Program-made: the position numbers and the translations under genes | Notes under the pieces: model-generated | The model's database searches: none | The model's input: only the letters and a program-made list of their open reading frames with translations | Told to the model about the DNA's origin: nothing | From: a virus | IMG/VR virus record: IMGVR_UViG_3300048597_000154 | Coordinates: 1-42,718 of that record | Reading direction: 5' to 3' (one strand) | Length of the DNA stretch: 42,718 nt | In this document: positions 1-42,718 of the stretch, piece by piece | Layout of the letters: each line of letters starts with the position of its first letter | How positions within the stretch are numbered: position 1 is the first letter of the stretch

Positions 1-522
1 CGATGATCCAGCCATCACGCGAGCCAAGGAATGCGGGGCATTCACGACGTTCAAGCGAAATAAATTGGAGCATGCGTTTCTCGCGATGAATAACGCCACG
101 GTGGGAGTATGGAAGCTCCCACCGAGGCGACAGGGACCGGTACCGCTGGCACTGTTTCTCAGCTAGTGAGGATCACCTCCTCTCACGAGTGAGTGAGTCC
201 ACCGGCCCCGTGCACGGTCAGGCGAATAGAACCGCCAGTTTCATAATGAACTCGATCAGCTTCATGATCTTTTCCTGATTCGCTGGATCGGTAATCCATT
301 CGATCAGTTGGCGAATGAGATCGCCGGGAGCGCCGGCCGGCGGATTGAAACCGGCTTGGATCGCGCAGCCGACAATCTGCTCGTCGGTGACTTTCTGACA
401 ACAGCGGAAGGCTTTCACCCAGCCGGCCGCACCGGTCCAGCCTTGTTCTTTCGCGAGTTCGGACGCAGCACGGACACGAAGCCGGAGCAGGCCGATCCGT
501 GGCGTGTCCGCCGCTCCGACGA
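1..522. repeat. Terminal direct repeat, copy 1
   Basis: By reading, these 522 bases are identical to 42073-42594, and bases 1-127 occur a third time at 42592-42718. The unit carries the 3' end of the membrane-protein gene ending at 218, a 9-bp hairpin and the first 24 codons of the exported protease gene. One copy is enough to keep both genes intact on a circle, so the other copy is either a true tandem duplication or an assembly product. The 127-base end overlap has the size of a common assembly k-mer. Confidence 0.93.
99..124. terminator. 9-bp perfect hairpin between two late genes
   Basis: CGGTGGGAG (99-107) pairs with CTCCCACCG (116-124) around an 8-base loop. It lies after the stop of the minus-strand gene at 218-697 and just before the start of the exported protease gene (position 73 in this copy, 42145 in the other). 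No T-run follows on either strand, so it may be a transcript-stabilising or attenuating hairpin rather than a classical terminator. It recurs at 42171-42196 and 42690-42715. Confidence 0.5.
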
Positions 523-697
523 CGCCCTGCACGGGTGCCTGGTCATCGACGGGGATGACAATCACGACTTCTGGTTTTTCGATATTCGGGTCTGTCTTGA
601 CCGTGAGCTTGATGCCGACCGCCGCTCCGATCGCCCCGGCGAACATCATCACGAGCGGCAGGATCGACGTTTTCCAGTTTGCTTTGAGCCATTCCAT
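218..697 (-). CDS. Membrane-anchored late protein, unknown function
   Basis: Protein of 159 residues starting MEWLKANW. I chose this ATG rather than an upstream one at 934 because AAAGG lies about 8 bases before it and the longer form would overlap the next gene in another frame. Residues about 11-31 form one hydrophobic membrane segment. The rest is soluble, ending in a short amphipathic or hydrophobic tail rich in I, M, L and F. The family is not recognised. It sits in the run of exported and membrane proteins at the end of the late operon, where holin or spanin functions would be expected, but nothing in the sequence proves that. Its 3' part is duplicated at 42290-42594. Confidence 0.75.
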   Translation of the reverse strand: MEWLKANWKTSILPLVMMFAGAIGAAVGIKLTVKTDPNIEKPEVVIVIPVDDQAPVQGVVGAADTPRIGLLRLRVRAASELAKEQGWTGAAGWVKAFRCCQKVTDEQIVGCAIQAGFNPPAGAPGDLIRQLIEWITDPANQEKIMKLIEFIMKLAVLFA

Positions 698-734
698 AAC
701 AGAGACCTTTCGTGTGGTCGGATCGTGTGAGTGA

Positions 735-1532
735 TTACTGACAGCCGCCGCCGAACAACCGGCCGAAGATGCGGCCGAGCAGTCGCGGGCGATTCTGCCA
801 GAACGAGCGAATCGGCTGTGAAGCCGCGACGGGTGCATCGTCGGCCATCGCCACTGGCGACTTGACGACGACCGCGAATTGCTGCGGTTCGTCTGTAACT
901 TCGACATTGACGGGCACCATCTGGCAGACGCCATTGATGCACTGCTGGACGTACCGCGTCTCGTACCGCTTCACCTTGACCGGTTCGGGCTGGGGCAGCG
1001 GCTCGTTGTCGGCGTCGGCTTCTTCGGCGGATTCCGTCGAGCCGAACGAGATGAAGAATTCCGTATCGGCAGACGCGATGCCAGTTCCGCTTGGCTGTTT
1101 CGGTTGCTCTTTCTTCGCATCATCGACCATCGACTTGAGCAGCTCCGCCGATGGGGTGACATTGACGCTCGCTTTCCGGTCGCACTTCCCGCCGATCCGA
1201 CAGGTGAACACGATGCACTTTGCGTCCTTCGATTCGGGGTACTCCTTGACCGAACAGTGAACGACATCGACGGCCTTGAGCGTGTCAGCGGGTGGCTTCG
1301 TATCGATCCAGAGAACCAATGGCTTGGCCTGTACTGAGGCCCGCTCTTTTGCTTTGCCCAGATCGTTCATCACGGGTGGGCCAGAGGCGATGGCCCGCGT
1401 GTCTAAGTCGGCTGCTTTTGCCAGGGCGAGAGCTGCGGCAGCTTTGGCCTTGGATTTTTCCTTTTGCTTGTCGACCGAGAATGCCGGGGTCGCGATCAGG
1501 ATCGTCGCGGCAAGTACGAACAGAGACTGCAT
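735..1532 (-). CDS. Secreted protein with Cys motifs, unknown function
   Basis: 265 residues with a clear N-terminal signal peptide (MQSLFVLAATILIATPAFS). The ATG at 1532 was chosen over an upstream one at 1571 because AAAGGA precedes it and the signal peptide then starts at residue 1. An Ala/Lys-rich stretch follows. A middle region with several Cys (VHCSV, CIVFTCRIGGKC) suggests a small disulfide or thioredoxin-like fold, but no CxxC active site is obvious. Near the C-terminus there is a YVQQCINGVC element and a basic, Gly-rich tail (RIFGRLFGGGCQ). It lies between two other short genes of the putative lysis or surface cluster. The family is not recognised. Confidence 0.75.
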   Translation of the reverse strand: MQSLFVLAATILIATPAFSVDKQKEKSKAKAAAALALAKAADLDTRAIASGPPVMNDLGKAKERASVQAKPLVLWIDTKPPADTLKAVDVVHCSVKEYPESKDAKCIVFTCRIGGKCDRKASVNVTPSAELLKSMVDDAKKEQPKQPSGTGIASADTEFFISFGSTESAEEADADNEPLPQPEPVKVKRYETRYVQQCINGVCQMVPVNVEVTDEPQQFAVVVKSPVAMADDAPVAASQPIRSFWQNRPRLLGRIFGRLFGGGCQ

Positions 1533-1548
1533 CGCATTGTCCTTTGTG

Positions 1549-1860
1549 TTATCGGTCCGCGTCTGGGGCAATTACGCCTTGCCGCCTCATTCGGACCACG
1601 TTCAAGAAACCCATTGCACACCACGACAAGGGCAGGTCGGTGTTGTGTTCCCAGCAGGGCCGTTCTCTCGCCGGTCGAAACCAGCCGAGTTGAGAGGCCG
1701 CAATTTTCAGTGACTCCAATCGCGATCGGTCATCCGCCCACCATTCGCCCTCCGCGATCGTCGCGTAGTTCGGGCACTGATCGATCACGAACGCGGCCAG
1801 CGTCGGGTGATTCCGTTCCGACCAACCGCCGAGCCAAGCCATCAGCAGGGCGAGAATCAT
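1549..1860 (-). CDS. Small late protein, unknown function
   Basis: 103 residues starting MILALLMAWLGGWSERNH. AAGGAG lies 7 bases before the ATG at 1860, which decides this start over the longer reading frame that would run into the protease gene. The first 13 residues are hydrophobic and could be a short signal or membrane anchor. The body is rich in Trp and contains three Cys. The gene begins 10 bases after the stop of the papain-like protease, so the two are probably cotranslated. No family is recognised. A partner or inhibitor of the protease is possible, as is a lysis accessory factor, both by position only. Confidence 0.7.
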   Translation of the reverse strand: MILALLMAWLGGWSERNHPTLAAFVIDQCPNYATIAEGEWWADDRSRLESLKIAASQLGWFRPARERPCWEHNTDLPLSWCAMGFLNVVRMRRQGVIAPDADR

Positions 1861-1870
1861 GGCCGTCTCC

Positions 1871-3022
1871 TTACGGGGCCAGCGGGTGATCGACGCCGGC
1901 GAACAGTTCCTTCTGCGGACGCGGGGCATTGATCCAGAAGTCGGGTAGTCTTCGGGCCGGGAAGCCAACAGCGTCGCTGAACGCGATGGCATCACCTTCG
2001 CGGAACATGCGGTCAGCCGTGGCGTACTCGACAAAGAAGCAGCCGGAGTCAGGAATGTTCTTGCCGCCCTTCGGCCCGCGGTGGACACTGTCGCCCCACG
2101 AATTCATCAGCAGGAACCCCTTGCGGTTGCCGACGGTGACTCGCCCGAGAATCGCCGTGCAGTGGCTCCACGAGCCGGACGCCCGAACGAATCCGTCCTG
2201 GTCCCGGTTCCACGGTCCGCGCGAACCGAAGCCGAGTTGGGCTCCGACGGCAATCGGGTAGCCCTGACCGATGGCTTTCCAAGCCTCGTCAGCATTGCGG
2301 ACGAACGTGATTCCCTTGACTGGTGATTCGCGGGCGACGGTTTCAAGATTGTCCGGCACGCCGGTCGAACCGAGCTTGCGGCAGAGACGAGTCGAGTACG
2401 CGGACAGGTCGAGGTCGCCGTAGACGCCGCGGGGCACGACGCCCCACTTCTTGACGAACTCACCGGCCCAGGCGGTGACGCTGCCGTCGCCACGGATCCG
2501 GCCGCCGCCGACTTCCACGCGGGAGCCGCCGTAAATCACTTCTTGCACGAGGTCGCGGTATTCGGGCGGCGGCAGGCCCGCGTTCATCGCGTTCGCGATT
2601 TGAATCAGAAGCAGATGTTCGATGGCCGTCGCCGTGCCGAATGAGACACACGAGCCGACGTCGCCCTGGTTGCGTATCGGAAGCCACGAGCCGAGAACAG
2701 CAACAGCGGCATCGGTGAGCAGCACATCCTTCGTATCGTCGCCCTGCACGGCGCGGCCGGCCGGCGTGTCGCCGAAGTAAATCTGACCGACGGGCAGGGA
2801 CGCTTTGACGGCTTCGCGGGCGTCGCGGTCATCGACCCATCCGCCATAGAACTTCTCGCCGGCATCGCCTTCCGCGACAGGTTCGGGCAGCGGGCCCGAT
2901 GGGTTGACGACAACCGGCGGGCGGACCACCAGAGCGATGACAATCGCGCAGATGACAATCATCGCACCAGTCAATACCGCGATTGCAATGGTCTGCTTCT
3001 TATCCTGTCGATCCGAAGTCAT
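1871..3022 (-). CDS. Membrane-anchored papain-like cysteine protease
   Basis: 383 residues. Residues about 11-33 are a single N-terminal membrane segment, placing the catalytic domain outside the cytoplasm. The C1-type catalytic set is complete: Q119 and C125 in NQGDVGSCVSF, H287 in SWSHCTAI and N307 in MNSWGDS. Papain-fold enzymes cleave peptide bonds. The gene is late, downstream of the tail spike and flanked by small membrane or exported proteins, which is where phages usually keep holin and endolysin. No muramidase, amidase or transglycosylase was found in the window, so a lytic role against a protein-rich planctomycete envelope is an attractive inference. Alternatives are processing of virion proteins or host-surface attack. 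Confidence 0.88.
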   Translation of the reverse strand: MTSDRQDKKQTIAIAVLTGAMIVICAIVIALVVRPPVVVNPSGPLPEPVAEGDAGEKFYGGWVDDRDAREAVKASLPVGQIYFGDTPAGRAVQGDDTKDVLLTDAAVAVLGSWLPIRNQGDVGSCVSFGTATAIEHLLLIQIANAMNAGLPPPEYRDLVQEVIYGGSRVEVGGGRIRGDGSVTAWAGEFVKKWGVVPRGVYGDLDLSAYSTRLCRKLGSTGVPDNLETVARESPVKGITFVRNADEAWKAIGQGYPIAVGAQLGFGSRGPWNRDQDGFVRASGSWSHCTAILGRVTVGNRKGFLLMNSWGDSVHRGPKGGKNIPDSGCFFVEYATADRMFREGDAIAFSDAVGFPARRLPDFWINAPRPQKELFAGVDHPLAP

Positions 3023-3052
3023 GAATAAACCTCATTTGAATGAATGGATAAA

Positions 3053-3178
3053 TCAGTCGCCGATGTTCCAACGCGGTACCGGCTGCGAGCATTTGAAAGA
3101 CACGACCAGGCAGACCACCATCAAGGCGTACCAAGCGATGACTTCCCACGCAGGTGGCTTTCCCCCGAATCGTCTCAT
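3053..3178 (-). CDS. Small single-span membrane protein
   Basis: 41 residues. The ATG overlaps the stop of the upstream gene by four bases (ATGA, 3175-3178), pointing to translational coupling. The segment WEVIAWYALMVVCLVVSF is a membrane helix with charged or polar ends, and a Cys follows directly. Size and position next to the papain-like protease fit a holin, a pinholin or a small lipoprotein, but no family can be assigned. The gene is short enough to be missed by length cut-offs. Confidence 0.65.
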   Translation of the reverse strand: MRRFGGKPPAWEVIAWYALMVVCLVVSFKCSQPVPRWNIGD

Positions 3179-3774
3179 TTCGAAACCTCATCAAGGGCGG
3201 CTTCGATACGGGCGAAGGCAGCGGTTGCACCAGACCGGATTGCGGGGTCGAGCGTGGTATCCGGCGACTTCAAGACAGCGGTGAGTTCTTCGCTGATGAC
3301 CTTGCGGACAGCCGGCAAACGGTCGGCCGCAAGCGATGCCCCAGCCGCACGCACGCGAGCGATCAACTGGCCAACCGTTGTCAGTGTTGGATCGTCGGCC
3401 AGCTTCTGCTCGACCGCGACCGAGTACAGCGCCGACAGCTTCCCCGCGTCGGCTTTCTTGTCGGCCAGAGTGCCAGGATCGGCCGCGAACGCCGTTGCGA
3501 TCTTTGCCTTGAGCGGATCGTTCACAGGCGGTGGCGAGGGCGGGATTGGAACGGGTACGCCGTTGATTTCCGCAAGCCGCTTCTGCAAATCAAGCAAACG
3601 AGTATTGATCTCGGCGGTCAGATCGTTGGCGAGTTTCGAGAGTTCAACTTGCTGTTTTTTCGTCGCGGCGAGTTTATCGAGCAACGAGTCTACCGACGCC
3701 GGCTCCTGGGCGACGGCCGACGATGCGACCATAAGCAGGATAACCATCGCCGACATCGTTTTCGTAACACGCAT
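3175..3774 (-). CDS. Exported coiled-coil protein
   Basis: 199 residues. It has a signal peptide at residues 1-22 (MRVTKTMSAMVILLMVASSA, with a likely cut after AVA). A heptad-rich coiled coil follows at about 26-70, then a short Pro-rich linker (VPVPIPPSPPP) and a second helical domain. GGGGAG precedes the ATG. It is the first gene after the tail spike and is coupled to the small membrane protein downstream. The architecture (export signal plus periplasmic helices) resembles spanin-like or cell-surface proteins, but there is no sequence evidence for either role. Confidence 0.75.
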   Translation of the reverse strand: MRVTKTMSAMVILLMVASSAVAQEPASVDSLLDKLAATKKQQVELSKLANDLTAEINTRLLDLQKRLAEINGVPVPIPPSPPPVNDPLKAKIATAFAADPGTLADKKADAGKLSALYSVAVEQKLADDPTLTTVGQLIARVRAAGASLAADRLPAVRKVISEELTAVLKSPDTTLDPAIRSGATAAFARIEAALDEVSK

Positions 3775-3820
3775 TGAACTCCCCTCGAAACAGATAATGA
3801 AGCCAGGTTGGCCAAGAGGA

Positions 3821-6208
3821 TCATCCAGCGACGACTCGGCCGGTCTTACGTCGCATGATCACCCGATCGTCACCATTCGGCTGGTAGACCAGATCGACGG
3901 TGCCCCAGCTTCCGGGAATCATGGCCGCCGTGTGAGCCGAGGTGACAACGGCCCGGATCGTCCAGGCGTCGGCATCGACGACGAGAACGTTCTCGGCGTC
4001 CTCGTGATCGAAAACGAGCGGAGCGGACAGGCCGAACCCGGTGTAGACGACACTCCATTCGTCTTCGGCCGTTGGATCAACCGGGACATCGTCCGCACTG
4101 AAAAGCCAGTCACGCCCCTCACCAACGGCGATTATTTCGGTCTCTCCGTACGGCACGGATGATGGGGCGGTCGTGTCGAACCCAATCGCTCGCACACCAA
4201 TGACTTCGTCTTCGCTGGGCAACGGCACCGCGGATCGACGAGGTCCGATGGCATTCCGGCCGGAGCGGGGCAAGCCGTCGGCGTCGTATTCGAGGGCGTG
4301 TTCTTCGCCGCCGAACGTGACGTACGAATCGGTGTCGAGCACCAAGTCGTCGGGCACACCTTTGCCGCCGATTTCTTGAAACACTTTGTAGGACGGGTCT
4401 TTCGTCGTGTAGTCGCCGCCGGCAATCAAACTGTTGACGAAATAGCGGCTCATCCCGCTGTACGCGCACTCTTCCGTGTTGAAGCCGAACCACACGGCAT
4501 TGTGGTAAAGATTCACCCGCCGCACGGGGCTGGATCGGTTCAGAAAGACGCAGCGGTTCGCGATGTAGCTTGCCCCCGGCGATGTCCCTTGCGAGCGCTG
4601 GTGGCTCACCCAGGCGAACTGACCGGCCAAGACATTTTTCGTTTCAAAAAGGCAATGAAACATGCTGGCGAGAATGCTCGCGACGGGGGTGTACCAACTG
4701 GTGATGTCCGACGCGGGCCTGGATGAGTCGAGTCCGCAATCCACACTGATCGTGCAGTTGATGTGATTCGAGGTGAGCATCCCGGCATTGATCGGATTCC
4801 CGGCATTCGTGAGCGAACCGAGTTGCGTCATCCCGACGTAAGAATTGATGATGAATTGAGCATCGCCAAGTCCGCTGGCCGACCATTTATTCAGTGAGTC
4901 GAAGTGGCCTTCGTTGATGTACTTTTGCCGGTGCGGGATAGAGCAGTTTACGATAAAGTGCCGGCACGCCTCGATGTCCGTCCCGGCATCGCTCATATCC
5001 CCGAAGCCGCCGAAGTTGGTGATTTGGCCCGGCGTCGCCGTCGCGTGGCACTCATAAATCACGTCGAGCAGCGTGACGTAAGGTGCCCCGCTCGTGTGCG
5101 AAATAAAGGCCGTCCCGCCGTCGAGCGCATCCGGCCGCGGGATGTAGCCACCGAGCACCGCGACGTGCGAGCAGAACATTTCCGTTCCGCCTTCGAGACT
5201 GTTCGCGGTGATGAGGACGGCCCCGCCTTGCGACGATTGCCAGCCGACCGAGCAGTTATCCACAAACAGAATCACGCCTTCGTACGAAGGCTGCGAGCCG
5301 GAGCCGGACGCGGTGACGATATGATGCCGCGAGCAGTAGGTGATGCAGGAGTCGAGGACGTACAGCGTCGCGTCGCCATATCCCCGCAGGTGGATCGCAT
5401 TGCCCGCGGTGCCGTCTGCTCCGTAAGGGCCGATGCAGACGCCCGATATTTCCACGCCGACGACCGCGACTTTGCCCGTCGCGAGCACGCCCGTCGTGTT
5501 GTTGTTCCCGATCATCGCCTGTGTGAACGTCGGGTCTGGCGTGAGGCATTCGTAATATTCGAGCAGTTGCGAGCGAGTCGTATAAGGCCGGAAGTAGAGC
5601 CGGCCGTCGCCGGCATGATTGACCCAGCACGTTCCAGGGGCCGCATCGACTTCGGCGATTGACGAGACGTGCCGGAAGGCCACGTCCTTACGGCCGTACA
5701 GGCGGATTGTGTACCACGATTCCGCGCCCGGCTTGGCGACGCTGTAGGTGTTCGCGAACGCATCGGCGCGAGTGACCGACGTCTCAAACGAACTCAACTG
5801 GACCGGCGTCTTCCAGCGGTTGAAGAACGGCAAGCCGAGCGTCTGATCGCCGTAGTTCGTGACCGCGACGTTGTACTTACCGGAGAAATCCAGCTTCCCC
5901 TCGCCGGCCGTATCGGGCTGCCAGATGTCGCCGCACTTGAACTTGAGCACGAGGCCGGAAACATCGTTGCTCCACGCCGCCAGAATCGCCTGCGCGGCTC
6001 CGATGGTTTTCTTCGGCGTGGCGTCTGTCAGTCCGTCGTTTGCATCCAGGCCCGATGTCGAGAAGTAATAGACCGTCTCGCCTTCGAGCATCGCGAGAGC
6101 TTCCGCCCGGCGTGTGCGGCGGAAGGTTTCACACCAACGAAGGAATTCAACCGTCGTGCATTTCGGCACGGTGGCGAGCTCGGGAATGTCGTAATAAAAA
6201 TTGCTCAT
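3821..6208 (-). CDS. Tail spike / receptor-binding protein, beta-helix
   Basis: 795 residues. After a short N-terminal segment the motif YYFSTSGLDANDGLTDATPK marks the start of a right-handed beta-helix of the pectate-lyase type, as found in many phage tail spikes and polysaccharide depolymerases. The central 500 residues are rich in short beta-strand repeats with N, C and G turns. The last 150 residues look like a separate beta-sandwich. It is by far the largest tail gene and lies at the distal end of the tail operon, right before the exported-protein cluster. It probably recognises or degrades a surface glycan of the host. The substrate cannot be read from the sequence. Confidence 0.8.
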   Translation of the reverse strand: MSNFYYDIPELATVPKCTTVEFLRWCETFRRTRRAEALAMLEGETVYYFSTSGLDANDGLTDATPKKTIGAAQAILAAWSNDVSGLVLKFKCGDIWQPDTAGEGKLDFSGKYNVAVTNYGDQTLGLPFFNRWKTPVQLSSFETSVTRADAFANTYSVAKPGAESWYTIRLYGRKDVAFRHVSSIAEVDAAPGTCWVNHAGDGRLYFRPYTTRSQLLEYYECLTPDPTFTQAMIGNNNTTGVLATGKVAVVGVEISGVCIGPYGADGTAGNAIHLRGYGDATLYVLDSCITYCSRHHIVTASGSGSQPSYEGVILFVDNCSVGWQSSQGGAVLITANSLEGGTEMFCSHVAVLGGYIPRPDALDGGTAFISHTSGAPYVTLLDVIYECHATATPGQITNFGGFGDMSDAGTDIEACRHFIVNCSIPHRQKYINEGHFDSLNKWSASGLGDAQFIINSYVGMTQLGSLTNAGNPINAGMLTSNHINCTISVDCGLDSSRPASDITSWYTPVASILASMFHCLFETKNVLAGQFAWVSHQRSQGTSPGASYIANRCVFLNRSSPVRRVNLYHNAVWFGFNTEECAYSGMSRYFVNSLIAGGDYTTKDPSYKVFQEIGGKGVPDDLVLDTDSYVTFGGEEHALEYDADGLPRSGRNAIGPRRSAVPLPSEDEVIGVRAIGFDTTAPSSVPYGETEIIAVGEGRDWLFSADDVPVDPTAEDEWSVVYTGFGLSAPLVFDHEDAENVLVVDADAWTIRAVVTSAHTAAMIPGSWGTVDLVYQPNGDDRVIMRRKTGRVVAG

Positions 6209-6216
6209 TTCCTCGC

Positions 6217-6936
6217 CTATGGTGCCCTGGCCGCGAGATAGGCCCGCAGCAGATCCCGCTCTGCAACTGGCATCACTCCCGTTCCGCAGCAGTAGGCGTA
6301 AAGTCGGTTTGAACGATTCGCCGGACTGCCGGCCCGCGCGCCGACCGTGACGGCTGTCAAGTTCGTAGTGCCGGCATTGCCGGTGGTGTAGGTGCCCATC
6401 AGGTCAATGACGGAACTCGCGCCGTTGAAGATCCCGCCGGCCACAACGGTATTCGCCGCCGTGACGGTGTTGCTCGAATTCAGTGTCACCCCGGCTCGGA
6501 TGCCGAACGTCGTCGGGTCGGCCCCGTTGCGAACGCAGTAGCCCGCATTGACCGTCTGGCCATCGAATAAGGTGCCGCTCGCCGCCAGCACGAGGCCGAC
6601 CGCGTAGGCCCAATAAGGCTGATTCAAAGCGACCGTTCGCCCGAATGTGTCGTCGGTGCCGTCGTATTCAAGCCACCAGTAATTGCCGGAATTGCGGAGC
6701 GTGGGCCGGGTCGCATCGGACGGGGCAGTGAAATCGACGCCCGAGAACGGGCACGTCGCCACGCGGACAAGGTCTCCGTCCGCCACGGCCGCGGTCGTCT
6801 TGCCGGAATCCTGCCAGAGCTTTCCCTGCTCACGGGACAATGCAACGAAGACGCCGGAATTGAAACCGGTCGCTTTCGCCGGCGTCCAAGCGCCGCCAAG
6901 TGCAAGCCCGGTTCCTAGTCCTAGTCCAAGCCGCAT
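6217..6936 (-). CDS. Tail-associated protein, lectin-like fold likely
   Basis: 239 residues from the ATG at 6936 (MRLGLGLG). The frame stays open to a TTG at 7011, which would overlap the previous gene by 14 bases, so the start is uncertain. After a Gly-rich N-terminus the segment LWQDSGKTTAAVADGDLVRV and several later YWAYAV and IFNGA strands resemble concanavalin/LamG-like beta-sandwich domains attached to phage tails. The stop lies 8 bases before the tail spike ATG, so it is probably a structural partner of the spike. No enzyme residues are recognised. Confidence 0.7.
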   Translation of the reverse strand: MRLGLGLGTGLALGGAWTPAKATGFNSGVFVALSREQGKLWQDSGKTTAAVADGDLVRVATCPFSGVDFTAPSDATRPTLRNSGNYWWLEYDGTDDTFGRTVALNQPYWAYAVGLVLAASGTLFDGQTVNAGYCVRNGADPTTFGIRAGVTLNSSNTVTAANTVVAGGIFNGASSVIDLMGTYTTGNAGTTNLTAVTVGARAGSPANRSNRLYAYCCGTGVMPVAERDLLRAYLAARAP

Positions 6937-6997
6937 TCCGGATCCCGTGAGTAGTACGACGAGCCAACAATTCTTCTGGCCTACCCCGCCTGATTCG

Positions 6998-7291
6998 CTA
7001 AACGACGGCAAGGAACCGAGTGACGGACGTCCCCGTCGAAAGAATGCGTTTCACTGCAAATGGAATTCGATTGTTGAGAGCGACGAGGTCGGCCTCGAGG
7101 AATGTCACCGTCTCACCGTCAACGCCGATGACAACGGCCGTTCCCGCGGTGAGGGCGTAAAGTTCAATCGCAGGGTTGGCCAGGTCAGCCGTGTCGCTGA
7201 ACGACGTGACGATGACCCCGCCGGTGCCGGTGAGCAGTTCTTCCGGGTGGTTGCCTTTGGTCGCCTTGAACTCGTCGAGCGTCAGTGCCAT
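6998..7291 (-). CDS. Small late structural protein, unknown
   Basis: 97 residues (MALTLDEFKATKGNHPEELL). The pattern is short hydrophobic strands alternating with Gly and Asp (AVVIGVDGETVTFLEADL), suggesting a small beta-rich domain such as a tail or decoration module. It is preceded by an AT-rich 174-bp gap and so may be the first gene of a sub-transcript covering the tail spike and lysis genes. The family is not recognised. Confidence 0.65.
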   Translation of the reverse strand: MALTLDEFKATKGNHPEELLTGTGGVIVTSFSDTADLANPAIELYALTAGTAVVIGVDGETVTFLEADLVALNNRIPFAVKRILSTGTSVTRFLAVV

Positions 7292-7465
7292 CGCTCACAC
7301 CCCGCGAATGGGAATCGTTCAACGCGAACGGGTTGAATTCTTATAATTACATTGATGGGCGTATATTGAAATGATAATTGATATGTACTTGCATATGTAT
7401 GATATATGTATATCGGGCCGGTATTGATGCTGATGCCGGACCTAATCTGAAGACTCGCTGTAGTG
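7292..7465. promoter_or_regulatory. AT-rich gap, possible internal late promoter
   Basis: This 174-bp gap is strikingly AT-rich inside a GC-rich operon (stretches such as TGATATATGTATATC). It separates two structural genes on the minus strand. It contains TATA-like hexamers and a short inverted repeat, TTCAAC/GTTGAA, around 7318-7337. I cannot align a convincing -35/-10 pair. It may carry a promoter for the phage-encoded sigma factor or a transcript-processing site. Confidence 0.35.
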
Positions 7466-8293
7466 TTAGGCTGGCGGCTGTCCGCCCAGGCACGTCATCG
7501 CGAAGCCGGCCGCGACGGTCGTTCCAATCGTCACGTTCAATTTGTAACCTTCAGGCAGAATCAGACTGGCGAAGTCAATCTCCTGCTCGGCCTGCTCCGC
7601 CGTTTCGGACAGGGTCGTCGCTGGCAAGGTGATTTCCTGATACAGCGAGTTATTCGTTGGCGTCGCGTTCGTGCTGCCATTGTTAATAAACACGCGGGCG
7701 ACCGTCGCGACGTTCGTCCCGAGCGGGCAGAATCGCAACTTGCACGGGTACCCCTGATTCGCGGCCGTCGCGGTGAACATCGTCACGACTGTGCCGGTGC
7801 CGTCCTTCGCTGTGTTCGCGGTCGTGATCGTGCCGAATGTCGCGTCCGGCTTGTCATAAGCTGCGTTGTTCTTGGCGATGATCGAGGCGTAGTATCCGGC
7901 CGCGACAGTCGTGCCAAGGGAGATGTTGATCGACCAGCCCTTCGGCACCTGAAGATTTAGCGGAAGGACGATCGTTGCGATGTCGTCATCCGCCGCGGCG
8001 GTCGTAGCGGGCAGCCCCACCTCGGCAATTAGAATGTTGTTCGCGGCCGTCCCTGACGAACTACCGTTGTTGAGGAACACCCGACAGACTGAGGCGACGT
8101 TCGTACCGACCGCCTGGAGACGCAGTTTGTAGGCGTATGTGCCGAAGTCGGAATCGGACGTCAGGATCGTCGTCACGCCAGCCGTGCCGTCGCGGGCGGC
8201 ATTGCCTGTCAGAATCGGGCCGGGCGCTCCGCCGTTGCCGTCAGTTGAGGCGTAGAAAATCGATCCGGATGCGTCAGGGCTGGTCGTTGCCAT
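7466..8293 (-). CDS. Structural protein with internally duplicated domain
   Basis: 275 residues made of two related units of about 125 residues. Each has a DGTxxVxT entry, a YxxKLRxxxxGTNVA strand, an RVFxNNGS turn, an LPATT segment and a GTTVAAG exit. The first unit spans about 34-150 and the second about 160-270. The start is an ATG with AAGGAG about 12 bases upstream. The duplicated, Gly/Thr-rich beta pattern fits a tail or capsid surface protein. Position between the distal tail genes and the spike supports a tail-tip or fibre role. Confidence 0.75.
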   Translation of the reverse strand: MATTSPDASGSIFYASTDGNGGAPGPILTGNAARDGTAGVTTILTSDSDFGTYAYKLRLQAVGTNVASVCRVFLNNGSSSGTAANNILIAEVGLPATTAAADDDIATIVLPLNLQVPKGWSINISLGTTVAAGYYASIIAKNNAAYDKPDATFGTITTANTAKDGTGTVVTMFTATAANQGYPCKLRFCPLGTNVATVARVFINNGSTNATPTNNSLYQEITLPATTLSETAEQAEQEIDFASLILPEGYKLNVTIGTTVAAGFAMTCLGGQPPA

Positions 8294-8308
8294 ATGTGTA
8301 CTCGCTCC

Positions 8309-9574
8309 TTAACGGACGCCCGGAACGTGTTCGGGCGGCTGGTAGACCGGCGGCTCGGGTTCCGCTGGGTCTTCCACTTCTGGTGGACCGACCGGTTCTT
8401 CGGGTGCGGTTTCGGGTTCGGTGTCAATCGGATCGGGATCGCCCGAGGGCGGCGACGGTTCGGGCGATCCTGAGACGATACAGGTCTGGATCACACTGCT
8501 GAGTTCAATCGCAGAGACAGTCGCATCGATCCGGTATTCAAATAGAGTGTCAGCGAAGATTTCGATTTTGATTGCAGGTCGAGTATAAGCTCCGGCCCCA
8601 AGGTTATGGATGAACCAGTTGAAGTTGAACAGGAAAGACGGCAGGTAGGTGGATTGACGCGGGTCGTGAATACTCACCCCGTAATTGTCACCACGTGGGC
8701 CAAAGTAGAGTACCTGATCGCCAACCTGTCCAGTTGGCTTCGGGACGGTGACCTTCTTAACCCACTGCGTTTCCTGACGAGTGGGATAGGCCGTGGAAAG
8801 ATTGGGGTAGTCCTGGTAGTAGGTCGCGCGCACGCCGAAAACGTCGTACGTGTTGAACGTGCCCGGTTCGTTGGGCATGCACGTCACTGTCGCCGAGTAC
8901 AGAAATAACGCCTTTTCGTAAGGGCTCTCAAGTTCGTTGACAAGACTCGTTGGGAATTCCCCGGACGCACCGCCCCATGGGTAGCCGGCGAACCGCCGGC
9001 ACCAGACCATGCCAGGCACACCGCCCGACGATCCGCCCTGCAGCATCACCACCGCCCAGCCGATATCCCCATCATCAGGCGTGGCCTTGTGCAGGATTCG
9101 GGCCGGGCCGGACGTGCTCGATTCAAGGTGCGTCGTCACGGTGTCGATCGGCTGGGCGAACTCGTGCCCGGCGTCGCTGACGTCGATCCGCGTGACCGCC
9201 AGGCCGTGGACGATGCCAGGACCGAGTTGATCTTCGATAATCGGACCTTTGAGGATCGCGATCGCATTCGCCGGATCGTCCGGCGTTTCCCCGTCGAACA
9301 CCGGGCTGTTTTGGAACCCCAGTCGATTCGGCTCTGTCACGAACGGCGTAGCCGGACTGCCGAGTTTCACGATCGAACCGTACGGAAGATCTCCGCCCGT
9401 CTGATTGCGGATCGTGAATGCCATCGACTGCGGGTAGCCAGCACGTGTACCGGGTGGCGTCGTCTGGTTGTTTTGGGTCTGCCGAACCTGCTCGATCAGT
9501 GCGTTGAGGAACTGCGGGCTCAGGGCCTTACGAACCGAGTCGCCAGAGGTGAATGTCGGAAGCGGGCCGGGCAC
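8309..9574 (-). CDS. Distal tail protein with Pro/Glu-rich C-terminus
   Basis: 421 residues starting at a GTG that nearly abuts the stop of the upstream gene. An N-terminal helical segment (FLNALIEQVRQTQNN) is followed by a large beta-rich domain. The last 60 residues are a low-complexity tail of P, E and D (EPETAPEEPVGPPEVEDPAE). It follows the tape measure by one gene, which suggests a tail-tip or baseplate component. No family is recognised, and the acidic tail may be a flexible linker or a binding surface. Confidence 0.7.
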   Translation of the reverse strand: MPGPLPTFTSGDSVRKALSPQFLNALIEQVRQTQNNQTTPPGTRAGYPQSMAFTIRNQTGGDLPYGSIVKLGSPATPFVTEPNRLGFQNSPVFDGETPDDPANAIAILKGPIIEDQLGPGIVHGLAVTRIDVSDAGHEFAQPIDTVTTHLESSTSGPARILHKATPDDGDIGWAVVMLQGGSSGGVPGMVWCRRFAGYPWGGASGEFPTSLVNELESPYEKALFLYSATVTCMPNEPGTFNTYDVFGVRATYYQDYPNLSTAYPTRQETQWVKKVTVPKPTGQVGDQVLYFGPRGDNYGVSIHDPRQSTYLPSFLFNFNWFIHNLGAGAYTRPAIKIEIFADTLFEYRIDATVSAIELSSVIQTCIVSGSPEPSPPSGDPDPIDTEPETAPEEPVGPPEVEDPAEPEPPVYQPPEHVPGVR

Positions 9575-9575
9575 A

Positions 9576-10493
9576 CTAGATCCCCAGCCAGGTGAAGGAC
9601 GACACTCCGATCACTCGCTCGACCTTGTACGCATACGGCACGGTCACTTCCAGCCCGGAGACCGGGTCGATTTCCCGCCGCATGGGTGTCCACAGATAAT
9701 GCCAGCCGGCCTTCTCAGGGACTACGAGGCCAGGCCGAATCGTCCTCAATGACAGGAATTCATCTGTGTCGTCTCCGGGGGCGAGTGGAATCGGTTCGGC
9801 GTACTTGAATTCAAACTCCATTTCGAATTCGTTGTCGTTTCGCTGTTGGCCAGTGCAGCCGTTGAAGAGCAAAGACTCGGCCTCGAATCCCCACCAGGCT
9901 AATTCGTTCGTCTTGCCCACGACGCGAAGCAAATTGCGGAAATACTGTTGATTGATCCCCTGCAGGACCGCCCGCTTCCGGAACGACGCAACGGGAGTCG
10001 GTACGTCAACGCCCTCGGCTCGACCTTCCGAATCGACGCCAATCAACTTGTTGAAATCCGGTGGCGTTGGTTCACCATCGAGGCCACCTGAACTGACAGT
10101 TGAGAACGACCGGTAGATGCGTTGCATCTCAGTCGTGACGGTAAAATTGATCCCAGTAAGCGGGTCGGTACCGGTCGGTGCAGGCGAGCTCGGCGACGAC
10201 GCGGGCGCGGTATCGATCCCGACCGTGCCCGTAGATGGCAAACTCCCCTGGGCAAACGCGGGAATCTTGTACGTGACAACCGGGAACCACAGGCCGAGAT
10301 TCGGCCGGTCGTCCATGTTGATGTTCGTGCGCGTGTAGCTGTACCAGGTTCCCGGCGAGGTCGCGAGCACAAGGTCGTAAGCGGTCGCCTCGTCAGTCTC
10401 GCCCCAGAGGACGTACCGAAACGTCGCGGTCCCGCCATTGACGTCCACGTCGAACGTCCGAGACTCGTGCAGCTCCTTCATCGTGCCGGCCAC
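9576..10493 (-). CDS. Distal tail or baseplate-like protein
   Basis: 305 residues. The start is a GTG overlapping the tape-measure stop (TAGTG); an internal ATG four codons later is an alternative. The N-terminal half is beta-rich (TFRYVLWGETDEATAYDLVL) with a Pro/Ser-rich linker, and the C-terminal half contains WGFEAESLLFNG and FEMEFEFKYAEPIPL. Its position directly after the tape measure is that of distal-tail or baseplate hub genes. I do not recognise the family by sequence. Confidence 0.7.
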   Translation of the reverse strand: MAGTMKELHESRTFDVDVNGGTATFRYVLWGETDEATAYDLVLATSPGTWYSYTRTNINMDDRPNLGLWFPVVTYKIPAFAQGSLPSTGTVGIDTAPASSPSSPAPTGTDPLTGINFTVTTEMQRIYRSFSTVSSGGLDGEPTPPDFNKLIGVDSEGRAEGVDVPTPVASFRKRAVLQGINQQYFRNLLRVVGKTNELAWWGFEAESLLFNGCTGQQRNDNEFEMEFEFKYAEPIPLAPGDDTDEFLSLRTIRPGLVVPEKAGWHYLWTPMRREIDPVSGLEVTVPYAYKVERVIGVSSFTWLGI

Positions 10494-11770
10494 TATTCAA
10501 TCCTCAATGGCGGGTTATTGCGGAGTTCCTGAGTGAGACCCTCCAGTTTCTTGTTCGTTTCTTCGCCGTTCTTCGCGATGCGATCCATCACACCGCTACT
10601 ACCGCCCGTTCCGTAGAACTGACTGCCGGACGCGAATTGGAACGCTCCGCGGGAAGCGAGTGGGCCAGATTGTGAGTGGTTATCGAACCCGTCCGTCCAA
10701 TGCTGGGCCGCCTCGACCGCTTCGGCCATTCGCTTATTGCGGAGAGCCTCCAGGGCGAGCGACCGCCGGGGATCGTCCGCACCAGTCTTGTTCTTGTTGA
10801 GCATCTCGTTGAGTTCGAACTCTTCATCTGACAGGCCCGACTGCTCGATCCGGCGGGTCTCCTTGTTGATCTGTTTCGTGAACTCGTCGAGGGCGTCGTT
10901 CGCCTCGGCCACGCGGAGCTCCTCGATCGCGGCCTTGGCGTCCTGTGTGCGGAAGTGGCCTTCTTTCCAGCCGTGCTTCTCCATCAGCTTCTGCAGCTCG
11001 ATGTCTTCCTTCGTGAGCGTGTTCTTGAACTCGAGTTGCTTGACCTGGTCGCGGAGGGACTTCGTGAAGCTCTCGATCGAGTCCTTCGCCGTTTGGTTCT
11101 TCTGCGGATCGCCGAACTGCTGGAGTTCCTTCTCCAGTTCCAGGCGTCGTTTGAGGGCCGCGTTGTACTTCTGCTGGGCTTCTTCCAAAGTTTTGGCTGT
11201 CACGACCCGTTGACCTTCTAGCCCACCCGTAACCGGACCGGACAGCCAGAGGGAAGCGTTCTCGGCTGAACCGGTCGCACTGGCCAGCTTTTCGTGTTCC
11301 TTACGGGCCGCGTGGACTGCAGTCTCAAGGCCCTGTGTTTCCGCGCGGACCTTCGCCAATTCGTCCCGACGTGCCCGGAGACCGGCCGGCGTGCCGGCGA
11401 CCGCATCGAGGCGGGCCATGGCCTGACGTGAGGCTTCCATACGGGCGGTGAACTGTTCCAATGACCGCGCGGACAGTTCTGACATTTTCTGCATCGCGTC
11501 GGCGATCTGCCGAGGGTTCTGGACGAACTCTTCGAAGAGGGCCTTGCCGACGACGCCGATCGACGCCACGGCCGCCCCCATTGGCCCACCAGCGATTAAC
11601 CCCCCGATCAGACCGCCTTCCGTTCCGCCCTTCGCACCCTTGACGGCCATCTGCTGGAACTTCGTGAGCTTCGCCTGGGCGTCGTTCAGGCCCTTATCCA
11701 ACGGCTTTCCGTCCACGCCGAGTTCGACGTGGGCCTTGCCGGCTCGGATGCTGCCTGCACTAGCTGACAC
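10493..11770 (-). CDS. Tail tape measure protein (short)
   Basis: About 425 residues. The preferred start is GTG at 11770, with GGGAGA 7 bases upstream; it overlaps the chaperone stop by 11 bases. The longer ATG form from 11812 is less likely. The N-terminus (AGKAHVELGVDGKPLDKGL) and the Gly/Ala-rich hydrophobic stretch GGLIGGLIAGGPMGAAVAS are typical of tape measures. Long coiled-coil segments follow (about 90-330). It sits directly downstream of the frameshifted tail chaperone, the standard order. By the usual rule of about 0.15 nm per residue the tail would be near 65 nm. Confidence 0.85.
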   Translation of the reverse strand: MSASAGSIRAGKAHVELGVDGKPLDKGLNDAQAKLTKFQQMAVKGAKGGTEGGLIGGLIAGGPMGAAVASIGVVGKALFEEFVQNPRQIADAMQKMSELSARSLEQFTARMEASRQAMARLDAVAGTPAGLRARRDELAKVRAETQGLETAVHAARKEHEKLASATGSAENASLWLSGPVTGGLEGQRVVTAKTLEEAQQKYNAALKRRLELEKELQQFGDPQKNQTAKDSIESFTKSLRDQVKQLEFKNTLTKEDIELQKLMEKHGWKEGHFRTQDAKAAIEELRVAEANDALDEFTKQINKETRRIEQSGLSDEEFELNEMLNKNKTGADDPRRSLALEALRNKRMAEAVEAAQHWTDGFDNHSQSGPLASRGAFQFASGSQFYGTGGSSGVMDRIAKNGEETNKKLEGLTQELRNNPPLRIE

Positions 11771-12463
11771 TGGCTGGTCTCCCGTGGAGGGCGTCGATAA
11801 ACGCTCCAACAATCTGCCGGCGGGCTTCTGGCGTGTATTCGGTCTTGGCCGACTTCACCAGTTGTGGCCGGAACCGGGCTGGCACATAGCAGGTGAGCGG
11901 CGGTTCCTTCCCGTTGAACGCGGTCGAGATCACCCGCACAATCGAACTCGTCATTTGCCAGTCCGCCCGCAATCTCGATTCGCTCGCCCAGAACAGTTCG
12001 CGATACGTCAAAGGGCGGGGATCAACACCGACGATTCCGGCGAGTTCCCAGCAGATTCGCTCGACTCGGTCGCCGTCGAAGGACTCGTCATCATCTCCGC
12101 CAGTTGATCGATCCGCGTCTGCCGGTCGCTCCGCCAGGTCCGGCTGAAGACGTCGAAAATCGCTGGCGGTAGGGTAAAATTTGCGGCCGCCTCAACGATC
12201 GCGTCCCTCCCTTCCCGGAGAGCCTGACCGTGCAGTAGTTCGATGAATTCGTGCTGAGTCATGCCTTTGCAAACTGATCGACACAGTTCGAACAGCACCT
12301 GGCCGGCCAGCTCGTCGTCCTGGTACAGCCGCTCCAGTTGTGTCCGGTCGGTCATCAGCTCGCCGAGCTTGAGACCGGTCGCTTCGCGGACTCGACGCAG
12401 CGAACCGACCGTGACCTCGACAGGCCATTCGGTGCCCGTGCGATCCTTAAACGCCGTCGTCAT
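11760..12463 (-). CDS. Tail assembly chaperone, long form (gpGT-like) by -1 frameshift
   Basis: Ribosomes that slip -1 at 12176-12182 leave the 151-residue frame and read to the stop at 11760, giving about 234 residues. The -1 frame is closed by a stop at 12192-12194, just before the slip site, and open from there on. Its extension contains the typical T-domain pattern (ELAGIVGVDPRPLTYRELFW) that continues through ADWQMTSSIVR. Such long forms hold the tape measure and recruit tail tube subunits, as in lambda. The position immediately upstream of the tape measure agrees. Confidence 0.85.
12008..12463 (-). CDS. Tail assembly chaperone, short form (gpG-like)
   Basis: 151 residues, translated without frameshifting. 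It begins MTTAFKDRTGTEWPVEVTVG, a pattern common in phage tail chaperones, and is mainly helical. The ATG overlaps the stop of the upstream gene by four bases. The last 55 residues, rich in S, T and E, are probably a by-product of the zero frame overlapping the T region. Excess short form over the long form is usual in this family. Confidence 0.85.
   Translation of the reverse strand: MTTAFKDRTGTEWPVEVTVGSLRRVREATGLKLGELMTDRTQLERLYQDDELAGQVLFELCRSVCKGMTQHEFIELLHGQALREGRDAIVEAAANFTLPPAIFDVFSRTWRSDRQTRIDQLAEMMTSPSTATESSESAGNSPESSVLIPAL
12176..12182 (-). promoter_or_regulatory. -1 programmed frameshift slippery heptamer A AAT TTT
   Basis: On the minus strand the bases read A-AAT-TTT. AAT at 12181-12179 and TTT are zero-frame codons 95 and 96 of the short chaperone. 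This fits the canonical X XXY YYZ rule exactly. The -1 frame opens only about 10 bases upstream and carries the T-like extension. Confidence 0.85.
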
Positions 12464-12966
12464 ACCTTCCCTTTCAATGCCTTTTTGAACCCTGCACGAG
12501 CAAGCCGGCTCATCAGCCGCTTTTTGCCCTTGATGAATGCCGGCTCCATGTATGGTCGGGGTGCCAAACCCTTCGCGGAATTGCCCATTTCAAGATCACG
12601 GAGAACGGTCGACTTACCGCCCAACTGCATCGGACCGATGACGACGGATTCGGACCGCGTGTCGTACGCGAAGAAGAGGAACCGCCGGATCAGCCCCTGC
12701 CAGTACCGCGGGGGCTTACCTGGTTTCGAATGCAGTTGCTTACCCTTCTGCTTGCCGCTTTTCTTGAGCGTCCCCCGCTTCATCGAGTTGATGGCAACCG
12801 TGCGGATGTATGCCGAGACCGACATGATCGCCGAGTAGGTCGCCCCCGTCAGATGATCGCGGACGATCGCACGATCAAAGAAGAAGTTTTTCGTCCGCGA
12901 TAAGGTCGAACCAACCGAGCGGCCGAGACTATTACCCGATCCCCTGACAAGTGGAGCCTTGGCCAC
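12460..12966 (-). CDS. Basic structural protein between tail tube and chaperone
   Basis: 168 residues and strongly basic (KKSGKQKGKQLHSKPGKPP). Contains the PPRYWQG segment and a C-terminal RPYMEPAF motif that recall HK97-gp10-like head-tail or tail-completion proteins. Its stop overlaps the chaperone start by four bases. Position after the tail tube rather than before it is slightly unusual for a gp10-type connector, so the assignment is tentative. Confidence 0.7.
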   Translation of the reverse strand: MAKAPLVRGSGNSLGRSVGSTLSRTKNFFFDRAIVRDHLTGATYSAIMSVSAYIRTVAINSMKRGTLKKSGKQKGKQLHSKPGKPPRYWQGLIRRFLFFAYDTRSESVVIGPMQLGGKSTVLRDLEMGNSAKGLAPRPYMEPAFIKGKKRLMSRLARAGFKKALKGKV

Positions 12967-13006
12967 GGTGTACCTCGATTACAGAAACGACATGACAATC
13001 CGCTGA

Positions 13007-13471
13007 CTAGATCGCCGTGTAGACCGGAGCGCCCGCCGTGACCACGACCGTGTGCTTGACATTCGTCGATAGGCCGTGCGGAACAAATTCAATCGAATCG
13101 TACGTCTGGCCAATGCCCGTCCCCTGGTCCTGGCTCATGGACTTGATCAGCCATTCGCACCGGAATCCCGATTCGCCGGTCGTCGTACTGGGACCGGTGA
13201 GGAACATGAGGTCAATCGGCGTCGCCGCTAAAAATGCCGTTCGCAGTGCGAGATAACCGGTGTCGGATTGCATCACCTTAACCGTACCCGTGACGCTCAA
13301 CGACAGGAGAGCAGGAGCTTCAGACCCGACTTGTGAACTACGATCATTCGCCGGCGATGTTCCCCAAACCGGATTGACCACCAAGTCGTTAATAAATGTC
13401 ATTTCAACCCACGTCGGGGTTCCGAACGTGGCGCTATTCCGATAGGCTTCGTTGAGTACGCCACGTTGCAT
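13007..13471 (-). CDS. Major tail tube protein (likely)
   Basis: 154 residues, beta-rich (LLSLSVTGTVKVM, GFRCEWLIKSMSQDQG). The N-terminus MQRGVLNEAYRNSATFGTPTW and the WVEMTFINDLV strand fit a group of small tail tube proteins in phages. It lies between the tail-completion genes and the tail chaperone, which is the standard place for the tube. No sheath gene follows, so the tail is probably non-contractile. Confidence 0.72.
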   Translation of the reverse strand: MQRGVLNEAYRNSATFGTPTWVEMTFINDLVVNPVWGTSPANDRSSQVGSEAPALLSLSVTGTVKVMQSDTGYLALRTAFLAATPIDLMFLTGPSTTTGESGFRCEWLIKSMSQDQGTGIGQTYDSIEFVPHGLSTNVKHTVVVTAGAPVYTAI

Positions 13472-13480
13472 TGCCGCTCC

Positions 13481-13987
13481 TTATTCGTTGGCTTCATCGA
13501 TTTCGTAAACGAAGTCGAGGTCGCTCCAGAAAATACCGTGTTCAAGCAAGAGGTCATGATCGACCAGTTCGTTCATGAACCACAGCTCTGAGTAAGCCCC
13601 CGTCGTCGGCGCGAATCCCGGAGCATGAAGCGGAATCCGAATTTTGTCCTTCACCCACTCGATCCGATCATTGATCCACAGATTCAGTTGATCGGCATGA
13701 TCCGGGTTAAGCAGGTACTCACTCGCCAAGTCGATCCGCTCGACCGCGATCACTCCCATCGTGTAGGAGTTCCGATCTTCACTACGCGAGGCCCGGGCAA
13801 CCGATCCCGATTCCAGGGGGATGACCCAGACCTGCTTGCCCGACGCCGGCGGAATCAGCCGATACAGTTCCTCAACGCTTGTGACGCGGACCTGGTGGGC
13901 CAGACGGAACCGCGACGGATCGAGGGTCGGATTCGCGGCGCGAAGTTCCGTCAGCATCCCGTTCGCGATCACAATCTGCGTGTTCAA
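13481..13987 (-). CDS. Tail terminator / neck protein (likely)
   Basis: 168 residues of mixed alpha/beta (LYRLIPPASGKQVWVIPLES, YTMGVIAVERIDLASEYLL). The ATG overlaps the stop of the preceding gene by four bases. A protein of this size between the connector and the tail tube is usually a tail terminator. The assignment rests mainly on position and secondary-structure pattern. Confidence 0.65.
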   Translation of the reverse strand: MNTQIVIANGMLTELRAANPTLDPSRFRLAHQVRVTSVEELYRLIPPASGKQVWVIPLESGSVARASRSEDRNSYTMGVIAVERIDLASEYLLNPDHADQLNLWINDRIEWVKDKIRIPLHAPGFAPTTGAYSELWFMNELVDHDLLLEHGIFWSDLDFVYEIDEANE

Positions 13988-14373
13988 ATGATCTCCACAA
14001 GTCGAGCCCGGACCCGCATCGTCAAATTCTCCGGCTCGCTGTATTCCCAGGCGGGAGTCGAGTTGTCGATCACGACCGTGTACCGATGCGTGAATCCGTT
14101 GACCGTTCGGTCGATCCGATCACCCTTCTGAGGGACGATGCCGGCACCAAGAGCCGAAAGGACATCGGACGTTCGAATGATGAAGTCCATCCGCCCCGCT
14201 TCGACCCGTGCCGGCTTCTGATCGCTCCCATCGACAGCGACTGCAGGGGTGGACAGAACGGCCGTAATCGAACGCGGGGCAAACACCCCAGGCCGACTGT
14301 ACGAAACGGTCTCCCCCTCCGTTGTCGCCAAACGGTCGGACAGGAAGGTCATTCCACGCGAAAGGATTCCCAC
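13984..14373 (-). CDS. Head-tail connector / stopper-like protein
   Basis: About 129 residues from a GTG at 14373; an ATG seven codons in (14352) is an alternative start. The C-terminal half has the beta-barrel pattern seen in head-tail joining or stopper proteins (DVLSALGAGIVPQKGDRI, then TVNGFTHRYTVV). It is translationally coupled to the next gene through a 4-base overlap and lies directly after a 59-codon gene. Confidence 0.68.
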   Translation of the reverse strand: MGILSRGMTFLSDRLATTEGETVSYSRPGVFAPRSITAVLSTPAVAVDGSDQKPARVEAGRMDFIIRTSDVLSALGAGIVPQKGDRIDRTVNGFTHRYTVVIDNSTPAWEYSEPENLTMRVRARLVEII

Positions 14374-14378
14374 CTGGC

Positions 14379-14558
14379 CTACTCCGTTGGTGCCGGCTTC
14401 TTCTGCGAGGCGATGACGTTGTCGCGGCTCAGGAGCACCTTCAGGACGTCCTTGTTCGCGACGACAGCTTCAGGAACCGGCTGACCGCGCACGCCGTTGT
14501 AAGTCGTGCCGTCGGCCGGATCGGTCCACTGCCACTGTTTGACGCTGATGTAATTCAT
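14379..14558 (-). CDS. Small protein of the head-tail region
   Basis: 59 residues (MNYISVKQWQWTDPADGTTY ...), too short for many gene finders. AGGGG lies about 10 bases before the ATG. Its stop (TAG) is five bases before the GTG of the connector gene, and the reading frame fills an otherwise empty gap in a tight operon. The sequence is Trp- and Val-rich with no known domain. It may be a small connector or head accessory protein. Confidence 0.65.
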   Translation of the reverse strand: MNYISVKQWQWTDPADGTTYNGVRGQPVPEAVVANKDVLKVLLSRDNVIASQKKPAPTE

Positions 14559-14631
14559 GGATCGATCGCCCCTGATATCCGCGTTGGTTGGCCAGGTCGG
14601 ATCAGTTCGCGACCTGGTCGAAAGGCGACTG

Positions 14632-15609
14632 TTACTGCTCGGCGATTCGGACAGCCAGGTGATCGATCTGCACCGTGCCCGGCGAATCGTTCGCTGATTT
14701 TTCGAGGTGGAAGATCGCCTTGAGCGGACCCGTCGCGGCCGTCAACGTGAACACCGTCGCGGGCAGGACGTTCACGCCGTCAACGTAGAACTGGATGTCC
14801 TCATGATCCCGGCCGTCGATGACCAGGTGGATCGGCGTGCCGACCGCCCAGTTGATCGTCGTGTCGGTTGGGGCGACGTCGGTCGTACCATCGTCGCTCT
14901 GGGCGTCGAGGTCGAGGTCGGCCCCCATATCGAAGTGGAACGTCGCGAATTCCGTCACGCTCTGGAAGTCGCTCGCGTGCGTGCCGTTCGCCACGCCAAC
15001 CGTCAAGTCGGCAACGTCGGCGTCGGCATTCGTGACCACTTCGACGATGGCTTCAAGGATCCACTTCGAACCCACGGGGAACGACCGCTTGGACAGCCAG
15101 TCCACTTTCTGGGCTTCGGCCGTCGTGCCGAAGAAGGCCTCCAGCGTGCCGCCGCGCGAGATGAGGTTCGGGACTTCCACCGTCGTACTGCCGACGACCG
15201 TCTTCACGATGGCCGTATCGCCGCCGTCGCGATGGACGTCGATGATGTATTCCGGCTTGATGTTGAGATCGACCGTGCCTTCCGTGTCGGCACTGGCCGC
15301 GTCACCGACCGACGTGCCGAGATAGAAATCCCGGTCGCCGGTCGTCGTCGGCGGAACGCACGTGGCCGAGTTCGCGGAGTGATCCCACCAGATCGGTGCC
15401 CCGTCGAGCCAGACCTGCGAGGCTGTCTTCGTGACGACGTGCTTACCGTCCGTCTTGTAGGTGCGGGTGTCGCTGATCGCCCCGGCCGACAACCCCTGCA
15501 GGACACCTGCACGGCCATCGGCGAGTTGTCGCACCTCGCCGGACGAGGCGGCAGCGGCAAGAACGACGCGAGTATCGTGCCGTCCGCGATTGTAAACTGC
15601 ATCAGCCAT
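14632..15609 (-). CDS. Capsid decoration protein (DUF2190-like) fused to lectin-like domain
   Basis: 325 residues. The first ~125 residues follow the DUF2190-type capsid cement pattern: ADAVYNRGRHDTRVVLAAA, an AGVLQGLSAG turn and WWDHSANSATCVPP, ending with the short barrel DFYLGTSVGDAASADTEGTV. The remainder (about 150-325) is a beta-sandwich with strands such as IHLVIDGRDHEDIQFYVDG, resembling concanavalin-like domains. GGAG precedes the ATG. A decoration protein next to the capsid gene would stabilise the shell, and the extra domain may bind glycans on the virion surface. Confidence 0.75.
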   Translation of the reverse strand: MADAVYNRGRHDTRVVLAAAASSGEVRQLADGRAGVLQGLSAGAISDTRTYKTDGKHVVTKTASQVWLDGAPIWWDHSANSATCVPPTTTGDRDFYLGTSVGDAASADTEGTVDLNIKPEYIIDVHRDGGDTAIVKTVVGSTTVEVPNLISRGGTLEAFFGTTAEAQKVDWLSKRSFPVGSKWILEAIVEVVTNADADVADLTVGVANGTHASDFQSVTEFATFHFDMGADLDLDAQSDDGTTDVAPTDTTINWAVGTPIHLVIDGRDHEDIQFYVDGVNVLPATVFTLTAATGPLKAIFHLEKSANDSPGTVQIDHLAVRIAEQ

Positions 15610-15650
15610 GATCGCTCCAGATCAGAGTCGCCGCGGAACGGCGGGGTTGG

Positions 15651-15938
15651 TTACTTGGTTCCCTTGGCCGGCTTCTTCGTGTCGGCCGTCGTTGGCGTTG
15701 TGTTCACCGCGGCCGGCTCGGTGAGCTTCGCCGCTTGCTGGTCGATTTCTTCCGCCGCTTTCCGGGCCTCGTCGGCCATCACGCGGAGGGCATTCACGTC
15801 GATTTCCCGAATGTGCCCGACTCGCAGGCACGATTCGAGGTGATCCGCCGGAATGTCGCCCGCTTCGATCACGTCGCCGGCGAAGAACTTCTTGCCTTCG
15901 ACGCAGACCGTGCTGGCGAATTCGTATTGCTTCTTCAC
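15651..15938 (-). CDS. Small protein downstream of capsid
   Basis: 95 residues from the GTG at 15938, which has GAGG at a good distance; a TTG two codons upstream is possible. The N-terminal 45 residues form a small beta domain (VCVEGKKFFAGDVIEAGDIP) like those often found next to capsid genes. The rest is a charged helix and a Thr/Lys/Ala-rich tail. Likely a head accessory protein. Confidence 0.68.
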   Translation of the reverse strand: MKKQYEFASTVCVEGKKFFAGDVIEAGDIPADHLESCLRVGHIREIDVNALRVMADEARKAAEEIDQQAAKLTEPAAVNTTPTTADTKKPAKGTK

Positions 15939-15997
15939 GTTCAAACCTCAGTTCCGATTCCGATGCAAAGTAGGCCAGGGATGAGCAATCAGGTCGC

Positions 15998-18415
15998 TTA
16001 CGCGGTCGTTTTCCGCAGGCCCCGCCAATCCATCGCCTTGGCACCGATGTCGAGCTTGATGTCCCAGCCGATGCCGTAGCTGCCCTTGTCGAGCGTGAAC
16101 GACCGGACCGAGGGAACCCGGCCGCCCTGGTAGCCGACCATGATCGTGGGAGCCATCGTGCTGGCGAGATACCACGACGTGGCCGACCCGGAATGCGTCG
16201 TGCCCTCGTTGGGATCGACGACGCCGTTTTCGAGCCGAGCATCGGTGACGTATTCGAGCCCTTCGCCGGCGAGTGAGTTCATTGCCCCGCGTTCGGTCAC
16301 GGTGCCGGCCGTGCCTGCTAGGACGATCGCGGTCGAGTTAATGAGTTCCTTGGCCGTCCACTTCAACGCCGGCGGAACGATCAGGTGCGTCGGCGTGATG
16401 TTCAGATTGACCGAGTTTTCCCGCACGAGCATGAACGCCGCGATTGCGGTTTTCAGCGTCGCGGCCGCCAGCGCGGACGAGCTGCCGAGGTTGCCATCGG
16501 TCGTATTGAACAGTTCGCGAGCCGTCGCCGTCAGCGTGGGGTTGGCCAGGATGATGGCGTACACGAGGTCGGGACGCAGTCGGGCGGCTTTCATGGCCAT
16601 TTGCCCTGGCGTGCTGGCGATCGCGTTCATTGAATCGTCGATGATGTCTTGCTCATCGACAACGAACTGCTCGGCGTATCGCGAGACCTTGTACGATTCG
16701 ACCTTATCGGCTCGACTCGCATGATCCGCATTGCCGCCCCGCGGCAGCTTCTTCATCGTCCCGCCGATGGTTTCGAGGCGGATTCGTTCCTGCGTCTTGA
16801 AGTCGGCGACGTCTTCCGACATCGTCCAGCCGAGCGTCGTATCGCCGGCCTGCAGGTACGACACGATCACCGACGCATTCACGTTCGTCGTGAAGATGTT
16901 CGTCAGCGTCCCGCCGGACACCGCGGCCTTGATGAGTTCGCCCCGATCGTGCGGGACCGGCTTGCCGTCCCGTGCCACGGATTCGCGGCAGAGGTCGATC
17001 AGCGACATGCTGCGATAGCGGTACGCCTGATCCATGACCCGGTTGCGTTCCGGATCGTTGATGCCGGCCTTCAGCCAGCCGGGCAGGCTCGACGCCCGGG
17101 CGTCCTGCGTATTGAAGATCGGGTTGTCGAGCCGCTGACCGGAGCGGATCATCATCGCCGCTGACAGGACATCGACCGTGCAATCCCGCTCGTGCGATCG
17201 GGAAATGATCGCCGGGTTGAACGCATTCACGCCCTTGGGCAGCGAGGCCTTCAGTGCGGCGTTCTCCGCCTTCTCCGGCGTCCATTCTTCCTTGATCGCC
17301 TGGGCGATGATGTCGGGATGTCCGGCCGCCAGCTTGTGGATCGACGCGATCCGATCCGCTTCCGCACTGGCGGCAAGCCGGACCTTGGCGACGGCTTCAT
17401 CCACCGGCGAGGAACCATTCGCCGCGACGTTCGCGGCATTCGCAGCGGGGGCAGGAACGGTCGCAGTCCCGGCCCCGGCGGTCGTTTCGTTCTCGTTCAC
17501 TTTCGTACTCCGCAAGGGGACAGGGTTTGTGGCCCGGTTTGATTGATTCGATTCCCGTTTCATCCGTCGCGACTCGGCCGCGATCTCTTCCACCACGGCT
17601 TCGAACGACTTGATCCCGTCGATCAGGCCGAGCGACAGAGCTTCCGTCGCGCCGAATACACCGCCCGTCTTCACGTCGGCGAGCTGCTTGGCTGTCAGGC
17701 CGCGACCCTTTTGAACGGCCTGGTCGAACGAGACCTGGGCATCGTCCACCACGCCGCGGAAGTAAGCCTTCTGTTCGTCCGTCACGACCGAGCCCGGCGT
17801 GCCGGCACCCTTGATCGGTCCCGTGCCGAACACCAGAGTCTTGATCCCTTCTGCTGCGAACATTTCGCTGACGTCGTACGCAACGAGCAACGTGCCGATT
17901 GAGCCGACAAGTGCCGTCCGGTCGTTCGCGAATGTCTTGTCCGTCTGACAGGCACACCAGTACGCCGCCGACGCACACAAGTCCGATGCATACGCCCAGA
18001 CCGGCTTCTTCTTCGCGGCCGAACGGATCTCCGCTGCGAGGTCCGCCGTGCCGGCAACCGTTCCGCCTGGCGAATCAATCGCGAGGATGATCGCCGAGAT
18101 ATCCGAGTCGTTCGCAGCCTTCCGCAGATCCCGCCGTGCCATGACGGTGGACGTGCCCGGCTCCATTGACCCGACCGCTTTCATGAGCGGGCCGGTGAGC
18201 ATCACGACGCCGACTTTCTGTCCGTTCGCCGCCGAGACCGTCTGCAGGTCGCTCTTCGGCTTCGGCGGTGGCGTCTCGGCGACGTGCTTTGGCAGGTCCG
18301 CCTTGCGAACCCGGTCCAGGAACGCAGCCGCCCGGCTCGGCTCCATGGCCCACACGCCCGCGTAATCCGTTACGCGAGCGAAGATCGGTACGTCGATCGA
18401 CAACTCAGGCAGCAT
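15998..18415 (-). CDS. S49-type prohead protease fused to major capsid protein
   Basis: 805 residues from the ATG at 18415, with GGAG seven bases before it and an 11-base overlap with the portal. Residues about 60-300 are a ClpP/SppA-like S49 protease: DSPGG oxyanion loop at 114-118, nucleophile S149 in LCASAAYW, and likely general base K202 in GPIKGAG. An Ala-rich, charged linker (about 320-430) looks like scaffold. From about residue 500 the sequence is HK97-type major capsid (TNIFTTNVNASVIVSYLQAG, then TMSEDVADFKTQERIRLETI). The protease, scaffold and coat, usually two or three genes, are one frame here. The shell protein must be released by cleavage or by internal initiation. Confidence 0.88.
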   Translation of the reverse strand: MLPELSIDVPIFARVTDYAGVWAMEPSRAAAFLDRVRKADLPKHVAETPPPKPKSDLQTVSAANGQKVGVVMLTGPLMKAVGSMEPGTSTVMARRDLRKAANDSDISAIILAIDSPGGTVAGTADLAAEIRSAAKKKPVWAYASDLCASAAYWCACQTDKTFANDRTALVGSIGTLLVAYDVSEMFAAEGIKTLVFGTGPIKGAGTPGSVVTDEQKAYFRGVVDDAQVSFDQAVQKGRGLTAKQLADVKTGGVFGATEALSLGLIDGIKSFEAVVEEIAAESRRMKRESNQSNRATNPVPLRSTKVNENETTAGAGTATVPAPAANAANVAANGSSPVDEAVAKVRLAASAEADRIASIHKLAAGHPDIIAQAIKEEWTPEKAENAALKASLPKGVNAFNPAIISRSHERDCTVDVLSAAMMIRSGQRLDNPIFNTQDARASSLPGWLKAGINDPERNRVMDQAYRYRSMSLIDLCRESVARDGKPVPHDRGELIKAAVSGGTLTNIFTTNVNASVIVSYLQAGDTTLGWTMSEDVADFKTQERIRLETIGGTMKKLPRGGNADHASRADKVESYKVSRYAEQFVVDEQDIIDDSMNAIASTPGQMAMKAARLRPDLVYAIILANPTLTATARELFNTTDGNLGSSSALAAATLKTAIAAFMLVRENSVNLNITPTHLIVPPALKWTAKELINSTAIVLAGTAGTVTERGAMNSLAGEGLEYVTDARLENGVVDPNEGTTHSGSATSWYLASTMAPTIMVGYQGGRVPSVRSFTLDKGSYGIGWDIKLDIGAKAMDWRGLRKTTA

Positions 18416-19913
18416 TGGCGGGCTCCATTTGCTGCGAGTTCTTTTCTTCTGGTTCGAATTCGCGAACGGGAGCCGGAGAGCCCGCCAACCAAGCCGGTGC
18501 CGGCAGGCCACGCTCTTCGAACATTTCCATCTCGCGTTTGCGTTGGTTCAGGATCGCTTCGACCGTCGTACCGTCACGTGCCGCGATCCCGGCCAAGGTG
18601 TCCGTCGCATTCGTCAGATTCAGCTCGTCGCCCGTCGCGTCCTTCACCGGATCGCTGGTCGGTCGAGCGTCGTAATGCCAGGAGTGTTTCAGTTCCCACG
18701 GCTTGCCGCGGTAGATCGCCAACGCAGGCAGGGCTAACCGAGCGAAGTCGATCCACCGATAGAAGAACGGATTGAAGAACTTGGCTTCCATCGCCTGGCG
18801 TTCGATTTCCCGATCCGACCAGTACGGGGCATCATCCAGGCGGCCGGACGAATAGTTGTATCGCGAGTGATCGCCGGCCACTTTGCCGAACGGGATGTTC
18901 AATGCGCGACCGCACTCACGCAGTTTCGCATTGACGAACATCTCGTATTGCGTCGATGGGTGTTTTGCTTCGAACTGCTTGATGTCCGCCCCGGGCGGGA
19001 GCGTCATCAGCATGGCTCGGACGATATCGATCGTCGTGTAAGCGTCTTCGGTTTTGACCTCTTCGGTCGCATTCCCCAATGCGCCGTCCTGAGTCATCAC
19101 CCCGGCGAACGACGCCGCGATCTCGGCAGCCGACAGCGTTGCCATCGTGAACCGACGCAACTGAGCGAAGATTCCCAGCGACGGAGTCAGCGGACAGTAG
19201 CCGCGCAACTGGCCCGGTCGTTCCGGAATATACCAGTGCAGCATGTCGTCGGCCTTGATCGTGTCGGCCTTGCTGAAATCGGCCCCGATACGATACGAGC
19301 CAGGGTGATACTTCAGCACCTTGTATTCGATGACCTCGCCGTCTTCATCGCAGACAACGCCGTCATCGCCGTAGTTGCTGGCCAAGTAAGGAGAGCCGAG
19401 CGGATCGGCAATCTGCACCGGCTCCATCAGCCGCACGTCGAGCGTGACGGGTAGGCCAAGGCGAGCGAGCCGCTTACTGTCTCGGAAGACGCCGAACCCT
19501 TCACCGCGGATGAACCGAACGCCAGCATTGACCCGGCATTTCATTCCCCAGTCGGCAGCAGAAGCCCACTCCCGCCACATGGATTCGACCGCCTGATTCA
19601 GTTTCGAATCATCGGTTTCCATCTGCAGTCGCGGTCCACGGCCAACCGTGTCGTTCACCAGCATCCGAACCATGCCGGCACAGTAGCCGTTGTTCTGGAC
19701 TTCGTACTGACACCGGTTGCCGAGCCGGTTGCGAACGTCGGGCGTGAGCTGGCTCGTCGCGTCGAGCTCGTCCGCCTCGCGCCAGTGCCGTTTGTTCTCG
19801 TCCGTCGTTTGCGCGTTGTCGAACTTCGCGTGCCGATGAATGCTGCCGCGTCGAGCTTCCTTCGTGGCCGAACCACGTCCGAACAGTCGGCCAAGGAATC
19901 GGGGCATCTGCAT
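18405..19913 (-). CDS. Portal protein, lambda gpB family
   Basis: 502 residues. Lambda-type portal features are clear: the N-terminal RNRLGNRCQYEVQNNGYCAG, the DTVGRGPRLQ turn, the RFIRGEGFGVFRD strand, HWYIPERPGQLRGYCPLTP and a C-terminal helical wing. The ATG overlaps the stop of the gpW-like gene (TGATG). It forms the dodecameric DNA channel at the capsid vertex and docks the terminase. The order terminase, gpW-like, portal and protease/capsid is the lambda order. Confidence 0.92.
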   Translation of the reverse strand: MQMPRFLGRLFGRGSATKEARRGSIHRHAKFDNAQTTDENKRHWREADELDATSQLTPDVRNRLGNRCQYEVQNNGYCAGMVRMLVNDTVGRGPRLQMETDDSKLNQAVESMWREWASAADWGMKCRVNAGVRFIRGEGFGVFRDSKRLARLGLPVTLDVRLMEPVQIADPLGSPYLASNYGDDGVVCDEDGEVIEYKVLKYHPGSYRIGADFSKADTIKADDMLHWYIPERPGQLRGYCPLTPSLGIFAQLRRFTMATLSAAEIAASFAGVMTQDGALGNATEEVKTEDAYTTIDIVRAMLMTLPPGADIKQFEAKHPSTQYEMFVNAKLRECGRALNIPFGKVAGDHSRYNYSSGRLDDAPYWSDREIERQAMEAKFFNPFFYRWIDFARLALPALAIYRGKPWELKHSWHYDARPTSDPVKDATGDELNLTNATDTLAGIAARDGTTVEAILNQRKREMEMFEERGLPAPAWLAGSPAPVREFEPEEKNSQQMEPANAA

Positions 19914-20167
19914 CAGCAGTCCCCCGACACTGGGCCACGAGTCCCGCCGGGAACGCCGCGGGCGATGCGGCAGAATCCCCAGCCGGACTTTTGCGATCCG
20001 CTCGCCGCCATCAGTTCGCGAGCTTGAAGTTGGTCTGCCGCCTTGATCAAATCGAGCGGGTTGAGAGCCGTACCGCTCCGACCGTCCACCGTGGCGGATT
20101 GCATCCCGCCCGCGAGGATTGTCGCGGCGGTATCGCGGATGTCATCGGCACTCGGAACGGTCGGCAT
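19913..20167 (-). CDS. gpW-like head-tail joining protein
   Basis: 84 residues (MPTVPSADDIRDTAATILAG). A helix, the strand pair SATVDGRSGTALNPLDL and a second helix match the small alpha/beta fold of lambda gpW, and the gene sits between terminase and portal as W does in lambda. gpW-type proteins help join head and tail. A Gly-rich tail extends beyond the gpW length. A perfect 15-bp palindrome lies just upstream of the start. Confidence 0.75.
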   Translation of the reverse strand: MPTVPSADDIRDTAATILAGGMQSATVDGRSGTALNPLDLIKAADQLQARELMAASGSQKSGWGFCRIARGVPGGTRGPVSGDC

Positions 20168-20181
20168 GTAACATTGCCCAC

Positions 20182-20196
20182 TGTGATGACATCACA
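20182..20196. promoter_or_regulatory. Palindromic operator-like site upstream of head genes
   Basis: TGTGATG-A-CATCACA is a perfect 7+7 palindrome around one central base. It lies 15 bases upstream of the gpW-like start, in an AT-rich 87-bp gap that separates the terminase/zinc-ribbon block from the head genes. This is the geometry of a repressor or activator binding site. No promoter hexamers could be assigned with confidence. Confidence 0.5.
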
Positions 20197-20254
20197 ATGG
20201 AGAAATGGAACAAATGTTGCAACTGTCGCGTCTAATAGAAATTATACATATGAA

Positions 20255-20485
20255 TCAAAACAATGTTAATTGCTTTTCGATCTCTTCGCGATGTGTTCGA
20301 ACCATCATGGCAATATGCTGTTTCGGATTTGGATTTTCAGTCGTTGATGATTGATTCTCGCACTTCGTACATATGCGAGTTCGGATCGTCGATCCTGTTT
20401 CGAGGTGAATGGTTGAAATGACGCGAGTCTTCGCCCGGCAGTGCATGCAGGTTGCCGCTCCCCATTTCGAACCTTTTCGCTTCAT
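20255..20485 (-). CDS. NrdR-like zinc-ribbon protein
   Basis: 76 residues. CMHC at the N-terminus and CTKC 27 residues later make a zinc ribbon. The spacing and the pattern TRVISTIHLETGSTIRTRIC resemble the zinc ribbon at the start of the transcription repressor NrdR, but the ATP-cone domain is absent. The ATG overlaps the terminase stop by four bases. Base composition is visibly more AT-rich than the flanking late genes, as in the neighbouring intein. A DNA-binding or late regulatory role is likely. Confidence 0.7.
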   Translation of the reverse strand: MKRKGSKWGAATCMHCRAKTRVISTIHLETGSTIRTRICTKCENQSSTTENPNPKQHIAMMVRTHREEIEKQLTLF

Positions 20486-23400
20486 GCGCGACTCCCGACG
20501 GAAATGTGTCTCGAACCAGGTCGAATGTGCTTTCGCGGTTCCCCCGCCGCACGCTGTACTGCCGCTCTCGGTGCCGTCGCAACTTCAATCGCGGCGCTCG
20601 CGCTGTACCGCACGCCCAAGATCGACGCCGCGACGGCAGCGCCGACCAGACAATTCCCGCACACTGCAATTTTCCCATTGCGACGAACGATAAGCGTACC
20701 ATTGGGGACGCTCGCGCAGTAGACAGTTCCCTTGTATGGCACCCTGCGAAAATTCGGCTTGTTCTTGGAATCGCGAAGCAACTCGCATTTCATTGTTTTT
20801 CGATGAACATGGAACTGTTCTCGACTGATGCCAGTCCTTCCTCTCATGGCGTAAGGCTTTGCAGGTCGAGTTCGCATCGATACCGCATACCCCGCTTTCA
20901 ACCAAAGCTCCGTCATGTCGTCCGCGAGGCCACGGCAAACGGTTGCGTATGCTTCGGCAGTACGATCTCGCCAGCCATCTCCATCAACAGCTGAAGAAAG
21001 ATAAGCGTTAATAACTTTTATCGGAGCATCTTTGATCCATTGCGGCACTCTCTTTTTGTCGCGATTCCCAAGAGTTGAAACCAAGTCATATGCCTGGCGG
21101 TTTGAAATAACGAACCCATTTTTTTGCTGATGAAATTTCCAAGGAAACGAACTAAGTAAATCTCGGATACGATCTGCTTTTTCGCCATGATTTTGAGAGA
21201 TGACCACTCGATACGTTCCGTCAACAAACCCACAGCTTCCCTCGGTGATGTACCAACCGTAGAACGAGGCCATCCGATCGGCTGGAACTTTAACTTGCGG
21301 GTGATGCGATGTCGCTGGGATCGTGTAATGAGTTCGCCCGTCACCTCTCCATTTCGCTGACGTTTTTACTCTGTCCCAAATGCTAAGTTCATCAGCTTGC
21401 CGAATCGTTGGATTTTCTACAGTTTTTTTGCCGTAGACCACCATCCGATGAGTTGGCGTAACCAGCATGTCGAGCCGACTATATTTGTCGCCGCCGATTT
21501 GAATCATCTCGCCAGAATATTTCTTTTTCACCAATGCTGTCGGACGTTGATACTCGATTAAGTCTGTATCCAGATTGACCGTGGCGACTTCATCGTCAAC
21601 AGTGAGACTAGGAAATTGAACCCAACCGCCGCGAGTTAATACGTCCATATCCCTACTATAGCAATCCCACCAGTGATTCTCAGCCCCGGCCGACAGCCGC
21701 CACTCGTCGACCTTTCTCCCCCGCCCCTCGGTCTGCACTGGCCGTTCGCTTGCCAAGTGTTCCGCGAATAACCGATGCGTCGACGGCGGCTTCTTCCCAC
21801 CGTACAGAACCAGACACCCGCCGTCGCCGTCCGGCGTCTTCATCCGGTCCGCCGTAAAGCTCTTCCACCAGTTCGTATCGTACGTCACGAGTCGCCCGCG
21901 GGCCTTCTCGGTCGAGACGCCGATCCGCCAGCTCGGCCCCGCGATCTCACCTGGCCGCTTCTGCCATTCCGCCATGGGTCGGTCGCCGGCCCGGATGCCC
22001 CGGCCCTGGCTCGGCAGCAACACGCTCGCCCAGGCTGACCGCCGACAGAAGCCATGCACCGTCGCGTTCGACTTCCCCCACGCGGAATCGACCAGCGCCC
22101 GCTCAATTCGCAGTCCTGGTCCACCCCCTTCACGCGGGTACTCCCGGCTCAATACCTCACTTCCAACCTTTTCCAGGCCCTTATAAATCGCGGCCTGCTC
22201 GCTCACACCGGGGAAGAGGTCGGCCAAGGATGGGCGTGGGTCGATCGCCGTGAAGTGCGAGCGATTCTGCGGAGGCCATGTCCCGTAATCGATCACGGCA
22301 CCGCTGAACCGGACATCCCACGCGACGACGATCCAATACAGAACCTTTTGCTGCACGTCCACGAACGCCGTGATCCTCGAGCAATCCCTCGGCACCGTCG
22401 CCCTGGTCAATTCCCGGCACCGGCCGAACACGTCCTCAACCGTCAAGGCCTGCGCAGCCTGGCTCGCCCGCGGATCGTCCGGCTCGTTCTGGTACTCCGC
22501 ATTGAACACCGCCGAGTTCGCGAACTTCAAGTTCATGCAATGCTGGACTGCCGAGATTTCGTCTTCGTTGAACCTTTGCTCCCACGCCACGACAGCGCCG
22601 GCGTCCATTTCCGCCCGATTCTCGCGATAGAATTCGGTCGCCCTGGTCAGCCCCAAGCCGGCCGCCAGATCATCACCGCGAATCTCCGCGTACTCATCCC
22701 ACCGTTTCACCGCCGTCGGCGGACTCACCAGCAGTTTTCCCCGCGTACCCTGCCACGACGGGTACGTCCTGCGGTCCAGAATCTGGTCGACCATGTCGCC
22801 GCGGACGATCACTGTGCACGGCATGACGGCCGCGATCTGCTTTCCCGGGCCGGCCAGGCCGATGACGTCACCCTCCACCAGCTCCAGTCGCACCGCACAT
22901 TGGCTGACCGACCGGGCCGACTGCTTTGTCTGCGGATCGTCGATCACGACCATGTCGGGCCGGATGATCGTTCCGTCGCCTGGTGCATGCTGCATCCCCC
23001 GGATCGCGCCCGTCATCCCCCGGGCCACAATCACCGATCCGCTCGCCGGCGAGCCATAGATCGTCGGGAAGATCAGCTCGTTGTCCGTCCACGTGATCCG
23101 CGTTCGTTCGCCTCGGTACGTCTGCCCGGCCGTCCGGTTGTTGATCCCTTCCAACTTCCGGATCGCGTAGCACACCTCGGGGAAGTCCGCGGCGAGCAGC
23201 TCGTTGGTCTCGATCTCGACCTTGATCTGCCGGAGGAGCTTCTTGGACAAACCGCCAGTCGCGGCCAGGAACACCAGGTACCGGCGATGCCCGTAGATGA
23301 CGGCCCAGATCACCGCGACAACGCAGAGCGTCGTCTTGCCGAACCCACGAGGCAGAGCGAACGCGAACCGGCCGCCCTCAAGGACGCACCGCTCAATCTT

Positions 23401-23610
23401 CGAAATGGAATCGAGGTGATCGACCGACCAGTCGAGCGGGAACCGGTCTCGAAAGTATTTCTCGTTGAACGTTCGAAGTGATCGACGGCCGGCCTTCTTT
23501 CGACGAGGGTTGGCCACGGGTGGCAGCTCCCCGATTTCCTTCCCCTCGGTGGACTTCGCGCGTTCTCGCTGCGCGGCTCGTTTTTTGTGGGCTTCGTAAT
23601 CCTGAGCCAA
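20482..23610 (-). CDS. terL: Terminase large subunit (GpA-like) with intein
   Basis: 1042-residue precursor; 705 after splicing. TTG start at 23610 with GGAG upstream. The N-terminal ATPase has Walker A LPRGFGKTT (86-94) and Walker B MVVIDD (220-225). The nuclease domain ends in AENHWWD-CLVGAAVAAS, the conserved C-terminal Asp motif of GpA-like terminases. This motif is split by the intein after D649. Terminase cuts concatemers and pumps DNA into the prohead through the portal. It is the first gene after the repeat-rich non-coding region, so late transcription probably starts there. No small-subunit gene was identified directly upstream. Confidence 0.9.
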   Translation of the reverse strand: MAQDYEAHKKRAAQRERAKSTEGKEIGELPPVANPRRKKAGRRSLRTFNEKYFRDRFPLDWSVDHLDSISKIERCVLEGGRFAFALPRGFGKTTLCVVAVIWAVIYGHRRYLVFLAATGGLSKKLLRQIKVEIETNELLAADFPEVCYAIRKLEGINNRTAGQTYRGERTRITWTDNELIFPTIYGSPASGSVIVARGMTGAIRGMQHAPGDGTIIRPDMVVIDDPQTKQSARSVSQCAVRLELVEGDVIGLAGPGKQIAAVMPCTVIVRGDMVDQILDRRTYPSWQGTRGKLLVSPPTAVKRWDEYAEIRGDDLAAGLGLTRATEFYRENRAEMDAGAVVAWEQRFNEDEISAVQHCMNLKFANSAVFNAEYQNEPDDPRASQAAQALTVEDVFGRCRELTRATVPRDCSRITAFVDVQQKVLYWIVVAWDVRFSGAVIDYGTWPPQNRSHFTAIDPRPSLADLFPGVSEQAAIYKGLEKVGSEVLSREYPREGGGPGLRIERALVDSAWGKSNATVHGFCRRSAWASVLLPSQGRGIRAGDRPMAEWQKRPGEIAGPSWRIGVSTEKARGRLVTYDTNWWKSFTADRMKTPDGDGGCLVLYGGKKPPSTHRLFAEHLASERPVQTEGRGRKVDEWRLSAGAENHWWDCYSRDMDVLTRGGWVQFPSLTVDDEVATVNLDTDLIEYQRPTALVKKKYSGEMIQIGGDKYSRLDMLVTPTHRMVVYGKKTVENPTIRQADELSIWDRVKTSAKWRGDGRTHYTIPATSHHPQVKVPADRMASFYGWYITEGSCGFVDGTYRVVISQNHGEKADRIRDLLSSFPWKFHQQKNGFVISNRQAYDLVSTLGNRDKKRVPQWIKDAPIKVINAYLSSAVDGDGWRDRTAEAYATVCRGLADDMTELWLKAGYAVSMRTRPAKPYAMRGRTGISREQFHVHRKTMKCELLRDSKNKPNFRRVPYKGTVYCASVPNGTLIVRRNGKIAVCGNCLVGAAVAASILGVRYSASAAIEVATAPRAAVQRAAGEPRKHIRPGSRHISVGSRA
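20653..21663 (-). mobile_element. Intein with LAGLIDADG homing endonuclease inside terminase
   Basis: 337 residues. Block A starts with C1 (CYSRDMDVLTRGGW). Block B has the T69-x-x-H72 motif (VTPTHRM). Two LAGLIDADG-type motifs follow: FYGWYITEG (134-142, acidic E141) and YLSSAVDGDG (221-230, D229). Blocks F and G read VYCASVPNGTLIVRRNGK and IAVCGN, then the +1 Cys of the extein. The penultimate residue is Gly where most inteins have His, and the block F His is replaced as well. Insertion is exactly at the conserved WWD|C nuclease motif. The segment is clearly more AT-rich than the flanking exteins, which suggests recent arrival. Confidence 0.92.
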
Positions 23611-23745
23611 GGAAAACTCCGTGGGAATTTACGTCGACTGCGAGCCGCGCCGGCCGGGGAAAGTCACTTTGCGAAAGAAAGTCTCCTGTAAATTCCTGCT
23701 CCTCGGGGCTCTACTTCGGGCCAAGTATGAGAGAGAGGGACCCAA

Positions 23746-23804
23746 TTATTGCCCCGCATGAATGACGCAAGCCATTGATGATAGAATCTATTGCCACGCA
23801 TGAA
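23746..23804. repeat. 17-bp direct repeat pair
   Basis: TATTGCCCCGCATGAAT at 23746-23762 recurs with one change as TATTGCCACGCATGAAT at 23788-23804, 42 bases apart start to start (about four helical turns). Both copies lie 136-195 bases upstream of the terminase start, which suggests binding sites for a late regulator. Confidence 0.6.
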
Positions 23805-23919
23805 TACGCGGTTTTGCTAGTGTTTTTGCAAGTCCGGCGCGAGAGATGGGAGCGAGCCGGACACTGGTATGATACCTGTATTTGCTTTGCGTTGCAATGG
23901 CCGTTCTGATTCGACCTCG

Positions 23920-24219
23920 GTGACACATGGTGACACATGCGCTAAGACGATGTGTCACGCTCTAACGTCTTGCCTTGCATGCCGTTAAGCAAAAGGTGAC
24001 ACATGTGACACATGATTTCCCATTGTTTAAAATGACAGAGAGCATTCTTGGCTTATCTTAGGACTGTTGCCTTATCTGCTAACCTCCCAATGTCAGACCC
24101 TTTAATAGGGATTTATGTGTCACATGTGTCACCTTTGGTGTAATGCCTTTGGTAGCAAGGAATTAAAACGGTGACACATGATTTAATTCATCTGTCACCG
24201 ATGTGTCACCATGTGTCAC
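23920..24219. repeat. Array of ten GTGACACAT / ATGTGTCAC sites
   Basis: Exact forward copies start at 23920, 23930, 23996, 24005 and 24171. Exact reverse copies start at 23950, 24115, 24124, 24201 and 24211. Partial copies lie at 24191 and 24220. Several are paired at 9-10 base spacing (one helical turn). The core GTG-W-CAC is itself symmetric, so a dimeric protein could bind each site. Position next to the primase/helicase genes suggests iterons of an origin. Position upstream of the terminase also allows a role as late operator. Confidence 0.85.
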
Positions 24220-24343
24220 CTGTCACCGTCGGTGTCGTTGGATTAGTCTGCTGTGAGATGCAGAAATGGGCCTTCTTGGGCCTTGTGTGCAAGGTGCGAT
24301 ACTCGAGTGCAGAACGTGAGATGTTGCTGTGTATGACGAACGA

Positions 24344-24607
24344 TTAACTACTGCTGCTGGAACTGGTCGACCCGTTTCGACCCGTTTCGACCCGTTTCGA
24401 CCCGTTCACGCTGTTCGTGGTTGTCGTTTCACGTCCCGCCCGTTGCGTCGGATCGCCGGCAGTCCGGCACGCTCGCGGCCCAGGTCTGTCGCGTTCGTAT
24501 TCGGCAGCGGCGAGCCGGGCGCGGAGTTCGGCAACAAGTTTGTCGCTGGCCTTGTCGATAGCCTCGCGTAGTTCGTTCTTCGTCGGTATTCGGAAATCGT
24601 CGCTCAT
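24344..24607 (-). CDS. Small helical protein with repeat-encoded tail
   Basis: 87 residues from the ATG at 24607, chosen for the purine-rich GGGGGAAGGGA ahead of it rather than the ATG 19 codons upstream. The first 40 residues form a charged helix (PTKNELREAIDKASDKLVAE). The C-terminus runs through the 10-bp tandem repeats and a Ser-rich end, so it is low complexity. It follows the helicase gene by 35 bases. The N-terminal part could be a small DNA-binding or coiled-coil module; the family is not recognised. Confidence 0.55.
   Translation of the reverse strand: MSDDFRIPTKNELREAIDKASDKLVAELRARLAAAEYERDRPGPRACRTAGDPTQRAGRETTTTNSVNGSKRVETGRNGSTSSSSSS
24367..24406. repeat. Four perfect 10-bp tandem repeats TCGACCCGTT
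   Basis: Four head-to-tail copies with no change. A 10-bp period puts all copies on one face of the helix. They lie within the 3' end of a short gene, but 10 is not a multiple of 3, so the repeat is not kept by selection for a peptide repeat. They flank the 9-mer array and may belong to the same origin or control element. Confidence 0.85.
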
Positions 24608-24642
24608 GTCCCTTCCCCCGCGTGTGGGTTGGTGGTTACTTG

Positions 24643-26649
24643 TCACAGTGGAATCTGATTCCAATCCATGGGCGTTTCAGCAATCGATCCAGATCCAACC
24701 CAATGCCATTCTCGTTTTGAGTTCTTGCGCACCCTCTTCAGCCCAGTGGCCCCGATGGCTGCGACCCAGCGACACGTTGACACAACGTTCTTCGGATAGG
24801 GCGAGATGCTCTTCAAGATGTCCGTGATCGCCTCTGGTGGGATCGTGCACCAAATCTGTTCGGGGTCGCCTGAATACTTCGACCGTACGGCCTCGGCGAT
24901 GGCATCACGCACGGTCGCAAGGGTCGTCTCGTCGTCGTCCAAGTCGGCTCGTCGTTCCGAGATCGTGGGCATGACCAGGCGAGGATCGGCGACCTTGCAT
25001 AGGACTTCCGACTCCCACTCTGACCAACGGGACCAGGTCGCTGGCTGCGCAATGGGGTCGGCGCGCAAGGCCAAGACGATGTCCGAAATGATGTCCCAGC
25101 GGTGGTCGTTGATGAGTCGATCGACCGACTTACGCCAGGCTGGGGAGTATGCTGGCGGGAGAATTCGGATCGGGACCACACGCTGGGAGAAGTCGCGACT
25201 GAGGTTCGGCTGGTTCGCGGTGATGGCCCAGGTGAGGTGGTTTGGCCGTCGTCCTTCGCCCTTGTAGAGCTGTCGGCCTGAGATTTCCTCTGCCGTGACG
25301 TACGACTCGATCAGTGACGACGAAATACGGATGCCCTTGAGGTTGTCGAATACGACGAACCGATCCTTGCGGGCCGTGGGTGATAGAAGCCGCTTTTCGA
25401 TGTCCTCGTCCTTGGCTCCGGCGAGGGATATCTGAATTGACCCGCCGAATAGTTTGGATGCGAACGTCGTGACTGTTGACTTGCCTGACCCTTGGTTTGG
25501 CTTGTCGCCGGCGGTCTGGGCCTCGAATACAAAGATCGGCCGGCCGCCCAGGCAACCGCCCCAAACGAGTGTCATAAAGAACGCACGAATAAGGTAACGG
25601 TCGGCGTCGGACGCGGGCGAGAATTTCGAGATTAAGTCGTCGAAATAGCCTGATGGATCGTCGGACAGTTCAGGGTGGGAATAGTACGTCCATTCGCGTT
25701 CCGGGTGATGAGGGTACGACTGCACGTCTTCGTACGATTCGGCCGACTTGCGGAGGATCTCGAAATACTCGGCTTTCTCGATCAGGCCGTCGCCGCGAGC
25801 CCAGCGAAGCATGCCGTTATTGCGTGAGAGCGAGCGGTAAATCCACCCGAATAGCTGCGTTGATGATTCGATCCATGTGATCGATCGGTCAGATTCTTCG
25901 ACGAAGAGCGTGTCACGGCATCGCTTTGGCCAACCCCCTGTCGCGAGGGTGAGGTCGGTAGTGATCGCCTGGGCGGTGAGACCGATGCGTTCCGGCTTTT
26001 GGTCGCCTTCCGTGGGTCGCTGCGTGTAGTTCGATACGTAGAACGATCGCGGCTTGGCACTGACCGGTGCAGGTGGTGCAGTTTTTGAATCAGGTGGGCC
26101 AGAAGGATCGGCTGGCTGCGTTGTGGCCTGCGTGGACGATTTCAGCGGCCGTATGCGTGCTTTGGGCTTCTCTTCAGCCAGCAGCCAGCCGACCGGTTTG
26201 TTGAATTCCCGTGTGGCTGCTTCGTCGCACTTCCGCCGAAGTTCCGATTCCGACCAGGCCGGTACGCATCGCGGGTTGTAATGCTCGAGTAGAACGTCGA
26301 GGCCGACATCTGGTCCAAGATCGAACCCTCGCACGACAGCTCGGGCAGCGGCGAACGTCGCGGATGAACCTCCACTGCCTTGGACGGCCGGCGGGAGCGT
26401 GGCGAGGTACTTGACGGCCCGGGATATCCTTTCGTCCTGGCTGACTTCGCCGTCGCGAGTGTCATTGGCATCGCTGGCCTTCCGCTTGGCGATATGCTCT
26501 TCGACCCGGTTAACCGGTAACGACTTCCACTCTGGAGTGATCTTCGACAGCGTGTGGGTCAATTCGGCCGGGAGATTCGGTCCTTGGCTCGACATCGGCG
26601 TGGGCGTCGGTGCTGGCGTTGGCGGTTGTGCATTCGGAATCCCATCCAT
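24643..26649 (-). CDS. Replicative helicase / ATPase (primase-helicase C-part)
   Basis: 668 residues. After a Pro-rich start comes a helical domain (about 75-155, ISRAVKYLATLPPAVQG ... WSESELRRKCDEA) of the kind placed between AEP primase and helicase in phage primase-helicases. The ATPase domain has Walker A QGSGKSTVTTFASKLFGG and an acidic Walker B region RFVVFDNLKG. A TWAITANQPNLSRD sensor-like segment and a winged-helix-like C-terminus follow. The start has GAGGTG five bases upstream and overlaps the primase gene by 140 bases. Together with the primase it probably opens and primes the origin. Confidence 0.8.
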   Translation of the reverse strand: MDGIPNAQPPTPAPTPTPMSSQGPNLPAELTHTLSKITPEWKSLPVNRVEEHIAKRKASDANDTRDGEVSQDERISRAVKYLATLPPAVQGSGGSSATFAAARAVVRGFDLGPDVGLDVLLEHYNPRCVPAWSESELRRKCDEAATREFNKPVGWLLAEEKPKARIRPLKSSTQATTQPADPSGPPDSKTAPPAPVSAKPRSFYVSNYTQRPTEGDQKPERIGLTAQAITTDLTLATGGWPKRCRDTLFVEESDRSITWIESSTQLFGWIYRSLSRNNGMLRWARGDGLIEKAEYFEILRKSAESYEDVQSYPHHPEREWTYYSHPELSDDPSGYFDDLISKFSPASDADRYLIRAFFMTLVWGGCLGGRPIFVFEAQTAGDKPNQGSGKSTVTTFASKLFGGSIQISLAGAKDEDIEKRLLSPTARKDRFVVFDNLKGIRISSSLIESYVTAEEISGRQLYKGEGRRPNHLTWAITANQPNLSRDFSQRVVPIRILPPAYSPAWRKSVDRLINDHRWDIISDIVLALRADPIAQPATWSRWSEWESEVLCKVADPRLVMPTISERRADLDDDETTLATVRDAIAEAVRSKYSGDPEQIWCTIPPEAITDILKSISPYPKNVVSTCRWVAAIGATGLKRVRKNSKREWHWVGSGSIAETPMDWNQIPL

Positions 26650-27445
26650 TAGGCACCTCGATTATTTCCGCACGCCGCCATGGTCGGCCGGGCGATTCTG
26701 TTTCACCTTTACGCACCATCGTTCCGGGAACTTTCAGCATGCGAGACGCGGTGTACGTGTTCGTGTCGAGCGTCAGGAAGCCGGGGCAGGTGTACCGGTG
26801 GGCCAAGCCGCGGAGCAGCTCGGCAAGCGGGTCAATCTCGGCCGGGAAGTACGGGACGGGTGATGATAGGCGGAAAACGAGGTGGATCCCGTTGCCTGAC
26901 ATCATCACGACGGGCGCTGACCAGCCTTGGTGAACGAGTTCGCCGGTGAGCTGCTCGGCGATGCCCTGGGCGAGTCGGATTTCCTCGCAGGTGGCCGGCT
27001 GCTTTTGCTCTGCCGGCGGGAGTGCTGTTCGATAGTGCCCAGGACGGATCGGCTTCGATTCCGGATCGCTTGCCGGGTCGGATTTCTGGAACCGTACAGG
27101 GTCGAAATCGACGATGAGATACCGCCGCTCGATCACGTCGCGGTCGGTCGTCAATTCGATCCGCTGCGGTGATTTCTTCGGCGGTACGTTCGAGCAGGTA
27201 TTCGGCCGGCGTGCGAGCAGGGCCGGGTCGATTGGATTCGGGATGAAGTAAACGCCGGCGGCTTCGCGTGAGAGTGCGAGAGCATGCCGGGCCATGTCCC
27301 GCAGGTGGTCGTAGTGGAAAAACCCGGCGAACGTCCGCCATGGCCCACCCACGTGCAGGGCGCGAAGCTCCGTCACTTGGCCCGGGCGGATGAAAATCCG
27401 GAGGCCAGCGGCGACGGTATCGGGTGTGGGAGCTGGTTGGGTCAA
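26510..27445 (-). CDS. Archaeo-eukaryotic-type primase (AEP/PrimPol)
   Basis: 311 residues. The AEP metal motif D113-x-D115 lies in YLIVDFDPVR, the nucleotide-binding S-x-H motif in SGNGIHLVFR (S183-H188), and a third acidic residue D227 in LTLDTNTYTASRMLKVPGT with MVRKG after it. This order is diagnostic of small-subunit AEP primases. It starts at a TTG overlapping the sigma factor stop. The last 45 codons are shared, in another frame, with the helicase start. It makes primers for phage DNA synthesis; no phage DNA polymerase was found, so the host enzyme must extend them. Confidence 0.85.
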   Translation of the reverse strand: MTQPAPTPDTVAAGLRIFIRPGQVTELRALHVGGPWRTFAGFFHYDHLRDMARHALALSREAAGVYFIPNPIDPALLARRPNTCSNVPPKKSPQRIELTTDRDVIERRYLIVDFDPVRFQKSDPASDPESKPIRPGHYRTALPPAEQKQPATCEEIRLAQGIAEQLTGELVHQGWSAPVVMMSGNGIHLVFRLSSPVPYFPAEIDPLAELLRGLAHRYTCPGFLTLDTNTYTASRMLKVPGTMVRKGETESPGRPWRRAEIIEVPNGWDSECTTANASTDAHADVEPRTESPGRIDPHAVEDHSRVEVVTG

Positions 27446-28176
27446 TCTATTCCCGATCCTTGAATCGTTTCGCGGGCTCTTAGTTGTTCGTGAAGCTGGG
27501 CCATGGCACGCTGTTCAATCTGTCGCACTCGTTCCTTCGAAATCCCCAATTCCTCACCGATTGAATGAAGTGAGGCAGGATCGCCTCTGTTAATTCCAAA
27601 TCGGCATTCGATGATCGTACGATCGCGTGATGGCAGCCCAGCCAATGCCTTCTGGATGTATTTTCGAATCGCCTCGATACGGTCCTTTTCGTCAAGTAGT
27701 TCGGTATCCTGCTTCGGATCGGCCAGTACGCTGATCAGTTCATTTACATCGCCTTCGCTGTTGGAAATCGGAGCGTTCGCACTAACGAGCTTAGCTCCGT
27801 TCATTGGCTTCGCTGAATCCTTGCCATAGTGCGTGGCCTTCTGGACGGCCTGTCGAATGCCCCACACGGCGTAGCTTGCAAACTGAACCGGCTTGCCATT
27901 GACCAAATGGTTTGGGTTGAATTTCTTTGCTGACTTTAGGACCCCCTGCCATGCAATCTGGTGGATCTCTTCGTCGTCGAACCCAAACGCTGACGCTGCT
28001 CGATAAGTACCAATCGACACTCTGCGAAGGACAGCAGTGAGGTTCGGCCACTGTTGGCAGTAGTCATCGCAAAGCTTTCTCTGCTCGGCTGTCAGTGGCT
28101 CGACTGGGGTTTCGCCATCTGTTCGCGGCCGAATGACGTTAGGTCGTACTTCCCCTCCGGAGTTTTTTGAAACCAT
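27442..28176 (-). CDS. Phage-encoded RNA polymerase sigma factor (sigma-70 family)
   Basis: 244 residues from the ATG at 28176; a GTG start at 28215 is also open. A region-2-like part (FDDEEIHQIAWQGVLKSAKK with VQFASYAVWGIRQAVQ) is followed by a clear region 4: LAGLPSRDRTIIECRFGI, then LHSIGEELGISKERVRQIEQ, the canonical helix-turn-helix that binds the -35 element. The N-terminus overlaps the winged-helix gene by 85 bases. It probably redirects host polymerase to phage late promoters. Sigma factors of this full type are uncommon in temperate siphoviruses. Confidence 0.88.
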   Translation of the reverse strand: MVSKNSGGEVRPNVIRPRTDGETPVEPLTAEQRKLCDDYCQQWPNLTAVLRRVSIGTYRAASAFGFDDEEIHQIAWQGVLKSAKKFNPNHLVNGKPVQFASYAVWGIRQAVQKATHYGKDSAKPMNGAKLVSANAPISNSEGDVNELISVLADPKQDTELLDEKDRIEAIRKYIQKALAGLPSRDRTIIECRFGINRGDPASLHSIGEELGISKERVRQIEQRAMAQLHEQLRARETIQGSGID

Positions 28177-28580
28177 GCCGAGTTGAGGTATCTGGTGACC
28201 GATCCCCTTGGGCACTGCGCCGCTACAATTGCGTCGGTCATTCTGATTGGCCCGTTCTTTTGGATCGCCTGTCCGATAAGTCGTCTCTTGAATTCTTGGT
28301 TGCTGGATCGCCCCAGAGAGGTTTTGGATGACGAAGAAGGCGAGCTGCTCGACTTGCTCAACGCCGGCGACGGAGAACGGGCCGCCCTGCCCGGACTGTC
28401 CAGAGCGGCCTTCGGTTTTCCCGATAGCACGTCCCCACCGACGAGCGTTCGTAGAGCTTTGAGGAAATCGGCCACGGCCTGAAACTGGATAATCCGCTCA
28501 TCGATGACGGCTAGTCGATCGACTCCTGGACGCTCTAGCTCATGAAGTAGGTTTGTCGCTGCCTCGATCGACATCGTCAT
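28092..28580 (-). CDS. Winged-helix DNA-binding protein
   Basis: 162 residues. An N-terminal helical region (ERIIQFQAVADFLKALRTLV) is joined by a Ser/Pro-rich linker to a C-terminal winged helix. In this domain FKRRLIGQAIQKNGPIRMTD, AIVAAQCPRGSVTRYLNS and a short wing WFQKTPEGKYDLT are visible. AGGTAA precedes the ATG. It is a likely regulator, and its overlap with the sigma gene suggests coordinated expression. Confidence 0.75.
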   Translation of the reverse strand: MTMSIEAATNLLHELERPGVDRLAVIDERIIQFQAVADFLKALRTLVGGDVLSGKPKAALDSPGRAARSPSPALSKSSSSPSSSSKTSLGRSSNQEFKRRLIGQAIQKNGPIRMTDAIVAAQCPRGSVTRYLNSAWFQKTPEGKYDLTSFGREQMAKPQSSH

Positions 28581-28630
28581 TGTCGCTTACCTCGATTGTT
28601 TCTTTGTTTCGATTGGTGATTCCGGCTTGG

Positions 28631-28837
28631 TCATTCGCCTTCAAGTCCTTTTTGTTTGGCGATCCAATCTGTCACGCTGATCGTGAGGTCCTCGTCACCC
28701 GGCTCGTACGTCTCCGGGTCGGCGATCTGCGACTTCGGTATCCAGTAGTCCTCGCCTTCGATGACGAGCAGGAACGCCGACGCGGTTTCGCGGACGACCT
28801 TTTCGACGGTGAGGTGCACGTAGCCGGATTGGCTCAT
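28631..28837 (-). CDS. Small acidic early protein
   Basis: 68 residues (MSQSGYVHLTVEKVVRETAS ...). One compact beta domain with YWIPKSQI and an acidic turn (EPGDEDL), ending in a basic helix. The start overlaps the methyltransferase stop by four bases. The whole-length pattern is of a conserved small phage protein, but I know no function for it. Confidence 0.7.
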   Translation of the reverse strand: MSQSGYVHLTVEKVVRETASAFLLVIEGEDYWIPKSQIADPETYEPGDEDLTISVTDWIAKQKGLEGE

Positions 28838-29703
28838 TGAATGCTCCCGCTGGAATTGAGAAGGTCAATCCGTTGCCGTGCAATCTCAATCTGCGACTCC
28901 CGCACGTCGCACCCGATGAATTGTTTCCCCTGGCCCACCGCTGCGACGGCCGTCGTGCCGGTACCGACGAACGGATCGCACACTCGACCACCGTCCGGGC
29001 ACCAGCCGCGAATGAAGTAGTCGGCCAGGCGAACGGGATACGGTGCCTCGCCGCTGCATGCGAGCTGATCGTCGGCCATGTCGATCTTGCCGTCCGGACC
29101 GACGCGACCCATGTGGCCACCGCCGACTGTGAATCGGACCACGTCGCGAGGTCGGGATAACGTGCCCTTCTTCACGCCATGTTTCGCGATGGATCGCTCG
29201 CCGTTGGCCTTGCGTTGTCGCCCTGGTCCCGAGTCGAACTTCGCTGCGTGGCCGATTGCCGTCGGGTTGTAGAACGGCTCGATGCCGAATCCGTGGCACG
29301 CGATGACCATCTCCCAGTCATGCCCCGGGTACTTCGGCCCGCCTGGTGCGCCGTTCTTGTGCCAGATGTGCGGCGTGCGTTGAACTAATCGACGGCGTGT
29401 CGTTGCTAGCGTCCATAGCAGGCCTTCAACCGCTGGGATGTATGCGCCATCAATGCGTGGGGAATCGACGACACAGAACACCATGCCGCGACTGATGCGA
29501 CAGCATTGGTCGAGTACGCCGGCCATCCAATCGACCCAGTCAAGCGAATTGTCTGGAATGTAGGTATTGGCCGGCATGTCGCGGTAGCGTTTCACTTTCA
29601 GGGCGTACGGCGGTGAGAACAGGACAAGATCGACCGACCGATCAGCTTGCCGTTGGAGGAACGCAAGGGCGTTGCCTCGTTGGAATTCGCAGTCGGCGTT
29701 CAT
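28834..29703 (-). CDS. Orphan DNA methyltransferase (N4/N6 amino-MTase, beta class)
   Basis: 289 residues. Catalytic motif IV SPPY is at 30-33 near the N-terminus and the AdoMet-binding motif I, DPFVGTGTT (243-251), near the C-terminus. This order is that of beta-class amino-methyltransferases. SPPY favours N4-cytosine but does not exclude N6-adenine. YPVRLADYFIRGWCPDGG lies before motif I. There is no restriction enzyme beside it, so it probably protects phage DNA from host restriction or serves as an epigenetic mark. It overlaps both neighbours by four bases within the recombination operon. Confidence 0.88.
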   Translation of the reverse strand: MNADCEFQRGNALAFLQRQADRSVDLVLFSPPYALKVKRYRDMPANTYIPDNSLDWVDWMAGVLDQCCRISRGMVFCVVDSPRIDGAYIPAVEGLLWTLATTRRRLVQRTPHIWHKNGAPGGPKYPGHDWEMVIACHGFGIEPFYNPTAIGHAAKFDSGPGRQRKANGERSIAKHGVKKGTLSRPRDVVRFTVGGGHMGRVGPDGKIDMADDQLACSGEAPYPVRLADYFIRGWCPDGGRVCDPFVGTGTTAVAAVGQGKQFIGCDVRESQIEIARQRIDLLNSSGSIQ

Positions 29704-30218
29704 TTCGCGTCAACCCCGTTCTCTTTCAGGTACCGTTCCAAAATTCGAAACGTCGTCACTTCCGCCATGGCACGCCCAGGCACGAACCACCAGTGCACGG
29801 TCTGGAACCGCTGCTGCCACGCGATGACCGTGCGGAATATCGACTTCGCGGGAAGCATCGACCGTCGCGGCTGGTCGGCCAGGAGTTCGGACCATTCGGA
29901 TTCGACGACGATCGCCGCCGCGTGGAATGACGCCAGGCGAGCCAGCTCCGCTTCGAACCGACGGCGACCCGAGCCGAGCGTACCGAATAGGTCCGACTTC
30001 GACTTCCGTTCGACCGCGACACGGGTCGTGTGACCTTCGAGGGAATAGTCGCCTGATTTCAACCCTGTGCGGTACCACTGCACCGCGACCGGTCCGCCGC
30101 CGTCCGCTTCATCCGCAACAATGGAATCGAATGAAAATGGCAATTGCTCTCGGGAGTCAATCGCCACGGGGACAACGAACGCACCGTCGCGGATCATGGT
30201 TGGCCTGGCCGACTTCAT
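29700..30218 (-). CDS. ERCC4-type structure-specific nuclease
   Basis: 172 residues. The ERCC4 active-site pattern is present: IDSREQLPF, then GLKSGDYSLEG and VERKSKSDLFGTLGSGRRRF (the GD-x-n-ERK-x3-D motif). Such nucleases cut branched DNA and in phages may serve as Holliday junction resolvase. The ATG overlaps the stop of the RecD-like helicase (30215-30218), and the stop overlaps the methyltransferase start, so the three form one coupled block. Confidence 0.85.
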   Translation of the reverse strand: MKSARPTMIRDGAFVVPVAIDSREQLPFSFDSIVADEADGGGPVAVQWYRTGLKSGDYSLEGHTTRVAVERKSKSDLFGTLGSGRRRFEAELARLASFHAAAIVVESEWSELLADQPRRSMLPAKSIFRTVIAWQQRFQTVHWWFVPGRAMAEVTTFRILERYLKENGVDAK

Positions 30219-32614
30219 GCCGTTGCCTCATCTTCCTCAGTCTTCCCACCAGCGACGATCAACTCGCTCAAAAACGTTCGTCGCCGATCAATCGACCGCC
30301 GCTGAATCTGCTTGTCGAACACCGCTTTCGGCCCGACGACGATCGTCAGTTTCGTCGCTCGCGAAATCGCGGTATACCACCAGTTCACGTCGGCGATCTG
30401 CCCGGCCGCCATGTCCGCCACGATGACCACGCACGGGAACTGACTGCCTTGTGATTTGTGCGTCGTGATCGCCCAGGCGAAGTCCACGTCGGCCGCTGAC
30501 CCGCCTCCGGTCGTTTCCTCGCCCGTCTCGCTGTCCGTCGTTTTCTTGCCGACCGGCACTTGCACCAGCGGGACGCCGAGCGATTCATCCCCGAACCGCA
30601 CGACAGAACCTTTCTCGCCGACGGCGACGACCCGGCCGAGCTCGCCATTCGCGACATACCATTCCGTCTCGCCGTCGTTCGACGTCCACGGCTGGTACCA
30701 GCGGGCGTCCTCGTACTGCTCCTGCGTTCGCAGCTTCCCCGTCACGGCGACGATCTTTAGCCGAGTGTTCCGCAGGCAGATGACCTTGTCACCGACGCGG
30801 AACCGGTTTCCCCTGGCCGACGCACCGGATTGGTTGAGCAGCCGGCCGAGCGAATCGTTCATCGCCGTGCGGGACGTATCCGACTTGTCGTTCAACCCGA
30901 CCAGGACTTGCGTTGCCCAGGCATTGTCGAATCCGATCGTCGGCAGGTGGGCCAGGAGATCCGTGACCACGCGGGCGGTATCGGCACCAGGGCATTCCAG
31001 GAACCGGAGATTCGCCGGAATCTCGGCGTCGAGGTCAACGCGTTCGGCGAACTTCGGTGGCTTGCCGGCCTTGATATCGGCACATGCGCGAACGATCAGC
31101 CCCGCGTTCCGTCGCACTTCGGTGAGCAGGCCGTACGGGACGAGCGACCCGCCGGCCGCGAGCATATCCCGCAACGGTGCACCGTGGCCAACCGGCGCGA
31201 GCTGGAAATTGTCCCCGATAAATAGAACGTTCGTGCCGTCGGCGAGCGAATCGAGCAGATCCGCCATGAGCGACGTGTCCACCATGGACGTCTCGTCGAT
31301 CACAAGGAACCGACAGTCGAGCGGGTTGGTCCGGCATCGCTGGAATCCCCATCCGCCGCCGTCGTGCCCGTTGCGACCGATCTCAAGCAACTGGTGGATC
31401 GTCGTCGCACGGATGTCCAGCCCCCGTTCGCGGAGCGATTCGCCGGCACGGACAGCCGCCTTCCCGGTTGGCGCTGCGACCTTGACTGCGTATTCGCCGT
31501 ATCGCTCAATGATCTGTTTCAGCAGGAACGACAGCGAGTGAGTCTTCCCGGTACCAGGCCCGCCGACGAAAAGTCCGACCGGGCCGCGTGTGGCCTTTGT
31601 GATCTCGGCGACCTGGTGATCGGACGGATATCCATTTGTCCCGACGACCGATTCATCGCCCGGCGATGCGAGGGTTGGCCAGAGGGATGAGTGCCGGTTC
31701 AGTCGATGAATCGCGTCGGCGATTCGCTGCTCGGCGTCCGCCCGTTCTCGCAGGGACACGTACCGGGCATCGCCGTCGCGACGGATGCGAATCCGGCCGG
31801 CTCGTTTGAGGATTGTCAGGGCGCGGATCGGTTCGGCCGTGGGAATTAACCCGACGACGCCGATGCAGATCGTCTTGGCGTCAACCCACGTCGATCCGGA
31901 CCTATCCTCACGAATGAGCCATTCCGCGGCGAGGGCCTGACGTTTGAAGGAATCAGCAGGCAGGCCGAGATCGAGATAGAGCTTATCGACCCGTTTGAAC
32001 CCGCAGCCTGGGAAACGACGGGCGAGCAGAGCGAACGGGTTCTTGGCGAGCAGCTCGGGAGCGGCGACTCCCCAGGCGGTGATGCACGTACTGATCAGGC
32101 GGCCAGGGAACCCACGGCCGGCGAACAGATTGAACAGATCGATCCGCGTTTGCTCGACAGCCTGCACTCTGGCCAACTCCACCGCTGCGAGCTTGGCCGA
32201 TTCTGCTGAAATGAACCCGTCCTCGGCGACGGTTTCCGGCGACTCGCGGAGCATGCGGACCGCGTCGGAACCGTACTTATCGAAGATGCGGTCGGCTGTG
32301 ACCCGGCCAATCCCCGTGCACGTATCGGCAAGGTACTTCGTGACGCCGGCCCGACCGTGGGCCGAGTGCAGGCACCAGGTGTCGAACCGGAACTGCGGGC
32401 CGAACTTCGATTCATCCCATCGGCCCATGAAACGGTAACGATTCCCCGACGCGAACGCGGACGACGGTGCGGACCCGACGGCGGTCGTCCCGCCGCCGAG
32501 TTCGAGGATCACGTACGGCGCATCGTCGTCGCACCACTTCACGCGAGCGAACGGCGCGACGTGTTCACGCCGTGTGCGATCGCGGGGCATTGCGTTGATG
32601 AGGGCCATCGACAT
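30215..32614 (-). CDS. RecD-like SF1B DNA helicase
   Basis: 799 residues from the ATG at 32614 (a second at 32608). A longer frame to 33247 only copies the next gene in another frame and was rejected. An N-terminal helix-hairpin-helix part (YLADTCTGIGRVTADRIF) precedes the motor. Walker A is GGPGTGKTH, Walker B FLVIDETSMVD, and later come the FIGDNFQLAPVG, TEVRRN and AWAITTHKSQGSQF motifs of RecD/TraA helicases. It unwinds DNA 5' to 3' during replication-linked recombination, beside RecT and the ERCC4 nuclease. Confidence 0.9.
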   Translation of the reverse strand: MSMALINAMPRDRTRREHVAPFARVKWCDDDAPYVILELGGGTTAVGSAPSSAFASGNRYRFMGRWDESKFGPQFRFDTWCLHSAHGRAGVTKYLADTCTGIGRVTADRIFDKYGSDAVRMLRESPETVAEDGFISAESAKLAAVELARVQAVEQTRIDLFNLFAGRGFPGRLISTCITAWGVAAPELLAKNPFALLARRFPGCGFKRVDKLYLDLGLPADSFKRQALAAEWLIREDRSGSTWVDAKTICIGVVGLIPTAEPIRALTILKRAGRIRIRRDGDARYVSLRERADAEQRIADAIHRLNRHSSLWPTLASPGDESVVGTNGYPSDHQVAEITKATRGPVGLFVGGPGTGKTHSLSFLLKQIIERYGEYAVKVAAPTGKAAVRAGESLRERGLDIRATTIHQLLEIGRNGHDGGGWGFQRCRTNPLDCRFLVIDETSMVDTSLMADLLDSLADGTNVLFIGDNFQLAPVGHGAPLRDMLAAGGSLVPYGLLTEVRRNAGLIVRACADIKAGKPPKFAERVDLDAEIPANLRFLECPGADTARVVTDLLAHLPTIGFDNAWATQVLVGLNDKSDTSRTAMNDSLGRLLNQSGASARGNRFRVGDKVICLRNTRLKIVAVTGKLRTQEQYEDARWYQPWTSNDGETEWYVANGELGRVVAVGEKGSVVRFGDESLGVPLVQVPVGKKTTDSETGEETTGGGSAADVDFAWAITTHKSQGSQFPCVVIVADMAAGQIADVNWWYTAISRATKLTIVVGPKAVFDKQIQRRSIDRRRTFLSELIVAGGKTEEDEATA

Positions 32615-32634
32615 CGGAGCGGCTCGCGTTCGGT

Positions 32635-33225
32635 TTAGAGTTTGCTCACATCGACTTTGCCGTTCGTTCCGGACTTCGTCGTCGGCTTGGCGTCCTTGTC
32701 CTTCGCGGTGGTGGTCGATGCGGTGGCTGTCGCGGCCGCTGCCTTCCCAACCTTCTCCGCCGCCTTCTTGTCGTCGGGGTAGTAAATCCCGCCGAACGCG
32801 ATCCGCGATGATGAACCGACCGAGCTGTCGTCCCGCTTGTACGTTTCCTCGACGACTTCGATGATGCACTTCGTGTCGAGGACGTCCATGAAGTCCTGCT
32901 TGCCCTCGACGGGGACGACCTTCTGCGTCTTCGGATCGCGAGCCAGCACGCCGAGCCGCAGGCCGAACAGGATGATCCGATCCTGCGTACGTTCGGCGTC
33001 CGTCTTCCAGAGCGTGTCCGTAACGTGGCAACCTTTGAAGATGCCGCCGCTGACTTCGAACGTCAGTTCGCAGCCTGGCGTGCCCTTGGCGTTCGAAGTG
33101 ATTTCCTTCGCACCGTGGAGCGTCGCGTGATAGAACCCCGGCGGAACCTTCCCGCCAGCGGCCATCATCGCTTCGACCTGGTCGGCCTTCTTGTTTTCGA
33201 GCGGGATGTCGGCAAAGAAACTCAT
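32635..33225 (-). CDS. DUF669-like protein, probable ssDNA-binding partner
   Basis: 196 residues from the ATG at 33225 (AAAGG upstream), overlapping the previous stop by four bases. Contains GKVPPGFYHATLHGAKEI, a GCELTFEVSGGIFKG strand pair and an OB-like beta segment, then a low-complexity Ala/Thr/Lys tail (AAAATATASTTTAKDKD). This matches the DUF669 type of phage protein, found with helicases and recombinases. A single-strand binding role is inferred from context and from the basic, flexible tail. Confidence 0.65.
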   Translation of the reverse strand: MSFFADIPLENKKADQVEAMMAAGGKVPPGFYHATLHGAKEITSNAKGTPGCELTFEVSGGIFKGCHVTDTLWKTDAERTQDRIILFGLRLGVLARDPKTQKVVPVEGKQDFMDVLDTKCIIEVVEETYKRDDSSVGSSSRIAFGGIYYPDDKKAAEKVGKAAAATATASTTTAKDKDAKPTTKSGTNGKVDVSKL

Positions 33226-33437
33226 GAGAGATACCTTTCGTGTGCACGGAGGAAGCCGGTCACTGCGTCCCATTCGAACGCAGAGTCGCACCAGTTCGGC
33301 GGATAGCCGACGGCCAGGAGTCCCGACGCGTACACGACAGCGGGTCCGTAGGTGCCGACCGCTTGGGTAAGCCCACGCGGCCATTCGAGAGCGTCAAGGT
33401 CGATTGCATTCCGAGCGAATTGAATCGCGTCCTGCAA
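33222..33437 (-). CDS. Small early protein, unknown
   Basis: 71 residues (MQDAIQFARNAIDLDALEWP). It starts eight bases after the recT stop and its own stop overlaps the next ATG (ATGA), so it is certainly part of the operon. Aromatic-rich, mixed helical. No domain is recognised. Confidence 0.68.
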   Translation of the reverse strand: MQDAIQFARNAIDLDALEWPRGLTQAVGTYGPAVVYASGLLAVGYPPNWCDSAFEWDAVTGFLRAHERYLS

Positions 33438-33445
33438 TTGCCCGA

Positions 33446-34447
33446 TTACTTCTTCGCCGGGCCGAACCCCGGCCCGGTAGGGAAATCGTGTTTCTTCCGG
33501 AGCTGCTCGATCAGATCCGCAGCCTGAGTGCAGGACAGATCGCGAGCCGTCGTCACGCGGTACGGGTGGAGGACTTCCAGCCAGGCGGCGCGTTGGGCGT
33601 CGTCATCGTCGTTTGAGATCGAGCGGAATGTCATTTCGGACTGGCGGAACTCGGCGAGGGTTTCGAGCTGGGATTGGAGGATCGGACCGGCGTCGAAACC
33701 TGCGGCCGGGGAACTGCCATCCTTGGCCGACCCTTCCTCTTCCGTCGTCGTCGTCACTGGCGTCGCGGTCGCTTCGCTGGGTTGGCCAGGTGAAGTGGTC
33801 TGCACGTCGATCACTTCCGCCGTCCGTACCGTCGCACCCGGCAAGTCCATTGCTTCTTCGGTGAAGATGCAACCGCAGAGAACGTCTTGGAACTCGTCAC
33901 GGCACGCGAACCCTTTGGCCCGCCACATGAGCATGCGTTCCGGGTACGTCTGCCACGGTCCCGACTTGCCCCAGAGGCCGGCACGGATCGCGTCTTGGAC
34001 TGAGAACTTGGCGGTACGGGATGATTCGGTACCGGTACGTTTGACCGTGAACACGGCAGTGTAATCGCGGTTCGTCGGCCGGCCTGAGTCGTCGGGTGAT
34101 GGTTCGCCTTCGAACGATTCCTCGATTGATTCAAGTAGGCCAGAGGAACGGATCAGTGCCAGTGCTGCATCCCCCCACAGCGTCGGCTTACCGTTGACGA
34201 TCATCACGTTCGCGACGGCTTGGGTGGGAGGCAAGCCGAGGTCGCGACCGACTTCGATCTTCGCGGCGACCGCTTCTGGACGGGATGCGTCCTTGCCGCC
34301 GAGTCCGCCTTTGTGGAGGATCGCGGCGTATTCGAGCAGTGCTGATGCGTAGCCTGGCTCGATGGAACGGACCGCAGCGGCTGACCGTCGTAGTGCCGTT
34401 GATTTTGTTCCGGGTGATCCGGTCGTCGTCTTACCGCGTGGCGGCAT
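33446..34447 (-). CDS. recT: RecT-family single-strand annealing protein
   Basis: 333 residues. The RecT core is visible: AAKIEVGRDLGLPPTQAVAN, VMIVNGKPTLWGDAALALIR, DYTAVFTVKRTGT and a PERMLMWRAKGFACRDEF helix with FTEEAMDLPG. It anneals complementary single strands in phage recombination. No dedicated 5'-3' exonuclease gene was seen beside it. The C-terminal 100 residues are a Thr/Glu-rich linker plus a short helical end (DLIEQLRKKHDFP). AAGGACA lies five bases before the ATG. Confidence 0.88.
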   Translation of the reverse strand: MPPRGKTTTGSPGTKSTALRRSAAAVRSIEPGYASALLEYAAILHKGGLGGKDASRPEAVAAKIEVGRDLGLPPTQAVANVMIVNGKPTLWGDAALALIRSSGLLESIEESFEGEPSPDDSGRPTNRDYTAVFTVKRTGTESSRTAKFSVQDAIRAGLWGKSGPWQTYPERMLMWRAKGFACRDEFQDVLCGCIFTEEAMDLPGATVRTAEVIDVQTTSPGQPSEATATPVTTTTEEEGSAKDGSSPAAGFDAGPILQSQLETLAEFRQSEMTFRSISNDDDDAQRAAWLEVLHPYRVTTARDLSCTQAADLIEQLRKKHDFPTGPGFGPAKK

Positions 34448-34486
34448 TGGAATGTCCTTCGCTGCGTGTGAATTGGATTAACAGAT

Positions 34487-34611
34487 TGCCTCATTGGGGA
34501 ATCGAACCCCGTGATAGAAGTCGGTTATGAGCCGTGCTATCACCGCCTGGTTGTCGGCGTTCCCGCTCTCCCTCTCCCAAGTCTCTCGCGAACGCCGGCC
34601 GTGCATGAGGC
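34487..34611 (-). ncRNA. tRNA-like element 1 (CAU loop), 125 nt
   Basis: 5' GCCTCAT (34611-34605) pairs perfectly with ATGAGGC (34494-34488), with a discriminator-like A at 34487. A T arm GGGG-TTCGATT-CCCC lies at 34510-34496. A 7-base loop CTCATAA (34531-34525) reads as a canonical anticodon loop with CAU and sits on CGG/CCG. This is extended by a perfect 7-bp stem GTGATAG/CTATCAC. In place of a D arm there is an 8-bp hairpin CGGCGTTC/GAACGCCG. It is too long for a normal tRNA and has no standard D arm, so it may be a degenerate or specialised tRNA-like RNA. Confidence 0.55.
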
Positions 34612-34646
34612 AGTACAAGTGACAGTCGATTGTCACCGTCAGTCGC

Positions 34647-34916
34647 TCAGTCCGAACCGTCGATGTCCACATGATCGTTCGCGATGTCCGTCGCGTCGTC
34701 CGCCGCATCGACGATCGATTCCACGTTCGGCGACTTCTCTTCCCAGCAGTCCGTATCGTCGTCGTCGTCGGCTTCGTCCGCCTCGTTGTCGGGGTCGGCC
34801 TCGTCATCCAATGCCGAGTCGTCCACCAGGTCCAACTCAGAACCTTCGCCGCCGGTGCCGTCGTCGTCCGTGCCGTCGTCGTTGAACTCAGCCCCGCCTA
34901 CGTTCACGTTCGCCAT
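34647..34916 (-). CDS. Highly acidic protein, possible DNA mimic
   Basis: 89 residues, of which 36 are Asp or Glu (27 D, 9 E), with one Lys and no Arg. The acidic run includes DDEADPDNEADEADDDDD. GAAGGAG lies 7 bases before the ATG, one of the best ribosome sites in the window, so it is a real gene. Small, strongly acidic early phage proteins often mimic DNA and block restriction or other host DNA-binding enzymes. That role is inferred from composition only. It lies between the two tRNA-like elements and upstream of recT. Low complexity and possible disorder are the alternative. Confidence 0.75.
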   Translation of the reverse strand: MANVNVGGAEFNDDGTDDDGTGGEGSELDLVDDSALDDEADPDNEADEADDDDDTDCWEEKSPNVESIVDAADDATDIANDHVDIDGSD

Positions 34917-34948
34917 GACGCCGCTCCTTCCGTCGTTCGTGGAGAAGA

Positions 34949-34997
34949 TGGCCGGCCTACTCAGCCGCACGCCCAATTACAACCTTTCAGCCGGCCA
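34949..34997. repeat. Stem-loop unit 1, TGGCCGGC / GCCGGCCA
   Basis: TGGCCGGC (34949-34956) pairs with GCCGGCCA (34990-34997) across a 33-base loop. The left arm continues as CTACTC and the right arm is preceded by TTTCA; both flanks are repeated in unit 2. It lies between tRNA-like element 2 and the start of the acidic protein. Confidence 0.65.
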
Positions 34998-34999
34998 AG

Positions 35000-35090
35000 T
35001 GGTCTCGCCTGGAATCGAACCAAGTTCACCTATGCGTCAGCGGTTGCTGCAAAGCCGCCAACAGGTTGGACACCATGTCCATCCGAGACC
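35000..35090 (-). ncRNA. tRNA-like element 2 (GCA loop), 91 nt
   Basis: 5' GGTCTCG (35090-35084) pairs perfectly with CGAGACC (35007-35001), with a discriminator-like A at 35000. The T arm CTTGG-TTCGATT-CCAGG (35024-35008) is canonical. A D-arm-like hairpin TGGAC/GTCCA with GG in its loop lies at 35081-35067. A GCGG/CCGC arm carries loop TTGCAGC, which would put GCA (Cys) at the anticodon, with one mismatch in the stem. The spacing between D-like and anticodon-like arms is wrong for a normal tRNA. It could be a divergent tRNA-Cys or a tRNA mimic. Confidence 0.5.
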
Positions 35091-35120
35091 TAGTCGTCGC
35101 CGTCACCGTCGTCGTCAACA

Positions 35121-35182
35121 TTGGCCGGCCTACTCTGCCCCGTCATGCACACCACTACAAAACAGTCATTTCAGCCGGCCAA
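35121..35182. repeat. Stem-loop unit 2, TTGGCCGGC / GCCGGCCAA
   Basis: TTGGCCGGC (35121-35129) pairs with GCCGGCCAA (35174-35182) across a 44-base loop. CTACTC after the left arm and TTTCA before the right arm match unit 1, while the loop sequence differs. Conserved stem with a variable loop suggests a structural RNA or processing signal. Confidence 0.65.
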
Positions 35183-35307
35183 CCCACACCGCAACGAGCG
35201 GTGGTTCCTCGTGATCCATGCCCCGTTCCCACAAGCCACCCGACACGGGACCACGTCGTATTGCCAGCCGGACTCCGCAGCATGGCAGTGGTTCAAAGGT
35301 CGCGTCG

Positions 35308-35475
35308 CTAAATGTCCTCGTCGAACTCCCGCTCGAATCCCATCGCGATCCGCAGCCGCCGCATCCGACTCCGCATCTGATGCTTGAAGTCACCCAGCAG
35401 CAGCAGAGCCAGCACGCCGGACGCCGCACCGCAGAACGCAAGCATGTCGCGGATAATCTCGAACAGCGTGCCCAT
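35308..35475 (-). CDS. Small membrane protein of the early operon
   Basis: 55 residues (MGTLFEIIRDMLAFCGAASG). A membrane helix (about 10-28) ends in LLLLGDF, followed by a basic segment (KHQMRSRMRRLRIAMGF) that would face the cytoplasm. GAGGAA precedes the ATG and the gene starts two bases after the stop of the upstream gene. No family is recognised. Superinfection exclusion or membrane anchoring of early complexes are possibilities only. Confidence 0.68.
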   Translation of the reverse strand: MGTLFEIIRDMLAFCGAASGVLALLLLGDFKHQMRSRMRRLRIAMGFEREFDEDI

Positions 35476-35476
35476 G

Positions 35477-36103
35477 TCAGTTCCTCTGAGCGGGTACGTA
35501 TTCACCGTCGCCGACCAACGCGACCTCGTAAGACTCACGCCAGACCATCCGGCCCGAGCCTTCGAGTTCGACCAGCATTAACCCGGCGGTGTTGATCTGG
35601 ATGATCCGGCCGAACGAATTCCATTCGCGTGACGTGAACGGGAAGCGAGTCCGCACGCGAGCGTTGAGCAGCTTCTTTAGATCGCCCTTGGCGACGAGGA
35701 ACGCCGCGACGTGTTGCTTCGGTGCCAGGTCAGACGGCGACGGTGGTGGCGACGATGCGGGTGCGTTCGTCAGCGGGATCACGTCCGTCACGACGGTCGA
35801 TGACACTTCGTTGGGTTGGCCAGAGGATGCGTTCGCGAGGCCGACGCCGATTTCGGATGCCGGATGCTGAACCAATCCTGATATCAAACTCGACAGGATC
35901 GTTGCGGAATACGAAGTGTGCACCTGGTGGCCGAGCATCTTGCCGGACAGGTCGCGAGCGATGATCGTGATGGAATCGCCCTGGCGTTCGAGGTGCAGCC
36001 GCATCGTGCCGGCGAATCCCGCCGTCGTTTCCAATGGGATTTGCGTAGCAGGTCTGGCACTGCCGCCGGTCAGCTTCGCGATTATTTGGGCGATAATCTT
36101 CAT
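35477..36103 (-). CDS. Early protein of unknown function
   Basis: 208 residues. The N-terminal 90 residues form a beta-rich domain (GTMRLHLERQGDSITIIARD) with a helix HTSYSATILSSLISGLVQ. A Pro/Ser-rich linker (APASSPPPSPSD) leads to a C-terminal part with the strand pair NSFGRIIQINTAGLMLVELE. GGAAGGA precedes the ATG. No family is recognised. Confidence 0.68.
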   Translation of the reverse strand: MKIIAQIIAKLTGGSARPATQIPLETTAGFAGTMRLHLERQGDSITIIARDLSGKMLGHQVHTSYSATILSSLISGLVQHPASEIGVGLANASSGQPNEVSSTVVTDVIPLTNAPASSPPPSPSDLAPKQHVAAFLVAKGDLKKLLNARVRTRFPFTSREWNSFGRIIQINTAGLMLVELEGSGRMVWRESYEVALVGDGEYVPAQRN

Positions 36104-36137
36104 TGGGCGATCCTTCCGTGTCGTGTCAGTCCGTGGT

Positions 36138-36365
36138 CTATTTCAACTCCGCCAGCCAGTTCTCGATGTCCTTCCGACGCCAGCGAGGATTCCCGCCAAG
36201 GCTCGCGATGTGCTTCGGGAAGTCACCGCGAAGCCGCCAGCGGTCGAACGTCGATTCGCTCACGCCAAGGAGCTGGGCCGCGTCCGACACGCCGACAAGC
36301 AGCGGAGCATTCGCCGCGGCTCTCACGGCCTTGACCAGCTCGGCACCGAACGTCATCGCTTCCAT
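36138..36365 (-). CDS. AlpA/excisionase-like helix-turn-helix protein
   Basis: 75 residues from the ATG at 36365; a second ATG at 36356 is possible. The domain LLVGVSDAAQLLGVSESTFD with RWRLRGDFPKHIASLGGNPR and WRRKDIENWLAEL is the winged MerR-type helix-turn-helix of excisionases and AlpA regulators. In a temperate phage it may act as excisionase or early regulator. It lies downstream of a strong hairpin at 36393-36426. Confidence 0.8.
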   Translation of the reverse strand: MEAMTFGAELVKAVRAAANAPLLVGVSDAAQLLGVSESTFDRWRLRGDFPKHIASLGGNPRWRRKDIENWLAELK

Positions 36366-36392
36366 CTGGCCTACCCTTCCCACCCCGACCAA

Positions 36393-36426
36393 CCCCCGGC
36401 AGGATCGCTTCCAACCCTGCCGGGGG
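36393..36426. terminator. Strong 11-bp GC hairpin between regulatory genes
   Basis: CCCCCGGCAGG (36393-36403) pairs perfectly with CCTGCCGGGGG (36416-36426) around 12 bases. On the minus strand the hairpin follows the gene ending at 36525 and precedes the excisionase-like gene. Only TTGGT follows, so it may act as a leaky terminator or attenuator that sets the ratio between the first regulator and the rest of the early operon. Confidence 0.65.
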
Positions 36427-36524
36427 ACTTCCGTTCATTCACGTCGGGGATTCTCGTTTTTGATTCGAGGTTTGTCAGTGCCCTCGTGATGCCTTCGTGA
36501 TGCCTTCGGCGCAAGACGGTGACC

Positions 36525-36887
36525 TTACTTCTCTTGTGGAAGCTGGTAGCCCAAATTTTTGTTGGAAATAATTATTTGGCGGTTGGCCATGTCCGCTAGC
36601 GTGCGACGGAAACTGCCGTTTGCGGGATCCTTTTCGAGGATCAAAGCGATCTCTTTCGATTGAACCCACTGGCCCGGCTTGTACCGGGCGAGCGTATCAA
36701 GAATGTCCTGCTCAAGTGATTCGTGGCGTGGCCCCATCGGTACGGGAATCGTCGCGTTGCCATCGGGGCATCTGATTACCAACTCCATCGCCGTGGCATT
36801 CGGGCAAATCGTAAGCATCTTCCCGACGACGACGCTGTAGGCCGTCGCCAGGTCAATGTCGTCAGGTTTGAATCTGTCCGACGCCAC
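36525..36887 (-). CDS. Winged-helix regulator candidate
   Basis: 120 residues from a GTG. The N-terminal half is a small alpha/beta segment (AYSVVVGKMLTICPNATAME). The C-terminal half is a winged helix: LEQDILDTLARYKPGQWVQS, KEIALILEKDPANGSFRRTL, then ADMANRQIIISNKNLGYQL as the wing. It is one of the first genes of the leftward early transcript and could be a lysogeny or early regulator. The family is not recognised. Confidence 0.7.
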   Translation of the reverse strand: MASDRFKPDDIDLATAYSVVVGKMLTICPNATAMELVIRCPDGNATIPVPMGPRHESLEQDILDTLARYKPGQWVQSKEIALILEKDPANGSFRRTLADMANRQIIISNKNLGYQLPQEK

Positions 36888-37006
36888 GGGTCACGCTCTT
36901 CTCTTCGCGAACATCGCGAGCACCGCTTTCAGGAATCCGACACGAACCACGCCGTTGTCACACGGCGGACGGGAAACGTCGCGTCATGGCGACGGGAGGG
37001 GGTTGA

Positions 37007-37093
37007 TTACTTGCAGAACGCCATCAGCATGATCCCGGCGAACAGCGTCCAGCAGATGATCGCGTCGCGGTAGTTGCGTTGCAGGCGGGTCAT
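37007..37093 (-). CDS. 28-residue membrane peptide
   Basis: MTRLQRNYRDAIICWTLFAG and on to a stop after AFCK. GAGGAC lies 6 bases before the ATG. A basic N-terminus is followed by one hydrophobic helix, the pattern of small membrane regulators or toxin-like peptides. It would be the first product of the leftward early transcript. Its shortness makes it uncertain. Confidence 0.5.
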   Translation of the reverse strand: MTRLQRNYRDAIICWTLFAGIMLMAFCK

Positions 37094-37238
37094 TGGTTCG
37101 TCCTCGTTAGGTATAGCTAGCATATACCGGGTAATTACCATAGGCAACCGCAAATCGGAGAAAATAATCGGAATCTCCAAAAAATATACACCCGATATAT
37201 ACCCGGCGTGATATCATCCCATGAACGACAGGTGCCAT
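37094..37238. promoter_or_regulatory. Divergent promoter/operator region
   Basis: AT-rich gap between the leftward early operon and the rightward lysogeny genes. TACCCGG at 37200-37206 is the reverse complement of CCGGGTA at 37127-37133, both flanked by ATATA. TATACACCCG (37185-37194) and TATATACCCG (37196-37205) are near-direct repeats at 11-base spacing. GGAGA/TCTCC (37157-37161, 37174-37178) forms a further inverted repeat. These are plausible operators for the small ribbon-helix-helix-like protein encoded next to them. Confidence 0.6.
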
Positions 37239-37433
37239 ATGCCGCCGAAACATGACAAACCGCTGAAGACCCGCACTTACAAGCTGTCCGATGAGACTGT
37301 TGAAATCCTTCAACGAATCGCTGACGTTCTCACCGAATCGACTGGCATTAAGTGCGGAATGACCGACGCTTTGCGGATCGCTGTGAATGAGAAAGCCGCT
37401 GCGATGGGTCTGAAGACACCGAAGAAAAAGTGA
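37239..37433 (+). CDS. Ribbon-helix-helix-like repressor candidate
   Basis: 64 residues from the ATG at 37239, which has AGGTG six bases upstream; an ATG at 37221 lacks such a site. A strand TRTYKLS is followed by the helices DETVEILQRIADVLTEST and MTDALRIAVNEKAAAM, the CopG/Arc order. It faces the divergent control region with its repeated ACCCG boxes, so autoregulation and control of lysogeny are likely. A strong C1-type repressor was not found elsewhere. Confidence 0.7.
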   Translation: MPPKHDKPLKTRTYKLSDETVEILQRIADVLTESTGIKCGMTDALRIAVNEKAAAMGLKTPKKK

Positions 37434-37557
37434 CCGTCCTTGCGAGGTCGGACCGTCCGGCCGTGCCAAGAAGATTACAATGCGCACAACCGTGCACTAT
37501 ATCAGTTGCTCAGATTGGTTATTATCTGTTGATGATCACCTTCCGCATGGGGTAGAA

Positions 37558-37764
37558 ATGTCTAATTCAGCCAAGCCAATCGAGTTTATTCACGGCCGGT
37601 TTATCCCATCGACCAGTCAATTACCCGACCTTACTGGGATTCCGATCAGTTCCGAATGGGTCGATGTGATTGAGCAATTCCCCAATCAGTCTTTCGCAAC
37701 GGAAGAAGAGGCGAGAGAGTACGATTCAAAAAACCAACATTCATCCGATTCGAATCTTAGGTAA
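37558..37764 (+). CDS. Small protein upstream of integrase, unknown
   Basis: 68 residues from the ATG at 37558 (MSNSAKPIEFIHGRFIPSTS), with GGGG a few bases upstream; the frame is open from an ATG at 37480. Its stop lies 28 bases before the integrase start. It is acidic in its second half (ATEEEAREYDSKNQ). No family is recognised. Base composition is lower in GC than the integrase. Confidence 0.55.
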   Translation: MSNSAKPIEFIHGRFIPSTSQLPDLTGIPISSEWVDVIEQFPNQSFATEEEAREYDSKNQHSSDSNLR

Positions 37765-37792
37765 AGTGTAAGGCAAACGAGAGACTGACGCG

Positions 37793-39238
37793 ATGGCATC
37801 CCTCGTCCGCCCTCTCATTATCCGATACACGCTCCCATCCGGCCGTCGCTGTTCCCCATCCACGCCAGGTGCGATCCGCACGGCCGTCCATTCCCGCAAG
37901 TGGTACGGCCAGGGGATTCCCGGGCAGCCAGCGTCCAAGCGATTCCCGCTCGCCTCGAACCGCACGGCCGCTCAACGCCTGCTCGATAACCTTGTCCGGA
38001 ATGCCGAACGTGGCCAGGCCGGCCTGCCAATCGAATCAGCATCGTCGGCCAAACTCGAACCGCTCATCACCCGATTCGAACGCGAAGTCGCCCTCGGCAT
38101 GGTTGCACGAGGCAAGAAGCGCCGCCGACCCTCACCCACCCGCGTCCGCTCCGTGATCACCATGATCCGCCGGACCGTCGCCGATTGCGGTTGGAAGGTC
38201 GCCGAAGATCTGAATTCCGGTGCCGGTCGGTTCGCCGAGTACCTCGCCGATCGGCTCGCCCTTCCTCGCGATGCCGGCGGGATGTCGCACCAGACCGCGA
38301 CTTTTTACCTTTCCACCGCAAAGCGATTCGCGTGGTGGCTGTCACGCCTCGGTTTACCTGTCCGTGCCGAGGTGTTCGACGCGATCCCCGGATTCGACCC
38401 GACGAACGAACGAGTGCATGCCCGCCGTGATCTGTCGCCAGCCGAGATTGGCCAACTCCTTACCGCCGCCCGGGCCGGGCCCAAGCGTGGCGGACTGTCC
38501 GGCGAGGATCGATATTACTTGTACCTCACCGCGTTCGCGTCCGGCTTCCGTGCCGGCGAGCTGGCCGCCCTGCAGCCTGAACACTTCGAATTGGAATCGA
38601 CGCCGCCCGTCCTGAGTCTGCCCCACCGCCACACGAAGAATAAGCAGGCCGCACGCCAGCCCATTCCGCCTGCTGTCGCAATGACCCTACGGCCGTGGAT
38701 CGCCCGCAAATCGCACGGCAGACCCGTCTGGCCGGGCACCTGGCGAGCCGAGCCTGGGCGGATGCTGCAGGTCGATCTTCGCCGGGCCGGGATTCCGTAC
38801 CGCGTGGATACTCCTTCTGGTCCACGGTTCGCCGACTTCCACTCGATCCGCCATTCGTTCGTATCCGCCCTGGCTGCGACCGGCGTCGGCCCCAAGGAGC
38901 TGCAGGAACTGGCCCGCCACAGCGATCCGCGGCTGACCCTGTCGGTGTATGCCCACGCCCGTCCGGACGCCCTGGGCGAAGCAATAGGCCGTCTGACGAT
39001 GCCCGGAATCGATTCAGGAGTTGGCCAGAAGGATGGTCTGATTGCGTCGATGAGCCGTGCCGAGCTGGAAGCCGCCGTGGCTCTGCTCGCCAAACTGTAC
39101 GCAGCCTTGGTTGCACGCCCGGTTGCACCCAAAATGGCTGGCCCATCGCTTCCATTGGCTTCGGTTGACGGATTGACAGCGAGTCGGCGACCATTTTCAG
39201 CCGAGATGAAATCGCAAGATTGTCATGCGAAACAATAA
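37793..39238 (+). CDS. int: Tyrosine integrase
   Basis: 481 residues. An N-terminal arm and SAM-like core-binding domain (about 85-205) precede the catalytic domain. The full catalytic set is seen: R253 in GFRAGELAAL, K282 or K284 in HTKNKQAARQP, H350-x-x-R353 in HSIRHSF, H376 in ELARHSDPR and Y386 in SVYAHA. It recombines attP with attB in the host chromosome. The attP core lies 44 bases after its stop, the usual order for tRNA-targeting integrases. A C-terminal tail of about 70 residues after the nucleophile is longer than typical. Confidence 0.95.
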   Translation: MASLVRPLIIRYTLPSGRRCSPSTPGAIRTAVHSRKWYGQGIPGQPASKRFPLASNRTAAQRLLDNLVRNAERGQAGLPIESASSAKLEPLITRFEREVALGMVARGKKRRRPSPTRVRSVITMIRRTVADCGWKVAEDLNSGAGRFAEYLADRLALPRDAGGMSHQTATFYLSTAKRFAWWLSRLGLPVRAEVFDAIPGFDPTNERVHARRDLSPAEIGQLLTAARAGPKRGGLSGEDRYYLYLTAFASGFRAGELAALQPEHFELESTPPVLSLPHRHTKNKQAARQPIPPAVAMTLRPWIARKSHGRPVWPGTWRAEPGRMLQVDLRRAGIPYRVDTPSGPRFADFHSIRHSFVSALAATGVGPKELQELARHSDPRLTLSVYAHARPDALGEAIGRLTMPGIDSGVGQKDGLIASMSRAELEAAVALLAKLYAALVARPVAPKMAGPSLPLASVDGLTASRRPFSAEMKSQDCHAKQ

Positions 39239-39242
39239 AGAT

Positions 39243-39272
39243 AACGGCTGGTGGCTTCCAATAAAAGCCGTT
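39243..39272. terminator. Inverted repeat between integrase and attP core
   Basis: AACGGCT (39243-39249) pairs with AGCCGTT (39266-39272), loop 16 bases, five bases after the integrase stop. It could end the integrase transcript or be an arm site for integrase. No T-run follows. Confidence 0.45.
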
Positions 39273-39281
39273 GACAATCAT

Positions 39282-39323
39282 TACCCCCGACAGGAATCGA
39301 ACCTGTGACCTAGCGTTTAGGAA
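39282..39323 (-). other. attP core: 3' half of tRNA-Arg(CCU)
   Basis: Read on the minus strand this is a canonical tRNA from the anticodon loop to the discriminator: loop TTCCTAA with anticodon CCT (39321-39319), stem ACGCT, variable AGGTC, T arm ACAGG-TTCGATT-CCTGT, acceptor CGGGGGT and A at 39282. The 5' half is absent. Identity to a tRNA starting at the anticodon loop is the hallmark of an attP that restores the host tRNA gene after integration. It is 44 bases from the integrase stop. Confidence 0.9.
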
Positions 39324-39445
39324 CCTTTTGTACACTTCACGCAACTGTTGTGGAAACGCTGGGTTGTGGCTCGCTGAAAATCGTGGTTGCATGCCGGGTT
39401 GCACTCGACGTCAGTCCCAACTTGTCCCTGTGATATGATCTGCCA

Positions 39446-39838
39446 ATGGTCTACGTCTCGCTTTATCAACTCGTGCTCATCCGTGGCACTCGCCACCTTT
39501 GGCCGGATTGGTTTCAGTCGTTTTGTTGTGCAATCGAGCGAGACCCCAGTGACCGGCTGTCCTACCACCTCGTCGCCGACAAATGCGATGAGGAAGGCGA
39601 ACCCGAACTCGCCGCTATCTTCCGTTGGTTCTGCCGCCATCCCGAAGTGCTGTTGACCGACGAACTCACAAGCCGACCCGCCGGATACGGAATCTGGCAC
39701 GTTCGGAATCTGCCAAAAGCTTTGCAGTCATTCGAGGCCGAAGTCAACGAAGACGATCCGCAATCAGATGAGTGGAACCCGGTGTATCGAATCGTGAAAA
39801 CCGGGAAAGTTATCGATGAAGTGCGGGCGCAGTTGTAA
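39446..39838 (+). CDS. Small protein resembling planctomycete repeat-companion (TIGR02996-like) domain
   Basis: 130 residues. The segment AIERDPSDRLSYHLVADKCD plus EEGEPELAAIFRWF follows the pattern of the short TIGR02996 domain (acidic dipeptides, R-L-Y-A-D, E-x-G-D/E-P-x-x-A) that is abundant in Gemmata-type planctomycetes. The rest is acidic. No ribosome site is obvious, so the start is uncertain. It lies at the prophage end beyond attP and ends in a hairpin. It may be a host-derived cargo gene. Confidence 0.55.
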   Translation: MVYVSLYQLVLIRGTRHLWPDWFQSFCCAIERDPSDRLSYHLVADKCDEEGEPELAAIFRWFCRHPEVLLTDELTSRPAGYGIWHVRNLPKALQSFEAEVNEDDPQSDEWNPVYRIVKTGKVIDEVRAQL

Positions 39839-39863
39839 ACCCCTGCTGGTGTTCGGCAGGGGT
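39839..39863. terminator. 8-bp hairpin between convergent genes
   Basis: ACCCCTGC (39839-39846) pairs with GCAGGGGT (39856-39863) around nine bases. It starts just after the stop of the plus-strand gene and ends 10 bases before the stop of the minus-strand gene at 39873. Its place suggests a bidirectional terminator, although U-runs are missing. Confidence 0.6.
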
Positions 39864-39872
39864 AAGCAGTCG

Positions 39873-40379
39873 TTAATAAGCCGCACCAGTGGTATACATT
39901 TTGAAAGAGTCAAAGTGAGGGTAGGGGATAGGACCGTTCCCAGTGTCTCTCGTAGATTCCACACACTCAAATGTGTAGACACAGCCCGGAGACCAGAATC
40001 CGATCGGATACTCGACGAACCAAGTTCCGTCCGTCTTCAATGTCGCTGCGGTGGTCTGGTTCACGATGTTGGCATTTGGGTTGTTAATGTTATGACCTGA
40101 AACTTTGATCTTGATTGACCAAGTACCAGAGATGGGCGCATATTCCCCGTCAACCCACGCTTTCCCGGTCCCAAGATTCTGGTGGATGATAAATGCTCGA
40201 TTCGGAGCAGCAATCTCCTGCCCTTCAAAAGCCCAAGACGATCCCGTGTCAGGCCAGAGGGTGTGAAAACTGTACAAGCTGACGTATTCGATCGGAACCT
40301 TAGCCTCCGCCTTCGGCACCCCGCCGACGAACGGCAGTACAGCGAACCAAGTCAGTAGTGCGAGAAACGTACCGCGCAT
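39873..40379 (-). CDS. Secreted protein of unknown function
   Basis: 168 residues with a signal peptide (MRGTFLALLTWFAVLPFVGG, cut near AEA). The mature part is beta-rich (SGTWSIKIKVSGHNI, DGTWFVEYPIGFWSPGC) and has two Cys that could form a disulfide. AAGGGTGA precedes the ATG. GC content is lower than the late operon upstream, in line with a separately acquired cargo gene at the prophage end. The family is not recognised; a surface or adhesion-like beta-sandwich is the best guess. Confidence 0.72.
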   Translation of the reverse strand: MRGTFLALLTWFAVLPFVGGVPKAEAKVPIEYVSLYSFHTLWPDTGSSWAFEGQEIAAPNRAFIIHQNLGTGKAWVDGEYAPISGTWSIKIKVSGHNINNPNANIVNQTTAATLKTDGTWFVEYPIGFWSPGCVYTFECVESTRDTGNGPIPYPHFDSFKMYTTGAAY

Positions 40380-40588
40380 AAGTCACCCTTGAAGTTTGGG
40401 CCGTAACTTTGTGGCCCGAGGATTCAGGAAAAAGAAACACAGATTTTCCAGCCGTTGGAACGGCCGTTGGGCGATGGGAGAGGGCTAGCAATGCGAGTAG
40501 CGCGAAGTGCGCATTCCAAACGAATTCAAGTCACTGAGTCATTTATGATTGACCTCCATTCTGTTGATAAATCGAACGATGCCAGGAT

Positions 40589-42145
40589 CTACACAATCAT
40601 GGCAGACATACCGAGTGCCGCTTCAATCTCCGCGTGCGGAGTGATGAACACGTAGGTCGTATTCCCGGCGACGACCATCCCGACCAATTCCCGCACGACA
40701 CCGGTCGGCGCCCAAGAAAGTCGGATCGCCGTACCGCCCGAGAAACCCGGCTCGGCCAGCGAAACGGCCCCGCGGATCCCGATGATCTGATCCGCGATCG
40801 CCGGCGTCTCCCCGCTTGGCCAGCGAATCGGCACAGGCTCTTCCTGGAACCCATCCACCTGGCCGACACCAACGAAGCGGCCCCGACCAATTGCGATCAA
40901 TACTTCCCCTGGCTGCAGTTCTCCGGCGACACCGTCTAGCATGAATGACTGGTCTCCGAACTCAACTCGATTCGACAGTGTTACGCCGTCGGCCAGGTGA
41001 AATGCGGCTGCGTCCACAACGTATGGGATGCCCGGCTGGATCGTACTGACCGCAGATGGTGTGCCAGCCAGCAGCGGAACGCCGTCGAGTCGGCCAGGTG
41101 CGAGCAGTGATGGCAGCCTACCAACTGTCTCAAACGGACTTCGGCGGGCAACGTGCGAGGCGGTAACGACGTATTCATTCCCGGATGCGTCACGCATGGG
41201 AATGTAGCTCGAACCGGTTCCCACAGGCGAGGTACCGACCGAGCCGGAGATATCAATCTCGGCAAACGTTTGGAAGTCTCCCCACTTCGGAGGTGGGCCA
41301 CCAGCGATCCCGATCGGACGATACACACCTGGCCGAGTGCCCGTCGTCGCCGGCAAATCAGGATTCCCAGCCGCACCATCCGTCTCGTCGAATACCGTCA
41401 TCATGTCGAATGACGTCCACAATGCTCGTCCGCGCAGGTAATTCGTCTCATTCCCGACTGTCATCGTTTCGCCTTCGTACCCGGCTCGCGTGTACCCGGT
41501 CGGGAGTTGTACCGTCTGCCGGCCACTGGTGACACCTTCGTTGATATCGACCTGGCCCAGCGGATTGATCAAAACGACGTCTGGCGACCGGTCATGCGTG
41601 ACGTCGCCGACGATGATCTCCCAGCCGTCGCGACGGCCCGATTCGGCACCGAAGAAGTCGGCCAGAGGAACGCCGTGCAGATCGAATGTGCGGACGTGTG
41701 GGCCGCCGCCTGGGCCCGGCACGGTATAAATTGTCTCCCCAACGATTGCGACAGAGATCCCACCCCGAAAGTCAGGGTCGTATGCGAAGAATCGGGAAAT
41801 CTCATTCCCATCGCTATCGAACACGGCCACAACTGGGCCACCACCAGGAGCTGCACCCGTCACGACGATGCCACGATCATAGGCCACGTTGACCCCGTCG
41901 CGGAACGATTGCTCGTAAGCGAAGAAGTCGGCCGTCACGATTCCGCCGTCGCGAACTTGCACCCTTGGCCCACCACCTGCAGCAGCGCCAGTGACGGTGG
42001 TAAACTGATCGCCAGCGACTGCATGCGCGGCTCGAAAGTCGTCGAACGGAATAAAGTCTTCCGAGTCTGTGGCGATGATCCAGCCATCACGCGAGCCAAG
42101 GAATGCGGGGCATTCACGACGTTCAAGCGAAATAAATTGGAGCAT
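40589..42145 (-). CDS. Exported serine protease with FG-GAP-like repeats and planctomycete N-terminal motif
   Basis: 518 residues. Residues 7-14 read LERRECPA, the N-terminal signature of many planctomycete surface proteins. Three propeller-like repeats follow (TGAAAGGGPRVQV at 52, TGAAPGGGPVVAVFD at 96, PGPGGGPHVRTFD at 143). The C-terminal third is a chymotrypsin-fold protease with H331 (VTASHV), D378 (YVVDAAAF) and S469 (EPGFSGGTAI). It lies in line with the late operon across the circle join, but also at the prophage end beside attP. It may attack surface proteins during entry or lysis, or change the lysogen's surface. Confidence 0.85.
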   Translation of the reverse strand: MLQFISLERRECPAFLGSRDGWIIATDSEDFIPFDDFRAAHAVAGDQFTTVTGAAAGGGPRVQVRDGGIVTADFFAYEQSFRDGVNVAYDRGIVVTGAAPGGGPVVAVFDSDGNEISRFFAYDPDFRGGISVAIVGETIYTVPGPGGGPHVRTFDLHGVPLADFFGAESGRRDGWEIIVGDVTHDRSPDVVLINPLGQVDINEGVTSGRQTVQLPTGYTRAGYEGETMTVGNETNYLRGRALWTSFDMMTVFDETDGAAGNPDLPATTGTRPGVYRPIGIAGGPPPKWGDFQTFAEIDISGSVGTSPVGTGSSYIPMRDASGNEYVVTASHVARRSPFETVGRLPSLLAPGRLDGVPLLAGTPSAVSTIQPGIPYVVDAAAFHLADGVTLSNRVEFGDQSFMLDGVAGELQPGEVLIAIGRGRFVGVGQVDGFQEEPVPIRWPSGETPAIADQIIGIRGAVSLAEPGFSGGTAIRLSWAPTGVVRELVGMVVAGNTTYVFITPHAEIEAALGMSAMIV

Positions 42146-42594
42146 GCGTTTCTCGCGATGAATAACGCCACGGTGGGAGTATGGAAGCTCCCACCGAGGC
42201 GACAGGGACCGGTACCGCTGGCACTGTTTCTCAGCTAGTGAGGATCACCTCCTCTCACGAGTGAGTGAGTCCACCGGCCCCGTGCACGGTCAGGCGAATA
42301 GAACCGCCAGTTTCATAATGAACTCGATCAGCTTCATGATCTTTTCCTGATTCGCTGGATCGGTAATCCATTCGATCAGTTGGCGAATGAGATCGCCGGG
42401 AGCGCCGGCCGGCGGATTGAAACCGGCTTGGATCGCGCAGCCGACAATCTGCTCGTCGGTGACTTTCTGACAACAGCGGAAGGCTTTCACCCAGCCGGCC
42501 GCACCGGTCCAGCCTTGTTCTTTCGCGAGTTCGGACGCAGCACGGACACGAAGCCGGAGCAGGCCGATCCGTGGCGTGTCCGCCGCTCCGACGA
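42073..42594. repeat. Terminal direct repeat, copy 2
   Basis: Identical by reading to 1-522. The left boundary (42073) lies inside codon 25 of the exported protease gene and the right boundary inside the 3' gene of copy 1, with CGA shared at the joint. On the closed circle it stands directly before copy 1, giving a tandem duplication of a 519-bp unit. Confidence 0.93.
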
Positions 42595-42664
42595 TGATCC
42601 AGCCATCACGCGAGCCAAGGAATGCGGGGCATTCACGACGTTCAAGCGAAATAAATTGGAGCAT
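42290..42664 (-). pseudogene. Chimeric ORF created by the terminal duplication
   Basis: 124 codons. The first 24 are the start of the exported protease (MLQFISLERRECPAFLG ...), and the rest, from VGAADTPRIG on, is the C-terminal part of the membrane protein at 218-697. The join is in frame. Both parent genes exist intact elsewhere in the window, so this is a by-product of the duplication or of assembly, not an independent gene. Confidence 0.8.
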
Positions 42665-42718
42665 GCGTTTCTCGCGATGAATAACGCCACGGTGGGAGTA
42701 TGGAAGCTCCCACCGAGG
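42592..42718. repeat. 127-base end overlap (third partial copy)
   Basis: These 127 bases equal bases 1-127. An exact overlap of this length at the two ends is what a circular de Bruijn path with k of 127 leaves, so it should be trimmed once when closing the circle. Confidence 0.85.

Follow-up and report, generated by a model that had tools for sequence, protein, structure and literature searches.

We assigned the repeat array in this virus record, with a probability of roughly 0.8, as a phage replication origin of the type represented by P4 crr/ori and PICI pri-rep-ori. Support for this iteron-origin reading comes from the layout of the array, from precedent in P4 and PICI and from related loci. 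As in P4/PICI-type origins, iterons occurred in both orientations, formed two sets flanking AT-rich DNA and lay at the 3' end of a helicase gene. The window, i.e., the whole 42,718-base stretch that was analyzed, is a 42.7-kb virus record, and its gene content is that of a temperate tailed phage with head genes of its own; matches were found to integrase, RecT, ERCC4 nuclease, RecD2-like helicase, methyltransferase, a sigma-like protein, terminase, portal and head protease. The features discussed below are listed in Table 1.

Table 1. Features of the array and its surroundings in the window; a sign after a site start gives its orientation.
Feature	Position	Strand	Description
Terminase gene	20482-23610	-	large subunit
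Left iteron block	23920-24013	none	GTGACACAT at 23920+, 23930+, 23950-, 23996+, 24005+
Central AT-rich spacer	24014-24114		101 bp, 60% AT; candidate DNA-unwinding element
Right iteron block	24115-24227		GTGACACAT at 24115-, 24124-, 24171+, 24201-, 24211-; degenerate minus copies (CTGTCACC) at 24192-24199 and 24220-24227
Small ORF	24344-24607	-	87 aa; between array and helicase gene
Tandem repeats	24367-24406		TCGACCCGTT, 10 bp, four exact copies; at 3' end of small ORF, near array
P0001	24643-26649	-	predicted initiator helicase, 668 aa; SF3-type core
P0002	26510-27445	-	predicted primase; AEP-like motifs VDFD, SGNGIH, LKVPGT, by eye
Sigma-factor-like protein	27442-28215		encoded in window
Excisionase-like HTH protein	36138-36392		encoded in window

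An inverted iteron array around an AT-rich centre

The 9-mer GTGACACAT occurred exactly 10 times in the window, five times in each orientation and always within 23920-24219; scanning of all 42,718 bases gave no exact copy outside this interval. In dinucleotide shuffles of the window (n = 100), its mean count was 0.27 and its maximum 2. The initial annotation had reported ten sites, five per orientation, with less than one expected by chance, and both statements were borne out; the objection that the 9-mer might be equally common elsewhere fell away with its absence from the rest of the window. Four pairs of sites had starts 9-10 bp apart, approximately one helical turn, in agreement with the pairing described initially, and the remaining two sites were single. 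When the two degenerate copies were added, the count of GTGACA in the array reached 12.

The array formed a near-perfect dyad, with the order ++-++ in the left arm and --+-- in the right arm, the latter followed by the two degenerate minus copies. Its outer arms (23919-23938 and 24201-24220) showed perfect complementarity over 20 nt, and its inner arms (23958-24024 and 24104-24170) were 70% complementary. No rival 7-mer cluster in the window exceeded four copies in 400 bp, and an Rfam search gave no match. The array itself was gene-free, as had been noted, but a plausible small ORF separates it from the helicase gene. Between the array and the terminase gene, we also observed a near-identical 17-nt pair, TATTGCC(C/A)CGCATGAAT, at 23747-23763 and 23789-23805; these are possible regulatory sites.

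The AT content of the central spacer compares with 40% for the window, and among windows of 101 bp only 0.7% were as rich in AT; the 100 bp from 24016 ranked fifth among the least stable non-overlapping stretches of the window. The spacers in related arrays measured about 50-160 bp, most of them 80-120. GC skew, proposed initially as a check for an origin, was -0.12 over the 3 kb to the left of the array and +0.08 over the 3 kb to its right; the step at the array was within the largest 3.5% of the window's steps, with the peak at 23400. This sign change near the array fits a bidirectional origin, but gene composition could equally produce it.

The predicted helicase and primase genes beside the array

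The genes to the right of the array are transcribed toward it, in the order small ORF, P0001 and P0002. P0001 comprises a PriCT-like segment (about residues 72-156), an SF3-type core (about 385-490) with the motifs GSGKS, FDN, TAN and R, and a predicted winged helix (about 580-651). In alignments of P0001 with its relatives, Walker A GxGK[ST], Walker B with DN, the sensor N and the arginine were invariant. The match of P0001 to DUF5906 was weak (E 4.3e-4; 21.3 bits, under the Pfam cut-off of 27.6). We read P0001 as an SF3/D5-type helicase because the DUF5906 profile also recognizes the helicase core of P4 alpha (2.5e-9), VapE-type proteins and further helicases from this analysis. The same profile gave E 0.011 for the relative P0018 and no match for P0007. 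The VapE-like helicase family PF05272 had no match in the window, P0001 included, and profile comparison of P0001 with the A2 helicases showed no significant similarity. Residues 72-156 aligned to the part of the primase-helicase P0014 that comes after its primase domain (hhalign E 2.5e-8).

The C-terminus of P0001 was predicted to have the order helix-strand-helix-helix-strand-strand, which is that of a winged helix, with a core pLDDT of 65-79; the full-length structure model was poor (pLDDT 44.6), too low for use. Foldseek returned mostly winged helices, none of them significant (E 0.17 or worse). The C-terminus of P4 alpha is a solved winged-helix origin-binding domain (1KA8); this entry was not among the top 50, and the Pox_D5 winged-helix domain of P4 alpha had no detectable sequence match in P0001. 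We consider the predicted C-terminal winged helix of P0001 a putative origin-binding domain.

P0002 had no match in the profile library, Prim-Pol and RepB-primase families included, and a scan for its homologues found no relative; in L024 and L207, the two relatives, the genes that occupy the equivalent position gave matches to a DNA primase family. Among the ORFs scanned, which were part of the window's ORFs, there was no match to a polymerase and none to Rep initiators of the RepA, pi or TrfA type. The initial statement that no initiator of known iteron type is encoded was nevertheless misleading, as an SF3-type helicase gene and a primase-like gene adjoin the array. The helicase appears to be of the P4-alpha or PICI pri-rep initiator kind rather than the plasmid RepA kind; therefore, the small regulators and the sigma factor proposed initially as binding proteins are not the best candidates.

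Elsewhere in the window, the terminase large subunit showed an apparent intein at about residues 653-990 (HWWD/CYSRDMDVL...TPTHRM...GKIAVCGN/CLVGAAVAAS). Similarity was found between this segment and mycobacteriophage gene 3 proteins of the HNH/nucleotidyltransferase type, and there was a weak match to an intein-containing model.

Arrays in relatives and in other phages

Searches of viral contigs and genomes for P0001 homologues found little with single-protein or two-sequence seeds; a search with an alignment restricted to the core found L207. The helicase of L024/L035 was 26% identical to P0001, and GTGACAC sites were present at its 3' end. The helicase of L207 was 39% identical in the core; on that 37-kb record, GTGACRC sites (17869+, 17978+, 18050+, 18133-) lie on either side of the 70 bp with the highest AT content. 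This array is 7 kb away from the helicase gene, and a terminase-like ORF follows it at a distance of 3 kb. Both detectable relatives carry GTGAC iterons, which answers the initial concern that related phages might lack the array. The type of iteron therefore goes with the helicase even when the array lies elsewhere. No GTGAC array was seen in Psychrobacter plasmids that encode a related helicase. In L078 (Virus Rctr197k), AGTGAGC repeats on both strands at about 5040-5330, just past a P0001-related helicase gene, may represent an iteron array of variant sequence.

Pattern scans of viral contigs for the 9-mer gave many contigs with a pair only and a set with true arrays, the G+C of the array-bearing contigs being about 0.4-0.7. 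Many of the arrays were found where a DUF5906 or VapE helicase gene ends (3' end) or shortly beyond it, namely in L014, L019/L042, L045, L026/L032, L024/L035, L070, L030, L052/L053/L055/L068/L071 and L060; L009, with its array upstream of the helicase gene, was an exception. A marine-type group (L010, L011, L043, L031 and similar ones; records G002, G003, G035, G023 and G020) had small GTGACAC arrays with no SF3 gene detected. In this group, GTGACACATAG-GTGACACAT and GTGTCACTGTGTCACC faced each other, and downstream of them was a small gene read as terminase-small-subunit-like. The pair pattern had 25 matches in 84,980 bacterial and archaeal genomes; these were rejected as arrays, as none had at least 5 sites in 400 bp. 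Comparison of the array region with phages by blastn gave chance matches only.

Of five named phages that were checked, two showed an array at the helicase 3' end: the cultured Lactobacillus phage LFP01, in which a GTGACAC array begins at the helicase stop codon, and TMW 1.1397 P1 with ACACTAA. No clear array was found at this position in Leuconostoc phiLNTR2, Bacteroides BF486P2 or Parabacteroides PM21P2. The Latilactobacillus phage TMW 1.1397 P1 (L222) carries seven ACACTAA sites at 1902-2140, at the 3' end of its annotated helicase gene.

We then surveyed VapE-type SF3 loci independently of motif. Of 80 loci, 74 were measured once near-copies had been left out, and 62 remained after dereplication; the position of the strongest 7-mer cluster of each locus was recorded, with a threshold of at least 5 copies in 400 bp. 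A caveat is that the phages supplying the three seed proteins had been selected by motif, although most retrieved loci were 25-40% identical to the seeds. Of the 62 loci, 37 reached the threshold with one 7-mer, compared with 7 of 222 trials with shuffled loci, and about 40% of the VapE loci had no clear array. In 29 of the 37 loci, the cluster was located between -200 and +600 relative to the helicase stop, whereas 4.6 would be expected by area, and 27 of these 29 were in both orientations. The gaps between blocks of sites were mostly 80-120 bp and usually, though not always, AT-richer than the locus. Iteron sequence varied by phage (GGTACAA, GGAACAA, GGTTACA, GTAACAC and others). GTGAC was the most recurrent 5-mer (5 of 28 after removal of the three seed proteins), with a chance of about 6e-7 that applies to a pre-chosen motif. 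A general rule that every iteron contains GTG, as a priming site, was rejected, since most surveyed iterons are without it.

Origin reading, precedents and alternatives

One of the closest known systems is P4. According to the P4 annotation, crr begins 46 bp beyond the stop of alpha, and it lies on the side of its gene that corresponds to that of the array here; the array here starts 424 bp past the P0001 stop with one small ORF between, which is looser. The type I repeats of crr, GGTGAACA, are in both orientations and 9-10 bp apart. A further six type I repeats, together with three type II repeats of 10 bp, are present in P4 ori, which lies 4.6 kb from crr. In both systems, the iterons measure 8-9 bp, begin with GGTGA and occur in both orientations at 9-10 bp spacing, just past the 3' end of a primase-helicase or helicase gene, and alpha also matches DUF5906. 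The period of the TCGACCCGTT tandem repeats recalls the type II repeats of P4 ori, which are likewise tandem and 10 bp long. However, the iteron is GGTGACACAT here and GGTGAACA in P4, the P4 sites are split between ori and crr whereas a single array is present here, and alpha is one protein with a Toprim-type primase whereas the helicase and the AEP-like primase are separate genes here.

In PICI, the origin directly follows the 3' end of rep, the initiator gene, and always has two iteron sets around an AT-rich region; ori deletion lowered replicon function (PMC6092414). The PICI/SaPI pri-rep-ori module resembles the present locus in its order of primase, initiator helicase and ori and in the two iteron sets that flank AT-rich DNA; the iteron sequences are unlike, and the likeness to PICI Rep is drawn from layout, not from a specific protein match. 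In addition, PICI are satellites, whereas the window is a temperate tailed phage with head genes and an integrase. Phages with VapE/VirE (PF05272) or DUF5906 helicases, e.g., LFP01, share a GTGACAC array in both orientations around AT-rich DNA, but VapE helicases form a family of their own, to which P0001 shows no match. In pRN1, an essential region lies directly downstream of orf904, and the ORF904 primase starts at GTG (PMC4234260). This system has an AEP primase, an SF3 helicase and a winged helix in the same domain order; its origin differs in being a large stem-loop without iterons.

The initial annotation had left the choice between an iteron origin and an operator. Layout, precedents and related loci favour the origin, and a multi-site operator, at which a repressor or activator would regulate the late genes, is improbable. 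Such an operator could be suggested by the position of the array ~300 bp upstream of the terminase ORF, by the sigma-factor-like and excisionase-like HTH proteins encoded in the window, and by the marine-group arrays upstream of a small gene read as terminase-small-subunit type. However, 10-12 sites over 300 bp in a dyad around a 101-bp AT-rich gap would be an unusual operator layout, sigma-70-like matches were few and mostly within the spacer, and related arrays track the 3' end of the SF3 gene, whichever gene comes next. A packaging site (cos/pac) bound by terminase would agree with the order helicase, array and terminase seen here and apparently also in L014/L019/L045, and with the terminase-like ORF 3 kb from the L207 array. 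We regard it as very improbable, as P4 and PICI arrays of the same layout are origins, and in LFP01 and the VapE loci the array is followed by small unrelated genes and no terminase. The least probable alternative is a partition (centromere-like) or incompatibility array, or an array for another protein with another role; it would be consistent with the presence of repeated sites in both orientations, and P4 crr is itself a second cis-required region besides ori, but no partition protein was present among the ORFs scanned (part of the window's ORFs).

Several observations count against the origin reading: the DUF5906 match of P0001 under the Pfam cut-off, its poor full-length model and the non-significant Foldseek matches, the 424-bp gap with its small ORF, the L207 array 7 kb off and the L009 array upstream of its helicase gene, the marine-group arrays, and the VapE loci (about 40%) and named phages (three of five) that showed no clear array.

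If the array is an origin, we propose that the C-terminal winged helix of P0001 would bind the GTGACACAT iterons, with two protomers per 9-10 bp doublet. P0001 may form one oligomer per dyad arm and then melt the 101-bp AT-rich centre, after which the primase-like P0002 would prime; the host replisome would probably extend two forks. GTGAC iterons might also be used twice, the SF3 winged helix reading them as duplex and an AEP-type primase reading GTGA in the melted strand for priming. This idea arose because pRN1 ORF904 primes at GTG and the NrS-1 PrimPol at GTGA, its primase site (PMC8718748); it is speculative, because most surveyed iterons are without GTG, and we consider it unlikely. If true, dual use would couple origin recognition to primer synthesis through one code, and would explain both the recurrence of GTGAC across very different SF3 phages and the preference of such primases for it.

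An origin of the P4/PICI type is an already known kind. The wider rule, an origin at the 3' end of the SF3 gene in many phages with GTGAC recurrent, may be less well recorded: we found no open paper stating it, the subscription literature on P4 and SaPI origins being outside the search, and no paper in the open literature on GTGACAC or GTGTCAC as phage origin repeats. The present analysis proposes a concrete pair of origin and initiator for a phage lineage to which the phage and plasmid records searched offered no close relative. The survey suggests a rule by which the origin is an inverted iteron array around an AT-rich gap just past the stop of an SF3/VapE helicase gene, and the paired helicases and diverse iteron sets provide material on how winged helices choose their DNA and on the recurrence of GTGAC.
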